In this document: positions 1 to 64,000 of the stretch, piece after piece
How the letters are laid out: the number at the start of each line of letters is the position of its first letter
Position numbering within the stretch: position 1 is the first letter of the stretch
Assembly (NCBI RefSeq): GCF_003019275.1
Contig: NZ_CP027848.1
Span: 1,178,001 to 1,242,000 of the forward strand
Source: Staphylococcus muscae
Lineage (GTDB): Bacteria; Bacillota; Bacilli; Staphylococcales; Staphylococcaceae
Length of the DNA: 64,000 nucleotides
Direction: 5' to 3'
The notes under the pieces: generated by a model
What the model was told of the DNA's origin: nothing
Seen by the model: the letters and a program-made list of their open reading frames with translations, nothing else
Database searches by the model: none
Made by a program: the position numbers and the translations under genes

Positions 1-1314
1 ATCACCTTGTTTCGTTTCTGCTTCTACAATCACTGAATAAAAACCTTTAGATTTATTAATATACGTCACTTTTGGATTTTGAAGAGGCTTCTGTTTTGAT
101 AGATTTGCCGTCATTGATTTATAAAAATAAGTATCTTCTAGCACATAGGGTTTAAGATCAGCAATGCGGTTGTTTTGACTCGCTTTATTGCGTGCAGATA
201 TATATTTTTTGATAAAATCATTCACTTTTTCTTTCATATCTTTTTCTTGCTCTTTTTTGTATTTTTCAATTGCTTGGCCATCAAATTCAACCGTGACTTC
301 ATTTGTATCTTTAACATCTTTCTCTGCAATTGTTTGAGATGATGCTTTAAATTTTTTCCCTTGTATTTCACCTTGAGCAGTGACTTTCATTGCTTTGTTC
401 AATGGGAATGGTCCATACGTGCCATCCTTAGACACATTTAAAGTTTCTCCATTAATCACTACTTTTCGTGTACCTTCATCTAATGCATCCCCATTTTTCA
501 AATGTACCTTCACTCGTGCTTCTTCAAAGTCTTCAGCGGCATTGACTGTATCATGATCACTAGAACCAGTATTAAACTTTAGCTTACCTTTATATGTACC
601 ACGTGATGTTGTTTTTGTTGCATCCAGCACATAGTCACCGGGAATGTAGCGTCCAATTTCAACCACTTCTTTTCCTTTGCCCATCACTTTCTTGTTATTG
701 CCATTAGCAGAAAACTCATACGTTGCTTCTGTATCTGATTTTAACACTGCTTTTTTCATCGGTGCTTGAAAGCTTAAATTATCAAAAATTAAATAACGGC
801 GCCCATTTTTACTGATGTGTAAGACATCTTGATTTTTATCGGTCTTAACAGTATAGGATACAGGAGAATCTTCATCAAATTGTTCTACATGTTGTAGTAC
901 TTCCTTCTCAAAAGATTTGATGCCCATTTCATCTTTAATGTAAGCAATATATCGTTCTGCTTCTTGACGTCCAACTTTGTTTTGTTTCGTACTGATCAAG
1001 TTTGAGACTTTCGCCGTGTCATTGTTATCTACTGCATTTACTAAAATTTTAGCTTGTGCTTCTGGAGAATTAAAATTTCGTAACAGTAAAAATAAGATTA
1101 ATAATAAAAACGTAATAAATCCTATAATAATGAACGGAATCCATTTTCTTATAGACTTTGTACCTTTTTCTGACGACTTATCTTTTTCTGTTTTCGGTGT
1201 CTTAGAACGTTTATTTTTAGATGGTGGATCCACAGCAAAATGTACTTGTAGTCGACACTGCTGGCATACTTGTTGTTTATTCAGTTGTTTGTGACAATAA
1301 GGACATTGCTTCAT
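1..1314 (-). CDS. tcaA: TcaA-like membrane protein (glycopeptide-response protein), 3' end cut off
   Basis: The reading frame is open from the window edge to an ATG at 1314, preceded by a GGAGATGG ribosome site; 438 codons are present and S. aureus TcaA is about 460, so only the C-terminus is missing. The N-terminus is a zinc ribbon (Cys4, Cys7, Cys17, Cys20), followed by a Lys/Ser-rich stretch and one membrane helix around residues 54-75. The rest is a large extracellular region of repeated beta-rich domains. In S. aureus TcaA is linked to teicoplanin susceptibility and the wall. The adjacent upstream tcaR in the same orientation supports the call. Confidence 0.9.
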   Translation of the reverse strand, partial: MKQCPYCHKQLNKQQVCQQCRLQVHFAVDPPSKNKRSKTPKTEKDKSSEKGTKSIRKWIPFIIIGFITFLLLILFLLLRNFNSPEAQAKILVNAVDNNDTAKVSNLISTKQNKVGRQEAERYIAYIKDEMGIKSFEKEVLQHVEQFDEDSPVSYTVKTDKNQDVLHISKNGRRYLIFDNLSFQAPMKKAVLKSDTEATYEFSANGNNKKVMGKGKEVVEIGRYIPGDYVLDATKTTSRGTYKGKLKFNTGSSDHDTVNAAEDFEEARVKVHLKNGDALDEGTRKVVINGETLNVSKDGTYGPFPLNKAMKVTAQGEIQGKKFKASSQTIAEKDVKDTNEVTVEFDGQAIEKYKKEQEKDMKEKVNDFIKKYISARNKASQNNRIADLKPYVLEDTYFYKSMTANLSKQKPLQNPKVTYINKSKGFYSVIVEAETKQGD

Positions 1315-1422
1315 AGTTCCATCTCCATTTTTATCGTAGTCAAACACATATCGCATCGTCATGAATGCTAAAGATAACATCTCACCCTAAGACTTGCCAA
1401 CCAAAACAAAATAAAAACCGCT

Positions 1423-1908
1423 TTACTCTGGGTGATTGGAGGTTGCACTCTTCCGTACAAGTCCTTTCAAACGTGTATCAATTTTCTCTAAAACTGCACG
1501 TGTCTCTTCTATTTCATCTTGTGGGATATCTGATAAAACTTCTGTCGCTAACTCTGTTATAAGGTTTCGAGAGTCATGCACGAAGTCCATCCCATATTCA
1601 GTCAACTCTACATATTTTAATCGTCGATCTGCATCATCATTCGTATATGCAAACTGTACAAGCTCTAATTCTAGAAGCTTTTTGACACGTCTGCTGACTG
1701 CTGCTTTGTTAACCCCTTGTCGTATCGTAATCTCTGTCAGTGTTAATGCCTTTTCATGTGACAACATCAATAAGACACTTGACTGTTCATTTGATATAGC
1801 GTATTGCTCACGTAAATCTTTTAACACACCTGCTGTCAAGGCGTTCATATTCGTCATGAATTCCCCCATAAAACGAATATGTTGATTCATAATGTCATGA
1901 TTTGACAT
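1423..1908 (-). CDS. tcaR: MarR-family regulator TcaR
   Basis: This is a 161-residue winged-helix MarR protein. The central region (ALTLTEITIRQGVNKAAVSR) is the recognition helix area and is followed by the wing (DDADRRLKYVELTEYG). I chose the ATG at 1908 rather than an upstream one at 1938 because GAGGAG sits about 8 bases before it. TcaR in staphylococci controls tca, ica and surface protein genes. It lies just upstream of tcaA on the same strand, as in S. aureus. An inverted repeat at 1961-1976 is a plausible autoregulatory operator. Confidence 0.9.
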   Translation of the reverse strand: MSNHDIMNQHIRFMGEFMTNMNALTAGVLKDLREQYAISNEQSSVLLMLSHEKALTLTEITIRQGVNKAAVSRRVKKLLELELVQFAYTNDDADRRLKYVELTEYGMDFVHDSRNLITELATEVLSDIPQDEIEETRAVLEKIDTRLKGLVRKSATSNHPE

Positions 1909-1960
1909 GGCTTGCACTCCTCTGTTTTTCAATCCCATAACGCATTACCTTCATCAATCA

Positions 1961-1976
1961 TTTCTTAATAAAGAAA
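1961..1976. promoter_or_regulatory. Inverted repeat between tcaR and the YdcF-like gene
   Basis: TTTCTT-AATA-AAGAAA is a perfect palindrome with 6-base arms in the 141-bp divergent gap. Its place, 53 bp before the tcaR start, suits an operator for autoregulation by TcaR or control of the divergent gene. The assignment is inference only. Confidence 0.35.
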
Positions 1977-2049
1977 CTGTAAATCCCTATCAATATACCA
2001 AAAAAGTTTAGTATGATGGACTATATATTTTTAATAAAGGAGCTTGAAC

Positions 2050-2985
2050 ATGGGCATCATACATTCAATTATGACATTATTATATCTTATTCTTTTATGT
2101 ATGGCGAAATATATCCCATGGAAACACGGCCCATTAATTCCTTTCCAAGTGATTTTATGGATAAATGTTTTTGCTGCATGGATCAGTATTACAACACACC
2201 TCGTCCCATATGAAGGCATATTAGTAATAATTATTTTATTCACCGTTCTTTTGATAAAACAACGAAATATCCTATTAAAGCAACAAGATGGCAGATGGTT
2301 TTTGTGGCGTTTGAGTTGTTATATCATAGCTATCATAAGTCTGTGTGTTGGGAGTCTTCTTCTTTCAACAATCATGCCAACATTCATCCGCTTCTGGTTT
2401 GAATTGTTATGTGCTCTATCACTTGTTTTTCTGTTGAGCTTCCCTTACTATTTGTTTTTTTCGTGGTATTTAAGACATACCCATCCTAAAAAAGCGCCTG
2501 ATACTTTGTTAGTACTCGGTGCAGGGATTGAAACAGATGAAGTTTCTCCACTATTACAAGCACGACTTGATGCTGCTCTTAATATTTCACACAAGGATAC
2601 GAAGTGGGTTGTCAGTGGAGGGCAAGGGACGGATGAACCTATCTCAGAAGCACTGGCAATGCAACGCTATTTAATCGAACAAGGGGTGCCAAAAGCGAAT
2701 ATTCTATTAGAAGCTCAATCGACGAATACACAGGAGAATATCACATATAGTCAACCGCTTATAAAGCCTGACAGTCACTGTACCATTGTGACGAGTGATT
2801 TCCATCTTATGCGTGCTTTACGTATCGCACAACAATCCAAGCTTTCTGCCAATGGCTATGGCGCTAACTCCCCATTACGTTATCGTGCACGCTCATACTT
2901 GCATGACTACTGTGGATTGTTATTACATCATCTATCCGCATGGTTGACCTTAACGCTGATGCTCATCATATCTATAATATTATAA
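2050..2985 (+). CDS. YdcF/SanA-family (DUF218) membrane protein
   Basis: The protein has 311 residues. Four or more hydrophobic helices fill residues 1-140. They are followed by a soluble DUF218 domain (TLLVLGAGIETDEVSPLLQA, then WVVSGGQGTDEPISEA and VTSDFHLMRA) and a final C-terminal membrane helix. Family members are implicated in envelope processes, but the reaction is unknown. The ATG at 2050 follows AAAGGAG at 2036-2042; a TTG two codons earlier overlaps that site and is less likely. A bidirectional terminator separates it from the convergent hrtA. Confidence 0.8.
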   Translation: MGIIHSIMTLLYLILLCMAKYIPWKHGPLIPFQVILWINVFAAWISITTHLVPYEGILVIIILFTVLLIKQRNILLKQQDGRWFLWRLSCYIIAIISLCVGSLLLSTIMPTFIRFWFELLCALSLVFLLSFPYYLFFSWYLRHTHPKKAPDTLLVLGAGIETDEVSPLLQARLDAALNISHKDTKWVVSGGQGTDEPISEALAMQRYLIEQGVPKANILLEAQSTNTQENITYSQPLIKPDSHCTIVTSDFHLMRALRIAQQSKLSANGYGANSPLRYRARSYLHDYCGLLLHHLSAWLTLTLMLIISIIL

Positions 2986-3017
2986 AAAGGACCCTACAAC
3001 ATTTGTAGGATCCTTTT
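2984..3017. terminator. Bidirectional terminator between ydcF-like gene and hrtA
   Basis: A hairpin with arms AAAAGGAcCCTACA and TGTAGGaTCCTTTT has A-rich and T-rich flanks, so it can end both convergent transcripts. Confidence 0.8.
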
Positions 3018-3021
3018 GCTT

Positions 3022-3693
3022 TTATTTCTGAACGAGTTGTCCACTATCCAAGTAAAAAATACGATCAGCATATTCAAACAGTCTTTCATCATGCGTTACC
3101 ATCATGCCAATCGCCTTTTCATCACGCACTTGTGCCTTAATCATATCTACCACTTCGGTAGCACGCTTTGCATCTAAGCTCGCTGTTGGTTCATCTGCTA
3201 AAAGTAACTTCGGTTGATTCATCCATGCACGCATAATCGCAACACGTTGCTTCTCGCCACCTGATAGCATGTGTGGATAGGCATCCAGTCGATGACCGAG
3301 ACCGATTTGTTCTAACAATGTCGTCGCTCGAGCATCCGCTTCTTTTTTAAACATTCCCGCTTCTTGGCCGACTAAAGTCAATTGCTCTTTCACTTTTAAA
3401 TACGGCAATAAATGTGACGCTTGAAAAATAAACCCAATATTCTTTAGACGCTTCTCTGTTCTTTCTTTTGCTGACAGTTGTGTAAGGTCTTGCCCATCTA
3501 TGACGACTTGTCCTTCAGAAGGTGTTAATAAACCACCTAGTATTGTCAGCAAGGTAGACTTCCCTGATCCTGATGCACCGTTTAATATAACAAATTCTCC
3601 CGGTTGCACTTCGAAATCCAATCCTTTCAAAACGACTGTTTCTGCATCACCTTGACCAAATGTTTTTACTAAGTTTTTAACTTTTAAACTCAT
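3022..3693 (-). CDS. hrtA: Heme-regulated ABC exporter ATP-binding protein HrtA
   Basis: This is a 223-residue ABC ATPase of the MacB/LolD type. The Walker [10 protein letters not shown] has Lys45; the signature LSGGEKQR and Walker [10 protein letters not shown] are intact. It pairs with the FtsX-like permease just upstream, the two genes overlapping by 4 bases (ATGA). In S. aureus HrtAB relieves heme toxicity at the membrane. The identification rests mainly on the divergent HssRS pair and the HssR direct repeat in the promoter. Confidence 0.93.
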
Positions 3694-4754
3694 GCAATGC
3701 CACCTCCTATTGCATCGATTGGATCAATTTTATAAACACGGATAAATGATAATAACGCTCCAACTAATGTGACGAAAATAAAAATGACAATTGTCAACAT
3801 AATCAATGTCGGTGTGACAATAAACGGCATCGTCGCTGGTAAAAACATTGATAATCCAACAACTAATCCGATGCCAATTAAGACACCTAACATAGTTACG
3901 AATAATATTTGAAGAATGAGTGCCCATAACAGATGTCCTGTTTTAATACCGACCGCTTTCAAAATACCAATCTCAGGTGTTTTTTGAATCGTCATGACAT
4001 AGAAAAAGGCAGTTAAGACAATCGCTGTAATCACAAATAAACTCACGACCATCATATTCAACGGTAATTGTTCCGCTTGATAACTTGGAATCGCCGCCTT
4101 CAAATCATCTTTTGTTACCACTTTAACACCATCGATTGATTCAAGTTCTTTCACTGTTTCTTTACTGTTATCGTGCAATGGATAAACTGCTGTCGCTACT
4201 TGTTTCCCTGCAACTCGTGTCAAACCTTCATCAGTCATCATTGCTACATTGGCATGTGAGTGCATCGCATGGTCGAAAAATCCAACAACTTGTATTTTTT
4301 GATCATGTTCTGGAATCTGAATCCAGTCACCGACTTGAATTCCTTCCCCTTTTAACTTACTATTCAAAACGACTTCTTGATTGTTTTGAGGATATTCCCC
4401 TTTTTCTAATTGAGGCCATTCTTTTTTAGGAATATTTGTAAACAGCATGTCTTCTTTATAATCATTAAACTTTGTAGACACTTGAGCAATTTTTATCGGT
4501 GGATTCTCTGTCACTTTTTCAATTTCTGCTTGTGTTTCAGGTGTAAATCGTGACTTTTCTAACAAGTCCTCAGAATCTTTTTGAACCACATATCGCTCTG
4601 TTTGAAAACCATTCAGCATAGATACATTTTCACGTGCTAATCCTTGAGCAAGCCCTGTAATAAATAGCACCATGCTTGCCAATAAGACAACTATAAATAA
4701 GATAAGTGCATAGCGGAATTTATAAAATGTTAATTCTGATATCGCTAATTTCAT
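3690..4754 (-). CDS. hrtB: Heme-regulated ABC exporter permease HrtB
   Basis: This 354-residue FtsX/MacB-like permease has one membrane helix at about residues 13-37, an extracellular domain, and three C-terminal helices (about 230-345). The length fits S. aureus HrtB (about 351). The start at 4754 follows GGGAG about 9 bases upstream. It is the first gene of hrtBA and is transcribed away from hssRS. Expression is expected to be induced by HssR when heme accumulates. Confidence 0.93.
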
Positions 4755-4755
4755 T

Positions 4756-4782
4756 GTTCATATCTCCCTTCTCGTTCATATC
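4756..4782 (+). promoter_or_regulatory. Two extra HssR-like half repeats in the hrtB leader
   Basis: GTTCATATC occurs at 4756-4764 and again at 4774-4782, 18 bases apart, each matching 8 of 9 bases of the HssR repeat unit. They overlap the hrtB ribosome-binding region and are oriented opposite to the main direct repeat. Their function is unknown. Confidence 0.4.
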
Positions 4783-4803
4783 GTGTCTCTACTATATCGG
4801 CCT

Positions 4804-4823
4804 TATATGAACACAATATGAAC
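4804..4823 (-). promoter_or_regulatory. HssR-binding direct repeat
   Basis: On the minus strand the sequence reads GTTCATATT-GT-GTTCATATA. This matches the published S. aureus HssR direct repeat GTTCATATT-N2-GTTCATATT at all but the last base. It sits about 50 bp before the hrtB start, as expected for heme-responsive activation. Confidence 0.85.
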
Positions 4824-4935
4824 GGCTTGGGTTTTTTCTAAATATATTCTCGGAGTAACATGAATACGCACATCCACGCACTATTATGTGTGCTATGATA
4901 GAATGACTTTATATGAAAATGAAAGAGGTATGCTT

Positions 4936-5613
4936 ATGACTATCACTTGTTTAATTGTTGATGATGATCCCGATATTCTGTCATATGTTGCTACTCATAT
5001 TACACGTGAAGGATATCACGCAGTGACACAACCTAATGCGGAATCTGCACTTAATTATGTCGCAGATTACGCCATTGATATTGCGATTGTTGATGTTATG
5101 ATGGATGGTATGAATGGTTTTGAACTATGTCAAACATTGAAATATGATTATAACTATCCTGTTATCATGCTGACTGCACGTGATGCATTGAGTGATAAAG
5201 AGCGTGCTTTCCTAGCAGGAACAGATGACTATGTCACAAAGCCATTTGAAGTGGCAGAGTTGATGTTTCGTATTAAGGCTGTGTTACGCCGTTACCAAGT
5301 ACAGACAGCAATACAACTTGAACTCGGCAATGTTGTCATTAATCAAGCCGAACGTACAACTAAGATCGGTTCAAAAGTACTCATGCTTCCAAATAAAGAA
5401 TTCGAATTATTGAATATACTCATTGCTTATCCTGAACAAGTATTTGAACGAGAAACACTGATTACAAAAATTTGGGGTTTTGATTATGAAGGAGACACCC
5501 GCACGGTTGACGTACATATCAAGCGATTGCGTGGACGTTTAAAAAAGCTTGGCGCAACAATTCAAATTGAAACAATGCGTGGGATAGGATATCGGGTGAC
5601 AGATCATGTTTAA
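4936..5613 (+). CDS. hssR: Heme response regulator HssR
   Basis: This 225-residue OmpR-type regulator has a receiver domain with acidic residues Asp9-11, phosphoacceptor Asp53 (IVDVMMDG) and Lys in the VTKPFE motif, then a winged-helix DNA-binding domain ending RGIGYRVTDHV. The ATG at 4936 is preceded by AAAGAGG with 8-base spacing; upstream in-frame ATGs lack such a site. It overlaps hssS by 8 bases, implying translational coupling. It is divergent from hrtBA, which it should activate. Confidence 0.93.
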   Translation: MTITCLIVDDDPDILSYVATHITREGYHAVTQPNAESALNYVADYAIDIAIVDVMMDGMNGFELCQTLKYDYNYPVIMLTARDALSDKERAFLAGTDDYVTKPFEVAELMFRIKAVLRRYQVQTAIQLELGNVVINQAERTTKIGSKVLMLPNKEFELLNILIAYPEQVFERETLITKIWGFDYEGDTRTVDVHIKRLRGRLKKLGATIQIETMRGIGYRVTDHV

Positions 5614-6973
5614 ATCCCTCTATTATCGTCTTGCCTTTTATACGATCACTGTTATGTTGATTAGTGCAATGTTAAGTTTTCTCGTTACCAATGTGTACTA
5701 TCACTTTGTATTGAAAGAACAAAATGATGCTAAAATCATGACGACATTGCAACGTGCAAATAGTTCAAAAAATATGCATAACGAAGCATCGTTTTCTCAA
5801 TATTTGAATCTACTTGGTGATTTAAACTATCAAGTGATTGCAGTCGATGAAAAGCACAACACCAAGCATTATGGCGCTGCATTTCGTCAGTACAATTTAA
5901 GTGTAGATACGATTGATCGCGTGCTTGCTGGAGAAGATTATCACGGTATTCGTGAACGTCCGTTTAACCCTGTCATTACAGGATTCTTTGATAACGAATC
6001 ACGCAACACTGTCGGTATGCGATTCGAAACAACATCTGGCAACTACGCCGTCTTTATACGTCCAGACATCAATTATTTATTGGGAGAGTTTCGTTATTTC
6101 TTAGTTGTATTAATCTTCCTACTCGTAGCATTTTCAATCATCCTTGTCATTTGGTCGACTTATGCATTGGTGAAGCCTGTTAAACAATTAAAAACAGCAA
6201 CAGAACGTATGATGGCTGGTGACTTTACAACACCTATTGCTGTCACACGAACAGATGAGATTGGTACGTTACAGCAACATTTTGATTCGATGCGTGTATC
6301 TCTCAAACAACTCGATGATATGCGCCAGCATTTTGTTCAAAATGTATCACATGAGTTTAAAACACCTTTAACGCATATTCACCATTTGTTGACACAGCTA
6401 CAAAATGAATCCAATCAAGAAACACAAACACAGTATATACAGCGTATTTACAATGAAACTCATCGTTTAAGTCAGCTGACACAACAACTTCTACTTTTAT
6501 CAGAGATGGATAATGGTGGACATCTTCAATTCGACGAGACTTTCCAAATGAATATGCTCATTCAAGATATATTAACGAATGAGCGCTATACAATTGAACA
6601 AAAATCACTGAGTATCGTTTATGAATTAGCGGATATATCCTATATAGGCAATCAGCGCCTTTTGACACAAGCAATCGGTAATATTATCCGCAATGCAATT
6701 AAATACACGCCAGAATTTGGTATGATAGATATTAATTTATCTCAACAAACTCATAGTATCGTTATTTCAGTTGAAGATGATGGCCCTGGAATGGATACAG
6801 AAACAATCTCACATATTTTTGAACGCTTCTACAAAGCTTCTGCACATACCGATAGCAATGGGCTCGGATTGTCCATTACACAATCTATTATTGAACGTCA
6901 CGGTGGTTCAATTGATGTACAAAGTACACCTAACATTGGTACGGTATTTACTATGACATTACCGCATACTTAA
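5606..6973 (+). CDS. hssS: Heme sensor histidine kinase HssS
   Basis: This is a 455-residue membrane kinase (S. aureus HssS is 457). Two membrane helices (about 8-30 and 164-186) flank an extracellular sensor domain. A HAMP region is followed by the H-box NVSHEFKTPLTH with phosphoacceptor His249, and an ATPase domain with N (GNIIRNAIKY), G1 (DDGPGMD) and G2 (SNGLGLSI) boxes. It senses heme-associated stress and phosphorylates HssR. Confidence 0.93.
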   Translation: MFKSLYYRLAFYTITVMLISAMLSFLVTNVYYHFVLKEQNDAKIMTTLQRANSSKNMHNEASFSQYLNLLGDLNYQVIAVDEKHNTKHYGAAFRQYNLSVDTIDRVLAGEDYHGIRERPFNPVITGFFDNESRNTVGMRFETTSGNYAVFIRPDINYLLGEFRYFLVVLIFLLVAFSIILVIWSTYALVKPVKQLKTATERMMAGDFTTPIAVTRTDEIGTLQQHFDSMRVSLKQLDDMRQHFVQNVSHEFKTPLTHIHHLLTQLQNESNQETQTQYIQRIYNETHRLSQLTQQLLLLSEMDNGGHLQFDETFQMNMLIQDILTNERYTIEQKSLSIVYELADISYIGNQRLLTQAIGNIIRNAIKYTPEFGMIDINLSQQTHSIVISVEDDGPGMDTETISHIFERFYKASAHTDSNGLGLSITQSIIERHGGSIDVQSTPNIGTVFTMTLPHT

Positions 6974-6977
6974 ACAC

Positions 6978-7042
6978 AAAAAGCCATTGGTTGAAAGGCG
7001 GTCATTTTCGATGACTACCTGTCCAAACCAATGGCTACTTTT
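6978..7042. terminator. Bidirectional terminator between hssS and mqo
   Basis: A long hairpin with outer arms AAGCCATTGGTT and AACCAATGGCT and an inner GGTCA/TGACT stem is flanked by A and T runs; it serves the convergent hssS and mqo transcripts. Confidence 0.75.
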
Positions 7043-8535
7043 TATTTCGTTTCAGGATTCAATTGTAAATACTTCACAACCTCTTGATTGACTGTTTCAT
7101 ATAATGCCGCATCATCACTCAATTTCGTTCCGAATGATGGTACCATTTCTTTAATTTTTGGTTCCCACTCAGAGAATGTGTGTCCAAATGTGCGTTGTAA
7201 TACATCTAGCATAACTGGTACTGCTGTTGATGCGCCTGGAGATGCCCCGAGTAATGCAGCTAATGTGCCATCTTGAGATGCGATGACCTCTGTACCGAAT
7301 TGTAAGGTCCCTTTACCTTTATCGGTATCTTTAATCACTTGAACACGTTGACCTGCAACAACAACACGCCAGTCTTCATTTTTAGCGTTCGGTACGAATT
7401 CACGTAAATCATCCATGCGCTCATCGTTAGATAGCATAAGTTGTTGCACTAAATATTTCGTCAATGGAATCTCTTTCGCCCCAGCTGCCAACATCGTTAA
7501 AAGATTGTTTGGTTTCACCGACTTGATCAAGTCAAAATATGAACCTTGTTTCAAGAATTTTGGTGAGAATCCCGCAAAAGGTCCGAATAACAATGTGCGT
7601 TCACCATCAATATATCGTGTATCCAAATGAGGTACTGACATCGGTGGTGCGCCTACTTTTGCTTTACCGTAAACTTTCGCATGATGTTTTTCTACAACAT
7701 CTGGATTTTTACATACGAGGAACAAGCCACTTACCGGGAAACCACCGACATGTTTGGACTCTGGAATCCCTGTTTTCTGGAGCAATGGTAAACTTGCACC
7801 ACCCGCACCAATAAAGACAAATTTAGACACGACTGTAAACACTTTGTCTTCCTTGATATCACGTATTTTAATCGTCCATGTCTTATCTTTGTTTTGCTTC
7901 AAGTCCAACACTTCATGTTCATAATATACACCTGCACCACGCTCTTCAATGCGTGTGAGTAATTGTCCTGTCAATGCACCGAAGTTCACATCTGTACCTG
8001 AATGGTCACGTGTTGCAGCGATTGGTGTTGTTAAGTTTTGACGGCCTTCCATCATTAGTGGAATCCATTCTTTCAATGTATCTGGTTCATCAGAAATCGT
8101 CATATTTTTGAAAAGATTGTTGTCTTTCAATGCTTCAACACGTGCTTTTAAGAAACGCACATTGTCCGTCCCCGTCACAAAACTCATGTGTGGTACAGAA
8201 CGAATAAACTTTTTAGGTTCTGGTAGTTGCCCCGTTTTAACTAAATGCGCCCAAAACTGCTTAGATACTTGGAACTGTTCATTGATATGAATCGCTTTCG
8301 TAATATCAATAGAACCATCTGCTTGTTCTTTCGTATAGTTGAGTTCACACAATGCAGAATGCCCTGTTCCTGCATTATTCCATGCATTCGAACTTTCTTC
8401 GGCACACTTTCCGAGACGTTCAAATACACTAATCTCCCAATCTGGTTGTACTTCTTTCAACAGCATACCTAGCGTCGCACTCATAATACCGCCACCGATG
8501 AGCACAACATCTGTCTTGTTATGTAAGTTATTCAT
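7042..8535 (-). CDS. mqo: Malate:quinone oxidoreductase
   Basis: This 497-residue FAD enzyme oxidises malate to oxaloacetate and passes electrons to the quinone pool at the membrane. The N-terminal FAD motif ([14 protein letters not shown]), the [16 protein letters not shown] block, [18 protein letters not shown] and a C-terminal [10 protein letters not shown] are intact. The sequence is nearer S. aureus Mqo1 than Mqo2 from memory. It starts at 8535 after GGGGGA. Its nearness to lctP suits joint use of lactate and malate. A 17-bp palindrome lies just upstream. Confidence 0.93.
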
Positions 8536-8567
8536 AACAATCCAGTCCCCCTTTTCGTTTGTTCATA

Positions 8568-8584
8568 TTTTGTGTGACACAAAA
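8568..8584. promoter_or_regulatory. Perfect 17-bp palindrome upstream of mqo
   Basis: TTTTGTGT-G-ACACAAAA is a perfect inverted repeat about one base around the centre, 33 bp before the mqo start. It resembles CRP/ArcR-type or Rex-type half sites but fits neither fully. The cognate regulator is unknown. Confidence 0.45.
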
Positions 8585-8760
8585 ATCAACGTTATACAAA
8601 GTGTGATGATTTCCCCGGCAAAAATAGGTAGTCCCATTTTCACAATCTGTTGCTTTACTCACTTATTCAATGACAACGTGATTCTCATCTCTCTGTAATC
8701 TTTAGTGCTGAATATATAAAAATTCTTAATACTTCAATTATAACGCTAAAGACCTTAATA

Positions 8761-8775
8761 AAAAAGCGCTTACTT
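8761..8775 (-). promoter_or_regulatory. Candidate cre (CcpA) site upstream of mqo
   Basis: On the minus strand AGTAAGCGCTTTTTT fits about 12 of 14 positions of the cre consensus TGWAARCGYTWWCW around an AAGCGCTT core. Carbon repression of mqo is biologically sensible, but the site is about 225 bp from the start. Confidence 0.35.
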
Positions 8776-8907
8776 ACAAAATTTACACACACACTCAAAA
8801 ATCATTCGTCCATGAATGGCCAAACAAACTATTTAAATAACTGACATCGTATCCACTGATATTTCTATGCTATAATGAGCAAAAAGAAGTAAATCGAGGG
8901 ATGCATC

Positions 8908-10074
8908 ATGAAATCAGTTACATTCTTAATGCATAATATTTATGCTATGGGTGGTACTGTTAAAACCATTAGCAATCTTGCTAATGAACTTGTCAGACAG
9001 GGTCATCCTGTTAAAATCATTTCTATTTTTCAATCAAAAAAACAATCATATTTTGAGTTAGATTCGCGTGTTGAAGTTGTCTCTCTTGTTGACTATCAAC
9101 TGAAAATCCGCAATGTCATACCATTGTTGGTTAATCGCATTCGTAAGTTCACACCTTTATTCAAGCCAAAACAACTTTCAAAGCATGATCCTGGATACGC
9201 ACAATACTCCAGTTATGTAGAACACAAACTCATTCGTGCTATTCAACAAGATACATCTGATGTATTCATCAGTACACGCGCAAGCTTTAATATTTTGCTT
9301 GCACGTTATGGGCAAAAAAATCAATACCGCATCGGCATGGAACATATGAATCTCACTGCACATACGGAAGATTATCGTAAAGAAATATTACGCTACTATA
9401 CACAATTAGATGCAGTGACAACACTCACTTCTAAAGATCAAGCGCTTTATCAACAGGCACTTCCTGAAACACCTGTTTTTATCATTACAAATATGATTGC
9501 AGAAAAACGCCACCATATGATGAAAAAGAATCAAATTATCGCTGCAGGTCGCTTTTCATATGAGAAAGGGTTTGACTTACTCATTGAAGCCATTTATCAC
9601 ATTCAGGAGGAACTACGCGAAGAAGAGTATACCGTACAAATCTTTGGAGATGGAGCGGAGAAAGAAGCATTGACACAAACAATTAATTATATGCGCCTTC
9701 AAGATATCGTGTTTCTTCGTCCAACAACTCAGCAACTCAGTACACACATGGCAGAAAGTAAAATTACTTGTATCCCATCACGTAACGAAGGATTTGGCTT
9801 GACGATATTAGAAGCTATGAATCAAGGAAGTATTACCGTAAGCTTCGATGAGAACGTAGGTCCTTCATCATTGATTCAACATGGTCACAATGGTTTTCTC
9901 GTTCCTTACGGCAATGTTGAAAAACTCAGCATTCAATTACTAGATATTATCCAAAAGCTTCACGGTCAGCATCTTAAAGAGATTAAAGCAGCAGGCTATG
10001 AGACTGTTGCAGCACATGCACCTGAAAAAATTTATGAGCAATTTAATAATATGTTGTCTGCACTTGATAAATAA
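8908..10074 (+). CDS. Glycosyltransferase family 4 protein
   Basis: This is a 388-residue retaining GT-B glycosyltransferase. The N-terminal Rossmann half has the GGTVKTISNLANELVRQGH acceptor-side motif. The C-terminal half has AAGRFSYEKGFDLLIEA and the donor-binding E-x7-E motif (EGFGLTILEA). It resembles staphylococcal GT4 enzymes that act on teichoic acid or envelope glycans; the true substrate is unknown. GAGGG lies 8 bases before the start. It is monocistronic, ending in a strong hairpin. Confidence 0.8.
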   Translation: MKSVTFLMHNIYAMGGTVKTISNLANELVRQGHPVKIISIFQSKKQSYFELDSRVEVVSLVDYQLKIRNVIPLLVNRIRKFTPLFKPKQLSKHDPGYAQYSSYVEHKLIRAIQQDTSDVFISTRASFNILLARYGQKNQYRIGMEHMNLTAHTEDYRKEILRYYTQLDAVTTLTSKDQALYQQALPETPVFIITNMIAEKRHHMMKKNQIIAAGRFSYEKGFDLLIEAIYHIQEELREEEYTVQIFGDGAEKEALTQTINYMRLQDIVFLRPTTQQLSTHMAESKITCIPSRNEGFGLTILEAMNQGSITVSFDENVGPSSLIQHGHNGFLVPYGNVEKLSIQLLDIIQKLHGQHLKEIKAAGYETVAAHAPEKIYEQFNNMLSALDK

Positions 10075-10091
10075 ACTTCATATACAATGAG

Positions 10092-10137
10092 AAAAGCGTT
10101 CATCTCCCCCTCACTCGGAAAGATGAACGCTTTTTTA
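10092..10137. terminator. Terminator between glycosyltransferase and lctP
   Basis: Arms AAAAGCGTTCATCT and AGATGAACGCTTTT around a 14-base loop, followed by a T run; useful to both convergent genes. Confidence 0.85.
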
Positions 10138-10152
10138 TTTGGTGATCATTCA

Positions 10153-11757
10153 TTAACTAATCAAGAGTGATAAGATGAATGTCCAAATACACCAGATAAC
10201 TAATAATGCAAAGCTATATTTCAATGTCATTTTTAGAAGTTCTGATTCTTTACCAACTTGTTTAACGGCTGCTGTTGCAATCGCAATAGATTGTGGTGAA
10301 ATTAATTTTGCAATCGAACCACCGGCAGTATTGGCTCCGACTAGAAGCGCACCACTTGTACCTACTTGGGGTGCTACTGATGCTTGAATTGGTGCAAATA
10401 ATGCATTGTTATTCACAACAGAACCTGTCATAAATACACCAATCCAACCTAAGATAGGTGATAAGAATGGGAAGATCGCACCTGTTTTTGATACACCTTC
10501 ACCCATTGCGGCTGTTAGGCCACCGTAAGTTGTTAACTTCGCAATTGCTAAAATCATACAGATTGTTAGAATTGGTAACCATAACTCTTTGAATGCTTCA
10601 GCGAGCAACTCACCTGCACGTTTGAAGTCAATAGTTTTCGCTAAAATAACTGTGATAACACCTGTGATTAATAATGCTGTTCCTGTTTGGTTCAACAAGT
10701 TGAATAATAATGTAATCGGTTCGTTCGACACATCGTTCATTGTGCCTGGAAGCGGAATCTTGATTGTTAAGAATGCTAAAGCGCCGCCTTCCATGAACAA
10801 CTCTTTGAATGTATTTGTACTCCAGATAAGCACAAGTACTGTTAGAATACCGAATGGACTCCAAGCATATAAGATTTCTTTCAAATTATGATGCTTCACT
10901 TCAACTTTAGATTCTTCCGCATTTAAGCGGAAGATATTTTTAGGTTGGAATTTCTTAGAGACTATTGCCAATGTTGCCATAGACGCTAATGGTGGTAAAA
11001 TATCAACTAATTCCGGACCTTGAACAAAACTTAAAATAATTTGTAATACAACATAAGGAACAACTGTTGCAATAATTGCTGGTAATGTTTCACGAATTCC
11101 TTTGAAACCATCTAAAATAAAGATTAATAAAAATGGGACAAAGAATGTAAGAATCGGTAAGCTATAATTGAGTGAACGTGCAACATCTAATGCAGTAATG
11201 TTGCCATGCAAACTCAATGTATCGATGACTGCGACTGGTAAACCAATCGCACCATAAGCCCCCGCAGCACCGTTAGCGATTAGGCAAAGCATCGCAGCTT
11301 TCAATGGTTCAAAACCTAATTGTGCAAGTAATACCGCACAAATGGCAATCGGTACACCAAAGCCTGCCACACCTTCTAAGAATGCGTTGAAACAAAAACC
11401 GATTAGTAACAATTGGATACGTTGGTCTTCAGAAATTGTTGTAATACTATCTTGAATGACTGAAAATTGACCTGTTGCAACAGTTACTTTATACAACCAA
11501 ACTGCCATCATAACAATGAAGCCAATTGGTAATATACCTTGATAAAAACCTTCTACAATCCCACCAGTCGCAATACCAACTGGTAACTTGAACACAAATA
11601 GCGCAACAATAATTGTAACGACTAATGTCGTTAATGCTGCATAAATCCCTTTCATTTTAAATACTGTTAAACAGAGTAAAAATAAAACAATCGGGATACT
11701 TGCGACCAATGCAGATAGCGCAAGATTTTGGAATGGATCAAATGAATGTACTAACAT
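10153..11757 (-). CDS. lctP: L-lactate permease
   Basis: The LctP-family carrier (534 residues from this start) has about 13 hydrophobic helices and the motif FCFNAFLEGVAGFGVPIAI. It imports or exports lactate with protons. I prefer the ATG at 11757 over 11766, because the earlier ATG lies only 2 bases after AAAGGA and the shorter product (MLVHSFDPFQNLALSALVAS) aligns with the S. aureus N-terminus. A strong Rex-like box about 50 bp upstream suggests derepression when NADH rises, consistent with fermentative lactate handling. Confidence 0.92.
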   Translation of the reverse strand: MLVHSFDPFQNLALSALVASIPIVLFLLCLTVFKMKGIYAALTTLVVTIIVALFVFKLPVGIATGGIVEGFYQGILPIGFIVMMAVWLYKVTVATGQFSVIQDSITTISEDQRIQLLLIGFCFNAFLEGVAGFGVPIAICAVLLAQLGFEPLKAAMLCLIANGAAGAYGAIGLPVAVIDTLSLHGNITALDVARSLNYSLPILTFFVPFLLIFILDGFKGIRETLPAIIATVVPYVVLQIILSFVQGPELVDILPPLASMATLAIVSKKFQPKNIFRLNAEESKVEVKHHNLKEILYAWSPFGILTVLVLIWSTNTFKELFMEGGALAFLTIKIPLPGTMNDVSNEPITLLFNLLNQTGTALLITGVITVILAKTIDFKRAGELLAEAFKELWLPILTICMILAIAKLTTYGGLTAAMGEGVSKTGAIFPFLSPILGWIGVFMTGSVVNNNALFAPIQASVAPQVGTSGALLVGANTAGGSIAKLISPQSIAIATAAVKQVGKESELLKMTLKYSFALLVIWCIWTFILSLLIS

Positions 11758-11806
11758 CTCTTTCATCTTCCTTTAATATTTATTTACTTACTTGAAACAA
11801 ATCTGA

Positions 11807-11824
11807 TTGTGATTTATTTCACAC
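11807..11824. promoter_or_regulatory. Rex-like operator upstream of lctP
   Basis: TTGTGATTTATTTCACAC matches TTGTGAA-W4-TTCACAA at 16 of 18 positions. It sits in the expected promoter zone of lctP. Rex is the NADH-sensing repressor of fermentation and anaerobic genes in S. aureus. Confidence 0.65.
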
Positions 11825-12034
11825 GAAAAATATACCACTTATATTATAGCAAATCAATATGTTATCTTAATTTTTATAATAGAAAATATTTTCCATTTTC
11901 TCACAATCATTTATTAATATATGATATTTTCTTAGGGAATTTATTCTACACTATTTCGATAATATTCAACAATTAAGTTGTTTGGAATCTATAATCAAAT
12001 ATTAAAGAAAGACCGTACTATCTTTTAAGAACAG

Positions 12035-12067
12035 AAAAAGGATTGGATGTATCACATCCAATCCCTT
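12035..12067 (-). terminator. Terminator of the lipoprotein gene
   Basis: Minus-strand hairpin GGGATTGGATGT-gat-ACATCCAATCC followed by TTTTTC. Confidence 0.75.
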
Positions 12068-12076
12068 CACTTCATA

Positions 12077-12685
12077 TTATTGACGATATGCAGGATTTAC
12101 AATCTTTACATCTCCTGCTTTATCAACAGTTACAATGGTATACGTACCTGGATTTGCTTGGTTCAAGAAACTGAAAACATACATATAATAGCCATCTTCA
12201 CCTTCTGCCGCATAATCATTATAAGGATTATCGTAACCGTTAAATTGATTTACTTCCGCAGTTGCTTTTTGTAATGCACCTTGAAATTCTGGTAACAATT
12301 CCTGTGCTTGTTGATCACTTAATGGTTGACGCACCAAGTTTTGTGCAACTGGAACGACATTCTGACCTTGATAAGGACCTGTCGCATTCGTTGATGCAGT
12401 TGTCTGTTGATCATTGTTTTGCGCTGCTGCTGTTTGTCCATGATTATCAGCAGTTGCTGCTTGTTGCGTTTGATCTTCTGTTTGAGAGTTCTCTGCTTTG
12501 TCTTTCTCAGCATGATCTGCTTCTTTCTCTTTTGATGCTTTTTCATCTTTCTCTGTTGATTTTTGCTGTTTTTGTTCAGTTTTTGGTTCTGTTTTCTTGT
12601 CTTTTGATTCGTTATGACTGTCATCATTAGAACATGCTGCTAATACAAGTGCGAATGCAAAAAGGCCGGCTAATAATCTTTTCAT
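12077..12685 (-). CDS. Staphylococcal lipoprotein of unknown function
   Basis: A 202-residue secreted protein starts at the ATG 12685 (a good ribosome site; the upstream in-frame ATG lacks one). The signal peptide ends in the lipobox LAAC with lipidated Cys18. Residues 19-105 are a Lys/Glu then Gln/Thr/Ala-rich low-complexity linker. The C-terminal ~90 residues form a compact domain (LSDQQAQELLPEFQGALQKA ... GYYMYVFSFLNQANPGTYTI). I do not recognise an activity. The long linker suggests it holds the folded domain away from the membrane, within or beyond the wall. Confidence 0.75.
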   Translation of the reverse strand: MKRLLAGLFAFALVLAACSNDDSHNESKDKKTEPKTEQKQQKSTEKDEKASKEKEADHAEKDKAENSQTEDQTQQAATADNHGQTAAAQNNDQQTTASTNATGPYQGQNVVPVAQNLVRQPLSDQQAQELLPEFQGALQKATAEVNQFNGYDNPYNDYAAEGEDGYYMYVFSFLNQANPGTYTIVTVDKAGDVKIVNPAYRQ

Positions 12686-12776
12686 AAATATTACCTCCAA
12701 GTTATTTATATGCACTACTTGACTATATTTTACACCTTTTCACGCACATAACAAATAATCTTCCTAATATGTCACA

Positions 12777-13316
12777 TTATTGTTTCAAACGATCTGTCGC
12801 AATTGGCATCTCCATCAAATCGTCTTCTTCAACATGTCCACCCATCACAAAGTCTAATGTTCCAGTCTTAGCCATTCCCTGTTTCTTATAAAAATGAATG
12901 GCTTGACGATTCTTTGGCCACACACCTAACCAAATTGCAGTCTTATCTGCTTCTCTTGCTAGTTTTAACGCTTTATCAAACATTAACTGTCCTAAGTGTT
13001 GACCATGATATGTTTCGTATAAGTAGATACGTTGGATTTCAGCGTAATCTTCACCTTTATCAACAGTCTGTGCATTCCCCACATTTAACTTGAAGTATCC
13101 AGCGACTCTTCCCTCTACTACAAGTAAATAGAACTGTGATTGTGAATGTGTGACTTCTCGTGTCAATGATTCATAAGAAAACGCAGAATCAATGTAATCT
13201 TGAAAGTATTGATCATCTTCGTCATCTTCACGATACGCATCTTCAAACGTTTCTATACTCACACGTCGTAATAGCTCCACTTGTTCAGTCGTTACGCGTT
13301 CAAAACGATAGTCCAT
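12777..13316 (-). CDS. GNAT-family N-acetyltransferase
   Basis: This 179-residue protein has the GNAT fold with an acetyl-CoA loop region around YETYHGQHLGQLMFDKALKL and the conserved WLGVWPKNRQAIHFYKKQGM strand-helix. The substrate is unknown. I chose the ATG at 13316, which has AAGGAGGG 6-8 bases upstream; an in-frame start at 13340 lacks support. It stands alone between oppositely directed neighbours. Confidence 0.8.
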   Translation of the reverse strand: MDYRFERVTTEQVELLRRVSIETFEDAYREDDEDDQYFQDYIDSAFSYESLTREVTHSQSQFYLLVVEGRVAGYFKLNVGNAQTVDKGEDYAEIQRIYLYETYHGQHLGQLMFDKALKLAREADKTAIWLGVWPKNRQAIHFYKKQGMAKTGTLDFVMGGHVEEDDLMEMPIATDRLKQ

Positions 13317-13439
13317 CTCAATCCCTCCTTGCCCTGTCACTTTAGTTATAACCTATTCATGCCTTTCATTGCAACAATCTTTCGAAGCCTGTTATAGTGA
13401 AGTTGTACATATCTCACAACAACTGAGGAGGTTACACTC

Positions 13440-14435
13440 ATGCAATCATTCAAATCATATGTTTTAACAACAACTGAAGAAGGTATGACAGCGGGATTCA
13501 AAACATTAACCTTTGATGACTTATCCGAAGGGGATGTGACAATCCATATCCATTATTCAAGCATTAATTACAAAGATATGTTGGCAACACAACCTGGCAA
13601 CAAAATTATCCGACAATATCCACGTATTCCTGGCATTGACTTCTCAGGAATTGTCATCGAATCAAGCCATCCAAACTTTCAAACAGGCGATCGTGTACTT
13701 GCAACAGGGTACGATATTGGCGTCTCACATGATGGTGGATTTAGTGAAGTCGCACGTGTTAAAGGAGACTGGCTCGTGCCATTACCAGATAATCTAACTT
13801 TGGAAGAAGCCATGATTATCGGAACAGCAGGTTATACCGCTGCACTATCTGTATCTGCACTAGAACAAAATGGACTCACACCAGAAAAAGGGCCTGTCTT
13901 AGTACGTGGTGCTTCTGGTGGTGTCGGAACGATGGCAATTATGATGTTGCATCGCCTTGGTTACGATATCATTGCAAGCTCTAGCCATACAGAACAATCC
14001 GAAGTATTCCGGACATTAGGTGCATCGCAATGTATTGACCGCATTGATGAGCTCACACCAAAAGCACTTCATAAGACAGAATGGCAAGGTGTCATTGATC
14101 CAGTTGGTGGCCCATCATTGGGAGAGGTGCTTAAACGTATCCATCCATCAGGGGCGATTGCCTTAAGCGGTAATGCTGGAGGAACTGCTTTTGAAAGTTC
14201 TGTATTCCCATTCATCTTACGTGATGTCCGTTTAATCGGTATCGACTCAGTTTATACCCCAATGTCTTATCGTCAATCTATTTGGGAGCGTTTAGCAACT
14301 GATTTGAAACCTGATCACCTGCATACAGTAAAACAAGTTGTTCCTTTCGATAAACTAGTTGATGGAATCAAGTCATTCAACATCTCTTCTCAGCCTGGCC
14401 GTATTGTTATCGATATGGGACAAGAATCAACATAA
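13440..14435 (+). CDS. YhdH/YhfP-family NADPH:quinone oxidoreductase-like protein
   Basis: This is a 331-residue zinc-independent medium-chain dehydrogenase. The N-terminal GroES-like domain includes SSINYKDMLATQPGNKI, and the nucleotide-binding motif is GASGGVGTMAIMMLHRLGYD. E. coli YhdH/AcuI relatives act as acrylyl-CoA reductases, while many are annotated as quinone reductases; the substrate here is not evident. A strong GAGGAGG site precedes the start. A hairpin terminator follows. Confidence 0.82.
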   Translation: MQSFKSYVLTTTEEGMTAGFKTLTFDDLSEGDVTIHIHYSSINYKDMLATQPGNKIIRQYPRIPGIDFSGIVIESSHPNFQTGDRVLATGYDIGVSHDGGFSEVARVKGDWLVPLPDNLTLEEAMIIGTAGYTAALSVSALEQNGLTPEKGPVLVRGASGGVGTMAIMMLHRLGYDIIASSSHTEQSEVFRTLGASQCIDRIDELTPKALHKTEWQGVIDPVGGPSLGEVLKRIHPSGAIALSGNAGGTAFESSVFPFILRDVRLIGIDSVYTPMSYRQSIWERLATDLKPDHLHTVKQVVPFDKLVDGIKSFNISSQPGRIVIDMGQEST

Positions 14436-14449
14436 CGATTATGATTGTT

Positions 14450-14485
14450 AGAGTAAGTGAACAAATGTCACTTGCTCTTTTTTAT
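14450..14485 (+). terminator. Terminator after the YhdH-like gene
   Basis: Hairpin AGAGtAAGTGA-acaaatg-TCACTTgCTCT followed by a run of six T. Confidence 0.75.
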
Positions 14486-14506
14486 GATGATTTGCACATC
14501 GTTAAT

Positions 14507-14521
14507 TGATATTCATTATCA
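14507..14521. promoter_or_regulatory. Fur box upstream of iruO
   Basis: TGATATTCATTATCA matches the 7-1-7 Fur core TGATAAT-N-ATTATCA at 14 of 15 positions, 46 bp before the iruO start. This predicts iron repression. Confidence 0.65.
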
Positions 14522-14566
14522 TTTGTAAGATAATAAAAGTAATAACTACGTGAGAGGTGTCTATAA

Positions 14567-15595
<1,029 letters not shown>

Positions 15596-15634
15596 AAAAG
15601 TGTGACATCCACTATTCTGGATGTCACACTTTTT
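15596..15634. terminator. Bidirectional terminator iruO / DUF2871 gene
   Basis: Arms AAAAGTGTGACATCCA and TGGATGTCACACTTTT with a 6-base loop; serves convergent genes. Confidence 0.85.
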
Positions 15635-15636
15635 TA

Positions 15637-16056
15637 TTATTCTGCGTCTCTCGGTTCTTTTAAAATGGCTTGTCTAAGCAAGAAGAATAACAGGATAAAA
15701 CCTGCTGTAATGACAACATGCCCGATTCCTGCAAACCCTGAGAATGAGGCAGGTACTTCTTGTCCAGAAATTTGCATAAATCCTTTAGCAAATTGCATAC
15801 TCACTGTCACAATCACACCTGTATTGTAAATAATATAAAACCAATTGAATAAATAATAGCTACTAATTTTGAATAGCTTTTCAATAGAGATTAATATTAA
15901 AAATACAAACATACCTAATGTCAACAAGTGTGTATGCATCACACTCATTTGTGTATCTCCTGTGAAGTTATAGTGCAATGTTAATTCGCGATAACCAAAA
16001 CCACTAAACAAGCCTAGTACAGTATAAAACATAAACGCATATAAAATTCTTTTCAT
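15637..16056 (-). CDS. DUF2871-like integral membrane protein
   Basis: This 139-residue protein has four membrane helices with the motif THLLTLGMFVFLILISIEKL near helix 2. I assign it to the DUF2871 group from memory. The start at 16056 is preceded by GGAGTG; in-frame upstream ATGs at 16074 and 16110 lack a ribosome site. It lies downstream of the copper genes ycnJ/ycnI in the same orientation, 131 bp away. A paired His and several Tyr/Gly positions in helices could bind metal or heme, but this is speculation. Confidence 0.7.
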   Translation of the reverse strand: MKRILYAFMFYTVLGLFSGFGYRELTLHYNFTGDTQMSVMHTHLLTLGMFVFLILISIEKLFKISSYYLFNWFYIIYNTGVIVTVSMQFAKGFMQISGQEVPASFSGFAGIGHVVITAGFILLFFLLRQAILKEPRDAE

Positions 16057-16187
16057 GTGTAACGCACACTCCATATTCACACAAAGAGATGAGACATTCG
16101 AAATGAACATTTGATAAATAGCATCCCAATCTCTTGCATTATTTCACGTATCATTATCCTTATTTCTAAAGAGACTGTCAATGTCAA

Positions 16188-16787
16188 TTACTTGTCAGTT
16201 TTCGTAATATTTCGCTGTTTAAACAATGCGACCACAGACACAATCAACGCAAGTATCGACACGATCCATAATGCTGTTTGTCCACCTGTTGACGGTGTTT
16301 CTTCGTGTTCAATATCCGCCTTCTCCACCTTCGTCACTGGTGCAGGCGTCTCACTCTTCTCATTCTCATCTGTCCAACGTACAACTGTTCCGTCTTTGTA
16401 TGTTTGAATCGCCTTCCATTTGAATTCGCCTGACTCTTCTGGGTTAGCTACTACAATCGGAAAGTCAACATGTTCATTTGGACCAATTCCTTTGTTGGTT
16501 GCTGTCCAAGTAATCTTCTCAATATTACCTTTATTATCTTTTTTGAAGGTATGTTTAAAACCATTCACAGGTTGTACAGTTGATAGCGCCACACCTTAAG
16601 GCACTTCCAACTCTAGCTTCACTGTTTGATCATTGCGCTCTACTGGTACACGTACATTATATTCTTCATATGAGCCCGGTTCACTAACTTGCGGGTTTAA
16701 TGTGACATGTGCTTCTGCCACCCCTACCGACCCAATGGTTGTTACGACAACAAATCCGAGACTTGCCAATAATTTATTTAATTTCAT
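16188..16787 (-). pseudogene. YcnI-like (DUF1775) copper protein gene interrupted by an in-frame TAA
   Basis: The 5' part (16787 to 16596) encodes a signal peptide ending AEA, the mature His27, and the start of a DUF1775 domain; it stops at TAA (16596-16598). The same frame continues without a shift as GVALSTVQPVNGFKHTF and so on to 16188, ending in a TPSTGG linker and a C-terminal membrane helix. Read through, the product would be 199 residues, the usual family size. The break is thus a single nonsense codon between VP and GVA. YcnI proteins bind copper through the mature N-terminal His. It follows ycnJ by 18 bases, so the two form an operon. A sequencing error is possible. Confidence 0.85.
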
Positions 16788-16805
16788 CCAATCACTCCTG
16801 TTATT

Positions 16806-18053
16806 TTATAATGGTGCTGCAATTTGACTCATAATAACTCCTGCTAATATAAGCAAAACCCCTATTAATATTTCAAAATACAACATTGGTTGATGAATTT
16901 TCCGCTTTTTGTTCATCGCCCAGAATGTTTGGACTGCACCTAAACCCATTAATACAATCGTCAAACTAATCTTTGTTAACCATAAAATACTATATGTTGT
17001 TTGTTGTGTCACAATCGCCTGAATAGATGTTGCATCAATTGACATCAGTAAGCCTGTCACAATAATGATGATGACAGCTCCTATGTTCGTTTTTAATAAT
17101 ACATCACGCAAAATCAATACATAGGAATGCTGTTGATGTGACTGTATATAAGCATAGAGGTAAACAAAACTGCCGAGCCACACAGCAATTCCCGCTAAAT
17201 GTAAAGTTCGCAGTAGCAAGGCGTACAGTGGAACATCTTGTGCCCAAACATGTCCTGAACTTGCTAAACTGATCAATATTAATATCGGCATAGCATGATA
17301 CCAAATAGGCTCCATCTGTCTAAGTGAAAATAAGATGACTGTTATCATCAACGCCACCATTGCCAGAAGAAATGGAAAAGATGTCCATGTTGATAAATCA
17401 AGCCTTAATAGTTGTTGAATGGCATTACTCGACAAAGTCATTAAATATACCAAACTCGTCGCTCCTATCAACATCACGAGTATCCATGCAATACTGCGGT
17501 ACTTCGGCAAAATATCAAATGTCGGTGCACTTGCCTGTGCCATAATGCGATTGACTATGTAGAGACCTGTTAAGAGCAACACACTCCCTTGCATGACAAA
17601 ACGTAAGACACCCAACCACCAATACGCATCGACATAAAATGGTTTTGACATATCTATATGCTTCGCTGTTTGTGTGCCAATCGAAAATTGATAATGTCCA
17701 GAAACTTCATGACCATCGGGTGACACCGCTCGCCATTTCACTGCGTATGTCCCTTCATCATGCTGTTGTGTTCGAAATGTAACCGTATCCGAATAGCCTG
17801 TTTGATCAGAGTGAAGTTGTTCGACTTGATGTCCTTTATCATTATAGAGTTGTAATTCTGTGTAACGTACATTCACAGGATCACTGAACTTTAACTTAAT
17901 CTCGTCAGGTGCATTAGATACCACTTCATCTTGCATAGGCTGGTAGTTCTCTAATGAAACATGTGCAGATGCCACATTAAAATATCCACCCAATACAAAA
18001 ATCATCGCAATAAGTATCCACCATAATAGCCCCGTACGTCTTGCAATACTCAT
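16806..18053 (-). CDS. CopC-CopD fusion copper uptake protein (YcnJ-like)
   Basis: This 415-residue protein has a signal peptide (residues 1-30, ending ASA), then a CopC domain with the mature N-terminal His31 and the second copper region DGHEVSGHYQF. A CopD membrane domain of about eight helices follows (residues 140-415). Relatives such as B. subtilis YcnJ take part in copper acquisition. A GGGAGG site precedes the start. The broken ycnI-like gene follows directly. An inverted repeat 29 bp upstream may be the operator. Confidence 0.87.
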   Translation of the reverse strand: MSIARRTGLLWWILIAMIFVLGGYFNVASAHVSLENYQPMQDEVVSNAPDEIKLKFSDPVNVRYTELQLYNDKGHQVEQLHSDQTGYSDTVTFRTQQHDEGTYAVKWRAVSPDGHEVSGHYQFSIGTQTAKHIDMSKPFYVDAYWWLGVLRFVMQGSVLLLTGLYIVNRIMAQASAPTFDILPKYRSIAWILVMLIGATSLVYLMTLSSNAIQQLLRLDLSTWTSFPFLLAMVALMITVILFSLRQMEPIWYHAMPILILISLASSGHVWAQDVPLYALLLRTLHLAGIAVWLGSFVYLYAYIQSHQQHSYVLILRDVLLKTNIGAVIIIIVTGLLMSIDATSIQAIVTQQTTYSILWLTKISLTIVLMGLGAVQTFWAMNKKRKIHQPMLYFEILIGVLLILAGVIMSQIAAPL

Positions 18054-18081
18054 AACTTACCTCCCGTAATACATCATTCTC

Positions 18082-18107
18082 AAAGCATACGATATAAACA
18101 ATGCTTT
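18082..18107. promoter_or_regulatory. Inverted repeat upstream of ycnJ-like gene
   Basis: AAAGCAT-N12-ATGCTTT has perfect 7-base arms, 29 bp before the start codon. It could bind a copper-responsive or other dimeric regulator; the cognate factor is unknown. Confidence 0.35.
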
Positions 18108-18192
18108 AAGACAATATAATTATCATATATTATCTATCATGCGCTACATTTATGTTTGTTTCAAGTATTAATTTTAGGACATGCTAAAAAAA

Positions 18193-18229
18193 CACCTTTC
18201 AATCGGACTTTATACCGATTAAAAGGTGC
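18193..18229 (-). terminator. Terminator of nptA-like gene
   Basis: Minus-strand hairpin CACCTTTTAATCGG-tataaagt-CCGATTGAAAGGTG followed by seven T. Confidence 0.85.
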
Positions 18230-18244
18230 TATACCAACTATCTA

Positions 18245-19906
18245 TTAAGTTGTTACTGCTTCTTCTTCAACAACTACATCATCATTCAGACCTACCATCG
18301 CTTCTGAGATGTTACGTGAATTGTATCCGATGCGTTCTAATACACCGATCATATCAACATATAGCAATCCACCATCTGTTGAACATACACCTCGGTTAAG
18401 ACGTTTGATGTGGTCTTTACGCAATCGATGTTCAATTGTGAAGGCTTCTTGACTACGTGCTGCCACTTCATCTTTTTTCGTTGTATCGTATACATCAAGT
18501 GTTTCTAATGCTTTGTCGAACGACTCCTCTACGAACGTAAAGAGTTTGTCGATACCCTTTTGTGCATCTTCTGTAAGATTGATATCTTTTTGCTTCTGAC
18601 GATTAATGAGATCGATATATTCTTTAATACGATTTGATACTTTTAAGACTGTACGATTTACATCTAACATCACTGCTAAACGCTCAACATCTTTTTTATT
18701 AACATCTTTTGTTGAAATACGTACAAGATAACTTCGAATACTGTCTGTAATTGTTTCGACAGCTTGATGTTTTTGTTCAATTTGTTTTAAGAACTTCTTA
18801 TCAATTGCATCTGCATTGTGCACATCATCTAACATCGTTTGTACGATACGACCCACATTTTGTAATTCTTTTTGTGTTTCTTGTAATGCCACACTTGGTG
18901 CATGGTATACAAGGTCATGATTTAAGTGCTGTGGTTTGTACTCTTCTGTAACATCTTTACCTGGTACAATCTTCGTTACAATCCATGCAAGGGCGCCAAC
19001 GAATGGTAATTGAATCATTGTATTCGTTACGTTAAATGCACCGTGCGCAAAGGCAATCGCCATCGCCGGTTTCATGTTCCAAGCTTCTTGAATAAAGCCA
19101 ACTGCATGGATAACCAATGGCATAAAGAGTGAGAAGATAATCACACCAATTACATTAAAGATAACGTGTACGAATGCGGCACGTTTCGCTGCTAATGAAC
19201 CTGCTAAACTTGCTAATACCGCTGTGATCGTTGTTCCAATGTTGTCACCGAGTAAAACTGGGATTGCCCCGTGTAGTTCAATTAAACCTTGCCCGTAAAA
19301 TTCTTGAAGAATACCAATTGTTGCGCTTGAACTTTGTACAAGAGCTGTCAAGCCAACACCTGCTAAAATGCCGTATAATGGGTTGGATGACATATCAAGC
19401 ATAATCTGTCTGAAGCTGTCTAATTCGGCTAATGGTTTTACGGCACCACCCATAAACTCCAAACCGAAGAAAAGTGAACCGAAACCAAATAAAATACGTC
19501 CAATATTTTGAATCTTAGACTTTTTAAAGAAGAAAATTAAGAATGCACCAAGAGCAAGAATAGGCATCGCATATTCGCCTAAGTCGATACCGATGATGAA
19601 GGCTGTTACCGTTGTTCCAATGTTTGCCCCCATAATAACACCGATGGCTTGTTTTAATGTCATAAATCCAGCAGTAACAAGTCCAATTGTAATAACTGTT
19701 GTCCCTGAACTACTTTGAATCAAAATTGTCACGATCATACCTGCTAATACACCTAATAGTGGATTAGATGTAAACTTGTTTAAGATATCGCGCAAACGAT
19801 CTCCTGCCGAAGCTTGCAAACCGTCTCCCATTACTTTCAATCCGTAAAGGAAAATACCAAGTCCTCCTAAAAATGAAAAGATGACTTGCGTGATTGACAT
19901 TTCCAT
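18245..19906 (-). CDS. nptA: Na+/phosphate cotransporter with PhoU-like domain (NptA family)
   Basis: This 553-residue NptA/PNaS-family protein has two repeated membrane halves. Each carries a QSSS motif (QSSSGTTVITIGL and QSSSATIGILQ) and GxNIGTT-type loops (MGANIGTTVTAFI, LGDNIGTTITAVL). A cytosolic PhoU-like helical domain covers about residues 340-540. It imports phosphate with sodium. The first ATG (19906) is 6 bases from GAGGTG, better placed than the ATG two codons later. It is monocistronic, ending in a strong terminator. Confidence 0.88.
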   Translation of the reverse strand: MEMSITQVIFSFLGGLGIFLYGLKVMGDGLQASAGDRLRDILNKFTSNPLLGVLAGMIVTILIQSSSGTTVITIGLVTAGFMTLKQAIGVIMGANIGTTVTAFIIGIDLGEYAMPILALGAFLIFFFKKSKIQNIGRILFGFGSLFFGLEFMGGAVKPLAELDSFRQIMLDMSSNPLYGILAGVGLTALVQSSSATIGILQEFYGQGLIELHGAIPVLLGDNIGTTITAVLASLAGSLAAKRAAFVHVIFNVIGVIIFSLFMPLVIHAVGFIQEAWNMKPAMAIAFAHGAFNVTNTMIQLPFVGALAWIVTKIVPGKDVTEEYKPQHLNHDLVYHAPSVALQETQKELQNVGRIVQTMLDDVHNADAIDKKFLKQIEQKHQAVETITDSIRSYLVRISTKDVNKKDVERLAVMLDVNRTVLKVSNRIKEYIDLINRQKQKDINLTEDAQKGIDKLFTFVEESFDKALETLDVYDTTKKDEVAARSQEAFTIEHRLRKDHIKRLNRGVCSTDGGLLYVDMIGVLERIGYNSRNISEAMVGLNDDVVVEEEAVTT

Positions 19907-20206
19907 GATTTCACCTCTAAAATGTGTGTCTTTTATTTTTTTACAAATTATTCATAATCTATACAATCCACAGTATGACGTATGATTGTAAATTTAATGT
20001 TAAGGTGGTGTGAAGTTTGTTTTAATTTCATTTATTACGCTCACTTGCTCATGGAAATGGGACAAAAACCTTAAAAGTTTATAATAGATTTCGTTGTTTC
20101 ATCTCGTTTTCCATAAATAAATCACCACTATATCTGATCCTGTATGTTCTTTACATCAAAAAAAGCGTATGATAATCTTATTCAATTGAAACAAAGGAGA
20201 TACTCT

Positions 20207-21142
20207 ATGATTACAGCATATCGAAACAATGACGCACTTGAAGTTATCACTACTGAGACATGGCAAGGTGCACAATGGCTGAACGTGACTAAACCCACTC
20301 AAGAAGAAGTGCAATCATTAATTCAAACATATGGCTTCCCAAAAGACTTTCTCGAAGATGCACTCGACAGCGAAGAAAGTTCTCGTATTGAATATGATGA
20401 TGACAGCGGCTACTCACTGATCATTAGTGACTTGCCGATTAGTAAGTCTGGAAAATATGAACTAAAAAGCTTCACAACACTACCACTCGGTATCATAATC
20501 GGTAAAGATCTGATTGTGACTGTTTGTGCCAAACCTGTCCCATACTTAGAACATCTCACCTTGAAGTGCATCAATTTGAACTATAAGAGTCAATTTGCTT
20601 TGAAGTTAATGTACGAGATGGCCGCACAATACAATCGAAGTTTACGCTTATTAAACAAAGAACGTCGACAAGTCGAGCATAATTTGCAACAACGTGTCAC
20701 AAATACACGTCTCTATTTGTTGAGCGAGATTGAGAAAAGCTTAGTTTATTTCTTAGGTTCACTTAAAACAAATGCATCAACAATTCGTCAATTATTCCGG
20801 CTGCCTGCCATCAAACGGTTTGATGAAGACGAAGAACTACTTGAAGACTTGCAGAACGAACACCAACAAGCGGTAGAAACAACTGAACTATATTTGCGTA
20901 TTGTTGAAAGTATGTCAAACTCCTATACATCACTCTTATCTAATCAACTCAATACAACGATGCAAACTTTGACGATCTTTACCGTACTACTCACCTTACC
21001 CACATTAGTTTTTAGTTTCTTTGGTATGAATGTACCACTGCCTATCGACGATCATAGCGCGCTTTCTTGGATTATTATCATTGTTATTTCTTTTACACTT
21101 GTATTGATTACATCCACATTGTTATGGCGAAGCAACAAATAA
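20207..21142 (+). CDS. corA: CorA-family divalent cation transporter
   Basis: This 311-residue protein has a long soluble N-terminal domain, a stalk helix, then two C-terminal membrane helices. The first helix ends in the selectivity motif GMN (FFGMNVPLP). The charged tail WRSNK is shorter than in classic CorA. I chose the ATG at 20207 because AAAGGAGAT ends 6 bases before it; the upstream in-frame ATG has no such site. Mg2+ is the likely substrate, but Co2+ or Zn2+ relatives cannot be excluded. Confidence 0.87.
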   Translation: MITAYRNNDALEVITTETWQGAQWLNVTKPTQEEVQSLIQTYGFPKDFLEDALDSEESSRIEYDDDSGYSLIISDLPISKSGKYELKSFTTLPLGIIIGKDLIVTVCAKPVPYLEHLTLKCINLNYKSQFALKLMYEMAAQYNRSLRLLNKERRQVEHNLQQRVTNTRLYLLSEIEKSLVYFLGSLKTNASTIRQLFRLPAIKRFDEDEELLEDLQNEHQQAVETTELYLRIVESMSNSYTSLLSNQLNTTMQTLTIFTVLLTLPTLVFSFFGMNVPLPIDDHSALSWIIIIVISFTLVLITSTLLWRSNK

Positions 21143-21159
21143 TCTCTACACATAAGTAA

Positions 21160-21193
21160 AAGCGAGTAAAATCCCCAAATTTTACTCGCTTCT
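21160..21193. terminator. Terminator between corA and scrA
   Basis: Arms AAGCGAGTAAAA and TTTTACTCGCTT; useful to both convergent genes. Confidence 0.8.
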
Positions 21194-21208
21194 TTATATG
21201 CCCTATTT

Positions 21209-22657
21209 TTATAATTCTTCTGCATTACGGTATTTCTTTTGTTTAGACAAGACCAGTGTCACAACAATACTTGCTACGAACGCAATACACATACCGATAA
21301 TGTAGTGTGTCCAAGAACCTGGTGCGATAGAGATAACACCTGGAATTCCTGCTGCACCTAATGCTGTTGCTTTAACTTTGAAGAATGCAACATATGCTGC
21401 GCCAAGTCCTGAGCCAATCATCGCACCAATGAACGGATAACGTAACTTCAAGTTTACACCGAACATCGCTGGTTCTGTAATACCTAATACAGCCGATACA
21501 CCTGCTGCAGATGCAACCCCTTTTAACTTTTTATTTTGCTTAATTAATAAGAATGCTGCAAGTGCTGCGCCACCTTGTGCCATGTTTGACATTGCTGCAA
21601 TTGGGAAGATGAATGAACCACCTGTTTTCGCTTGTTCTGCAATCAATGATGTTTCAACAGCAATAAAGCTATGGTGCATACCTGTAATAACAATCGGTGC
21701 ATAGAACAATCCGAAGATCAAACCACCAATTGCGCCACCCGCTTCATATAAGAATGTTAACCCGTCTGTTAACCAATAACCCATTGTACGTGTGATAGGT
21801 CCTACGAATAAGAATGTAACGAATGCTGTAAATAATAATGCAAATAACGGTGTTAATAAGTTGTCTAATACTGTTGGAATAATGCGGCGTAAACCACGCT
21901 CTAACATCGCTAAAATATATGCTGAAACAAGAATTGGTAAGACTTGTCCTTGATAACCTACTTGTGCAATAGATAGACCTAAGAATTCCCATTTCGGAAT
22001 TGGGTCACCATTAGCAATAGCTTCTGGATAAGCATAACCATTCATCAAATCAGGGTGTACCATGATCGCACCTAATGCAGCACCTAAGAATGCATTTCCG
22101 CCAAAACGTTTCGCTGCACTAAAACCAATCAAAATAGGTAATAATGCGAAAGGTGCACTTGCAAAAATATTAATCATATTTGCAAACTGTGCAAATTGCG
22201 GATACATATCAACAAGAGATTGACTATCAGCAAAGATACCTTTTGCTGTAAAAATGTTGTTCAATCCCATTAACAAACCACCTGCTACGATAGCAGGAAT
22301 GATTGGTACAAAGATATCTGATAACATTTTGACAAATCTTTGTAATGGATTCCCTTTTTTCTTCTCTTTCTTAGCACTTGTATCTTTTGACTCATCTGCT
22401 TGAGAAGTACCACCTGTCAATTGATCAATTTGTGCATATACTTGATTGACTGTCCCCGAACCAATAATGATTTGGTATTGATCTGACGTTGAGAATGTTC
22501 CTTTAACAACATCTAAGTCATTCAATGTTTTCTCATCTACAATACTTTCATCTTTTAACGATAATCTTAAACGTGTAGCACAATGACCCATCTCTTCAAT
22601 ATTATCCTTACCACCAATGGCATCTAAGATAATTTTGGATTCTTTTTCGTAAGCCAT
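21209..22657 (-). CDS. scrA: PTS sucrose-family EIIBC component
   Basis: This 482-residue protein has an N-terminal EIIB domain with phospho-Cys26 (EEMGHCATRLRLSL), a Lys/Ser-rich linker, then a membrane EIIC domain (about residues 105-470) with VITGMHHSF and GITEPAMFGVN motifs. There is no EIIA domain, so it depends on another protein for phosphate. The start at 22657 follows GGAGGG; an open frame to 22762 lacks a start signal. Sucrose is the likely sugar by family and by position in S. aureus; trehalose-type EIIBC is close in sequence. A palindrome upstream is a candidate ScrR operator. Confidence 0.82.
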   Translation of the reverse strand: MAYEKESKIILDAIGGKDNIEEMGHCATRLRLSLKDESIVDEKTLNDLDVVKGTFSTSDQYQIIIGSGTVNQVYAQIDQLTGGTSQADESKDTSAKKEKKKGNPLQRFVKMLSDIFVPIIPAIVAGGLLMGLNNIFTAKGIFADSQSLVDMYPQFAQFANMINIFASAPFALLPILIGFSAAKRFGGNAFLGAALGAIMVHPDLMNGYAYPEAIANGDPIPKWEFLGLSIAQVGYQGQVLPILVSAYILAMLERGLRRIIPTVLDNLLTPLFALLFTAFVTFLFVGPITRTMGYWLTDGLTFLYEAGGAIGGLIFGLFYAPIVITGMHHSFIAVETSLIAEQAKTGGSFIFPIAAMSNMAQGGAALAAFLLIKQNKKLKGVASAAGVSAVLGITEPAMFGVNLKLRYPFIGAMIGSGLGAAYVAFFKVKATALGAAGIPGVISIAPGSWTHYIIGMCIAFVASIVVTLVLSKQKKYRNAEEL

Positions 22658-22722
22658 ACAATCCCTCCTATATATGAATAATCTAAGTATTTCATTGTAA
22701 TTAATGACCGTCATTTCAATAA

Positions 22723-22736
22723 TGGAACCGGTACCA
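22723..22736. promoter_or_regulatory. LacI/ScrR-type operator candidate upstream of scrA
   Basis: TGGAACCGGTACCA is a palindrome except for one base pair, centred on CCGG as in LacI-family operators, 66 bp before the scrA start. Confidence 0.5.
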
Positions 22737-22854
22737 AAACTTCTTGGTTTCATTTTAATCAATTAAACATATATTATCAATCTTATTTTTTTGAAATGGT
22801 GAAATTTTTTTATTAACGTTTAGAAATTAGTCATAAAGCGAATGTATATTCTTG

Positions 22855-22883
22855 TTTACAGAACGTATGTTCTGTGTTATATT
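22855..22883 (+). promoter_or_regulatory. Promoter-like element with an 18-bp inverted repeat in its spacer
   Basis: TTTACA (22855-22860), 17 bases, then TATATT (22878-22883) resemble -35 and -10 boxes. The spacer area contains ACAGAAC-GTAT-GTTCTGT (22858-22875), a perfect palindrome with 7-base arms. Its core GAAC-N4-GTTC is that of the Gram-positive LexA box, though the usual flanking C and G are A and T. The downstream direction is toward the rsp-like gene. Confidence 0.45.
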
Positions 22884-23237
22884 ATGAACATGCTCATTTT
22901 TAGACATCATTAGCTTCTGACAATATCGTATTTAAGTCTAGGATTCATCATTTTTTTCTTATCCCATTAACTTATACTTCATAAAACCTTTCATCCTTTT
23001 ATCAAATGCATAGATTTTTTATCTTTATCTTCCTTTTCTCTACTCATTTTTTTAATACTTTACTTCATTTCTTTACTCATGTGCTAATTTTTTACTCTTT
23101 TTATACCCATCAATATGTTGTTTTGTTTTAAAACATGCTAAAAATTTACACTTCACTAAAATGCATTGAGAGTGTCCATTGCACAATTATATAATTAAAA
23201 ATATTTATTACGTCTCTTTAGAATGGATGGGGAAACT

Positions 23238-25336
23238 ATGCGAGGTATTACAATTGACTTATTGACGCATCACCAATCTGAGACCTATCGCTTGTTAGAT
23301 GAAGTACAATTATTCGTATCCTTAGATGGTATCCTTGAAGTACAGCACAATGGTAGACACACTTCTTGTTATGATCAACTATTGATTGTGAATCGCTTAG
23401 ATACCATTCAAATATCTCACGCTCAATCGCTTATCAAAGTCCGTATCCCAATGCATTTCTTCTCAAAATATATCCCTACATATTGCGACTGCTATTTTGA
23501 CCAAAATGCACTCGCATCTCATGAACGCATCATCACATTATTGAAGCATGCTATACAGCAGCCTATCCAGAAGCAACATCGTATTTTAATGTATGATATT
23601 TTAGAATTGCTTTTCGATGAAGCATTCATATTAACCTCAACTAATTTTTTACCAACAATGATGTGCACACACACACATTACTTAAAGAAGTTTTAGATTA
23701 TATATACGACAATTTGGATAGACGTCTATCTCTAAAAAAACTAAGTGAACACTTTTACGTATCACCATCTTATATTTCTATTCTTTTCACGAAACATTTA
23801 GGTTTTAGTTTCAAAATATTCCTGGATACTTTAAGGCTTGGATTATCCATTCCATCACTATTAACAACAAATGAAACAATACAAAACATTGCGGTACAAT
23901 ATGGATTTTCCAATTATAATCATTACTCTAAAATATTCAGGTCTCATTTAGGTACGAGTCCAGCCGACTATCGCAATCAATCAGATTATCCTGAAACGAT
24001 AGTATCCGTTCGTCCTTATGATAACGAACACTTCAATCGTTATTTATCATTCATTAATGTTCCAAAATCAACCGTTAACCTTACCGTTGATCTCAACGAA
24101 TTGAAACAACAAACTTATACCTATTCTCGGCAATTATTTCTCGAAATCACCAATTGCCATATATATGAAGTATTGAAGCAGATCGTCTCTCAAACGAACT
24201 ATACGTTTACAAAGACAACTTGGACATTACTTTTCCAAGATTTTACTAATGAAAATCTGAAGTTTCTCAACACGGCTGATTTCGACCACTTTTGTCATCT
24301 ACTCAAAAAACGTTGTTATCACCTTGTATTTTGTTTAAATAACATGCAACAATTTGAGACATTTGATCACTTATTTTTACAGCCACTCATACGCATGATG
24401 ACTACACAACCGTCTATTCTAGCACCAAATGACTTCACATTGTCTATTGCTGTCAGACCACAATCTTTCAATGTGCACGAAGTCAAATTCATTCAGCAAC
24501 GGGTTCATCAATATTTACCGGATTGCCAATTTGCATTGCATACATCATATTCTGATATGCTGATACAACAAAAATGGCAGGAGTTATTTAATGAAAAGTC
24601 TGTCCAAGTAGACTTTTATTGCATACCTTTCGAAGCCTTTATCTCATGTGAGACACGTTCAACCAACCCGTTTAGAACATTGCTTGAAGACTTTGATAGC
24701 CCTATCGTTTTGACAGGTTTATCTACAACGACATTGAATCATCTCTGTCCACCAACATCCAGTGCTTTCCCGCAACAATTTTTGGCATTGTTATTACAAT
24801 TACCGGCGAACATTTTAGGTGTGGGTATCTCATTTGTAGCAACGAAACATCAACCTATCGGCTACTTCAATACTTATGGACATCAGTTGTCCTATGGTTA
24901 TATGTATCAAATACACCAATGTTTTGCAGGTCATCTCAATATAGAGACAAACCACTATATATTGCATGAAACTGAAGATGCGTATATCCTTCTGTTGTCA
25001 GATTCAAATACATTTGAACCCGACACTGAACAGACAGCAGAACAATCTTACTACTTTCGCATTACGTCATCTGATACACTAGCAAAACAACTCGTCACAA
25101 CATATACATATGATGCACAATATTCCAATGTGACAAATGGCATTGCGCCCGATGTTGAAGATTACTATATTCCGCTTCCAGTTATTCAACATCTCCATCA
25201 GACATTTCAACTGCAACCACACATTACTATCCATGATTTTTATAACAAAGCTTTGCACATCACATTACATCATAACGAAGTAAAACTGATTAAGATATAT
25301 AAAACAAAAGCGACAAAACGTCAGCAATTGCTTTAA
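23238..25336 (+). pseudogene. rsp: Rsp-like AraC-family regulator, frameshifted at a (CA)6 tract
   Basis: Two overlapping frames make one AraC/XylS-type regulator. The first (from ATG 23238) covers an N-terminal ~150-residue domain and stops at 23694-23696. The second (open from 23663) continues with two helix-turn-helix motifs (LSEHFYVSPSYISILFTKHL and VQYGFSNYNHYSKIFRSHLG) and a ~430-residue C-terminal region. The break falls on six CA units at 23666-23677. Removing one unit joins the frames into about 698 residues, close to S. aureus Rsp (about 701), which sits next to scrA there too. The gene is off as given but could switch by slippage; sequencing error is an alternative. Confidence 0.82.
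23666..23677 (+). repeat. (CA)6 dinucleotide repeat in the rsp-like coding region
   Basis: Six CA units. With five (or eight) units the two halves of the regulator would be in one frame; with six they are not. Confidence 0.9.
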
Positions 25337-25356
25337 CTGACACACGTTGCCGCTTC

Positions 25357-25390
25357 TAAAAAAGCTGGATATTCGCATCCAGCTTTTTTT
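25357..25390. terminator. Terminator between rsp-like gene and MFS gene
   Basis: Arms AAAAAAGCTGGAT and ATCCAGCTTTTTT with a 5-base loop; works for both convergent genes. Confidence 0.85.
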
Positions 25391-25391
25391 G

Positions 25392-26594
25392 CTACCCGAT
25401 ATATTCATTTTTCGTTGCATACCAGCCAAAGATTAATACCATTAAGTTCATGACTAATAATAGAATAATCACAATTGACCACGTGTACATCATATCGTAT
25501 ACAACACCGATTAAAAATGGACCGATTGCAGCTACCCAATAACCAACTGATTGACCAAAACCTGAGAGCGCCATACTGACACGTGTTGTTCTCGCACGAA
25601 TTGAGAAAAGTGTCATGCATAAGCTAAAACATGCCCCAATTCCCATACCTGTTAATATCATTGCAAGAATTAATAACCAGTAACTTTCTGTAAATAAAAG
25701 ACTAAATCCCACTCCCATTAATCCTACAATGATAAAAACAAGATTACGTTGACTTTGCATTTTGGCTGCTATGATAGGAAATGTAAAAGTCATCGGCAAC
25801 TGTGCAAATTGATTCAACATTAAGAAGTAACCTGCTGATTCTGGTGCTATTCCTTTACTCACCAAAATAGATGGATACCATGTAACCATACTAAAAAACA
25901 TCATTGATTGAAATGCCATTAAAAGTGCAACGGCCCATGCCAATTTAGAGCGATAAATTTTAAGCGACATTTGATCGCCTTCTGTGTCCATATCGACATC
26001 GTCTATACTGTCATTCGTTTTTCTTAACTGTGGCAACCATACTAAAATAGCACATATCGCTATTAATCCCCAAAACACCAATGAAAAACGATAAGATAAT
26101 GGTGTCATGGTTGAAAATGGATAACTCAGTCCTCCACCTAATCCCGCACTGAAATTAATTGTTACACTGTAAATACCGGTAATCAGACCAATCTGTAATG
26201 GGAAACGCCATTTACCGTATGCCGGCAATGTGACATTACTAAAAGCAATTGCAATCCCTAAAATAACTGTACCAATAAAGAAAGAAACAATCCCCCCACT
26301 CACACGTATAACCAACCCTACGATCAAAAGTAATATTGCATAAAATAATACATGTGTCATTGAAAATCGTGTTAACACTTTTGATACAATCGGTGAAACA
26401 ATTCCAAATATAATTAATGGTATCGTTGTAATCAGACCTGCAATACCGTTGTTAATATGTAAATCCTCTTTAATTTGATTGAGAATAGGACCAACAGCTG
26501 TCAAAGGTGCTCTAAGTGTACCTGCTATTAAGACAATTCCAATGACGATAAGCCACTGATCCTGGATACGATTTCCTTTCAATTGATTGGTCAT
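25392..26594 (-). CDS. CynX/NimT-family MFS transporter
   Basis: This 400-residue protein has 12 predicted membrane helices. The N-terminus IVIGIVLIAGTLRAPLTAVGPILNQI and the GFGQSVGYWVAAIGP region are typical of the CynX/NimT (cyanate / nitroimidazole-resistance) branch of the major facilitator superfamily. The substrate is unknown. AGGAGG precedes the start by about 9 bases. It is monocistronic. Confidence 0.78.
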   Translation of the reverse strand: MTNQLKGNRIQDQWLIVIGIVLIAGTLRAPLTAVGPILNQIKEDLHINNGIAGLITTIPLIIFGIVSPIVSKVLTRFSMTHVLFYAILLLIVGLVIRVSGGIVSFFIGTVILGIAIAFSNVTLPAYGKWRFPLQIGLITGIYSVTINFSAGLGGGLSYPFSTMTPLSYRFSLVFWGLIAICAILVWLPQLRKTNDSIDDVDMDTEGDQMSLKIYRSKLAWAVALLMAFQSMMFFSMVTWYPSILVSKGIAPESAGYFLMLNQFAQLPMTFTFPIIAAKMQSQRNLVFIIVGLMGVGFSLLFTESYWLLILAMILTGMGIGACFSLCMTLFSIRARTTRVSMALSGFGQSVGYWVAAIGPFLIGVVYDMMYTWSIVIILLLVMNLMVLIFGWYATKNEYIG

Positions 26595-26857
26595 TCATAC
26601 TTCCTCCTACAATAATTTATCTTAATCTTATCATAATTAAACCGGTGTTTTGGCTATAAAAGATAGAAATGATGCATTCTCCGTAGCTTTTATATATTGA
26701 ACTTCTTTTAACACTTTCTAAAGGGATTTCCCGTAAAATTTATAATAAAACTACTTAAAGTCACAATTTTGTCACACAAAGAATGTAAGTTATCACTTTC
26801 TGTATCCGTTTTCTTTCGATACAATAGGTCTATCTTACATAAAGGAGTCAATACGTG

Positions 26858-27217
26858 ATGAAACAAAAACAAACACTCGGTATAGTTATTATTGTTGCTA
26901 TGCTCGTTGTAACAGCTGGGATTGTAATTGCTATTATGATGTCGAGCCAAAAAGAAACTTATTATGGCTACATGATGGATGATACAACGGCAGAAAAGAT
27001 TGTCAATGCTTCTAATAATGAGGTAGAAGAACATGTCACTTTGGAGACAGATGATCAATTCAAACCGCAAAAAGGTGACTTCGTTAAATTGATTGCTAAA
27101 AAAGGTGGCGATCATGAGTTCGTAAAACAAGAAGTGGTTGCACACGATGATATTCCACATGGTTTGATGATGAAAATTCACGATATGCACATGGAATCAC
27201 ATTCACATCATCACTAA
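26858..27217 (+). CDS. Small membrane-anchored protein with His-rich tail (possibly DUF4889)
   Basis: A 119-residue protein has one N-terminal membrane helix (about residues 6-29) and an extracellular domain with a beta-rich core (HVTLETDDQFKPQKGDFVKL). The C-terminus is rich in His and Met (MHMESHSHHH), suggesting metal binding. AAAGGAG lies upstream; a GTG one codon earlier is an equally spaced alternative start. I believe it belongs to a staphylococcal domain of unknown function, but cannot confirm it. Confidence 0.72.
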   Translation: MKQKQTLGIVIIVAMLVVTAGIVIAIMMSSQKETYYGYMMDDTTAEKIVNASNNEVEEHVTLETDDQFKPQKGDFVKLIAKKGGDHEFVKQEVVAHDDIPHGLMMKIHDMHMESHSHHH

Positions 27218-27225
27218 ACTTCATA

Positions 27226-27273
27226 ATAAACAAACAAGCATCGGTAAATATACACCGATGCTTGTTTGTTTAT
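27226..27273. terminator. Bidirectional terminator after the His-rich protein gene
   Basis: Perfect 21-base arms from AATAAACAAACAAGC to the mirrored GCTTGTTTGTTTATT around a 6-base loop. Confidence 0.85.
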
Positions 27274-28175
27274 TATTTTTTAACGACTGAGAGTACAACA
27301 ACCATTAAAATAATGAAAACAATCCCTAATAATTGCCATACACCAAAAGAAACATTCAGCCATATGACAGATGTTAATAATGCCGTTAATGGTTCAATGG
27401 TTCCTAATAGCCCCGCTTCATGTGGAAACAAGTAATGTAGACTGTCAATATAGAACCAAAATGCGAGCATCGTACCGAAAATAATCGCAAACCAAAAGAG
27501 CAGGTGTGTTTGCAATGTCCAGTCAGATAATATGACATGCCATGGCGGATGAACAAAGCTTAAAGCAATACCACCAATAAGCATGCCCCATCCTACGACA
27601 TTTAATGATCCCCAACGTGCTAATAGACGAACGGGATACACTGTGTAAAACGCAAGCGCCAATGCAGATAACAACCCCCAAATGATCGCAGGCTTAGGTA
27701 CTTGTAGATTTTCGAGATGACCGTTTGTCAGTAACAAATATGTACCGGATAAAGCTAACAAAATGGCGAGCGCTTCTTTTACACCAAACTTTGTAACTTT
27801 TGTCATCACTAAATAAAAAATAATAAAAATAGGTCCTAAATATTGTAACAACGTCGCAACCGCCGCATTCCCATGACTGATTGAAGACATGAATGTATAC
27901 TGTACGGCGAGCATACCGAAAATACCATAGATAATCATTTGAACGGCTGCACGTTTATCCCACCAAATGACAAAGACTTTTACACCTTGTGTCATAAAAG
28001 CAATCATAATTAAAAGGAGCCCTGAGATGATCAATCGGACTGCCACAAACCATGACACTTCAATATTTGCATGTTGAAACAACCACTGGGAAACTGTGCC
28101 ACCTATCCCCCAAAAAGATGCACCAACAATGACAAGTAAATAACCAATCCAGCGTTTTTGATGTTGTTGTGACAT
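27273..28175 (-). CDS. EamA/DMT-family transporter
   Basis: This 300-residue protein has ten predicted membrane helices in two EamA repeats; the repeat starts are visible at GYLLVIVGASFWGIGGTVSQ and IIWGLLSALALAFYTVYPVR. Such proteins export amino acids or metabolites; the substrate is not evident. AAGGGGGA precedes the start. Confidence 0.82.
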   Translation of the reverse strand: MSQQHQKRWIGYLLVIVGASFWGIGGTVSQWLFQHANIEVSWFVAVRLIISGLLLIMIAFMTQGVKVFVIWWDKRAAVQMIIYGIFGMLAVQYTFMSSISHGNAAVATLLQYLGPIFIIFYLVMTKVTKFGVKEALAILLALSGTYLLLTNGHLENLQVPKPAIIWGLLSALALAFYTVYPVRLLARWGSLNVVGWGMLIGGIALSFVHPPWHVILSDWTLQTHLLFWFAIIFGTMLAFWFYIDSLHYLFPHEAGLLGTIEPLTALLTSVIWLNVSFGVWQLLGIVFIILMVVVLSVVKK

Positions 28176-28322
28176 ATGACTCCCCCTTATTAAACGCTAT
28201 TTCTACCAATCTAACATGTTTCTTTTACAATCTGCAATCCTGTTTTTTCTGCGTAAATAAGAAAAACCTTGCTATGCCATCCACAGCACATAAACAAGGT
28301 TTATCTTTACATTGTTATATCA

Positions 28323-29396
28323 TTACCAGATAATCTCGTCGACAATGTCATCACTTAATGACTTAACGACTTCAACAACAAGTTTCACAGCTTGTTCGTA
28401 ATCTGACTGGCTCATCACAGACACATTTGAATGCATGTAACGGAGTGGCACTGATAATGCGATAGACGGAATACCATCTAATGATTTGTGAATATTCCCA
28501 GCATCCGTTCCGCCACCCGGTAACGAATCCCATTGAACTTCAATACCTTGATCCTTGGCAACTTTCTTAATATGGCGAATCAATCCAACGTGACCGATAT
28601 TGCTTGCATCCATGTTCAAGATTAATGGGCCGCCGCCTACTTTGACGTCACCATCATTCGTCATACCTGGTGTATCATACGCAACACCAACATCCACAGC
28701 GATAGCAAGATCTGGCTTAATCTTATGCGCTGCAACTTGTGCACCACGTAAGCCAACCTCTTCTTGAACATTCGCACCTGCCACTAAGTTAATATCGACA
28801 GATTCATCTTTTAAAGCACGTAATACGTCGACAGCAAGTGCACAACCGTATCGATTGTCAAATGCTTTCGCAGTCATATAATCATCGTTCAATAACGTTT
28901 CGAATTCTGAGTATGGCGTTACCATATCACCAATATCAATACCTGCCGCTTCTACTTCAGCTTTATCACGTGCGCCGACATCGATAAACATATTTTTAAT
29001 CGCAACTGGCTGTTTACGTTCTGCCTCTTCAAGTACATGTGGTGGTTTTGATCCAATGATGCCACGAATTTTTTTACCTTCTTCTGTTGTAATCGTCACT
29101 TTTTGTGAAAGCATCACTTGGTTCCACCATCCCCCGATTGGTGTAAACTTAATAAAGCCATTCTCATCAATCTTCGTCACCATAAATCCAATCTCATCTA
29201 GATGGCCAGCAATCATAAGTGTACGTTGACCTTTTTGAGATGCTTTTTTTCCAAAAACACCGCCGAGATTATCATAAATCATCTCATCACTGTTAGGCTC
29301 TAGCAATTCTTTCATTGCTTTTTTGACATCATATTCATGGCCAGCAATCCCATCCAAATCTGTTAAGTGTTTTAATAATTTCTTTGTTTCTGTCAT
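28323..29396 (-). CDS. M42-family aminopeptidase
   Basis: The protein has 357 residues from the ATG at 29396, which follows GGGGAG; the longer open frame to 29450 has no ribosome site. M42 (glutamyl aminopeptidase / endo-glucanase-like) metal ligands and catalytic residues are visible: GHLDEIGFMV, the central KAFDNRYGCA, EEVGLRGAQVA and DSLPGGGTDAG. It is a cytosolic tetrahedral-type cobalt or zinc peptidase that trims peptides. Confidence 0.88.
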   Translation of the reverse strand: MTETKKLLKHLTDLDGIAGHEYDVKKAMKELLEPNSDEMIYDNLGGVFGKKASQKGQRTLMIAGHLDEIGFMVTKIDENGFIKFTPIGGWWNQVMLSQKVTITTEEGKKIRGIIGSKPPHVLEEAERKQPVAIKNMFIDVGARDKAEVEAAGIDIGDMVTPYSEFETLLNDDYMTAKAFDNRYGCALAVDVLRALKDESVDINLVAGANVQEEVGLRGAQVAAHKIKPDLAIAVDVGVAYDTPGMTNDGDVKVGGGPLILNMDASNIGHVGLIRHIKKVAKDQGIEVQWDSLPGGGTDAGNIHKSLDGIPSIALSVPLRYMHSNVSVMSQSDYEQAVKLVVEVVKSLSDDIVDEIIW

Positions 29397-29531
29397 TGTT
29401 GATACACTCCCCTTTAATCTCTTTCTATTCACCATCATACCAAAAGACAAAAGATGATGTATATTCTATGTTTGAAAATAAGAAAATCTTAGTAAAGTCA
29501 TATGTTGTAAATACTTTACTAAGATTTATAC

Positions 29532-29888
29532 TTACTTCATCTTATAATTTTCATCAAAGAAATTATATTTCGCCTTTTTGTCGTGTTTTTTTGTTTCTGT
29601 ATTAAACCCTTGTAAGAAAAGACCACGTTTTAAATGAATCGGTTGCGCAATGTAAGTATTTTTTGAATCTCCTTCTAAAGTCAGTTCCTTATAAAAAATA
29701 CCTTTACGCGGGTCGTATTCTTCTTTTTCTTTAATAATCTTACTATCCAAATGCTGCTCTGTTAAATATTGATCAATCAGCTTTAAGTTTTGACTCTTCT
29801 GATAGCCTTTATATCCGAAAAAACCTGCACCGACTAAAACAAACAGTACAACTGCCGCTAATAAAAAGCCTAGAATTTTTTTTGCCAT
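29532..29888 (-). CDS. Small membrane-anchored protein, DUF3139-like
   Basis: A 118-residue protein starts at 29888 behind GGAGGCG. One N-terminal helix (residues 5-27) is followed by an extracellular domain with KIIKEKEEYDPRKGIFYKEL, which I associate with DUF3139. No function is known. It lies divergent from the rocB-like gene. Confidence 0.72.
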   Translation of the reverse strand: MAKKILGFLLAAVVLFVLVGAGFFGYKGYQKSQNLKLIDQYLTEQHLDSKIIKEKEEYDPRKGIFYKELTLEGDSKNTYIAQPIHLKRGLFLQGFNTETKKHDKKAKYNFFDENYKMK

Positions 29889-30062
29889 ATGATGCGCCTC
29901 CAACTTCGTCTATATGATACATCTTATCACAATTATACAATTTTCATCATACACGCTATGCTACGTCACATAATCGTTAGAAATCTTAAATCATTTGAAC
30001 ATCCTATAAGAAAACACTTACAATATAAATATCCACATTTTACAATGAAGGGAGATTTTTTT

Positions 30063-31664
30063 ATGGAAACAAACTGGCAAACACCAGAAGGGCGGTCAAA
30101 ACTTTTAAAACAACTCGTTGCACATTCGAGTGTGACGCATTCACAAGGAGAAGTCACTTTCCCTACATATGTACATGATTTACTCATGTCACTCCCTTAC
30201 TTCCAGCAACATCCAGAATACATACAACTTGTTCCTACTGTTGATCATCGTCATGCCGTTGTGGCAACATATCTATCCCCAAAAGCTACTCAAACAGTCA
30301 CTTTAATCAGTCACTTTGATACAGTAGGCATTGAAGATTATGGTCCTTATCAGAAATATGCATTTGATATGGAGAAACTCACTGCAACATTTCAAGAAGA
30401 TATGCGCTATTTAGATGATATGAGCAAGGAAGATTTATTATCTGGGGAATATCTATTTGGACGAGGTTCTATGGATATGAAACCCGGTTTAATGCTTCAT
30501 ATGTCATTGATCGAGCAAGCTATATTAGAGCAATGGGACGTCAATCTTGTATTGATGACCGTGCCTGATGAAGAAGTCACATCAAAAGGGATGCATGCGG
30601 CAGTTGCGCACCTAGACACACTATGTAAACAACATAATTTATCCATCTCCTTGCATCTAAATAGTGAGCCAACATTTCAACAAGCCCATCACGATACGAA
30701 CCACTATCACTACACAGGCTCTATTGGAAAGATTATGCCGAGCGTACTTGTTTATGGTCGTGAAACACATGTTGGCACACCTGCTATCGGATTGAGTTCT
30801 AATTTTATTTTGAGTTATATCCAACAAGAAATTGAATATCACACACGTTTTCAAGAACAGTTTGAAGATGAAGAAACACCCTTACCGGTCAGTTTGCGTG
30901 TCACAGATATTAAACAACATTATGATGTTCAAACACCTTTCCGATCAGTGGCACTTTTCAATCTATTTCTCTTCAAACGTCATGCGAATGAACTCTTTGA
31001 CCTATTCAATGATGCCGCTGCCAAAGGATTACAAAAAGGTCTGTCTGAGTATCAACAACGCATTGCAAAGACCGATGTCAAACCACTCAACATGCAGTTG
31101 ATGACGTACGATCGTTTACTGCAATATGCGATTGAAAACTATGGGCAAGATACCGTACATCAACTCATTGAGACACAAATCCAAACCGAAAGTGAGCCAC
31201 ATCTTCAATCCATCGCAATTGTAGATGCTTTGATGAATCTATGTCGAGAGCTTGGACCAACTGTTGTGACATTCTTTGCACCACCTTATTATCCAGCGAC
31301 CAATGCTTCTTATCATCCACTGACTGAAGCAATTGGTTCAACAATAGATACAACATTGCGAGAACACTTTGGACGTACATCAAAACGCATTCACTACTTC
31401 AACGGTATTAGTGACCTGAGTTATGTCTCACCTTCACCAAACGGAGCAGGGTTTGAAGCTTATGAGAATAATACACCTGTTTTCAATAATACTTATTCTA
31501 TCCCATTCCAAGCGATCAAAAATATTCAAGCCCCTCTTATGAATTGCGGTCCTATTGGCAAAGATGCGCACAAAGTCACTGAACGTATTCATAAAAAAAG
31601 TGCTTTTGAAGAATTACCAGTCGTCTTATCGACTATAATACAAAAACACTTTTTAAACACATAA
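30063..31664 (+). CDS. RocB-type M20 family peptidase
   Basis: The protein has 533 residues. The M20 metal-binding motifs are intact: LISHFDTVGIEDYG, GRGSMDMKPGL and PDEEVTSKG. The length and the C-terminal PPYYPATNASYHPL and YFNGISDLSYVSP blocks match the RocB (arginine utilisation) type rather than short M20 deacetylases. Its substrate is unproved. A GGGAG site precedes the ATG 30063; the frame continues open upstream but lacks a better start. A strong bidirectional terminator follows. Confidence 0.82.
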   Translation: METNWQTPEGRSKLLKQLVAHSSVTHSQGEVTFPTYVHDLLMSLPYFQQHPEYIQLVPTVDHRHAVVATYLSPKATQTVTLISHFDTVGIEDYGPYQKYAFDMEKLTATFQEDMRYLDDMSKEDLLSGEYLFGRGSMDMKPGLMLHMSLIEQAILEQWDVNLVLMTVPDEEVTSKGMHAAVAHLDTLCKQHNLSISLHLNSEPTFQQAHHDTNHYHYTGSIGKIMPSVLVYGRETHVGTPAIGLSSNFILSYIQQEIEYHTRFQEQFEDEETPLPVSLRVTDIKQHYDVQTPFRSVALFNLFLFKRHANELFDLFNDAAAKGLQKGLSEYQQRIAKTDVKPLNMQLMTYDRLLQYAIENYGQDTVHQLIETQIQTESEPHLQSIAIVDALMNLCRELGPTVVTFFAPPYYPATNASYHPLTEAIGSTIDTTLREHFGRTSKRIHYFNGISDLSYVSPSPNGAGFEAYENNTPVFNNTYSIPFQAIKNIQAPLMNCGPIGKDAHKVTERIHKKSAFEELPVVLSTIIQKHFLNT

Positions 31665-31668
31665 ATAA

Positions 31669-31713
31669 CAAAAGACACTGTATTTACCGTAATTGATAAA
31701 TACAGTGTCTTTT
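31669..31713. terminator. Bidirectional terminator between rocB-like gene and narT
   Basis: Arms AAAGACACTGTATTTA and TAAATACAGTGTCTTT with a 10-base loop and T/A flanks. Confidence 0.87.
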
Positions 31714-31723
31714 ATTTAAATAA

Positions 31724-32890
31724 TTATTGAACACCTGCTGTTTTTTCGCGTTTTGCTAAGTTAAACATTGTTAACAATGCAACAACACCGAAAATAGCAA
31801 GTAGAATGAATGCTAAGTTACTGCTACCTGTCATTGAAGTGACTGCAGAGATAACAAGTGGTGGGAAGAAACCACCAAGACCACCCATCATTGATACGAT
31901 ACCGTTTGCAACACCCGCTTCTTTTGAGAAATAGTGTGGTACAAGTTTGAAGATAAGACCGTTACCGATACCCGCACAAACACTTACTGTTAAACAACCC
32001 ACTGTGAATAAGAAGATACCGTCAGATAAACCAATGATTAATGCACCTACAATCATAATTGAGAAGAATGCTTTTAACATTGTTACCGCATCAAATTTAT
32101 CCCCTAACATACCACCGATAGGACGAAGTAATGTTGCGATAGCGATGAATACACCCGTACGAATACCTGCGTCTACTTTGTCTACACCGAAGTGTTCAAC
32201 TAAGAAGTTCGGTAAGAAAAGACCGAATGCTACGAACGCGCCGAATGTGATGAAGTACCAGAAACTTAAGTAGTACAATTTGTAGTTTTTCAATAGAATA
32301 CGTGATTGCTCTACTAAAGGTACTTTTACTTTAGGTTCGTTACCGTCACCTAAGAAGAACATGATAAGTGCAAATACAACCATAACTGCTAAATAGCTCA
32401 TTACTGTGTTTTGCCAACCGATAATTCCTGCGATTGGTGGTGCTAAGAATGCTGATACAGCTGTACCTAAGTTACCCATACCGTAAATACCATTTGCAAG
32501 ACCGACTTTATCTTTTGCGAAGTATTTAGGAATTGATGTAACACCTACTGAGAAGATCGCGCCCCCTACACCTAGGAAGAAACCTGCGAACATTAAGTTA
32601 CCTGGTGTTGATGCTTGGCTCAATAAGAAAATTGGGACAAGTAATACAACGAAACTTGTAAAGAATACCCATTTCGCACCAACGATATTTGTTAAGTAAC
32701 CGAATGGCACACGTAATACTGAACCTAAAATAACAGGGATAGCTAAAATGATTGATAATTGACCGCTTGTAATTTCAATATCTTGGGAAATAAATGGCAT
32801 TAATGGTGCAATGATTGTCCATGCCATAAACCCAGCAACTAAACTGAGCGTTTGAAGCCCTAACTGCAAACCAGCTTTTGACTTATCCAT
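31724..32890 (-). CDS. narT: Nitrate/nitrite MFS transporter NarT
   Basis: This 388-residue MFS protein of the NarK/NasA group has 12 helices. Glycine-rich nitrate signatures are present in helices 5 and 11 ([39 protein letters not shown]). It imports nitrate for respiration by NarGHI. It lies near nreCBA-nar as in S. carnosus and S. aureus, but here a protease cluster separates them. Upstream are a GC-rich palindrome and a weaker Rex-like box, suggesting anaerobic control. Confidence 0.93.
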
Positions 32891-32987
32891 AATTGATTCA
32901 CCTTTTTCTTTAATAGATCTCTTGTATCAAAAAGGGTTATGATGCTATTAACTTTTGATACGCTTGTTCACTTTCAGTGTAACGTTA

Positions 32988-33005
32988 TTGTGAAATACAT
33001 AACAT
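32988..33005. promoter_or_regulatory. Weak Rex-like site upstream of narT
   Basis: TTGTGAAATACATAACAT has a perfect left half (TTGTGAA) but only 4 of 7 matches in the right half. Confidence 0.3.
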
Positions 33006-33028
33006 AAGGACTTCCCCTATACTCTTGC

Positions 33029-33041
33029 AGGGGTATCCCCT
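33029..33041. promoter_or_regulatory. NreC-like palindrome upstream of narT
   Basis: AGGGG-TAT-CCCCT is a perfect palindrome, similar to the GC-rich inverted repeat TAGGG-N4-CCCTA described for NreC in S. carnosus but with a shorter spacer. It stands 139 bp before narT. Confidence 0.5.
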
Positions 33042-33492
33042 AACACAAAACAGACACATCTAAAAAGCATATCACTGCACTGTTAAATCCTTTTTAAAAT
33101 GTCACTTAAACACACTTTAACCAACATCTATTCCATCCATCTCACAAATTATTAAAACGACATTACACTATTGTAATAAAACAATCGTTCACCAATAGCC
33201 TCTTGTGCATAAGCATAAAGATAACCCTACTGAACATGCAATAGAATCAATAGTTATTTATTGAAATCTTAAATAATATATCACTAAAACCTATGAAAAC
33301 AATACTTTCAACTATACTCCCAGTTATTTCTTCTCTTGTTCTCACATTTAACCCAAATGAATTTTTCGTAAAAATAATTTTCTACACACAAAAGCTATTT
33401 TACAAAAAGATTTACCCCTTAGATGAAAAGTATTATTTTATTGTTATCAAATCACTAATAGAGAAATGAGTGATGTCAGAAAGGAGTCATAC

Positions 33493-34779
33493 ATGCTAAG
33501 AAAAGGATTTGTCACATTCGCATTAAGTATACTTGCAATAACTTACTTGTTTGGCAATGCAGATACACTATCTGCACAAAATGATGATGTTTTGAAAGCC
33601 ACCGATGCTACTGAAGCTCCCACACCAACAAACTATGATATTCCACAAGAAGGATTAAAAGCCATACAGAATAATTCTTCTCTCTTTAATGAAAAAATAA
33701 TTGGGAAAGATACTAGAACTGTTGTAAAAGACTATCTTAAAAACCCTTATAAAAAAATTGTACTTTTAGATATAAAATTCAAAAATAATACTGGTACTGG
33801 TACTGGAGCAATGATTAATAAGAATACAGTATTGACTGCTGCACATAATGTTTACTCTTCAGAACTAGGAGGATTTGCAAAAAATATAACAGTTTATGCA
33901 GGTCTATCAAAATCAAAACTGCCAATAGGGCAAGCTCATGTCACTCAAAAATTTCTCCAAAAAGAATGGGAGACTACTGGTTTACCCAAGTACGATTTCG
34001 CTATTCTGAAATTAGACAATAATTTAGGATGCAAAACTGGTTATTTTTCCTTTTCACAAGATCTTTCTCTCAATCAAACACTTCAAATTGCTGGATATCC
34101 AGGAGACAAGGGATCTATCACTCAATATTCAGGAAAAGGTACTTTGCTTAGTTTTACAAATGATAATTTATTTTATGATGTAGACACATATAATGGCGAG
34201 AGTGGCAGTCCAATTTTAAATGACAAAAACTTAATAATAGGTATCCATACTAATGGATTTTCCAACTACAATTATGGGACACGAATAAACAAAGAGAAGT
34301 TAGCTCTTATCAAGAAGTGGAGTGCCGATCCAAAGCCTATCAAATATAACAAAAACATTACGATCACCAAATCTAACATAAAAATATGGAAAGATTTAAA
34401 TCTGTACACACGTCGCTCCAATAAAGATGTGAAGTTAGGTAAGGTCTATCAAGCTAAAAATATTTACACACATTTAAACGGTCATAAATATCTTTCTTTA
34501 TTTGACAATCACAATCATTTAATAGGTTACGTAGACAAAGTAGATACAAAAGATTTAATTGCGACAAAAATAAATAAGACCGTTAAGATTGTTTCGAAAA
34601 AAGACATCATCTGGGGAGATTTTTTCTGGTCTAGAAAAATTGCGCCAACAAGCAAATACTACAACAAAACTTTCAAAGCAAAAGGTCTCTATACGCTTGG
34701 AAACAAAAAGAAATATTACACTTTATACAATAATAAAAACAAATGGGTCGGCTATATTGATATAAAAGCCACAAAATAA
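33493..34779 (+). CDS. Secreted V8-like glutamyl endopeptidase with C-terminal GW/SH3-like repeats
   Basis: This is a 428-residue protein. It has a signal peptide (about 1-28), a propeptide containing the motif ATDATEAPTPTNYDIPQE (residues 36-53), and a chymotrypsin-like domain with triad His118 (TAAHN), Asp168 (YDFAILKL) and Ser237 (GESGSP). Thr232 and His252 occupy places of the V8 S1-site residues that recognise Glu. Cleavage after Glu67 would give an N-terminus KIIGKDTR like other glutamyl endopeptidases. Residues about 298-428 hold two repeats ending LIGYVDK and WVGYIDI, resembling GW/SH3 wall-binding modules, unusual for V8. AAGGAG sits 6 bases before the ATG. Three LPNTG genes follow in line. 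Confidence 0.85.
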   Translation: MLRKGFVTFALSILAITYLFGNADTLSAQNDDVLKATDATEAPTPTNYDIPQEGLKAIQNNSSLFNEKIIGKDTRTVVKDYLKNPYKKIVLLDIKFKNNTGTGTGAMINKNTVLTAAHNVYSSELGGFAKNITVYAGLSKSKLPIGQAHVTQKFLQKEWETTGLPKYDFAILKLDNNLGCKTGYFSFSQDLSLNQTLQIAGYPGDKGSITQYSGKGTLLSFTNDNLFYDVDTYNGESGSPILNDKNLIIGIHTNGFSNYNYGTRINKEKLALIKKWSADPKPIKYNKNITITKSNIKIWKDLNLYTRRSNKDVKLGKVYQAKNIYTHLNGHKYLSLFDNHNHLIGYVDKVDTKDLIATKINKTVKIVSKKDIIWGDFFWSRKIAPTSKYYNKTFKAKGLYTLGNKKKYYTLYNNKNKWVGYIDIKATK

Positions 34780-34793
34780 AAGGAGTGATTACC

Positions 34794-35363
34794 ATGTTTA
34801 AAAAATTATACGCTTCATCTCTTATAACTGCAGCTATTACAGCAAGTTTTACAATCAATACGAATGCTGCCACAAATAATGATGAACATACTACTATTCC
34901 AGCTAATAATCATTTAGCAAAACCAATTAAAAAAGAGACAAAAAGATATGCTTGGGAGCCACAAAATGGCAATTATCATGACCTAAGTAATAGAACAGAA
35001 GTGCCATCAGAATATCTCGACTTTCTTGATACCCTTCCAAGTTCAGAAGATGTACAAAATGATCCACGTATTAAGGATATATTAAGCAAACAAGATCGTC
35101 ATACTAACCCATATCTTGTAAATAATCCTACTATAATCAACAAAGATTTTAATGCAGACACTGCAAATTCTATAAATCAAAATGATGCAAGTAAACCACT
35201 ATCAACTCAAGCACCACAACCATCACATACTCAATTAACCGTTTTACCTAACACTGGTGGTGTACATTCAGTATCACCTTTGGCTATATACAGTCTTCTG
35301 TTATTGGGTGGGGCACTTGTTGTTTATCGTCCGTTTTCTTCTGTAAATAAGTCAAAAGTTTAA
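34794..35363 (+). CDS. Small LPNTG wall-anchored protein 1
   Basis: This 189-residue protein has a signal peptide (cleavage near NAA at about 24) and a hydrophilic mature region without Cys, then a Ser/Pro/Gln-rich spacer. It ends in a sortase signal LPNTGG, a hydrophobic helix and the tail VNKSKV. The start at 34794 follows AAAAGGAG, 15 bases after the protease stop, so both are probably cotranscribed. Its mature part (KRYAWEPQNGNYHDLSNRTE) lacks the propeptide-like motif of the next two proteins, but the sorting region is nearly identical to theirs. Function is unknown. Confidence 0.8.
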   Translation: MFKKLYASSLITAAITASFTINTNAATNNDEHTTIPANNHLAKPIKKETKRYAWEPQNGNYHDLSNRTEVPSEYLDFLDTLPSSEDVQNDPRIKDILSKQDRHTNPYLVNNPTIINKDFNADTANSINQNDASKPLSTQAPQPSHTQLTVLPNTGGVHSVSPLAIYSLLLLGGALVVYRPFSSVNKSKV

Positions 35364-35400
35364 TTCGTCATACTTAAAATAAGGAGTGATTACCATGTTG
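35242..35400 (+). repeat. Tandem 3'-end/leader module, copy A
   Basis: This module encodes the LPNTGG sorting signal of protein 1 and the whole gap to the next ATG. It is nearly identical to the copy at 35834-35992, with the same 153-base distance from its first base to the next ATG. Confidence 0.8.
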
Positions 35401-35955
35401 AAAAAAACAATCTCAACTTCATTAATTGCAATTAGCTTATTAAGCATCGGAAACTATACTTATGCAGCTTCAAACAATCATTCTCGTGATGATATTTTTA
35501 CAGCAACTGATTCAATAGAACCACCCACTCCCACAGATTATGACCTTCCACAAGACCAAATTGAACCTACGGAAGAACCTATTTTACCTGATCCGTATAC
35601 CACAGGGCAAATCACGGCTAAAACATTGATGAAAAAGTATAAAGGGCTTAAAGATATTAAAGATATCGATCGATTGTTAGCAAGTCTGCCAAATACTTAT
35701 ACATCCCAACCTAATCAGACTTCATCATCACGTATTTCTCAACAAACTCAAATACCGCAACCCAATCAACCTTCATCACCACAAATCTCTCAACAAAATC
35801 AAACATCACAACCGTCACACACGCAACTCACTGTTTTACCTAACACTGGTGGTGTGAGTTTAGCGTCACCTTTGGCTATTTATAGTCTTCTGTTATTGGG
35901 TGGGGCACTTGTTGTTTATCGTCCTTTTTCTTCTATAAATAAGTCAAAAGTTTAA
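35395..35955 (+). CDS. Small LPNTG wall-anchored protein 2 with protease-propeptide-like motif
   Basis: This 186-residue protein has a signal peptide to about residue 24. Residues 32-54 (DDIFTATDSIEPPTPTDYDL and on) closely match the protease's propeptide. A short charged helical stretch and two imperfect copies of a Gln-Pro-Asn-Gln/Ser-Ser/Ile-Ser-Gln-Gln repeat follow, then the LPNTGG signal. It sits 31 bases after the previous gene with an identical AAGGAGTGATTACC leader. In the protease the Glu is followed by Ala; here it is followed by Pro, which should resist cleavage by a glutamyl peptidase. Function is unknown. Confidence 0.8.
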   Translation: MLKKTISTSLIAISLLSIGNYTYAASNNHSRDDIFTATDSIEPPTPTDYDLPQDQIEPTEEPILPDPYTTGQITAKTLMKKYKGLKDIKDIDRLLASLPNTYTSQPNQTSSSRISQQTQIPQPNQPSSPQISQQNQTSQPSHTQLTVLPNTGGVSLASPLAIYSLLLLGGALVVYRPFSSINKSKV

Positions 35956-35992
35956 TTCGTCATACTTAAAGTAAGGAGTGATTACCATGTTG
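35834..35992 (+). repeat. Tandem 3'-end/leader module, copy B
   Basis: This is copy B of the sorting-signal-plus-leader repeat. A third, more divergent and shorter copy without the downstream leader lies at 36321-36445. Confidence 0.8.
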
Positions 35993-36445
35993 AAAAAATT
36001 TATATCAACATCTTTAATTACATTTAGTTTATTAAGTATTGGAAATTTTACACATGCTGCTACAAATAATGATTCCGATGATGATACTCTAACAGCAAAT
36101 GATTCAACAGAACCACCTACGCCAACAGATTATGATTTCCCACAAGATAAAGCTATACCTATCGGTGAACAACCACCTTTCATTATTGTTCCTGATGAAG
36201 ATACAAATACACCAACAGATCATGATACAAAAGTTCATTCATCTAAAACATTGACACCATCAAACCAATCAAATACTAGCACATCTCAAACACCGCAACC
36301 GCCACATACGCAACTGATAGTTTTACCTAACACTGGTGGTGTGAGTTCAACATCACCTTTTGCTGTATACAGTCTTCTATTATTAGGTGGGGCATTTGTT
36401 GTTTATCATCCACTCACATCCATGCTTATGAAGTCAAAACTATAA
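35987..36445 (+). CDS. Small LPNTG wall-anchored protein 3 with protease-propeptide-like motif
   Basis: This 152-residue paralogue of the preceding protein shares the signal peptide (MLKKFISTSLITFSLLSIGN) and the motif at residues 32-54 (ending TEPPTPTDYDFPQD). The middle is shorter and Thr/Pro-rich; the LPNTGG signal and helix are conserved, but the tail is altered (SMLMKSKL). It has the same ribosome site and spacing. It closes the cluster before a strong hairpin. Probably it arose by tandem duplication. Confidence 0.8.
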   Translation: MLKKFISTSLITFSLLSIGNFTHAATNNDSDDDTLTANDSTEPPTPTDYDFPQDKAIPIGEQPPFIIVPDEDTNTPTDHDTKVHSSKTLTPSNQSNTSTSQTPQPPHTQLIVLPNTGGVSSTSPFAVYSLLLLGGAFVVYHPLTSMLMKSKL

Positions 36446-36470
36446 TTTTTTCAATCTAGAGCGCCCAATG

Positions 36471-36515
36471 TTTCAAGTGATAATACATCACTTGTCACAT
36501 TGGGTTTCTTTTTGT
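36471..36515 (+). terminator. Terminator of the protease/LPNTG cluster
   Basis: Hairpin CCCAATGT..CAAGTGAT / ATCACTTG..ACATTGGG followed by TTTCTTTTTG. Confidence 0.8.
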
Positions 36516-36523
36516 CCAAAATA

Positions 36524-36566
36524 AAAAAGCAATCTCGTTTGTGATTTCACAGACAAAATTGCTTTA
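36524..36566 (-). terminator. Terminator of the nar-nre operon
   Basis: On the minus strand, AAAGCAAT..GTCTGTG and CACAAACGAGATTGCTTTTTT form a hairpin after nreC. Confidence 0.65.
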
Positions 36567-36572
36567 TATATT

Positions 36573-37223
36573 CTAAAAATCAAGTAGCTTCTTCTTCAAA
36601 GCATATTCAACAAGCTCTGGTTTTGATTTCAAATCAAGCTTGTCCATAATACGTGTCTTATGCGCTTCAACTGTTTTGACTGATACGAATAGTTTCTCGG
36701 CAATATCTTTATTCCCGTATCCTTTCGCAATCAGCGGTAAAATTTCTAATTCGCGCTTAGACAGTATTTTAAATGGATCGTTAGAATACGCATCATCATT
36801 AGAAGATTGTACAAATTCTTTCACTAATGATGTCGTCATCTTCGGATCAATATATGTTTGACCTTTGTAAACAGTTCTAATTGCTAACAACAACTGTTCG
36901 TCAGGTGCATTTTTTAATATATAACCACTGGCACCACTTCTCAAGACATGAAAAAGATATTCTTCATCATCAAACATCGTGAGAATCAATATCTTAGTAT
37001 TTGGAAAACTATCTAGTATCTTACTTGTTGCAATCAATCCGGACTCACCAGGCGGCATACTCAAGTCCATGATCAGCACGTCTGGTTCATGTTCCATGAC
37101 TTTTTGATACGCTTCGACCCCATCTGCGGCAGTTCCGACAACTTCCATATCTTCTTGGAAGTTCAAAATCATCGAAAAGCCCGTACGTACAACCGCGTGA
37201 TCATCTGCAATTACGATCTTCAT
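36573..37223 (-). CDS. nreC: Nitrate/oxygen response regulator NreC
   Basis: This 216-residue NarL/FixJ-type regulator has a receiver with Asp7, Asp8 and phosphoacceptor Asp53 ([12 protein letters not shown]), then a LuxR helix-turn-helix ([20 protein letters not shown]). Start 37223 follows AGGGGA, 11 bases after nreB. When phosphorylated by NreB under anoxia it activates narG, nir and narT; candidate sites exist upstream of each in this window. Confidence 0.94.
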
Positions 37224-37234
37224 GCTTGTTCCCC

Positions 37235-38284
37235 TCACTTTTGGTTAATTGGTACATCAAGTGACACAATCGTACCTTTCCCTTTTTGTGTTTCAATATC
37301 TAGGTGTCCATTAACCAGTTCAGCACGTTCATTCATACCATACAGTCCGAGTCCCGAACCTTTTGGCGAATCACTCGGTTCAAAGCCTTGTCCTTGATCA
37401 GATACTTCCGCATACAACGTGTCTTCAGTTCTTCTAATATAAACATCTACTGAATCGACGCCAGCATATTTCATCGCATTGAATACCGCTTCTTGGACGA
37501 CACGATAGACGACCGTTTCAATCTCGCTATCGAAACGCTGTGGCATCATATCAAAATGATAATTTACAATCAATCCGTAATTCAACTCCAACTGTTTGAA
37601 ATACGACTTGAATGCTGCGTCTAATCCGAGGTCATCTAATGAAGACGGTCTGAGTTCCAATGATAAGTTACGAATATCATCAATCAGCTTCGTCATTAAG
37701 CCTTCAATATTTTTCGCACCATCTAGTAGAGAACCCATTTCTTGCTGATATTTCAAAAGACGCAACTCGACACTCACGTTGATGAGTTCTTGCACGACAC
37801 CATCGTGCAACTCACGTGAGATACGTTTGCGTTCATTTTCTTGTGCTGCAATTGTCTTTTGAATCATATTGCGTTGGTATAGCTTTTCTTGTCTTTGAAT
37901 CTGTGGCGTTACATTTTGTAGTGTAAATGCTTTAATATCGTTCTCTTCATCAATTGTTTGATATGTGGCAGTGAAAGGCTCTACTTTGTTATCAGTTGTT
38001 TTCATAAATACTTGAAAAGCTGTATTGCCTATGTCTTCAGATTTAAGGAAACAGTTGTAGCAAGTCTGTAATGCATGCTCATTCGTATAGCCTTCACAAC
38101 GACCACATATCGTGTTGGAGATACCGCTCAAGTCATTCTCCGGTGATATGACACGCTCAGCCGCTTCATTCATATAAATGACTTTCCCCTCACCATCTAT
38201 AAAAATGATCATCTCTGATGTTTGGTGATAATAGGCATTCAAAAATGTTGAAAGTTCTTTCGTCTTATTATGTTGTTGTATCAT
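37235..38284 (-). CDS. nreB: Oxygen-sensing histidine kinase NreB
   Basis: This 349-residue cytosolic kinase has an N-terminal PAS domain with four Cys ligands (Cys60, Cys63, Cys75, Cys78) for the oxygen-labile [4Fe-4S] cluster, as in S. carnosus NreB. The HisKA_3 motif is [14 protein letters not shown], and the ATPase domain has DQGQGF and GSGLGLYGM boxes. It overlaps nreA by 4 bases. Confidence 0.94.
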
Positions 38285-38745
38285 GATCGCACCACCCTGT
38301 CCTCACTCGTTAAGCCACCAATCCCGTTAATCACTGAGACATCTCTCACGACTTTTGGGAGTGGCGAATTATCACGTTGACCAAATAACAACACCCCTTT
38401 GACACGATGATTGTGCCAAAGCGGTATTGCAACCATTGAAGTGAGTTGTTCACTTATCAAGATCGGATAATTGAACAGTGCAACTTGAATCTGTTCTTCG
38501 TTTGCATCATGAATAATCATCGGCTTGCCGGTTTTCATAACGTTCCCAGCAACACCACGGCCATAGCGCAATTCAATACGTTGATATCTTTCGTTCAAGT
38601 TACCTGACACGTATCTCCATTTGATTTTCGTGCCAACATGATCTTCAGTAGGTAGTGCGATTCCGGCAAAGTCAAATTGATATTTGTGACGTAATCTATC
38701 TAACTCATCTTGATAATCATGTTGAGAAAAATCAATCTGGTTCAC
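38281..38745 (-). CDS. nreA: Nitrate sensor NreA (GAF domain)
   Basis: The GAF-domain protein (about 154 residues) binds nitrate and modulates NreB. Visible features include [20 protein letters not shown] and [17 protein letters not shown] chose GTG 38745 because GGAG ends 8 bases before it; an ATG at 38751 is only 2 bases from that site but cannot be excluded. It is part of the narGHJI-nreABC run. Confidence 0.9.
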
Positions 38746-38760
38746 GGTCATCACTCCATA

Positions 38761-39438
38761 TTAATTTTTGTGTTTACGATAAATAATATAACTACGGCTT
38801 GCATATGTCAACGGAACACTCCACACGTGAACAAGACGTGTGAATGGCCAACATGCCATAATTGTAAAGCCAAGTAATACGTGCAATTTGAATGCAAGTG
38901 GTACATTAACCATTAAGCTTGCATCTGGGCTAAGCATAAATAATCCTCTGAACCAGATTGAAATCGTTTGACGATAATCAAAATCTGGCACTGTTGCATT
39001 TGTAACTAATGTTGCGTAACAACCAACAAAGACAATTGTTAATAATAGAAAGTTTACAAAAATATCTGATGCTGAACTTAGACGGCGAACGTTTTGTTTC
39101 GTCACACGTCTTGCTGTTAATAGGAACATACCTATCAACGTGATTATACCAAAAATACTACCGATATACACAGCACCGATATGGTAAAGGTGGTTATTAA
39201 CACCGACACTTTCTAACCAATGTGCTGGGATTAAAAGCCCTACAACGTGTCCAAAGAACACTGGGATAATCCCTAAGTGGAACATCAAGCTGCCCCACTT
39301 AAGCTGCTTCTTTTCGATAAATTCACTCGACTTTGCCGTCCATGAAAATTGATCAAACTTATAACGAGCAATATGACCAATGACAAAGATGGCAAGGCAA
39401 AGGTATGGGAAGATAACCCATAAAAATTGATTAAACAT
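38761..39438 (-). CDS. narI: Respiratory nitrate reductase gamma subunit NarI
   Basis: This 225-residue membrane cytochrome b subunit has five helices and paired histidines for two hemes (GHIARY, HLGIIPVFFGHVVGL, KLHVLLGF, RLVHVWSVPL). It takes electrons from menaquinol for NarGH. It overlaps narJ by 8 bases. Confidence 0.94.
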   Translation of the reverse strand: MFNQFLWVIFPYLCLAIFVIGHIARYKFDQFSWTAKSSEFIEKKQLKWGSLMFHLGIIPVFFGHVVGLLIPAHWLESVGVNNHLYHIGAVYIGSIFGIITLIGMFLLTARRVTKQNVRRLSSASDIFVNFLLLTIVFVGCYATLVTNATVPDFDYRQTISIWFRGLFMLSPDASLMVNVPLAFKLHVLLGFTIMACWPFTRLVHVWSVPLTYASRSYIIYRKHKN

Positions 39439-40006
39439 GATGCTTCACCTCATCGTCTTTTACTATACAGCGCTTCAATGTTTCACGTAGACCACGAATT
39501 AAATGACTGTACGGATTTCCTTGTTCTTCTAATGTTTTCATAATTGGGTATGTGCCATCTTCAATAATCATCACAAGTAACTGCATGTTTTCTTGTGCAC
39601 GACTATCACCATCAAGATTTGCCGCATAGAGAAACTCTAACATCAGCGGCAAATAATCTGATAGTTCATTAGATGGCATCTCAAGGCCAAACATTTCGTA
39701 TAAGACCTTGAGTTTTGCCAACATTTGACCACGTTCTTTTTGCGTATCAAATTTATTGAATGTCATATAGAGCGTTGTTTTTTCGTTGAAGTCAAATGTA
39801 TCCGTGTACAGTGATTGAATGTCTGACAAACTTTTTTCATACATTAATTCACGATATTTCATAACATGCATATACGCTGGATGTTCTTCATTAAAGACGT
39901 CTTCAAATGTTTTTGGGTGGAATGTTAACTTCTCCGGGAAACTTAATTGCTGACTCATAAATCCTAATGTGTCTTTATAGTATTTCAGCATTTCAAGATT
40001 AATCAC
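39431..40006 (-). CDS. narJ: Nitrate reductase assembly chaperone NarJ
   Basis: This 191-residue TorD/NarJ-type chaperone for molybdenum cofactor insertion in NarG. I chose the GTG at 40006 (product starting M-INLEMLKYYKD) because GGAGGG lies about 8 bases before it and the length equals that of S. aureus NarJ; the open frame upstream overlaps narH without a better site. It overlaps narH by 8 bases. Confidence 0.92.
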   Translation of the reverse strand: MINLEMLKYYKDTLGFMSQQLSFPEKLTFHPKTFEDVFNEEHPAYMHVMKYRELMYEKSLSDIQSLYTDTFDFNEKTTLYMTFNKFDTQKERGQMLAKLKVLYEMFGLEMPSNELSDYLPLMLEFLYAANLDGDSRAQENMQLLVMIIEDGTYPIMKTLEEQGNPYSHLIRGLRETLKRCIVKDDEVKHHV

Positions 40007-41555
40007 GGAAAATCCCTCCATAGAAACTTTCATTGTAGATCTCTTGACCTGACTTGTCGCTAGCACCTACTGGCACACCACAACCGTCACAGTTTGCACC
40101 GAAGTATTCACCACCGTAACCTTGACTACCTTGCGCTGCATAAGTGTCCATGTATTGTTCTTTATGAGATGTTGGAATAACGAAACGATCTTCGTGTTTT
40201 GCGATTGCAAGTAAACGATACATATCTTTCGCTTGACGTTCAGTTAAACCAACACGTTCTAAACGAGACATATCGAATTCACGACCTGTGTTTTCAGCAC
40301 GCATGTAACTTCTCATCATTGCCATACGTTGTAATGATCCTTTCACAGCTGTTGTATCACCTGCTGTGAATAATTCTGCTAAATATTGAACTGGTAAACG
40401 CATTTCTTCAATTGCTGGGAAGATTGCGTCTGGGTTGTTCGCAGAGTTTTTACCTTCAAAGTAGTTCATGATTGGGCTGAGTGGTGGGCAGTACCAAACC
40501 ATCGGCATTGTACGGTATTCTGGGTGTAATGGGAATGCCAATTTGTATTCAATCGCCAATTTGTAGATTGGTGAGTTTTGAGCTGCTTCAATCCACTCTT
40601 GCGCAATACCATCTTTTTCAGCTTGTTCGATGACAGCTTCATCAAATGGGTTTAAGAATAATTCTAATTGTTTTTCGTATAAGTCTTGTTCGTTTTCAGT
40701 TGATGCTGCTTCTTGTACACGGTCAGCGTCATAAAGTAATACACCTAAGTAACGCATACGACCTGTACATGTTTCAGAACATACTGTTGGTAACCCAGCT
40801 TCAACACGTGGGAAACAGAACGTACATTTTTCAGCTTTGTTTGTTTTCCAGTTGAAGTAAACTTTTTTGTATGGGCAACCAGTCATACAGTAGCGCCATC
40901 CACGACATGCGTCTTGGTCTACAAGTACGATACCGTCTTCATCACGTTTGTACATTGCACCTGATGGACATGATGCCACACAGCTTGGGTTCAAGCAGTG
41001 TTCACATAAACGTGGTAAGTACATCATGAATGTTTGGTCGAAGTTGAATTTGATTTCTTCTTCGATTTTTTGGATGTTAGGGTCTTGAGGACCAGTGATG
41101 TGACCACCAGCTAAGTCATCTTCCCAGTTTGGACCCCAGTCGATGTCCATACGTTCACCTGTCATTACTGAGTGTGCTTTCGCAACAGGTGTGTGTTCTG
41201 AGTCTTTCGCATTTGTTAAGTGCTCATAGTTGTATGTCCATGGTTCATAGTAGTCTTTGATGACTGGCATGTTTGGGTTGTAGAAAATTTTACCAAGGGC
41301 GATTTTGTTAATACGTGTCCCTGATTTTAATTCTAACTTACCGTTCTTATTAAGTGTCCAACCGCCTTTATAGTGCTCTTGGTCTTCCCAACGTTTTGGA
41401 TAACCAATACCTGGTTTTGTTTCTACGTTGTTGAACCACATATATTCTGCACCCGGACGGTTTGTCCATGTGCTCTTACATGTCACACTACATGTGTGAC
41501 ATCCGATACATTTATCTAGGTTTAATACCATTGCTACTTGTGCTTTAATCTTCAA
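39999..41555 (-). CDS. narH: Respiratory nitrate reductase beta subunit NarH
   Basis: This 518-residue iron-sulfur protein has four Cys groups: CIGCHTCSVTC, CEHCLNPSCVASCP, CRGWRYCMTGCP (the Trp marks the 3Fe-4S site) and the pair CTFC/CSETC. It relays electrons from NarI to NarG. The start is TTG (41555) with GAGGTGG upstream, matching the S. aureus N-terminus KIKAQVAMVLNLDKC. It overlaps narG by 11 bases. Confidence 0.94.
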   Translation of the reverse strand: MKIKAQVAMVLNLDKCIGCHTCSVTCKSTWTNRPGAEYMWFNNVETKPGIGYPKRWEDQEHYKGGWTLNKNGKLELKSGTRINKIALGKIFYNPNMPVIKDYYEPWTYNYEHLTNAKDSEHTPVAKAHSVMTGERMDIDWGPNWEDDLAGGHITGPQDPNIQKIEEEIKFNFDQTFMMYLPRLCEHCLNPSCVASCPSGAMYKRDEDGIVLVDQDACRGWRYCMTGCPYKKVYFNWKTNKAEKCTFCFPRVEAGLPTVCSETCTGRMRYLGVLLYDADRVQEAASTENEQDLYEKQLELFLNPFDEAVIEQAEKDGIAQEWIEAAQNSPIYKLAIEYKLAFPLHPEYRTMPMVWYCPPLSPIMNYFEGKNSANNPDAIFPAIEEMRLPVQYLAELFTAGDTTAVKGSLQRMAMMRSYMRAENTGREFDMSRLERVGLTERQAKDMYRLLAIAKHEDRFVIPTSHKEQYMDTYAAQGSQGYGGEYFGANCDGCGVPVGASDKSGQEIYNESFYGGIFRD

Positions 41556-44500
41556 GCCAATCCACCTCTTTCATTTTTCTAACGGCAACGTATACGTCAC
41601 GTTGGTTACCGATTGGTCCGTAATAGTTAAATGAATAACTAATTTGTGCATAACCACCCATTAATTGTGTTGGTTTTAGGTGGATACGTGTTGGTGCGTT
41701 GTGTGAACCACCACGTGTACCAGAGATTTCAGATCCTGGTGTTTGAATGTGTTTGTCTTGCGCATGGTACATGAACATTGTGCCCCGTGGCATACGGTGT
41801 GATACAACTGCACGTGCTGTTACAACACCGTTTCGGTTATAAACTTCTAACCAGTCGTTATCATCAATGCCATGTTGTGCTGCATCTTCGTTTGAGATCC
41901 AAACTGTTGGACCACCACGGAATAATGTCAACATATGTTGGTTATCTTGATATGTTGAGTGAATGTTCCACTTACCGTGTGGTGTTAAGTAGCGTAATAC
42001 AAGTGCGTCAACGCCACCTTTGACTTCTTTATCTTTCGTACCAAATACCATTGGTGGTAATGTTGGTTTGTATACTGGTAATGCTTCACCGAACTGTTGG
42101 AATACCTCGTGGTCGATATAGTAACTTTGACGACCTGTCAATGTTCTAAATGGTACGAGACGTTCAATGTTTGTTGTGAATGGTGAGTAACGACGACCTT
42201 GTTTGTTAGAACCTGGGAATACCGCTGTTGGGATCACTTCACGTGGTTGTGATGTGATATTCAAGAACGTAATCTTTTCTGATGCACGTTCTGCAGAAAT
42301 ATCTTTTAATTCCATACCAGTTTGCTGTTCAAGATCTTCGTATGATTTTTGTGATACGCGACCATTTGATGCAGAAGATACGTTTAAGATAACGTCTGCT
42401 ACTTTACGTGCTGTATCGATACGTGGTTTGTCATTCTTCACTGTATCGTCTTCCCATTTACCAACCATGCTGCGTAACTCATCGTACTCTTCTTTAACTG
42501 AGAAGCTGACACCGTGTGCACCGACTTTACCATTCTCTAGTAATGGTCCTACTGAGATGAACTTATCGTGTACATCTGTATAAGTACGATCTACAACCGC
42601 AAATCCTGGCATTGTTTTACCAGGAATTGGTTCAACTTCACCTTTTGTCCAGTCTTTGATTTCACCATATGATAATGAGATTTCTTGTTTAGAGTCGTGT
42701 GCTAATGGCGCTGTCACAACGTCTTTGTATGTTCCTGTTAAATGTGTACGAGACATATCTGAGAATGTTTTACTCAATGTCTTGAAGATATCCCAGTCAG
42801 AACGTGATTCCCATAATGGATCGATTGCTGGATTGAATGGATGAATGAATGGGTGCATGTCAGTTGATGAAATGTCATGCTTTTCATACCAAGTTGCAGC
42901 TGGTAAGACAACGTCTGAGTACAATGGTGTTGCAGTCATACGGAAGTCTAAAGAAACAAGTAAGTCTAACTTACCAACTGTATCTTCGCTCCATTCGATT
43001 TCTTCTGGTTTGTCTCTTTCGTTCGGTTCAGCCATTAATGCTGACTTCGTACCTAATAAGTGTTTCATGAAGTACTCTTGACCTTTGGCAGAACTTGAGA
43101 TTAAGTTTGAACGCCATACGAATAATGATTTCGGATGGTTTTTACGCAAGCCTGGGTTTTCAACCGCAAACTTCGTCTTACGTGATTTCACGTCTTCTAA
43201 AGCACGTGCTAAGATTGCTTCGTTTGTGAATTCACCAGCATCACGTGCTTCTTCGCCCCATAATAAGCTGTTGCGATCGAATTGTGGGTATGAAGGTAAC
43301 CAACCGTTACGTGCTGCAAGAACATTGTAGTCGGCAGGGTGTTGTAACTTGATGTTTTCTGCAAGTGGTGATGCAAGACGATCTACACCAGATTCTTCAT
43401 ATTTCCACTGATCTGTTGCAAAGTAGAACCAGCTTGTACCGTTTTGTAAACGTGGTGGACCTTGCCAGTCTTTCGCAAATGCAATTGTGCTCCAACCTTC
43501 AATTGGACGACATTTTTCTTGTCCAACGTAGTGCGCCCAGCCGCCACCGTTCACACCTTGACAACCACATAAAACAACAAGGTTAAGGATTGCACGATAA
43601 ATCGTATCAGAGTTGAACCAGTGGTTGATTCCTGCACCCATGATAATCATTGAGCGGCCGCCTGTATCAATTGCGTTTTGTGCAAATTCACGTGCAACTT
43701 GTGTTACAACGTCTGCTTTCACGCCTGTTACTTTTTCTTGCCATGCAGGTGTGTAGAACGATTCTGCATCTTCAAAACCTTTTGCTTCTAATTCATGACC
43801 GAAACGTTTCACACCATATTGTGATGCCATTAAGTCATAGATTGTTGTAACAAGTGTTTCTTCGCCATTTGCCAATGTCATTTTACGCACTGGAATTGGA
43901 CGTTCGAATACACCGTTACCTGCGTTGTCGAAGTAAGGGAATTGAATTGTTGCAAGCGCATATTCACCTGTTGCTACTGTCATAGCTGGATCAATTTTTT
44001 CACCTTGTTCGTTTTCTAACTTAAGGTTCCATTGTTTGCCTTCTTCCCAACGTTGACCCATTGTACCGTTTGGCACTTGAATTGTATCTGTTAACGTATC
44101 GAATACGACTGGTTTCCATTCACTGTTTTCAGATGTACTGCCGAAGTCACTTGAACGTAAGAAACGACCAGCTTTGTAGCCATTTGCATCTTTATCCAAA
44201 CGAATTACGAAAGGCATATCTGAATACTGTTTTGCATAGTTTATGAACATTTCAGATGGTTCATCTTCATAGAATTCTTGCATGATAACATGTGTCATTG
44301 CTTGTGCAATCGCTGCGTCAGTACCAGGGTTTGGCGCTAACCAGTTATCCGCAAACTTAACGTTTTCTGCATAGTCAGGTGCTACTGAAACAACTTTTGC
44401 ACCTTTATAACGAACTTCTGTCATAAAGTGGGCATCTGGTGTACGTGTTAATGGCACGTTAGAACCCCACATCATGATGTATGCTGCATTGTACCAGTCA

Positions 44501-45216
44501 CTTGATTCTGGTACGTCTGTTTGTTCACCCCAGATTTGTGGAGATGCTGGTGGTAAATCCGCATACCAGTCGTAGAAACTTAACATTTCTCCACCAAGTA
44601 ATGAGATGAAACGTGCACCAGCTGCATAACTGATCATAGACATCGCTGGAATTGGTGTGAATCCTGCGATACGGTCTGGACCATCTTTCTTAATTGTGTA
44701 GATTAATTGTGCTGAAATAAGTTGCGCTACGTCTCTCCAGTTTGCACGCACATGGCCACCTTTACCACGTGCTGATTTATAAATACGTGTTTTCTTCTCA
44801 TCTTCAACGATAGACGCCCATGCTTTAATCGGATCTTCATGTTCACTTAATGCTTGTTTCCATAATTCCCATAATTTACCTCTTACGTATGGATATTTAA
44901 TACGTAGTGGGCTGTATTCATACCATGAGAACGACGCACCACGTGGACAGCCACGAGGTTCGAATTCTGGCATATCTGGTCCACAACTTGGATAGTCAAT
45001 TTGTTGGTTCTCCCAAGTGATGACACCATTCTTTACAAACACTTTCCATGAGCATGATCCCGTACAGTTAACACCATGTGTTGTACGTACGACTTTGTCA
45101 TGACTCCATCTTTCTCTGTACATTTTTTCCCATTCACGGCTCTTATGTTCCAAAACTGACCAATTACCGTTAAACTTTTCAGTCGGCTTAAAGAAGTTTA
45201 ATCCAAATTTTGCCAT
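41545..45216 (-). CDS. narG: Respiratory nitrate reductase alpha subunit NarG
   Basis: This 1223-residue molybdopterin subunit reduces nitrate to nitrite at the inner membrane face. The FS0 cluster ligands are His47, Cys51, Cys55 and the later CGPDMPEFEPRGCPRG. The Mo-ligand Asp region is YDWYADLPPASPQ, and SRDWD-type conserved blocks are intact. The ATG at 45216 follows GAGGAGG; an in-frame ATG two codons earlier overlaps this site. It is first in narGHJI-nreABC. Confidence 0.96.
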   Translation of the reverse strand: MAKFGLNFFKPTEKFNGNWSVLEHKSREWEKMYRERWSHDKVVRTTHGVNCTGSCSWKVFVKNGVITWENQQIDYPSCGPDMPEFEPRGCPRGASFSWYEYSPLRIKYPYVRGKLWELWKQALSEHEDPIKAWASIVEDEKKTRIYKSARGKGGHVRANWRDVAQLISAQLIYTIKKDGPDRIAGFTPIPAMSMISYAAGARFISLLGGEMLSFYDWYADLPPASPQIWGEQTDVPESSDWYNAAYIMMWGSNVPLTRTPDAHFMTEVRYKGAKVVSVAPDYAENVKFADNWLAPNPGTDAAIAQAMTHVIMQEFYEDEPSEMFINYAKQYSDMPFVIRLDKDANGYKAGRFLRSSDFGSTSENSEWKPVVFDTLTDTIQVPNGTMGQRWEEGKQWNLKLENEQGEKIDPAMTVATGEYALATIQFPYFDNAGNGVFERPIPVRKMTLANGEETLVTTIYDLMASQYGVKRFGHELEAKGFEDAESFYTPAWQEKVTGVKADVVTQVAREFAQNAIDTGGRSMIIMGAGINHWFNSDTIYRAILNLVVLCGCQGVNGGGWAHYVGQEKCRPIEGWSTIAFAKDWQGPPRLQNGTSWFYFATDQWKYEESGVDRLASPLAENIKLQHPADYNVLAARNGWLPSYPQFDRNSLLWGEEARDAGEFTNEAILARALEDVKSRKTKFAVENPGLRKNHPKSLFVWRSNLISSSAKGQEYFMKHLLGTKSALMAEPNERDKPEEIEWSEDTVGKLDLLVSLDFRMTATPLYSDVVLPAATWYEKHDISSTDMHPFIHPFNPAIDPLWESRSDWDIFKTLSKTFSDMSRTHLTGTYKDVVTAPLAHDSKQEISLSYGEIKDWTKGEVEPIPGKTMPGFAVVDRTYTDVHDKFISVGPLLENGKVGAHGVSFSVKEEYDELRSMVGKWEDDTVKNDKPRIDTARKVADVILNVSSASNGRVSQKSYEDLEQQTGMELKDISAERASEKITFLNITSQPREVIPTAVFPGSNKQGRRYSPFTTNIERLVPFRTLTGRQSYYIDHEVFQQFGEALPVYKPTLPPMVFGTKDKEVKGGVDALVLRYLTPHGKWNIHSTYQDNQHMLTLFRGGPTVWISNEDAAQHGIDDNDWLEVYNRNGVVTARAVVSHRMPRGTMFMYHAQDKHIQTPGSEISGTRGGSHNAPTRIHLKPTQLMGGYAQISYSFNYYGPIGNQRDVYVAVRKMKEVDWLED

Positions 45217-45258
45217 ATTCATCCTCCTCAATAGACATAGGCTTTCCTTATTATGTCT

Positions 45259-45264
45259 ATTGTA
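45259..45264 (-). promoter_or_regulatory. Likely -10 box of the narG promoter
   Basis: TACAAT on the minus strand, 43 bp before the narG start and about 25 bp downstream of the NreC-like site. Confidence 0.5.
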
Positions 45265-45288
45265 CCTTTGCTATTTTTTTCACGATAC

Positions 45289-45302
45289 TAGGGATTTGCC
45301 TA
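45289..45302. promoter_or_regulatory. NreC site in the narG promoter
   Basis: TAGGGATTTGCCTA matches TAGGG-N4-CCCTA with one mismatch; the place upstream of a putative -10 box is right for an activator. Confidence 0.7.
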
Positions 45303-45324
45303 TTTATATCTCCATATTCCCTAA

Positions 45325-45342
45325 TTGTTAATTTTTTCACAA
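45325..45342. promoter_or_regulatory. Rex-like operator in the narG promoter
   Basis: TTGTTAATTTTTTCACAA matches TTGTGAA-W4-TTCACAA at 17 of 18 positions, just upstream of the NreC site. Confidence 0.7.
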
Positions 45343-45420
45343 ACTCTTGTATCCCTTGATACGACTAGTTGATAACGCTTCTCACTCTTTTTCAAATCCC
45401 CAAAATACACTCCGATATAC

Positions 45421-45453
45421 AAAAAAAGACAGCCCCTTTTTAAGAGTGCTGTC
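45421..45453 (-). terminator. Terminator of the wall-anchored nucleotidase gene
   Basis: Minus-strand hairpin GGACAGC..GGGCTGTC followed by seven T. Confidence 0.7.
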
Positions 45454-45476
45454 CATTGTGACTATATTATAAAAAA

Positions 45477-47720
45477 TTACGCTACTCGTTTACGTCGCAT
45501 CGCATATAAACCTACACCAATACACAAGTAACCAAGTGCCGTCGTATCCGCTGGCGTTCCACCCGTCGCTGGCAACATATCTCCATCATTTCCAGCCATC
45601 ATTACAGATTGTTCTTGCAAAGTCATCGGCATATGCACAACGTTCGCTTGCAGCGATTTATGTGGCATATCCGTTGTTGACATTGCCGCTGCCACTACAT
45701 CGTTATCTCCCGTTACAGCTGGCTGTTCCGGTGTTGTCGGGAATGGAATCACTTCACCCGGTACTGTTGGCTGTGGTGTTTGCGTTGGATTATTTGGTAC
45801 TTCTGTCGCAGGTGGAGTCGTCACTGCATCTTCACCTTTGACCGGTTGTCCCATAATCATGCGCTGCGGTTCCGTTGTGTCATATTGCGATAAGTCAGCC
45901 GTTTTCAAGTAATCCGCCATGACTTTATCAAGTGACACACCTTCTTCACGTGGTCCGCCAAACATGTCAAAACCATCGCCGCCTGACGCTGTGAAGTCGT
46001 TCGTTGCAACATTGTAGACACGTGTTAAGTCTAGCGGTTCATATTGACCTGTTTTTCTGTTCAACACTTGTACTTCGTTCACACGTTGTCCGGGTGCCTT
46101 GTTCATATCATAGTAAACACGGACACCATTAGAAATCTGTAACAATCCACCATTCGCTGTGAATTGTGTTTTACCGTCAATGGTTTGTGTCGGTGCACTC
46201 AAGCTATGTTCAAATGCTTTCAATACGTTTTCACCTGTTACTTTGATCTGAGCAATGGTGTTACCGAATGGCAATACTGTAATAATATCACTCAATTTCA
46301 CTGTCCCCGGTGCAATAGAAGCACGAATGCCACCTGAGTTCGTGACGGCGAAGTCAGAAGGTGTACTGAAACCATGTTGACCGTATGCTTCCATCGCATC
46401 TGCTACTGCATTTCCTAAGTTAGTTTCTTGCGTACGTACATCATCTCGTTCACCGTTGAAGTGTATTTTGTTATTCGGGATGATTACTTCAGATGTTGCT
46501 TCTAAATAATCTGCATTTGCTTTATCAAGTTGCTTTTTCAACGCTGCATTTGGTGTTAAATCGCCCACATCTTTCACATTGATTAATGCCGCTTTCACAT
46601 TGCTTAACTGTCCATCTTTTACGTCAAATGTCACCTTTCCTACATTCGCTAAAGCTGTTCCAGTTTGTGCTAATACATCTTTACCAAATGTTTGTCCTTG
46701 TTCCAACACTGTATGTGAATGACCGTCAATCACAACAATCGGATGCTTGAAATCTTTCACTGCATTCAATTGTTGCATCAAGTAATCACCACGCCATTTT
46801 TGTTGCGTAGATGGATCAATACCGAGATGTGACAATACAACGAAGGCATCCACTTGATTGTTCAACTTCGTCATTTCACGTTTCACCGATTCAAGTGGAT
46901 CTGCAAATGTCACACCTACAATGCCTTCTGGACTTGTTTTTGTCGCTGTTTCAGGTGTTGTGACACCGATGATGCCGTAGTTCAAACCATTCTTATTAAC
47001 AACCGTTGATGGTTTGAATGCTAACTTACCGTCTTTATACACATTGGCACTCAGTAATGGGAAGTTCAGAATGCCTTCCAATTTCTTCAGTTGGTCATAA
47101 CCAAAGTCAAATTCATGGTTCCCAACTGCCATTGCATCATAACCTACTTCATTCATCGCTTTTGCCATTTCTTCCCCTTTTGACAAGTTAGAAACTGGCA
47201 ATCCTTGGAATGCATCACCCGCATCGACCATTAAGTCAGGTTTTTGCTGTTTCTTCAAAGTTTTCAACTTTGCCATCCCAATAACACGGTCATTCTCTTC
47301 AATCATACGGCCATGAATATCGTTCGTATGTAAGATTGTATGTGTCGTTGACTGCGCTTCGTTTTGAACAACAGTATCGCTCTTCGTCGCTGTCATTTCT
47401 TCTTGTGGTACAGTGTTCTCATCTTGTAAATCTGTCGACTCAGCCACTGCTTCAGGTTGCGATTCTTCCATCATTCCTTCATCTTCGGCAACGACCGGTT
47501 GTTCTGTTGCACGCTCATGATTCGTATTGTCACCATTCATTTCATCAGCCGATGTCGGTGTCGCTTCCACTGTGTCTGCTGCAATCATTTCTACTGCTTG
47601 GTTCGATTCAGAATCAGTCACATCTGTTGTTTCTGCATGTGCTGTACCAAGAGTGACAATCCCACAAAAACCTAAAATCAAGGCAAATACTGCCACCCAT
47701 CGAAAAACTGTTTGCTTCAT
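45477..47720 (-). CDS. adsA: LPXTG-anchored 5'-nucleotidase (AdsA-like)
   Basis: This 747-residue protein starts at 47720 behind AAAGGAGGG. It has a signal peptide (ending AHA), a Glu/Thr-rich spacer, and a metallophosphatase domain with the metal motifs HTNDIHGRM, VDAGDAFQG, GNHEFDFG and DGHSHTV. A 5'-nucleotidase C-terminal domain (NSGGIRASIAPG, NDFTASGGDGFDMF) follows, then a Pro/Thr spacer and a LPATGG sortase signal. In S. aureus AdsA makes immunosuppressive adenosine from AMP; that role is inferred here by family. It is flanked by nar and nir operons, not its S. aureus place. Confidence 0.85.
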   Translation of the reverse strand: MKQTVFRWVAVFALILGFCGIVTLGTAHAETTDVTDSESNQAVEMIAADTVEATPTSADEMNGDNTNHERATEQPVVAEDEGMMEESQPEAVAESTDLQDENTVPQEEMTATKSDTVVQNEAQSTTHTILHTNDIHGRMIEENDRVIGMAKLKTLKKQQKPDLMVDAGDAFQGLPVSNLSKGEEMAKAMNEVGYDAMAVGNHEFDFGYDQLKKLEGILNFPLLSANVYKDGKLAFKPSTVVNKNGLNYGIIGVTTPETATKTSPEGIVGVTFADPLESVKREMTKLNNQVDAFVVLSHLGIDPSTQQKWRGDYLMQQLNAVKDFKHPIVVIDGHSHTVLEQGQTFGKDVLAQTGTALANVGKVTFDVKDGQLSNVKAALINVKDVGDLTPNAALKKQLDKANADYLEATSEVIIPNNKIHFNGERDDVRTQETNLGNAVADAMEAYGQHGFSTPSDFAVTNSGGIRASIAPGTVKLSDIITVLPFGNTIAQIKVTGENVLKAFEHSLSAPTQTIDGKTQFTANGGLLQISNGVRVYYDMNKAPGQRVNEVQVLNRKTGQYEPLDLTRVYNVATNDFTASGGDGFDMFGGPREEGVSLDKVMADYLKTADLSQYDTTEPQRMIMGQPVKGEDAVTTPPATEVPNNPTQTPQPTVPGEVIPFPTTPEQPAVTGDNDVVAAAMSTTDMPHKSLQANVVHMPMTLQEQSVMMAGNDGDMLPATGGTPADTTALGYLCIGVGLYAMRRKRVA

Positions 47721-47832
47721 TTGGACCCTCCTTTTAATTTGACTTACAGTTCTATCGTAGCACAAACAAATTAAGCATTTTATTAATTTTCTAATAATTT
47801 TATTAACAAATACCAAAAATTGAAAGCATTAT

Positions 47833-47885
47833 AAAAACATCGCACAGCGAGAGAATTCATTAATTCATCCCTTGTACGATGTTTA
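47833..47885 (-). terminator. Terminator of the nir operon
   Basis: Minus-strand arms AAACATCGTACA and TGTGCGATGTTT around an inner GAATTAATGAATTC-like stem, followed by a T run. Confidence 0.65.
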
Positions 47886-47892
47886 TTGGTTA

Positions 47893-48837
47893 TTATTCAA
47901 TGATTTGTTCTGATGTGAAGTCATAATTTTCGAGCCATGCTGTCAAAATTTCATGTTGGCTTGGATGTAGCTCTGACACTTCACGATCATCAATTAATGC
48001 CGCACCACCATTTTCAAAAATATCATATGCGATATCAATACAACGTGTGCGTTCTCCTGTCAACAAGACCATTTCTGGCATGTTATTCACTGCTGGCTTA
48101 ATCGTTTCAACATCACGGACAACTTCACCTACAATGGTAACACCTGGCCCTGGACGCTCAGGTAATTGTGCGATTTTATCGGCAATCGTTGTTACAGTCC
48201 CACCAATGACTTGTTGATTCGGACGTGTTGCATTGAATATCACCGCAACTGGATAATCAATACCAACTTTTGTCATAATTTCATCCATCAATACTGGTAG
48301 GCGCTTAACACCCATATAGATTGCCAAAGTACCACCATTTTCAAGCGTTGTAATATCAATTTCATTTTCAACATCATCTTTAAAATGACCCGTTGTAAAT
48401 GTAATATTTGTTGATACTTGTCTCTCTGTTAAACCACGACCCAATTGACTAATCGCTGCGCTAGCCGCAGTAATGCCTGGGACGATTTCAAAATCAATCC
48501 CATGTATACGAAGTGTGTCCACTTCTTCCGTCACACGACCAAAAATGGCAGGATCGCCACCTTTTAAGCGAACAACACGCTGATATTCACCCGCTTTTTC
48601 AACGAGTAACTCATTAATACGTTCTTGTCTAATGTAGCGTGTGTATGGTGTTTTTCCAACATGTATCCATTCTGCATCTGGACGTGATAGTTGTAAGATA
48701 AATGGATGTACGAGCTGATCATACAAAATGACGTCTGCTTGTTGGATACAACGTTCCGCTTTTTTTGAGAGCAGGCACGGGTTACCCGGACCTGCTCCTA
48801 CTAAATATACTTTTGAGGGGCTGTCTGTTACAGACAT
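47893..48837 (-). CDS. Uroporphyrinogen-III C-methyltransferase
   Basis: This 314-residue protein has a SUMT/CobA domain (residues 8-245; VYLVGAGPGNPCLLS, YDQLV, RLKGGDPAIFGR) that makes precorrin-2, the first step to siroheme, cofactor of NirB. The C-terminal ~70 residues go beyond the usual SUMT and might be a remnant of a HemD-like domain. In S. aureus it is nasF-like at the end of nir. It overlaps nirD by 10 bases. Confidence 0.9.
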   Translation of the reverse strand: MSVTDSPSKVYLVGAGPGNPCLLSKKAERCIQQADVILYDQLVHPFILQLSRPDAEWIHVGKTPYTRYIRQERINELLVEKAGEYQRVVRLKGGDPAIFGRVTEEVDTLRIHGIDFEIVPGITAASAAISQLGRGLTERQVSTNITFTTGHFKDDVENEIDITTLENGGTLAIYMGVKRLPVLMDEIMTKVGIDYPVAVIFNATRPNQQVIGGTVTTIADKIAQLPERPGPGVTIVGEVVRDVETIKPAVNNMPEMVLLTGERTRCIDIAYDIFENGGAALIDDREVSELHPSQHEILTAWLENYDFTSEQIIE

Positions 48838-49136
48838 AAATATACCTCATCGTCGATAATTTCTACTTCATACGTTTCAACGCAGCCTTCATCTGGCTCT
48901 TGAACTTCACCAGTATTCAAATCAATTTTTTGATCATGAAGTGGACAGAAGACATAATGACCGCTGACTGTCCCTTCAGATAATGGCCCTTGTTTATGTG
49001 GACAAACGTTGTTGATTGCTTTAAGTTCGCCATCTTCCGTTAAGAATAATCCAATTTGTTTGTCTCCAACAATGACTTTCTTACCAATTAATGGTTCAAT
49101 TTCTGACATATGTGCCACTTTTACTTTTTCTGCCAT
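48828..49136 (-). CDS. nirD: Nitrite reductase small subunit NirD
   Basis: This 102-residue protein has a Rieske-type fold. The cluster ligands are visible: CPHKQGPLSEG and CPLHDQK, giving the pair C-x-H and C-x2-H, so this version can bind a [2Fe-2S] cluster. It lies 5 bp after nirB. Confidence 0.92.
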   Translation of the reverse strand: MAEKVKVAHMSEIEPLIGKKVIVGDKQIGLFLTEDGELKAINNVCPHKQGPLSEGTVSGHYVFCPLHDQKIDLNTGEVQEPDEGCVETYEVEIIDDEVYLCL

Positions 49137-49141
49137 TTGTC

Positions 49142-51547
49142 TTACACCTTCTCCACTTCGAAAATTTTACGTTTCATATCATCACTTGTAATATCGTTCC
49201 ATGGTTCTTCAGGAATTGCTGCTTTCGCTTCCATGATACGGTTATACAGTTCTTCTTGTTTTTCTGGATCTAATACGACTGATTTCACTTGGTCAAAGCC
49301 CATGCGTTTCAACCATGGTGCTGTACGTTCAGCATAAACACCCGTTTCACGGTAGTACTGCATGTATGCACCACATAATTTGATTACTTCATCTTCTGTT
49401 TCTACTGTTGTTAAGAATTCAGCTTTCACAACATCTGTACCACCGTTACCACCAACGTAGATTTGGAAGCCATTTTCAACACCGATGATACCGAAGTCTT
49501 TTACGCCTGATTCTACACAGCTACGTGGACATCCAGATACACCCATTTTGAATTTGTGTGGTGTGTCGATGTATTCGAAAGTTTCTTCAAGGCGAATACC
49601 AAGTTTTGTTGTATATTGCGTACCGAAACGGCAGAACTCTTTACCTACACAGCTCTTAACTGAGCGTGTTTTCTTCGCATAAGCAGATGCTGAGCGCATG
49701 CCTAGATCTTCCCATACTTGAGGTAATTCTTCTTTTTTAACACCGTATAAACCGATACGTTGTGAACCTGTTACTTTAACGAGTGGTACATCATATTTCT
49801 TAGCCACTTCACCAAGACGGATTAATTGATCCGCATCTGTTACACCTGCACGCATTTGTGGGATAACAGAGAATGTACCATCGTTTTGGATGTTCGCATG
49901 GTAACGTTCGTTGGCAAAACGTGATGCTCTTTCATCTTCATGATCATGTGGATATACCATGTTTAAGTAGTAGTTGATTGCCGGACGACACTTCGGACAA
50001 CCGCCTTTGTTTTTAAAGTCTAATACGTGACGTACTTCTTTAGATGTTTTTAGACCTTTTGCACGGATTTGCGTAACGATTTGGTCACGTGATAAGTCTG
50101 TACATTCACAAATACCTGTTGGACCACTTTCAACAAAGTCTCCACCTAATGTATGTTCTAATAACTCACCGATTTGACCTTTACATTTACCACAAGAGTT
50201 ACCTGCTTTTGTCACTCTTGTTACGTCTGCAACTGATGTTAAACCGTGCTCTTTAATCGCATTAACGATCACACCTTTAGAGATACCGTTACAGCCACAG
50301 ATTGTTTCGTCATCATCCATATCAGCAACACTAATCGCATCTACTTCACCTGCTTTATGCAAGATAGATACAAGTGTGTATTCGTCGATTGTATCGCCTT
50401 TCTTCATCATATTGTAGAAACGGTTACCTTCTTCTGTATCACCGTAAAGGACCGCACCAACAATTTTTTTATCTTGAACAAAGATTTTTTTGTAAATATT
50501 ATCTACACCGTTGAATGTTTCGATACCACGTACATCTTCATTTTCAGTAATGCGACCCGCACTGAATAAGTCACAGCCTGATACTTTTAATGATGTAAAT
50601 GTTGTAGAACCTTGATAACCTTCTGTTGGTTTACCAGTAATATGGTCTGCCAATACTTTACCTTGATCATAAAGTGGCGCAACAAGACCGTATACTTTAG
50701 AACGGTGTTCCGCACATTCCCCAACTGCATAGATGTTAGGATCACTTGTTTTCATGAAGTCGTCTACTACGATACCGCGACCGATTTCTAAGCCAGCTGC
50801 ACGTGCTTCTTTCGTTACTGGACGGATACCTACTGCCATTACGACCATGTCTGCATCTAAGACACGTCCGTCTGATAAACGAATACCTTCTACATGACTC
50901 TCACCGATAATTTCTTGCGTATTTGCTTGTAATTCGAACTTGATGCCTTGCTTTTCAAGGTCTGCTTTTAACAAGCCACCTGCTTTACGGTCTAATTGTA
51001 CTTCCATTAACCATTCCGCTAAGTGAACAACTGTTACATCCATGCCTTGATCAACGAGACCACGTGCACATTCAAGACCTAACAAGCCACCACCGATAAC
51101 GATTGCTTTCTTCTTCGTTTTCGCTGTTTCAAGCATTTTTTCTGTATCATCAATTGTACGGAAACCAACAACACCATCTAAACGTGAACCGTCGATTGGT
51201 AAGATGAATGAATCAGAACCTGTTGCGATAATCATTTGGTCGTATGACACAACACGACCACTTTCTGTTTCAACATTTTGTTCTTCACGGTTGATCTTGA
51301 TGACTTTGTCACCTGTAATCAATTGAATGTTATGTTCTTCATACCACTCATATGGATTCATGATTGTCTCTTCGACTGTCATTTTGTTTTGTAAGATGTT
51401 TGACAACATAATACGGTTGTAATTCGGATAAGGTTCTTTACCGATAATTGTAATGTCAAACTTATCAGGGTCACGATCTAAAATTTCTTCAATTGTACGA
51501 ACCCCCGCCATACCATTACCGATCATTAATAGTTTCGTTTTACTCAT
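49142..51547 (-). CDS. nirB: Assimilatory-type NADH nitrite reductase large subunit NirB
   Basis: This 801-residue enzyme reduces nitrite to ammonia with NADH. Its order is: FAD/NAD domain (GNGMAGVRTIEEIL; AIVIGGGLLGLECARGL), two BFD-type [2Fe-2S] modules (ETICGCNGISKG, GNSCGKCKGQ; then GGCPKCRPA), and a sulfite-reductase-like domain with siroheme/[4Fe-4S] cysteines (CVGKEFCRFG, SGCPRSCVE). It overlaps the preceding gene by 8 bases. Confidence 0.95.
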   Translation of the reverse strand: MSKTKLLMIGNGMAGVRTIEEILDRDPDKFDITIIGKEPYPNYNRIMLSNILQNKMTVEETIMNPYEWYEEHNIQLITGDKVIKINREEQNVETESGRVVSYDQMIIATGSDSFILPIDGSRLDGVVGFRTIDDTEKMLETAKTKKKAIVIGGGLLGLECARGLVDQGMDVTVVHLAEWLMEVQLDRKAGGLLKADLEKQGIKFELQANTQEIIGESHVEGIRLSDGRVLDADMVVMAVGIRPVTKEARAAGLEIGRGIVVDDFMKTSDPNIYAVGECAEHRSKVYGLVAPLYDQGKVLADHITGKPTEGYQGSTTFTSLKVSGCDLFSAGRITENEDVRGIETFNGVDNIYKKIFVQDKKIVGAVLYGDTEEGNRFYNMMKKGDTIDEYTLVSILHKAGEVDAISVADMDDDETICGCNGISKGVIVNAIKEHGLTSVADVTRVTKAGNSCGKCKGQIGELLEHTLGGDFVESGPTGICECTDLSRDQIVTQIRAKGLKTSKEVRHVLDFKNKGGCPKCRPAINYYLNMVYPHDHEDERASRFANERYHANIQNDGTFSVIPQMRAGVTDADQLIRLGEVAKKYDVPLVKVTGSQRIGLYGVKKEELPQVWEDLGMRSASAYAKKTRSVKSCVGKEFCRFGTQYTTKLGIRLEETFEYIDTPHKFKMGVSGCPRSCVESGVKDFGIIGVENGFQIYVGGNGGTDVVKAEFLTTVETEDEVIKLCGAYMQYYRETGVYAERTAPWLKRMGFDQVKSVVLDPEKQEELYNRIMEAKAAIPEEPWNDITSDDMKRKIFEVEKV

Positions 51548-52001
51548 GGATATCCTCCTCTAACGTTTTTAAATATGCCTTTATTTTTTTTGCGTAAGCT
51601 TGTGTCTTTCGAATGGATTGTCCTGATGAACTGATACTAATTGTCATGTCATCATGCCTAACATTCAAAGTGTTGAAGAAGTCCGACTGATGTCTGTCTC
51701 CCGTATGGTTCACCCATTGGCTATCTGTCGCATCACGAACCACACGATCATTGACGTCAGAACAATCTGTCGCCACAATGATTAAGTCGGCTGCTGCAAT
51801 GTCATCCGCTTCATAGTCTTTGTATAATAATCTGACTGATGATGGCCATTGCTTTGACGTGAACCCTTCATGAAATTGTGGACTCACTACATCAATTCGG
51901 CAGTCTTCATGAATCAACCCTTGGAATTTCCGCCATGCAATCTTCCCCCCACCAACTATCACAACTTGCTTATCACACAAGTTCAGCTGTATTGGATACA
52001 T
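51540..52001 (-). CDS. Precorrin-2 dehydrogenase-like protein (siroheme synthesis)
   Basis: A 153-residue NAD-binding protein (VVIVGGGKIAWRKFQGLI) like the N-terminal half of CysG/SirC, which oxidises precorrin-2 to sirohydrochlorin. It is shorter than Met8 and lacks the chelatase part, which the upstream gene supplies. It overlaps the SirB-like gene by 29 bases and nirB by 8. Confidence 0.87.
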   Translation of the reverse strand: MYPIQLNLCDKQVVIVGGGKIAWRKFQGLIHEDCRIDVVSPQFHEGFTSKQWPSSVRLLYKDYEADDIAAADLIIVATDCSDVNDRVVRDATDSQWVNHTGDRHQSDFFNTLNVRHDDMTISISSSGQSIRKTQAYAKKIKAYLKTLEEDIHE

Positions 52002-52722
52002 GACGTGCCTCCTGACAAGACGCGATACGCGCTAAAATAATCGTTTTTAATACTGGGTCAAAGTTAATTGCAGTCGTATAGACGATTTCCGTTGGTAACA
52101 TCATTTCCGCAATTTGTCGCTTCGTTTTATTGACGAGATAACCGTCGTAAAAGAAAAATGGAATGACGAGCAACTTATCATACTGCTCTGCGAGTGGTAG
52201 TAATGTATCTTTGAACTTCAACTTGCCATATACCATACTCGGATAACACTGAAACTGATCATTTGGATGCTGTTCGGCTAATCGCGTCAACGCCACATCA
52301 GGCTCATCAAAACGTGCATTGCCATGCGCTAAAATCACAATACCTGTTGTATCATCGATTTCATGCTCATAACGCACCAGTTGTTTCGACACCCAATCCG
52401 CCATTGCTGGATGCGTCCCGAGTGGTTCTGCTAGTTCAAAATGAACTTGAGAATATTGCTCTGTCCATACCTTCATTTGATCTGCAATATCTTCATAATA
52501 GTGCGATGCCGTGAAGAGTAACAACGGCATTAAATTCACTGCTTGATACCCTTGTTCTACCGTTGCTTCGATTACAGTGTCTAAAGATTGTTCTTCCGAC
52601 TCCAAAAACGCCACATCATAATCAATCGATGTATCATTAAATAGTTCATGTACAAACTGTTCAAGCGTCTCATTCAACTTGCCTTTACGCATGCCATGTA
52701 CAATTAAAATCGTTTTCTGCAA
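51973..52722 (-). CDS. Sirohydrochlorin chelatase-like protein (SirB/CbiX; NirR of staphylococci)
   Basis: The protein has about 249 residues with CbiX motifs (ILIVHGMRKGKLNETL and the second VILAHGNARFDEP), both with putative metal-binding His. I choose TTG 52722, because GGAGGGGG is ideally spaced from it; a GTG at 52731 is too close and an upstream ATG (52779) lies inside the Rex-like box. It inserts iron in sirohydrochlorin for NirB. The same place in S. aureus is called nirR. It is the first gene of the nir operon. Confidence 0.82.
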   Translation of the reverse strand: MQKTILIVHGMRKGKLNETLEQFVHELFNDTSIDYDVAFLESEEQSLDTVIEATVEQGYQAVNLMPLLLFTASHYYEDIADQMKVWTEQYSQVHFELAEPLGTHPAMADWVSKQLVRYEHEIDDTTGIVILAHGNARFDEPDVALTRLAEQHPNDQFQCYPSMVYGKLKFKDTLLPLAEQYDKLLVIPFFFYDGYLVNKTKRQIAEMMLPTEIVYTTAINFDPVLKTIILARIASCQEARHVSNTAELV

Positions 52723-52744
52723 CTGCTTCACCCCCTCCTTTATA

Positions 52745-52762
52745 TTGTAATATATTTCACAT
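52745..52762. promoter_or_regulatory. Second Rex-like site before the nir operon
   Basis: TTGTAATATATTTCACAT matches the Rex consensus at 15 of 18; its centre is 23 bp from that of the stronger site, about two helical turns. Confidence 0.5.
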
Positions 52763-52767
52763 ACTTT

Positions 52768-52785
52768 TTGTGATTCCATTCACAG
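52768..52785. promoter_or_regulatory. Rex-like operator before the nir operon
   Basis: TTGTGATTCCATTCACAG has strong halves (TTGTGA and TTCACA) in the nir promoter area. Confidence 0.6.
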
Positions 52786-52798
52786 TCAGAAACAGAAA

Positions 52799-52812
52799 TA
52801 GGGAACCCCCTA
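52799..52812. promoter_or_regulatory. NreC site before the nir operon
   Basis: TAGGGAACCCCCTA is a perfect match to TAGGG-N4-CCCTA, 77 bp before the TTG start. A related copy (AAGGGGATTCCCTA, 52823-52836) follows; together they form a hairpin, listed separately. Confidence 0.65.
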
Positions 52813-52836
52813 GTCTATTCACAAGGGGATTCCCTA
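52799..52836 (-). terminator. Hairpin after the GNAT gene, overlapping NreC-like sites
   Basis: Minus-strand arms TAGGGAATCCCC and GGGGGTTCCCTA (one mismatch) with a 14-base loop, then TTTCTGTTTC. This may end the upstream GNAT transcript. The T run is weak. Confidence 0.5.
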
Positions 52837-52894
52837 TCATCGATTTTATTCAACTATTTTATACCATTTATAACCTAGGCCAACTACTGGTGTA

Positions 52895-53440
52895 TTACGC
52901 TTCACCCCATGGTGGTGGCGCTAATAATTTGTCATCATATCGCTCTGGAATAAGTACTTTCACCATCATGACACCTTTGTCCCCTGACTCTTCATCTTCC
53001 ATTTCGAAGTACGTCTCATAACCACGTCGTTGATAGACATCTTCAAGCCAAGCCATTTTGCGTGCAGATGTTCCGAGTACAACTGCCGGGGCTTTCAATG
53101 TATCTCGTAAAATGACTTCTTCCACATAACGCATCATTTGACTTCCGTAGCCTTTGCCACTCATTTCTGGATCTGTGGCTAACCACCATACAAATGGGTA
53201 TTTGGAGACAGGTGTGTCTGACTCCCAAGGGAAACGGATAGACAGCGTTGATACGATGCGATTATCAACTTCCAATACATAACAAGCATTATCTCGAATA
53301 TTATCTGCAATCATCTCAGGTGTTGCATTGACAGACGGCCAGTTAATCCCCACTTCACGTAATGGGGTGAAAGAACGATACATCAGCTCATGTAAAGCAT
53401 CGGTATCTTCAAGTGTTGCAAGTCGAAATTGTTGTGTCAT
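52895..53440 (-). CDS. GNAT-family N-acetyltransferase
   Basis: This 181-residue protein has the acetyl-CoA binding segment WLATDPEMSGKGYGSQMMRY (pattern Gx-GxG/S) and a C-terminal strand-loop QRRGYETYFEMEDEES. Substrate unknown. Start 53440 follows AAGGATG. It lies between the nir operon and nirC, divergent from nirC. Confidence 0.78.
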   Translation of the reverse strand: MTQQFRLATLEDTDALHELMYRSFTPLREVGINWPSVNATPEMIADNIRDNACYVLEVDNRIVSTLSIRFPWESDTPVSKYPFVWWLATDPEMSGKGYGSQMMRYVEEVILRDTLKAPAVVLGTSARKMAWLEDVYQRRGYETYFEMEDEESGDKGVMMVKVLIPERYDDKLLAPPPWGEA

Positions 53441-53563
53441 CGTGACACATCCTTTCTATACTTTTTTCGCTATTTTATCAGAATGTCGTGTACAATCTGT
53501 AATAGTTGGCTCATTATTTTAAAATACCCCTATTTATTCTATTAATAATAAAGTAAAATATAA

Positions 53564-53581
53564 TTGTTAATTAAATCACAA
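53564..53581. promoter_or_regulatory. Rex-like operator before nirC
   Basis: TTGTTAATTAAATCACAA matches the Rex consensus at 16 of 18 positions, only 21 bp before the GTG start, so it likely overlaps the transcription start. Confidence 0.65.
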
Positions 53582-53602
53582 AAATTTTATGGAGGGATTA
53601 CA

Positions 53603-54421
53603 GTGTCTATTGAAAAACCAACAAAAGCGGTTCAGGATACGTATTCATCTCGTTCTATCGTTGAAGGCATTATCCACAGCGTAGCGATGAAAGAGATCAT
53701 GTTGGACCGCACAATGCCACGCTACATCTTAAAATCGATGATGTCTGGCTTTCTACTCGCAATCGTGACTGTATTTATGTTAGCTATGAAAACACAAATG
53801 GCTGGTGCCTTACCAGGTGTCGTCAATCTCATGGGAGCAATTGCTTTCAGTATTGCCTTAGTATTCATCGTACTGACACACTCAGAGTTATTAACAAGTA
53901 ATTTTATGTTCCTAACAATCGGTATGTACTACCGCACAATTTCTATCGCAAAATCAATGTGGTTGTTTGCGGTTTGTTTCTTAGGAAATATTTTAGGTGC
54001 CTTCGTTTTATTCGGCTTATTGATTTGCACACAAGTCATGACTCCAGAAATGATCGAAGCACTGACTAAAACAGTTGCTGCCAAAACAATTGAGCCAACA
54101 TGGCATGCTATTTTAGTGAAAGCGATCTTCGCCAACTTCTTTATTAACATTGGTATTTATGTATCACTGATGTTTAAAGAAGGTATGACAAAAACATTCT
54201 TCATTGCAATCGGCGTAATTATTTTCGTATTTATGGGTTATGAACACGTTGTTTATAATGCTGGCTTATTCGTCGGTATGTTGTTCTATAACCTAGATGC
54301 ATTAAGCGGTCTTGGCGTTCTTAAAAACATCATCTTTGCTTTTATTGGTAACTACATCGGTGGTGGCTTGATGATTGGTTTATTATACGCTTACCTAAAT
54401 GGTACACCTAAAAAACTATAA
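53603..54421 (+). CDS. nirC: Formate/nitrite transporter NirC
   Basis: This 272-residue FNT channel has six helices and the GNILGAFVLFGLL / ANFFINIGIYVSL repeat signature. GTG 53603 is chosen: GGAGGG lies 6 bases before it. It moves nitrite (or formate) across the membrane, linking NarG output to NirBD. A Rex-like box in front supports anaerobic control. Confidence 0.88.
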   Translation: MSIEKPTKAVQDTYSSRSIVEGIIHSVAMKEIMLDRTMPRYILKSMMSGFLLAIVTVFMLAMKTQMAGALPGVVNLMGAIAFSIALVFIVLTHSELLTSNFMFLTIGMYYRTISIAKSMWLFAVCFLGNILGAFVLFGLLICTQVMTPEMIEALTKTVAAKTIEPTWHAILVKAIFANFFINIGIYVSLMFKEGMTKTFFIAIGVIIFVFMGYEHVVYNAGLFVGMLFYNLDALSGLGVLKNIIFAFIGNYIGGGLMIGLLYAYLNGTPKKL

Positions 54422-54435
54422 GTGATGAACGCACA

Positions 54436-54480
54436 TAAAAAGCGATTTGAACATTTTGAAAGTGTTCAAATCGCTTTTTT
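54436..54480. terminator. Bidirectional terminator after nirC
   Basis: Arms AAAAAGCGATTTGAACA and TGTTCAAATCGCTTTTTT. Confidence 0.87.
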
Positions 54481-54483
54481 CAT

Positions 54484-54666
54484 TTATTGTGCAGCTTTTT
54501 TGCGTCGTGTCATGACCTTCAAGCCATATGCAAAAATGCTATATCCTAATGCTGTTTGTACTGCCCACTTGATTACGCCATCCAACTTGCAAACTTTATT
54601 CAATAATACTGGTACTGCAGTACTTGCAACATATAATCCTAATACTTTGACATAACGTTTATTCAT
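54484..54666 (-). CDS. Small two-helix membrane protein
   Basis: A 60-residue protein with two hydrophobic segments (VLGLYVASTAVPVLLNKV and IKWAVQTALGYSIFAYGLKV) and a basic end TRRKKAAQ. A good AAGGAGATG site precedes the ATG, and a terminator follows the stop, so it is likely real. No function is recognised. Confidence 0.68.
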   Translation of the reverse strand: MNKRYVKVLGLYVASTAVPVLLNKVCKLDGVIKWAVQTALGYSIFAYGLKVMTRRKKAAQ

Positions 54667-54971
54667 ATAAACATCTCCTTATAAATGAATGATAAAAGCA
54701 TATTATGGCATATCGGTGTCCCGATAACGCTTGCACGTCAGCAGACATCAAATTCATTGTACCACTGACTACATATCTTATTACTATTGGAATTCTGACA
54801 AATTATTGAACGACCTACGCCCTATTTTCACAAACATATTAGATGTTCAAGTACTTTTTAAAATACATATTATTTTTTGTCTATTTTATGAACATTAAAG
54901 ATATATAATTATGTATTAAATTATTGCTTGTTAAAATAAAAACACTTTAAAAATAGAAAGGACGTTTCAAT
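54667..54971. other. Divergent intergenic region before the SLC13 gene
   Basis: No gene in these 305 bp. A small inverted repeat TATCGG-TGTC-CCGATA occurs at 54711-54726, near the small membrane gene; otherwise A/T-rich sequence with no clear operator. Confidence 0.5.
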
Positions 54972-56498
54972 ATGGGGACACCTAAGAAAAAACAATCTAC
55001 AAGCCACTTTAAACCACTATGGTTCATTTTGGCATTTGTTGCATTAATCACCATATTACTTATTCCAACCCCTGCAAGCTTACCAATTATGGGTAAAGCT
55101 GCATTAGCCATTCTAGCCTTCGCTGTCATTTTATGGGTTACAGAGGCAGTTAGCTACCCCGTTTCTGCTGCCATTATTATCAGCCTTATCATTCTTTTAC
55201 TCGGTTTCAGCCCAGTACAAAATTTAGCAGAATCTCTTGGCAACCCAAAGGTAGGAGGCGAGCCCATCTCAGGAGATACTGCTTTCGGCACAAGCAACGC
55301 ACTCAAACTCGCATTTAGTGGTTTCTCATCAAGTGCTGTTGCATTAGTTGCTGCCGCTTTATTCCTAGCAACTGCCATGCAAATCACTCACTTACACAAA
55401 CGCCTTGCATTGTGGGTATTGTCACTTGTTGGCAACAAAACACGTAATATTGTTATTGGTGCCATTGCTGTTGCGATTATTTTGGCATTCTTCGTTCCAT
55501 CAGCAACAGCCCGTACTGGTGCCATTGTGCCAATCTTACTCGGTATGGTCGCTGCATTTGGCGCAAGTAAAAACAGTCGCCTTGCTGCGTTACTGGTCAT
55601 CACAGCTGTACAAGCTGTCACAATTTGGAGTGTTGGGATTAAAACGGCTGCCGCACAAAACATCGTAGCTATCAACTTTATTAACAACCAGCTCGGGCAC
55701 GACGTATCATGGGGTGAATGGTTCTTATATGCTGCTCCATGGTCAGTGCTTATGTCAGTAGTCCTTTATTTTGTTGTTTTAAAAGTCATCCCACCCGAGC
55801 AAGATCATATTCAAGGCGGTAGCAGTCTTGTAAAACAACAATTTGATGAATTAGGCCCGATTACACCTAGAGAATGGCGTTTAATTGCTATTTCTATTGC
55901 ACTACTGGTGCTATGGTCAACCGAAAAAATCTTACACCCGATTGACTCTTCTTCTATTACATTACTCGCCTTAGCAATCATGTTAACACCGAAAATCGGT
56001 ATTATGAGTTGGAAAGAAGCCGAAAGTAAAATTCCGTGGGGCACAATCATCGTCTTTGGTGTGGGTATTTCGTTAGGGAATGTACTTTTACAAACAACGG
56101 CTGCACAATGGTTAAGTGACAAAACATTCGGCCTAATGGGTCTAGAACACTTGCCAATCATTGCGACAATTGCTTTGATTTCATTATTCAACATTCTTAT
56201 TCATTTAGGATTTGCTAGTGCAACGAGTCTATCATCTGCACTGATTCCTGTTTTTATATCTTTAGCCACAACATTACATCTGGGTGATCACACGATTGGA
56301 TTCGTATTAATTCAACAATTTGTAATTAGTTTTGGGTTCTTATTACCTGTCAGTTCACCACAAGGTATGTTGGCATATGGAACAGAGACGTTTACAGCCA
56401 AAGATTACTTAAAAGTTGGCTTACCACTAACTATCGCCGGCTATGTTCTTATCATTCTCTTCAGTATGACATATTGGAAATGGCTCGGCCTTCTATAA
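54972..56498 (+). CDS. SLC13/DASS-family anion or dicarboxylate symporter
   Basis: This 508-residue protein has 11-12 helices. It has the DASS features LPIMGKAALAILAFAVILWV, VPSATARTGAIVPI (first SNT-like motif region) and the second repeat GFASATSLSSALIPVF. It likely carries a C4-dicarboxylate or sulfate with sodium; the substrate cannot be told. AGAAAGGA precedes the ATG, and a hairpin follows. Confidence 0.82.
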   Translation: MGTPKKKQSTSHFKPLWFILAFVALITILLIPTPASLPIMGKAALAILAFAVILWVTEAVSYPVSAAIIISLIILLLGFSPVQNLAESLGNPKVGGEPISGDTAFGTSNALKLAFSGFSSSAVALVAAALFLATAMQITHLHKRLALWVLSLVGNKTRNIVIGAIAVAIILAFFVPSATARTGAIVPILLGMVAAFGASKNSRLAALLVITAVQAVTIWSVGIKTAAAQNIVAINFINNQLGHDVSWGEWFLYAAPWSVLMSVVLYFVVLKVIPPEQDHIQGGSSLVKQQFDELGPITPREWRLIAISIALLVLWSTEKILHPIDSSSITLLALAIMLTPKIGIMSWKEAESKIPWGTIIVFGVGISLGNVLLQTTAAQWLSDKTFGLMGLEHLPIIATIALISLFNILIHLGFASATSLSSALIPVFISLATTLHLGDHTIGFVLIQQFVISFGFLLPVSSPQGMLAYGTETFTAKDYLKVGLPLTIAGYVLIILFSMTYWKWLGLL

Positions 56499-56507
56499 AA
56501 TGATAAA

Positions 56508-56543
56508 CGCACGAACATGGGGGAAACATGTTCGTGCGTTTTC
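56508..56543 (+). terminator. Terminator after the SLC13 gene
   Basis: Arms AACGCACGAACATG and CATGTTCGTGCGTT followed by TTCATTT. Confidence 0.75.
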
Positions 56544-56544
56544 A

Positions 56545-56959
56545 TTTAACATCTCAGTTAGGAGGTGTTTTCGGGTATAAGGTTTAGGGATTGTTTTATC
56601 TGCTTTCACTTGATCCATATGGGAATAGAATCTTATTCCTACTTCAGTAAACTTGTATGTTCTCCAAGATTACTATTGATTCGAGGTGACATCTACATGT
56701 CCTAACCTCTGTCTATATCATACCTTTCTTTCTCACCGTTCACATCAGACATGAGATTGAACTTTCTATCAGTCTATCGTCTGAGCTTGTAATAAAACAA
56801 ATCGGTTCGTTTTTATAGAAGTTTTTGTAGTTCTCCCCTAAAAAGTGTACAAACCTTCTCATAGAATAAACGATCCATTCCATGGCTCCCATAACTAAAA
56901 TATGGATCAACATCAAGTAACATTTTTGCCCATTGCTCGAATTCTGTTCAATTTCCTAT
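56545..56959. other. Apparently decayed region with coding remnants
   Basis: No full gene fits here. On the minus strand two fragments have protein-like composition: one near 56545-56670 reading WRTYKFTEVGIRFYSHMDQV and on, without a start, and one at 56813-56947 listed separately. I recognise neither. Confidence 0.4.
56813..56947 (-). pseudogene. Possible coding remnant of unknown origin
   Basis: A 44-residue open stretch (with VDPYFSYGSHGMDRLFYEKV) is rich in Tyr, Phe and Trp and ends in TAA, but it has no start or ribosome site in its 5' part. It lies just downstream of the small HTH gene on the same strand. It may be the tail of a lost gene. Confidence 0.35.
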
Positions 56960-57139
56960 TTATAAGTGTAATGTTTTTGCATACTTCGAAAGTCGCTCAA
57001 CATCTCGGAAAGACATATCATCTATGCTTCTATAACCAGATCTCAAGTCATTAATAATGCCTTGATTCACCCCCGTATGTTGGTAAATATCATAACATGA
57101 TGTATCTGATGCCATCAGCTTATCGATTAGTTTTCTCAT
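56960..57139 (-). CDS. Small helix-turn-helix-like protein
   Basis: The protein has 59 residues from ATG 57139, which has AGGAGTG 8 bases upstream. TSCYDIYQHTGVNQGIINDL fits an Xre-like recognition unit, followed by LSKYAKTL. Such small proteins occur with phage or plasmid remnants. A near-perfect Rex box begins 75 bp upstream. The function is unknown. Confidence 0.6.
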   Translation of the reverse strand: MRKLIDKLMASDTSCYDIYQHTGVNQGIINDLRSGYRSIDDMSFRDVERLSKYAKTLHL

Positions 57140-57213
57140 TATGAACACTCCTATTCTTTTTATCGCTTTATACACCCGAAGTATACACATTACTATTGCA
57201 AATATCCAACGTT

Positions 57214-57231
57214 TTGTGATTCAATTCACAA
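57214..57231. promoter_or_regulatory. Rex-like operator between the small HTH gene and the pfoR-sda operon
   Basis: TTGTGATTCAATTCACAA matches the Rex consensus halves at 13 of 14 positions, one of the best sites in the window. Its target gene is not clear. Confidence 0.65.
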
Positions 57232-57337
57232 ATATTTATAGTCTGAAAATTATTAATCTTAGAACTTCATGGTGTTCACAAATAGGACACAACTGTCTTT
57301 TCACCCGATTTCTTTAACGCTTTAATGTGAAGAATCG

Positions 57338-57520
57338 TTGACGCACAAAGGCTTAACAGCGTTTAAGAAGGTTAAACTTTTCACAATCTCTATAATAATT
57401 TTATTATATATTACACTATTCAATTTTGTGTTATATGCAATTAATAAGAAGGGTATTGCATACGCTTTCAAAAGGTTCTATGATGAAGGTGCTTTGAGAG
57501 AGAGTAAAAAAACAAAATAG
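57338..57520 (+). CDS. Doubtful small membrane protein upstream of pfoR
   Basis: A 60-residue frame starts at TTG with one strong membrane helix (FTISIIILLYITLFNFVLYA) and a basic tail, ending 22 bases before pfoR. No clear ribosome site precedes it. It could be a leader protein, a gene remnant, or chance. Confidence 0.35.
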   Translation: MTHKGLTAFKKVKLFTISIIILLYITLFNFVLYAINKKGIAYAFKRFYDEGALRESKKTK

Positions 57521-57542
57521 ATTTAGAGAGAAGGAATTGTTT

Positions 57543-58574
57543 ATGGATTTCATTTTAGGTATTGGTACTTTACTAGTTGTATTACTGGCAATGACTTTAT
57601 TCTTAAAGTTTGCGCCAAACGGTAAACTCGGTCTACAAGCCCTCTCGGGTGCGGCTTGTGCGACATTCTTACCGGAAGCTTTCTTAAAATATGCAATTGG
57701 CGGTGTATTCCACATTGACTACTTCGTCAAAATTGGGGATATTGCAGGAAGCTTAGGCGGGGTTGCAGTTGGGATTCTTACTTGTTTAAAATTCGGTGTT
57801 AACCCAGTATTCGCAGTATTAACAGGTCTTGTCTTATTTGACTTCAAATTATTACCTGCATTCATCGCAGCATACTTTGTTGCATTCGGTTTAAAAGAAA
57901 TCGAAAAACGCGTACCAGAAGGTTTAGATTTAATCGTTGTTATCTTATTAGCACCTGCACTTGCATACGGTATTGCAACTATCGTATCACCAAGTGTTAT
58001 CGCAGTATTAAAACAAATCGGTACAGCAGTAACGGCTGTTGGTGACAACAACCCTTACGCACTTGCATTAGTAATCGGTGCTATCGTACCAGTTGTTGGT
58101 ATGACACCATTAAGTTCTATGGTATTCACAAGTTTACTTGGTTTAACAGGTATTCCAATGGCAATCGGTGCATTCGGTTGTATGGGTAGCTCATTTGTTA
58201 ACTTTGTGTTATTCAGAAAACTTAAAATCGGTAACCCTGGTAAAGCCTTTGCGGTTGCTATCGAACCATTAACACAAATTGACATTATCGCAAAATACCC
58301 TATCCAATTATATGGTACAAACGCAATAATTGGTGCGGTCAATGGTTTATTTATCACTTACATGGGTATTGTTGTAGACCAACCAGGTATGGCAACACCT
58401 ATCGCAGGTCCAATCGTAGCACTTGGATTTAACGAAGTAGTTCCAACAGTAATTACAATTATTGTTGTAGCAGTTATCAGTATTATCTTAAGCTATATCA
58501 TTGGTACATTTATTAGCAAACGTAACTTTAATTTCAACTTCAAATCAAATAAATTAAACAATCAAACTAATTAA
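57543..58574 (+). CDS. PfoR-like PTS EIIC-type membrane protein
   Basis: This 343-residue protein has about ten hydrophobic helices of the EIIC_2 type without EIIA or EIIB domains. It resembles the protein once called a perfringolysin regulator (PfoR). ATG 57543 follows AGAAGGAA. It precedes sdaAB by 14 bases, so it may be a serine (or related) transporter feeding the dehydratase; that role is inferred from the operon. Confidence 0.8.
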   Translation: MDFILGIGTLLVVLLAMTLFLKFAPNGKLGLQALSGAACATFLPEAFLKYAIGGVFHIDYFVKIGDIAGSLGGVAVGILTCLKFGVNPVFAVLTGLVLFDFKLLPAFIAAYFVAFGLKEIEKRVPEGLDLIVVILLAPALAYGIATIVSPSVIAVLKQIGTAVTAVGDNNPYALALVIGAIVPVVGMTPLSSMVFTSLLGLTGIPMAIGAFGCMGSSFVNFVLFRKLKIGNPGKAFAVAIEPLTQIDIIAKYPIQLYGTNAIIGAVNGLFITYMGIVVDQPGMATPIAGPIVALGFNEVVPTVITIIVVAVISIILSYIIGTFISKRNFNFNFKSNKLNNQTN

Positions 58575-58588
58575 GGAGCGAATTCATT

Positions 58589-59266
58589 ATGGCACGTACG
58601 AAAGACTTTCAAAGTGCATTCGATATTATCGGTCCAGTGATGATGGGACCTTCAAGTTCACACACAGCAGGCGCTGTAAAAATCGCTAAGGCGGCTCGTG
58701 CCGTCTTAGGCGGTACACCTGACTCTATCGAGGTGCATTACTACGAATCATTTGCAGAAACACACAAAGGACACGGTACAGACTTAGCAATCGTTGGCGG
58801 TTTACTTGGCTTCAGTACTTTTGACGAACGCATCAAAACATCAACAAAAATTGCTAAAGAACAAGGTATCCCTTACGAATTTATTGAAGAAAAAGGCACA
58901 AGCTTAGGTGAGCATCCAAACTGTGCGTTAATCATTATTGAAAAAGACGGTCGTCACGTAGAGGTGAATGGTATCTCAATCGGTGGTGGTGCTTTCAAAG
59001 TGAAAAGTATCCATGTAGACGGTATGTGTATCTTATTATCACACACACCAAACTTACTTGTAATTGATGGTGAACGTGGTATTTCTGAAATCAACCACTT
59101 AATCAATGAACTTGTAGAACAAGGCGTTGATATTAACGAAGAAATTAAAACAATGAGCGGCCAACGTTGCCTATTAGCATTACATTTAAATAAAGCAATG
59201 AACGAAACACTATTAGAATCGTTGAGAGAGAAATATGAAGATCTTAATTTCTCTTACATCGAATAA
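58589..59266 (+). CDS. sdaAB: L-serine dehydratase, iron-sulfur-dependent, beta subunit
   Basis: This 225-residue protein has the family signature GPVMMGPSSSHTAGA and a C-terminal ACT-like domain from about residue 148 (VDGMCILLSHTPNLLVIDGE). With the alpha subunit it converts serine to pyruvate and ammonia. AAGGAG precedes it. The next gene follows in 18 bases. Confidence 0.93.
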   Translation: MARTKDFQSAFDIIGPVMMGPSSSHTAGAVKIAKAARAVLGGTPDSIEVHYYESFAETHKGHGTDLAIVGGLLGFSTFDERIKTSTKIAKEQGIPYEFIEEKGTSLGEHPNCALIIIEKDGRHVEVNGISIGGGAFKVKSIHVDGMCILLSHTPNLLVIDGERGISEINHLINELVEQGVDINEEIKTMSGQRCLLALHLNKAMNETLLESLREKYEDLNFSYIE

Positions 59267-59284
59267 TCAGGGGGAAAAATAATC

Positions 59285-60184
59285 ATGTTTGATTCAATGA
59301 AAGAATTAATAGAGTATGCAGACAAAAATAACACAACATTTTCCGAAATTATGATTGCACATGAGATGGAAACACGCGGTATGACACGTGAAGAAGTCTA
59401 TGGTTTAATGCAACAAAACTTAGATACAATGCGCGACGCTGTTGAAAAAGGTTCAACTGGCGAAGGCGTGAAGAGTGTGACTGGCTACACTGGTCAAGAC
59501 GCAATTAAAGTACGTAAATACAATGAATCACATAAAGCACTTTCTGGTAGCGATATGATTTCTGCTGTACAAGGCGCAATCGCAACTAACGAAGTGAACG
59601 CAGCAATGGGTATTATCTGTGCAACACCAACAGCGGGTTCTTCAGGTACAATCCCTGGTGTACTCTTCAAATTAGAACAATCACACGACTTAGACAATGA
59701 TCAAATGATTAAATTCTTATTCGCAGCTTCAATGTGCGGTATGATCATCGCAAACAACGCATCAGTTGCTGGTGCAATCGGTGGTTGCCAAGCAGAAGTT
59801 GGTACAGCATCAGCTATCGCAGCTGCTGCAGCAGTTGAAACATTCGGTGGTACACCAGACCAAGCTGGTCATGCAATCGCAATCAGCTTATCAAACTTAC
59901 TTGGTCTTGTATGTGACCCAGTTGCTGGTTTAGTTGAGATCCCTTGTGTTATGCGTAACGCAATCGGTTCAGGTAACGGATTAATCTCAGCTGACCTTGC
60001 ACTCGCAGGTGTTGAAAGCCGTATTCCAGTAGATGAAGTTATTATGGCAATGGATACTGTTGGTCGTAACTTACCTGCTTCATTACGTGAAACTGGTATT
60101 GGCGGTCTTGCTGGTACTCCTACTGGCCAAGCAATCAAAGAAAAAATCTTTGGTAGCTCTAACAAAGAAGAAATGTTCTCATAA
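59285..60184 (+). CDS. sdaAA: L-serine dehydratase, iron-sulfur-dependent, alpha subunit
   Basis: This 299-residue subunit bears the [4Fe-4S] ligands: ICATPTAGSSGTIPG, AIGGCQAEVG and CDPVAGLVEIPCVMRNAIG have the conserved Cys. The size matches the family. The pyruvate formed may feed pflB nearby. A strong terminator follows. Confidence 0.94.
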   Translation: MFDSMKELIEYADKNNTTFSEIMIAHEMETRGMTREEVYGLMQQNLDTMRDAVEKGSTGEGVKSVTGYTGQDAIKVRKYNESHKALSGSDMISAVQGAIATNEVNAAMGIICATPTAGSSGTIPGVLFKLEQSHDLDNDQMIKFLFAASMCGMIIANNASVAGAIGGCQAEVGTASAIAAAAAVETFGGTPDQAGHAIAISLSNLLGLVCDPVAGLVEIPCVMRNAIGSGNGLISADLALAGVESRIPVDEVIMAMDTVGRNLPASLRETGIGGLAGTPTGQAIKEKIFGSSNKEEMFS

Positions 60185-60207
60185 ACAACATTAAGTTAAA
60201 TAGATAA

Positions 60208-60249
60208 AGAAGTTTGAGATATCGAGCCATCTCAAACTTCTTTTTTTAT
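60208..60249 (+). terminator. Terminator of the sda operon
   Basis: Arms AAGAAGTTTGAGAT and ATCTCAAACTTCTT with a T run. Confidence 0.87.
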
Positions 60250-60393
60250 TTATTTCTCCCCTACTTTATGAAATGTAATCGAATTCAATGCGGAATTTTC
60301 TGAAAAAACACTATCTTTTTAATTTGAAAAATGTTATAACTTATATAAGACTTTTTTACAAAATCTAATCATCGCAAAAAGGAGCTGAGAAAG

Positions 60394-60651
60394 ATGTTGA
60401 AAAAATTGACGTTACTGTTTCTAGCACTCGTCATTACAACGACCATTGCTGAGACATATTTAATTGCAGGCACATGGCAATACTTGCTCATGCAATCATT
60501 TTCACTCAGTATCATTGGTTTCTTCGTTTATAATTATGTCGTATTCCGCTTAGAAGAGAATCAAGCATCCTCATCAGCTGCTGTTCACCAAGAAATCGAT
60601 GATGAACCTTTCCATAAAGGTATCTTAGACAAAAACAAGACCATTCAATAA
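60394..60651 (+). CDS. Small two-helix membrane protein
   Basis: An 85-residue protein has two hydrophobic segments (LTLLFLALVITTTIAETYLI and LLMQSFSLSIIGFFVYNYVV) and a hydrophilic tail with acidic residues. AAAAGGAG sits 10 bases before the ATG. No family is recognised. Confidence 0.68.
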   Translation: MLKKLTLLFLALVITTTIAETYLIAGTWQYLLMQSFSLSIIGFFVYNYVVFRLEENQASSSAAVHQEIDDEPFHKGILDKNKTIQ

Positions 60652-60717
60652 TGATTTTGATATACAGTCCTTACATATAGAATAAACATCTTATATTCAG
60701 GGACTTTTCTCAAACAC

Positions 60718-60765
60718 AAAATAAGACCAGCAATACTTCATACGTATTGTTGGTCTTATTTTTAT
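60718..60765. terminator. Bidirectional terminator
   Basis: Arms AAATAAGACCAgCAATAC and GTATTGtTGGTCTTATTT between two convergent genes. Confidence 0.8.
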
Positions 60766-60768
60766 TAT

Positions 60769-61911
60769 TTATTCTCTGTGATCATTGATATCGATAATTT
60801 TTGAACTATCATATTTGTATTCTTTGTCTAATATTTGCATATACTCATCAAACGTATATCCATGGAAAATCCAGTTACGCATCTTCATATAAACAGGTTT
60901 TACCTTGTTTTGATGTGTTTCTGTTACACGTTTACGTAAAATACCATCATTTACCATCGATAACAAGACGTCTGCAACCATATCATATGAAATCGCATGC
61001 TTCATCATCGTCAACAATTCGATGTTCAATTGATCTGCCGTTGCGTTAAAGTTATTGTCTTTTCTCACACTGCGATCTAACCAAGATAAGAAGTCAATCA
61101 TGTCTTCATCTGGCAAGTTGAAAACATTTCTCTCAAAATACAACATATCTTCTATTGTCTCTGGCATATAGTAGTGTGCATCTTTTAAGAAATGTGCAAA
61201 TTCATCTTCTTCAAGTTGTAAACCTAATGAAACAATCGCACCATTTACTAAACGATAGTTTATATTTTCTGGTGCAATGCGTTCACAACGTTTAACAAAA
61301 CGCTGAATATCCATCAATGTATTCTCTTCATCTAAGTATGTTTTGAATACATCTTGTAATTGTGTATATGAATATAAACCATATAAGTTGGTTGCTGCTT
61401 CAAATACACGATACTTCAAGATCATTGCTTGTAATTCTTCGTCTTCCTGCTCAATATACGCACCTACACGCGTCGCAACTTCTGCCGGTATCTCCAATAC
61501 AGACAATCCATTGTCTTCTTCGTCTGTATTAAAGACAAGATAACAATCCGGGAATGTAATTGAAGAAATAAACGGCAACATTTCTTTGCTGTAATGGTGT
61601 GTTAAAGCAAACGCTAAACGCTGATCTTTACTCATCTTACTTACTTCTTCTTTTATATAAGAATCGGTTACGAGCTCTTGTATAAAGTGAACGAGCATTT
61701 CATCTTTTTTCATACTAGAATAACCTGTTATATCATGTGACTTACACAATCTTTTAATATCACCAACTGTTAAGTCAGACATTAATTCGATAATCGAGTT
61801 TGGTTGCTCAGGTAAAATACCTTGCTTCATCATCGCATCTTCAAACTGCGCTCTCTCTTCATCCGTTAATCCGGATAATAAATCTGACATCCCTTCGAAA
61901 TCTCTTACCAT
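60769..61911 (-). CDS. Conserved hypothetical protein with a Rho-N/SAP-like motif
   Basis: This 380-residue soluble, acidic protein has near residues 43-78 a helix-extended-loop-helix region (DLTVGDIKRLCKSHDITGYS, then KKDEMLVHF) like Rho-N or SAP domains, which often bind nucleic acids. The rest is helical and unrecognised. It starts at 61911 after GGGTGAG. Its role is unknown. Confidence 0.7.
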   Translation of the reverse strand: MVRDFEGMSDLLSGLTDEERAQFEDAMMKQGILPEQPNSIIELMSDLTVGDIKRLCKSHDITGYSSMKKDEMLVHFIQELVTDSYIKEEVSKMSKDQRLAFALTHHYSKEMLPFISSITFPDCYLVFNTDEEDNGLSVLEIPAEVATRVGAYIEQEDEELQAMILKYRVFEAATNLYGLYSYTQLQDVFKTYLDEENTLMDIQRFVKRCERIAPENINYRLVNGAIVSLGLQLEEDEFAHFLKDAHYYMPETIEDMLYFERNVFNLPDEDMIDFLSWLDRSVRKDNNFNATADQLNIELLTMMKHAISYDMVADVLLSMVNDGILRKRVTETHQNKVKPVYMKMRNWIFHGYTFDEYMQILDKEYKYDSSKIIDINDHRE

Positions 61912-62150
61912 TTTTTCTCACCCATTCATTGATCATGATACTTCCATTTTACAGAGTTCCATCCCTTTACGAAAGCATTTTTACTGAATTAACACATTTC
62001 CCACTCAATTTGTTCAAACCATATACACAAAAGTTCAAATTGCCTTTTAAAAAATTATCATCATGTGATGATTTGTCAACTAATATCATGTAAAATCTGC
62101 AATAATTTATGTCCGAATTATATCCAATTAGAATCTAAAATTTGACAACT

Positions 62151-62164
62151 GTTAAGCGCTTACA
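62151..62164. promoter_or_regulatory. cre-like (CcpA) site upstream of pflB
   Basis: GTTAAGCGCTTACA matches 12 of 14 positions of the cre consensus, around the AAGCGCTT core. Confidence 0.5.
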
Positions 62165-62170
62165 ATAATT

Positions 62171-62188
62171 GCGTGATTTTGTTCACAA
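62171..62188. promoter_or_regulatory. Rex-like site 1 upstream of pflB
   Basis: GCGTGATTTTGTTCACAA has a perfect right half and a GTGA core in the left half. Confidence 0.55.
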
Positions 62189-62203
62189 GAGTTGATATAC
62201 TGT

Positions 62204-62221
62204 TTGTGAAATGATGAACAA
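62204..62221. promoter_or_regulatory. Rex-like site 2 upstream of pflB
   Basis: TTGTGAAATGATGAACAA has a perfect left half and a partial right half; it lies 21 bp before the start. Confidence 0.5.
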
Positions 62222-62242
62222 AACCTAACAGGAGGTATACTC

Positions 62243-64000
62243 ATGATTAAAGAACCAAAGAAACAAAACAATGCATGGTCAGGATTTAAAACAGGTCGTT
62301 GGACACGTAACGTAGATGTGCGTGAATTTATCCAACTTAACTTCACTGGATATCAAGGTGATGATAGTTTCTTAGCAGGCCCTACTGAAGCAACATCAAA
62401 ATTATGGGATCAAGTCATGCAACTATCGAAAGAAGAACGTGAACGTGGTGGCATGTGGGATATGGATACGAAAGTTGTCTCAACAATCCTTTCTCATGAT
62501 GCAGGATATTTAAATCAAGACTTAGAACAAATCGTCGGCGTTCAAACAGATAAACCATTCAAACGCTCGATGCAACCATTCGGTGGTATTCGTATGGCAA
62601 AAGCAGCATGTGAAGCATATGGTTATGAACTAGATGAAGAAACTGAACGCATCTTCACAGACTATCGTAAAACACACAACCAAGGTGTATTCGATGCATA
62701 TTCTAAAGAAATGTTAGCTTGCCGTAAAGCAGGTATCATCACTGGTCTTCCTGATGCTTACGGTCGTGGTCGTATTATCGGTGACTATCGTCGTGTTGCT
62801 TTATACGGTATTGACTTCTTAATGGCAGAAAAACAACGTGACTTCAACGATCTTTCGACTACAATGTCTGAAGATGTCATTCGTTTACGTGAAGAAGTTT
62901 CTGAACAATACCGTTCACTTAAAGAATTAAAAGAACTTGGTGAACGCTATGGCTTCGATTTGAGCCGTCCAGCAGAAAACTTTAAAGAAGCTGTTCAATG
63001 GTTATACTTAGCTTACCTTGCAGCAATCAAAGAACAAAACGGTGCTGCAATGAGTCTTGGTCGTACTTCTACTTTCTTAGATATCTATGCAGAACGTGAC
63101 TTACAAGCAGGTACAATTACAGAATCTGAAGTTCAAGAAATCATTGACCACTTCATTATGAAATTACGCCTTGTAAAATTCGCACGTACACCTGATTACA
63201 ACGCACTCTTCTCTGGTGACCCTACTTGGGTAACAGAATCTATCGGTGGTGTTGGTATCGACGGACGTCCAATGGTTACGAAAAACTCATTCCGTTTCCT
63301 ACACTCTTTAGACAACTTAGGTCCTGCACCTGAACCAAACTTAACAGTATTATGGTCTACACGTTTACCAGAAAACTTCAAACGCTACTGTACGAAGATG
63401 AGTATTAAAACAAGCTCTATTCAGTACGAAAATGACGACTTAATGCGTGAAAGCTATGGCGATGACTACGGTATTGCATGCTGTGTATCTGCAATGAGAA
63501 TTGGTAAACAAATGCAATTCTTCGGTGCACGTGCAAACTTAGCCAAAACATTATTATACGCGATCAATGGTGGTAAAGATGAAAAATCTGGTAACCAAGT
63601 CGCACCAAAATTTGCACCAATCGAATCTGATGTTTTAGATTACGACGAAGTGTATGCACAATTTGATGAAATGATGGAATGGCTTGCAGGTGTATACGTT
63701 AACTCATTGAACGTTATTCATTACATGCATGACAAATACAGCTATGAACGCATTGAAATGGCGTTACATGACACAGATGTTCACCGTACAATGGCAACAG
63801 GTATCGCAGGTCTTTCAGTTGCAGCTGACTCATTATCTGCAATCAAATATGCAGAAGTTCGCCCAGTTCGTGATGAAAACGGCCTTGTTGTAGACTTTGA
63901 AACAACTGGAGACTTCCCTAAATACGGTAACAACGACCCTCGTGTCGATGACATTGCAGTTCAATTAGTCGAAAGCTTTATGAGAAAGTTACGTAAACAC
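62243..64000 (+). CDS. pflB: Formate acetyltransferase (pyruvate formate-lyase), 3' end cut off
   Basis: 586 codons of an expected ~749 are present. The catalytic pair Cys413-Cys414 ([10 protein letters not shown]) is seen; the glycyl-radical site lies beyond the window. ATG 62243 follows AGGAGGT. The enzyme makes formate and acetyl-CoA without oxygen. The start agrees with homologues ([10 protein letters not shown]). A cre-like and two Rex-like sites in front fit its known NADH- and carbon-controlled expression. Confidence 0.95.

Follow-up and report, generated by a model that had tools for sequence, protein, structure and literature searches.

A V8-like protease gene followed directly by three genes for small wall-anchored proteins in Staphylococcus muscae: a candidate recombining surface cassette

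Secreted staphylococcal proteases have usually been studied as free enzymes. Among them, the glutamyl endopeptidases V8/SspA and Esp, together with BIGEP, which we take to be members of MEROPS S1B, offer the nearest comparison for the protease considered here. In the staphylococcal protease-inhibitor operons sspABC and scpAB, a protease gene is followed by a small gene, and the inhibitors known as partners there are staphostatins, folded proteins of the cytoplasm. The class of V8-like proteases described below carries putative wall-type modules at the C-terminus and is repeatedly encoded directly 5' of small wall-anchored proteins, at the SpsR locus among others; it also includes a natural swap of the catalytic domain.

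The window analysed here is a stretch of 64,000 nucleotides from the 2.1 Mb genome of S. muscae (G000 in our set). Four of its genes lie on the + strand with intergenic gaps of 14-31 bp. The first (33493..34779) encodes a V8-like serine protease of the glutamyl-endopeptidase type, 428 aa in length. It is followed by three ATG-started ORFs encoding LPNTG protein 1 (34794..35363, 189 aa), LPNTG protein 2 (35395..35955, 186 aa) and LPNTG protein 3 (35987..36445, 152 aa), hereafter LPNTG 1-3. This layout agrees with an earlier note on this DNA, which had described a protease gene and three small sortase-anchored genes in line. All three small proteins possess a signal peptide, the LPNTG sequence, a hydrophobic stretch and a basic tail; with the LPXTG model TIGR01167 (cut-off 15.9 bits), LPNTG 1 scores 15.6 and LPNTG 3 scores 16.5, and LPNTG 2 is unlisted at E up to 1. 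Downstream of the last gene, a hairpin and then a T-rich stretch (36458..36509, + strand) probably form the operon terminator; this assignment is based on fold energy (a 76-nt fold of -25.8 kcal/mol, z -6.0), the hairpin being unlisted by a simple terminator scanner. The four genes are probably co-transcribed.

The cluster is flanked by genes that we take to be narT, the product of which matches Pfam MFS_1, and nreC. BLAST comparison with the empty site of G089 produced a single break, at 33066/36519 of the window, and a segment of ~3.45 kb (33067..36518) is missing in that genome, as expected from the previous suggestion that the cluster breaks narT-nreC synteny. The break lies at the same point, to within about 15 bp, in three other genomes (G090, G070 and G041), and to within about 50 bp in G078. 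Among the 30 nreC loci that we inspected, six (G089, G007, G077, G050, G040 and G005) have narT next to nreC and no LPXTG gene; at 23 others the narT pattern was unmatched within the short stretch searched, hence they are uninformative, and G078 has an LPXTG gene between the two, with no protease beside it. The G+C content of the segment is 0.29-0.35, compared with 0.34-0.42 in its flanks. The cluster had also been viewed as an acquired or lineage-specific island: the lineage-specific difference at one site is confirmed, and it reads as either an insertion or a deletion.

The protease exhibits a trypsin fold with the triad His118-Asp168-Ser237, and Thr232 and His252 occupy the S1 positions, for which the V8 residues are presumably Thr164 and His184 in that enzyme's numbering. 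The protease was aligned to 1wcz; across 35 sequences, Thr232 is invariant and His252 is present in at least 90%. The enzyme is thus predicted from its sequence to be a glutamyl endopeptidase of the V8 type. Its mature N-terminus was placed by alignment as in 1p3c and V8, and the signal-peptide end by eye; the predicted propeptide accordingly covers residues 29-67 (33577..33693, + strand) and ends at the near-invariant Glu67, a residue shared by 90% or more of the 13 relatives compared. In the structure model, residues 1-64 have pLDDT values under 50, in a region where the alignment is shallow, and the propeptide is predicted to be disordered. A fold search of the whole chain returned matches for residues 68-280 only. 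The repeat pattern of residues 285-428 (34345..34776, + strand) indicates two beta-rich C-terminal modules, modelled by blocks with pLDDT 85-98. We call them GW-like by resemblance because no Pfam GW/SH3 match was obtained for the window protein; relatives gave only weak DUF matches, and a PDB sequence search gave two chance-level matches (E 0.04 and 0.44).

A genome scan and profile searches reveal a motif shared by the protease (residues 31-52; 33583..33648, + strand), LPNTG 2 (35488-35553) and LPNTG 3 (36080-36145); in the two LPNTG proteins it directly follows the signal peptide. Its presence in these three proteins and its position within the propeptide had been correctly recognized, but its length is 22 residues instead of about 23, and the end coordinates quoted earlier are therefore one codon too long. 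With the protease as single query, a six-frame scan of the genome retrieved LPNTG 3 (E = 3.6e-6) and LPNTG 2 (E = 4.1e-6), values that cover signal peptide and motif jointly. The LPNTG-only profile matched protease N-termini in five of 84 staphylococcal genomes (G000, 3.9e-8; G090, 6.8e-8; G097, 5.5e-5; G098, 5.7e-5; G006, 1.0e-4); it further matched some other LPXTG proteins and, at 2.3e-4, the signal-peptide end of a secreted protein of another kind (G051:C31). We also compared 21 LPXTG proteins with 16 propeptides in a shuffle test (floor p 0.001), from which signal peptides and anchors had been removed. None of 1000 shuffles reached the scores of LPNTG 2 or LPNTG 3 against the window propeptide; LPNTG 1, which lacks the motif, gave no propeptide match in this test (best p 0.068 among the 16). 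Eight of the 21 proteins stood at the floor, seven of them expected: LPNTG 2, LPNTG 3, three proteins of G090, P0004 and an LPXTG protein of G047. The eighth is a G078 protein paired with the propeptide of P0014, which is long, rich in Thr, Pro and Asp and weakly similar to several proteins, and we take this match as a composition effect. The similarity of the motifs is beyond chance. Support free of profile bias comes from the five protease N-termini matched by the LPNTG-only profile and from the shuffle test of the G047 protein, whose IVENQEYPE-type propeptide scores 120 against that of G048, a value reached by none of 1000 shuffles. Proteases of the equorum group that have no LPXTG partner carry the element aligned with the motif, which makes the protease its likelier older home; a transfer from protease to LPNTG protein is thus the likelier direction.

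Comparison with the closest relative, from G090, reveals a mosaic gene. DNA identity is 65-92% in the intergenic stretch before 33401, 88-98% over the signal peptide and motif (33401-33640), 55-65% over 33641-34300, apart from one 60-base bin at 83%, and 93-100% over the C-terminal modules (34301-34780). Between the two genes, dS amounts to 2.75 over the catalytic portion but 0.10 over the C-terminal one. In trees, the G000 catalytic domain clusters with those of S. microti and S. americanisciuri, and the G000 C-terminal part falls with G090 and P0009 inside one supported fork that also includes G070a and P0014. Judging from identity, dS and tree placement, the catalytic-domain tract (33641..34300, + strand) has been exchanged relative to G090, swapped between a near-identical propeptide and near-identical C-terminal modules. 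The two alleles, differing mainly in their catalytic domain, constitute a natural pair. The small genes have been reshuffled as well: between L2 and Lc, dS is saturated in the signal peptide and 0.25 in the motif, and between L2 and La it is 0.14 in the signal peptide and 0.64 in the motif, a pattern that points to exchange of signal peptides, or 5' ends, among the LPNTG copies. In G003, a genome without the protease, BLAST finds the signal-peptide region of the protease followed by the body of a partner, as left by a deletion that fused the two. Such a simple deletion fusion fails for the window, because the signal peptides of LPNTG 2 and LPNTG 3 are of the partner type and not of the protease type; a small internal exchange is needed there. 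From the protease to the LPNTG proteins, the motif has dS of 1.2-1.6 and dN of 0.20-0.34 over about 20 synonymous sites. Synonymous sites being near saturation and amino-acid changes fewer, the sharing appears old and constrained, a weak indication given so few sites. The alternative offered in the earlier note, a common 5' cassette inherited by duplication, fares better than its ligand idea in that a shared 5' segment fits the data. A recent simple duplication of the 5' end is rejected, given the near-saturated synonymous divergence and the partner-type signal peptides.

Taking together the linkage, the motif sharing, the catalytic-domain swap, the shuffling of 5' ends and the deletion fusion in a relative, all of which are observed, we lean towards a surface-protease cassette that recombines, its propeptide segments passing from gene to adjacent gene and being preserved by selection. 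The four genes would form one cassette for a cell-surface protease, exported as a zymogen with a short propeptide as in V8, probably activated through cleavage after Glu67 and probably retained at the wall via its GW-like modules. The LPNTG proteins would be peptides without a fold that sortase anchors and that are displayed in the wall layer of the protease, most likely facing the host or the matrix. Segmental recombination would move catalytic domains, signal peptides and the propeptide segment between alleles and between neighbouring genes, and the motif of LPNTG 2 and LPNTG 3 would be a propeptide segment gained long ago and now under purifying selection. Against this cassette stand the partner-type signal peptides and the small number of synonymous sites noted above, and a GW label unsupported by family libraries. 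The motif residues, moreover, have been kept while synonymous sites approached saturation, a hint that the motif itself may have a function. In S. aureus, the known activation is the removal of pro-peptides by aureolysin and not self-cleavage (PMC3795244).

The association of protease and partner extends beyond S. muscae. Protease matches at E up to 1e-20 numbered 22, in 17 of the 84 staphylococcal genomes; we dropped two 262-aa frames without C-terminal modules (G024:C80 and G081:C1:170092) and counted two tandem genes of S. microti (G070) as one locus, leaving 19 loci. Three with interrupted or cut ORFs (G067, G075-C36 and G006) were kept in this count and left out of the trees; the first two are partnered and G006 is not. 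A small same-strand LPXTG gene lies immediately downstream at 11 of the 19 loci: those of G000, G090, G070, G041 (S. americanisciuri), G012 (sp. GSSP0090), G048, G067 (S. lutrae), G064-C66 (S. intermedius) and G086 (S. ursi), and two loci of G075 (S. pseudintermedius). Where the partner has a clear ATG, which is so at nine loci, the gap behind the protease gene measures 14-47 bp; coordinates give 18 bp at G075-C36, and the 5 bp of G064-C66 depend on a presumed start without a start codon. By their neighbours, whose gene names are presumed, the 19 loci represent nine genomic sites, of which six have a partner (narT-nreC, the copA side, mecA-coiA, the bkd side, G012, and G064-C66 as a site of its own) and three have none. 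Because the 17 genomes contain only 3-19 TIGR01167 matches each, such pairing is far from random, in what is a post hoc test. Protease and small LPXTG genes are thus a recurrent tight pair. Outside Staphylococcus, 18 loci of other Firmicutes, from among 80 of 102 loci, were scanned for an LPXTG gene close to the protease; no protease was picked at four of these, and none of the remaining 14 has such a gene.

The pairing is wider than motif sharing, and the partners do not make up a single conserved family. Those of the narT-nreC lineage are related to LPNTG 1-3. At the other sites the partner is an LPXTG protein that contains between one and three DGT...PNV.PH.D repeats; some records of S. pseudintermedius and S. 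cornubiensis give it the name SpsR. In the open-licence literature we found no description of the protease-partner pair: in passages of two papers, SpsR figures solely in lists of surface genes or as a surface gene associated with disease, and the term 'serine protease' is absent (PMC8297860, PMC13404703). The DGT repeats were considered as the fibrinogen-binding Coa/Efb motif and set aside, since of its reported conserved residues (G37, Y41, A43, R44, P45, K49 and P50; PMC8761706) none is matched by eye beyond DG. In or near the repeats of one partner (L042), EMC7_beta-sandw matched above the Pfam cut-off (2.5e-9) and CarboxypepD_reg weakly; the other partners gave no such match, and we take the EMC7_beta-sandw match as a chance resemblance.

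Some of these data could be read as the gathering of unrelated surface genes at recombination hot spots, passengers without joint function. Eight of the 19 loci have no partner (G011, G097, G098, G006, G081, G024, G015-C56 and G064-C124), the partner families vary by lineage, and DGT-type proteins had no adjacent protease of this type at any of 12 further loci fetched, one of them (G095) on a contig that starts 236 bases before the gene. The genomes of seven such standalone proteins (G047, G003, G054, G009, G076, G095 and G051) have only other V8-like proteins or none. Gene order, strand and narrow spacing nevertheless recur at six separate sites, and in two lineages LPXTG proteins share a propeptide segment, which makes this explanation unlikely.

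The earlier note had favoured a different function, in which the wall-anchored motif would mimic the propeptide and dock on the protease or its zymogen, to restrain, retain or protect it at the surface. The tight gene spacing and the conserved motif amino acids would suit such a ligand, as would the distribution of the motif. Wide occurrence in unrelated secreted proteins, which would have spoken against it, was not seen: across the 84 genomes, every match of two motif profiles fell in one of these proteases or in an LPXTG protein. The window-type profile gave 13 matches, all to these proteases or their LPXTG partners, eight being its own rows; the independent ones (G098, G006, G011, G070 and G041) are all proteases, with weak values for G070 (0.025) and G041 (0.036). 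The second-type profile (IVENQEYPE) gave 11 matches, to proteases and the G047 LPXTG protein, six of them (G047 included) being rows and the five independent ones proteases (0.002-0.034). Several observations nonetheless render a docking ligand rather improbable. The propeptide is undocked in the model, LPNTG 2 has no predicted fold (only seven aligned sequences) and the protease has putative wall modules of its own; the models leave docking unsupported, though a short linear interaction would be compatible with them. The genome of G047 lacks a protease of this type, and the LPNTG protein P0004 keeps the motif whereas the protease P0014, taken as its contig-mate, shows none by eye. Seven partners at other loci (G070, G041, G012, G075-C8, G048, G064-C66 and G086) all failed to reach p 0.001 against any of the 16 propeptides, their best uncorrected values being 0.012-0.12; partners from G070, G041 and G009 fell at p 0.012-0.017, also uncorrected. 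A more elaborate version, distinctly improbable in our view, holds that a constant propeptide-like tag on the wall matches the constant propeptide of the protease, so that any catalytic domain swapped in between the modules would be held, restrained or released at the wall by one and the same set of LPXTG proteins.

A substrate role, in which the LPNTG proteins would be trimmed by the protease or shed from the wall, is very improbable in spite of the common cluster, the probably common wall layer and several ordinary Glu-X bonds in LPNTG 1. Three of the four Glu residues of LPNTG 2 precede Pro, and glutamyl endopeptidases cut Glu-Pro poorly; at the 12 inspected loci, moreover, DGT-type relatives are maintained with no protease beside them. 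Within the recombining cassette that we prefer, the question raised is why a disordered propeptide segment has been kept in two different surface proteins.

Compared with V8/SspA, Esp and BIGEP, the window protease is alike in its trypsin fold, triad, S1 residues, place of the mature N-terminus and short propeptide, its catalytic domain being 25-32% identical to those of 1p3c, V8 and Esp; it differs in having a pair of GW-like modules at its C-terminus and an LPXTG gene behind it. In the S. intermedius group, SpsR and its small LPXTG relatives are likewise sortase-anchored partners, their genes following immediately on one for this type of protease. These partners possess DGT...PNV.PH.D repeats and no clear propeptide match, whereas such repeats are absent from the sequences of LPNTG 1-3, and the DGT-repeat profile found none in G000 at E up to 0.01. 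A staphostatin-type inhibitor was rejected as an explanation for the small genes: unlike the inhibitors of sspABC and scpAB, the window partners have signal peptides and anchors, would be exported to the wall and, for LPNTG 2, are predicted to be unfolded. Finally, the same genome encodes, at about 1393546-1395201 of G000:C1, a V8-like domain with its own sortase signal and without visible GW-like modules; protease and anchor are there united in one chain, whereas the window system distributes them over separate genes.

Two observations concern propeptides of this protease type, the segment after the signal peptide. In G047, a genome without a protease of this type, an LPXTG protein with four DGT repeats carries such a propeptide at its N-terminus (L196:5073-5951; coordinates here are local to each compared stretch, L). 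The protease of S. americanisciuri (L038:9105-10592) has an enlarged acidic propeptide within which units resembling T-E-T-N-[YD]-[ND]-I-P-E recur.

Others concern the gene neighbourhoods of the protease. S. microti encodes two tandem proteases, the first with a diverged C-terminal region, followed by one LPXTG gene (L037:7910-11271). In equorum-group genomes (L039:3330-4331; L041:7348-8328), two genes precede the protease: one for a glycosyltransferase of family 2 that has a TarS-type linker domain, and one of 88-90 aa, for which no Pfam match was found. In G090, the closest relative, two reverse-strand ORFs, judged by eye to resemble an IS3-type transposase pair (L036:12636-13816), lie directly behind the LPNTG genes, with nreC on their other side.

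Outside the window, the S. muscae genome encodes an additional V8-like protease with an LPQTG anchor in its own chain (L198:2047-3702, corresponding to about 1393546-1395201 of G000:C1). This protein is a predicted wall-displayed protease in single-chain form.
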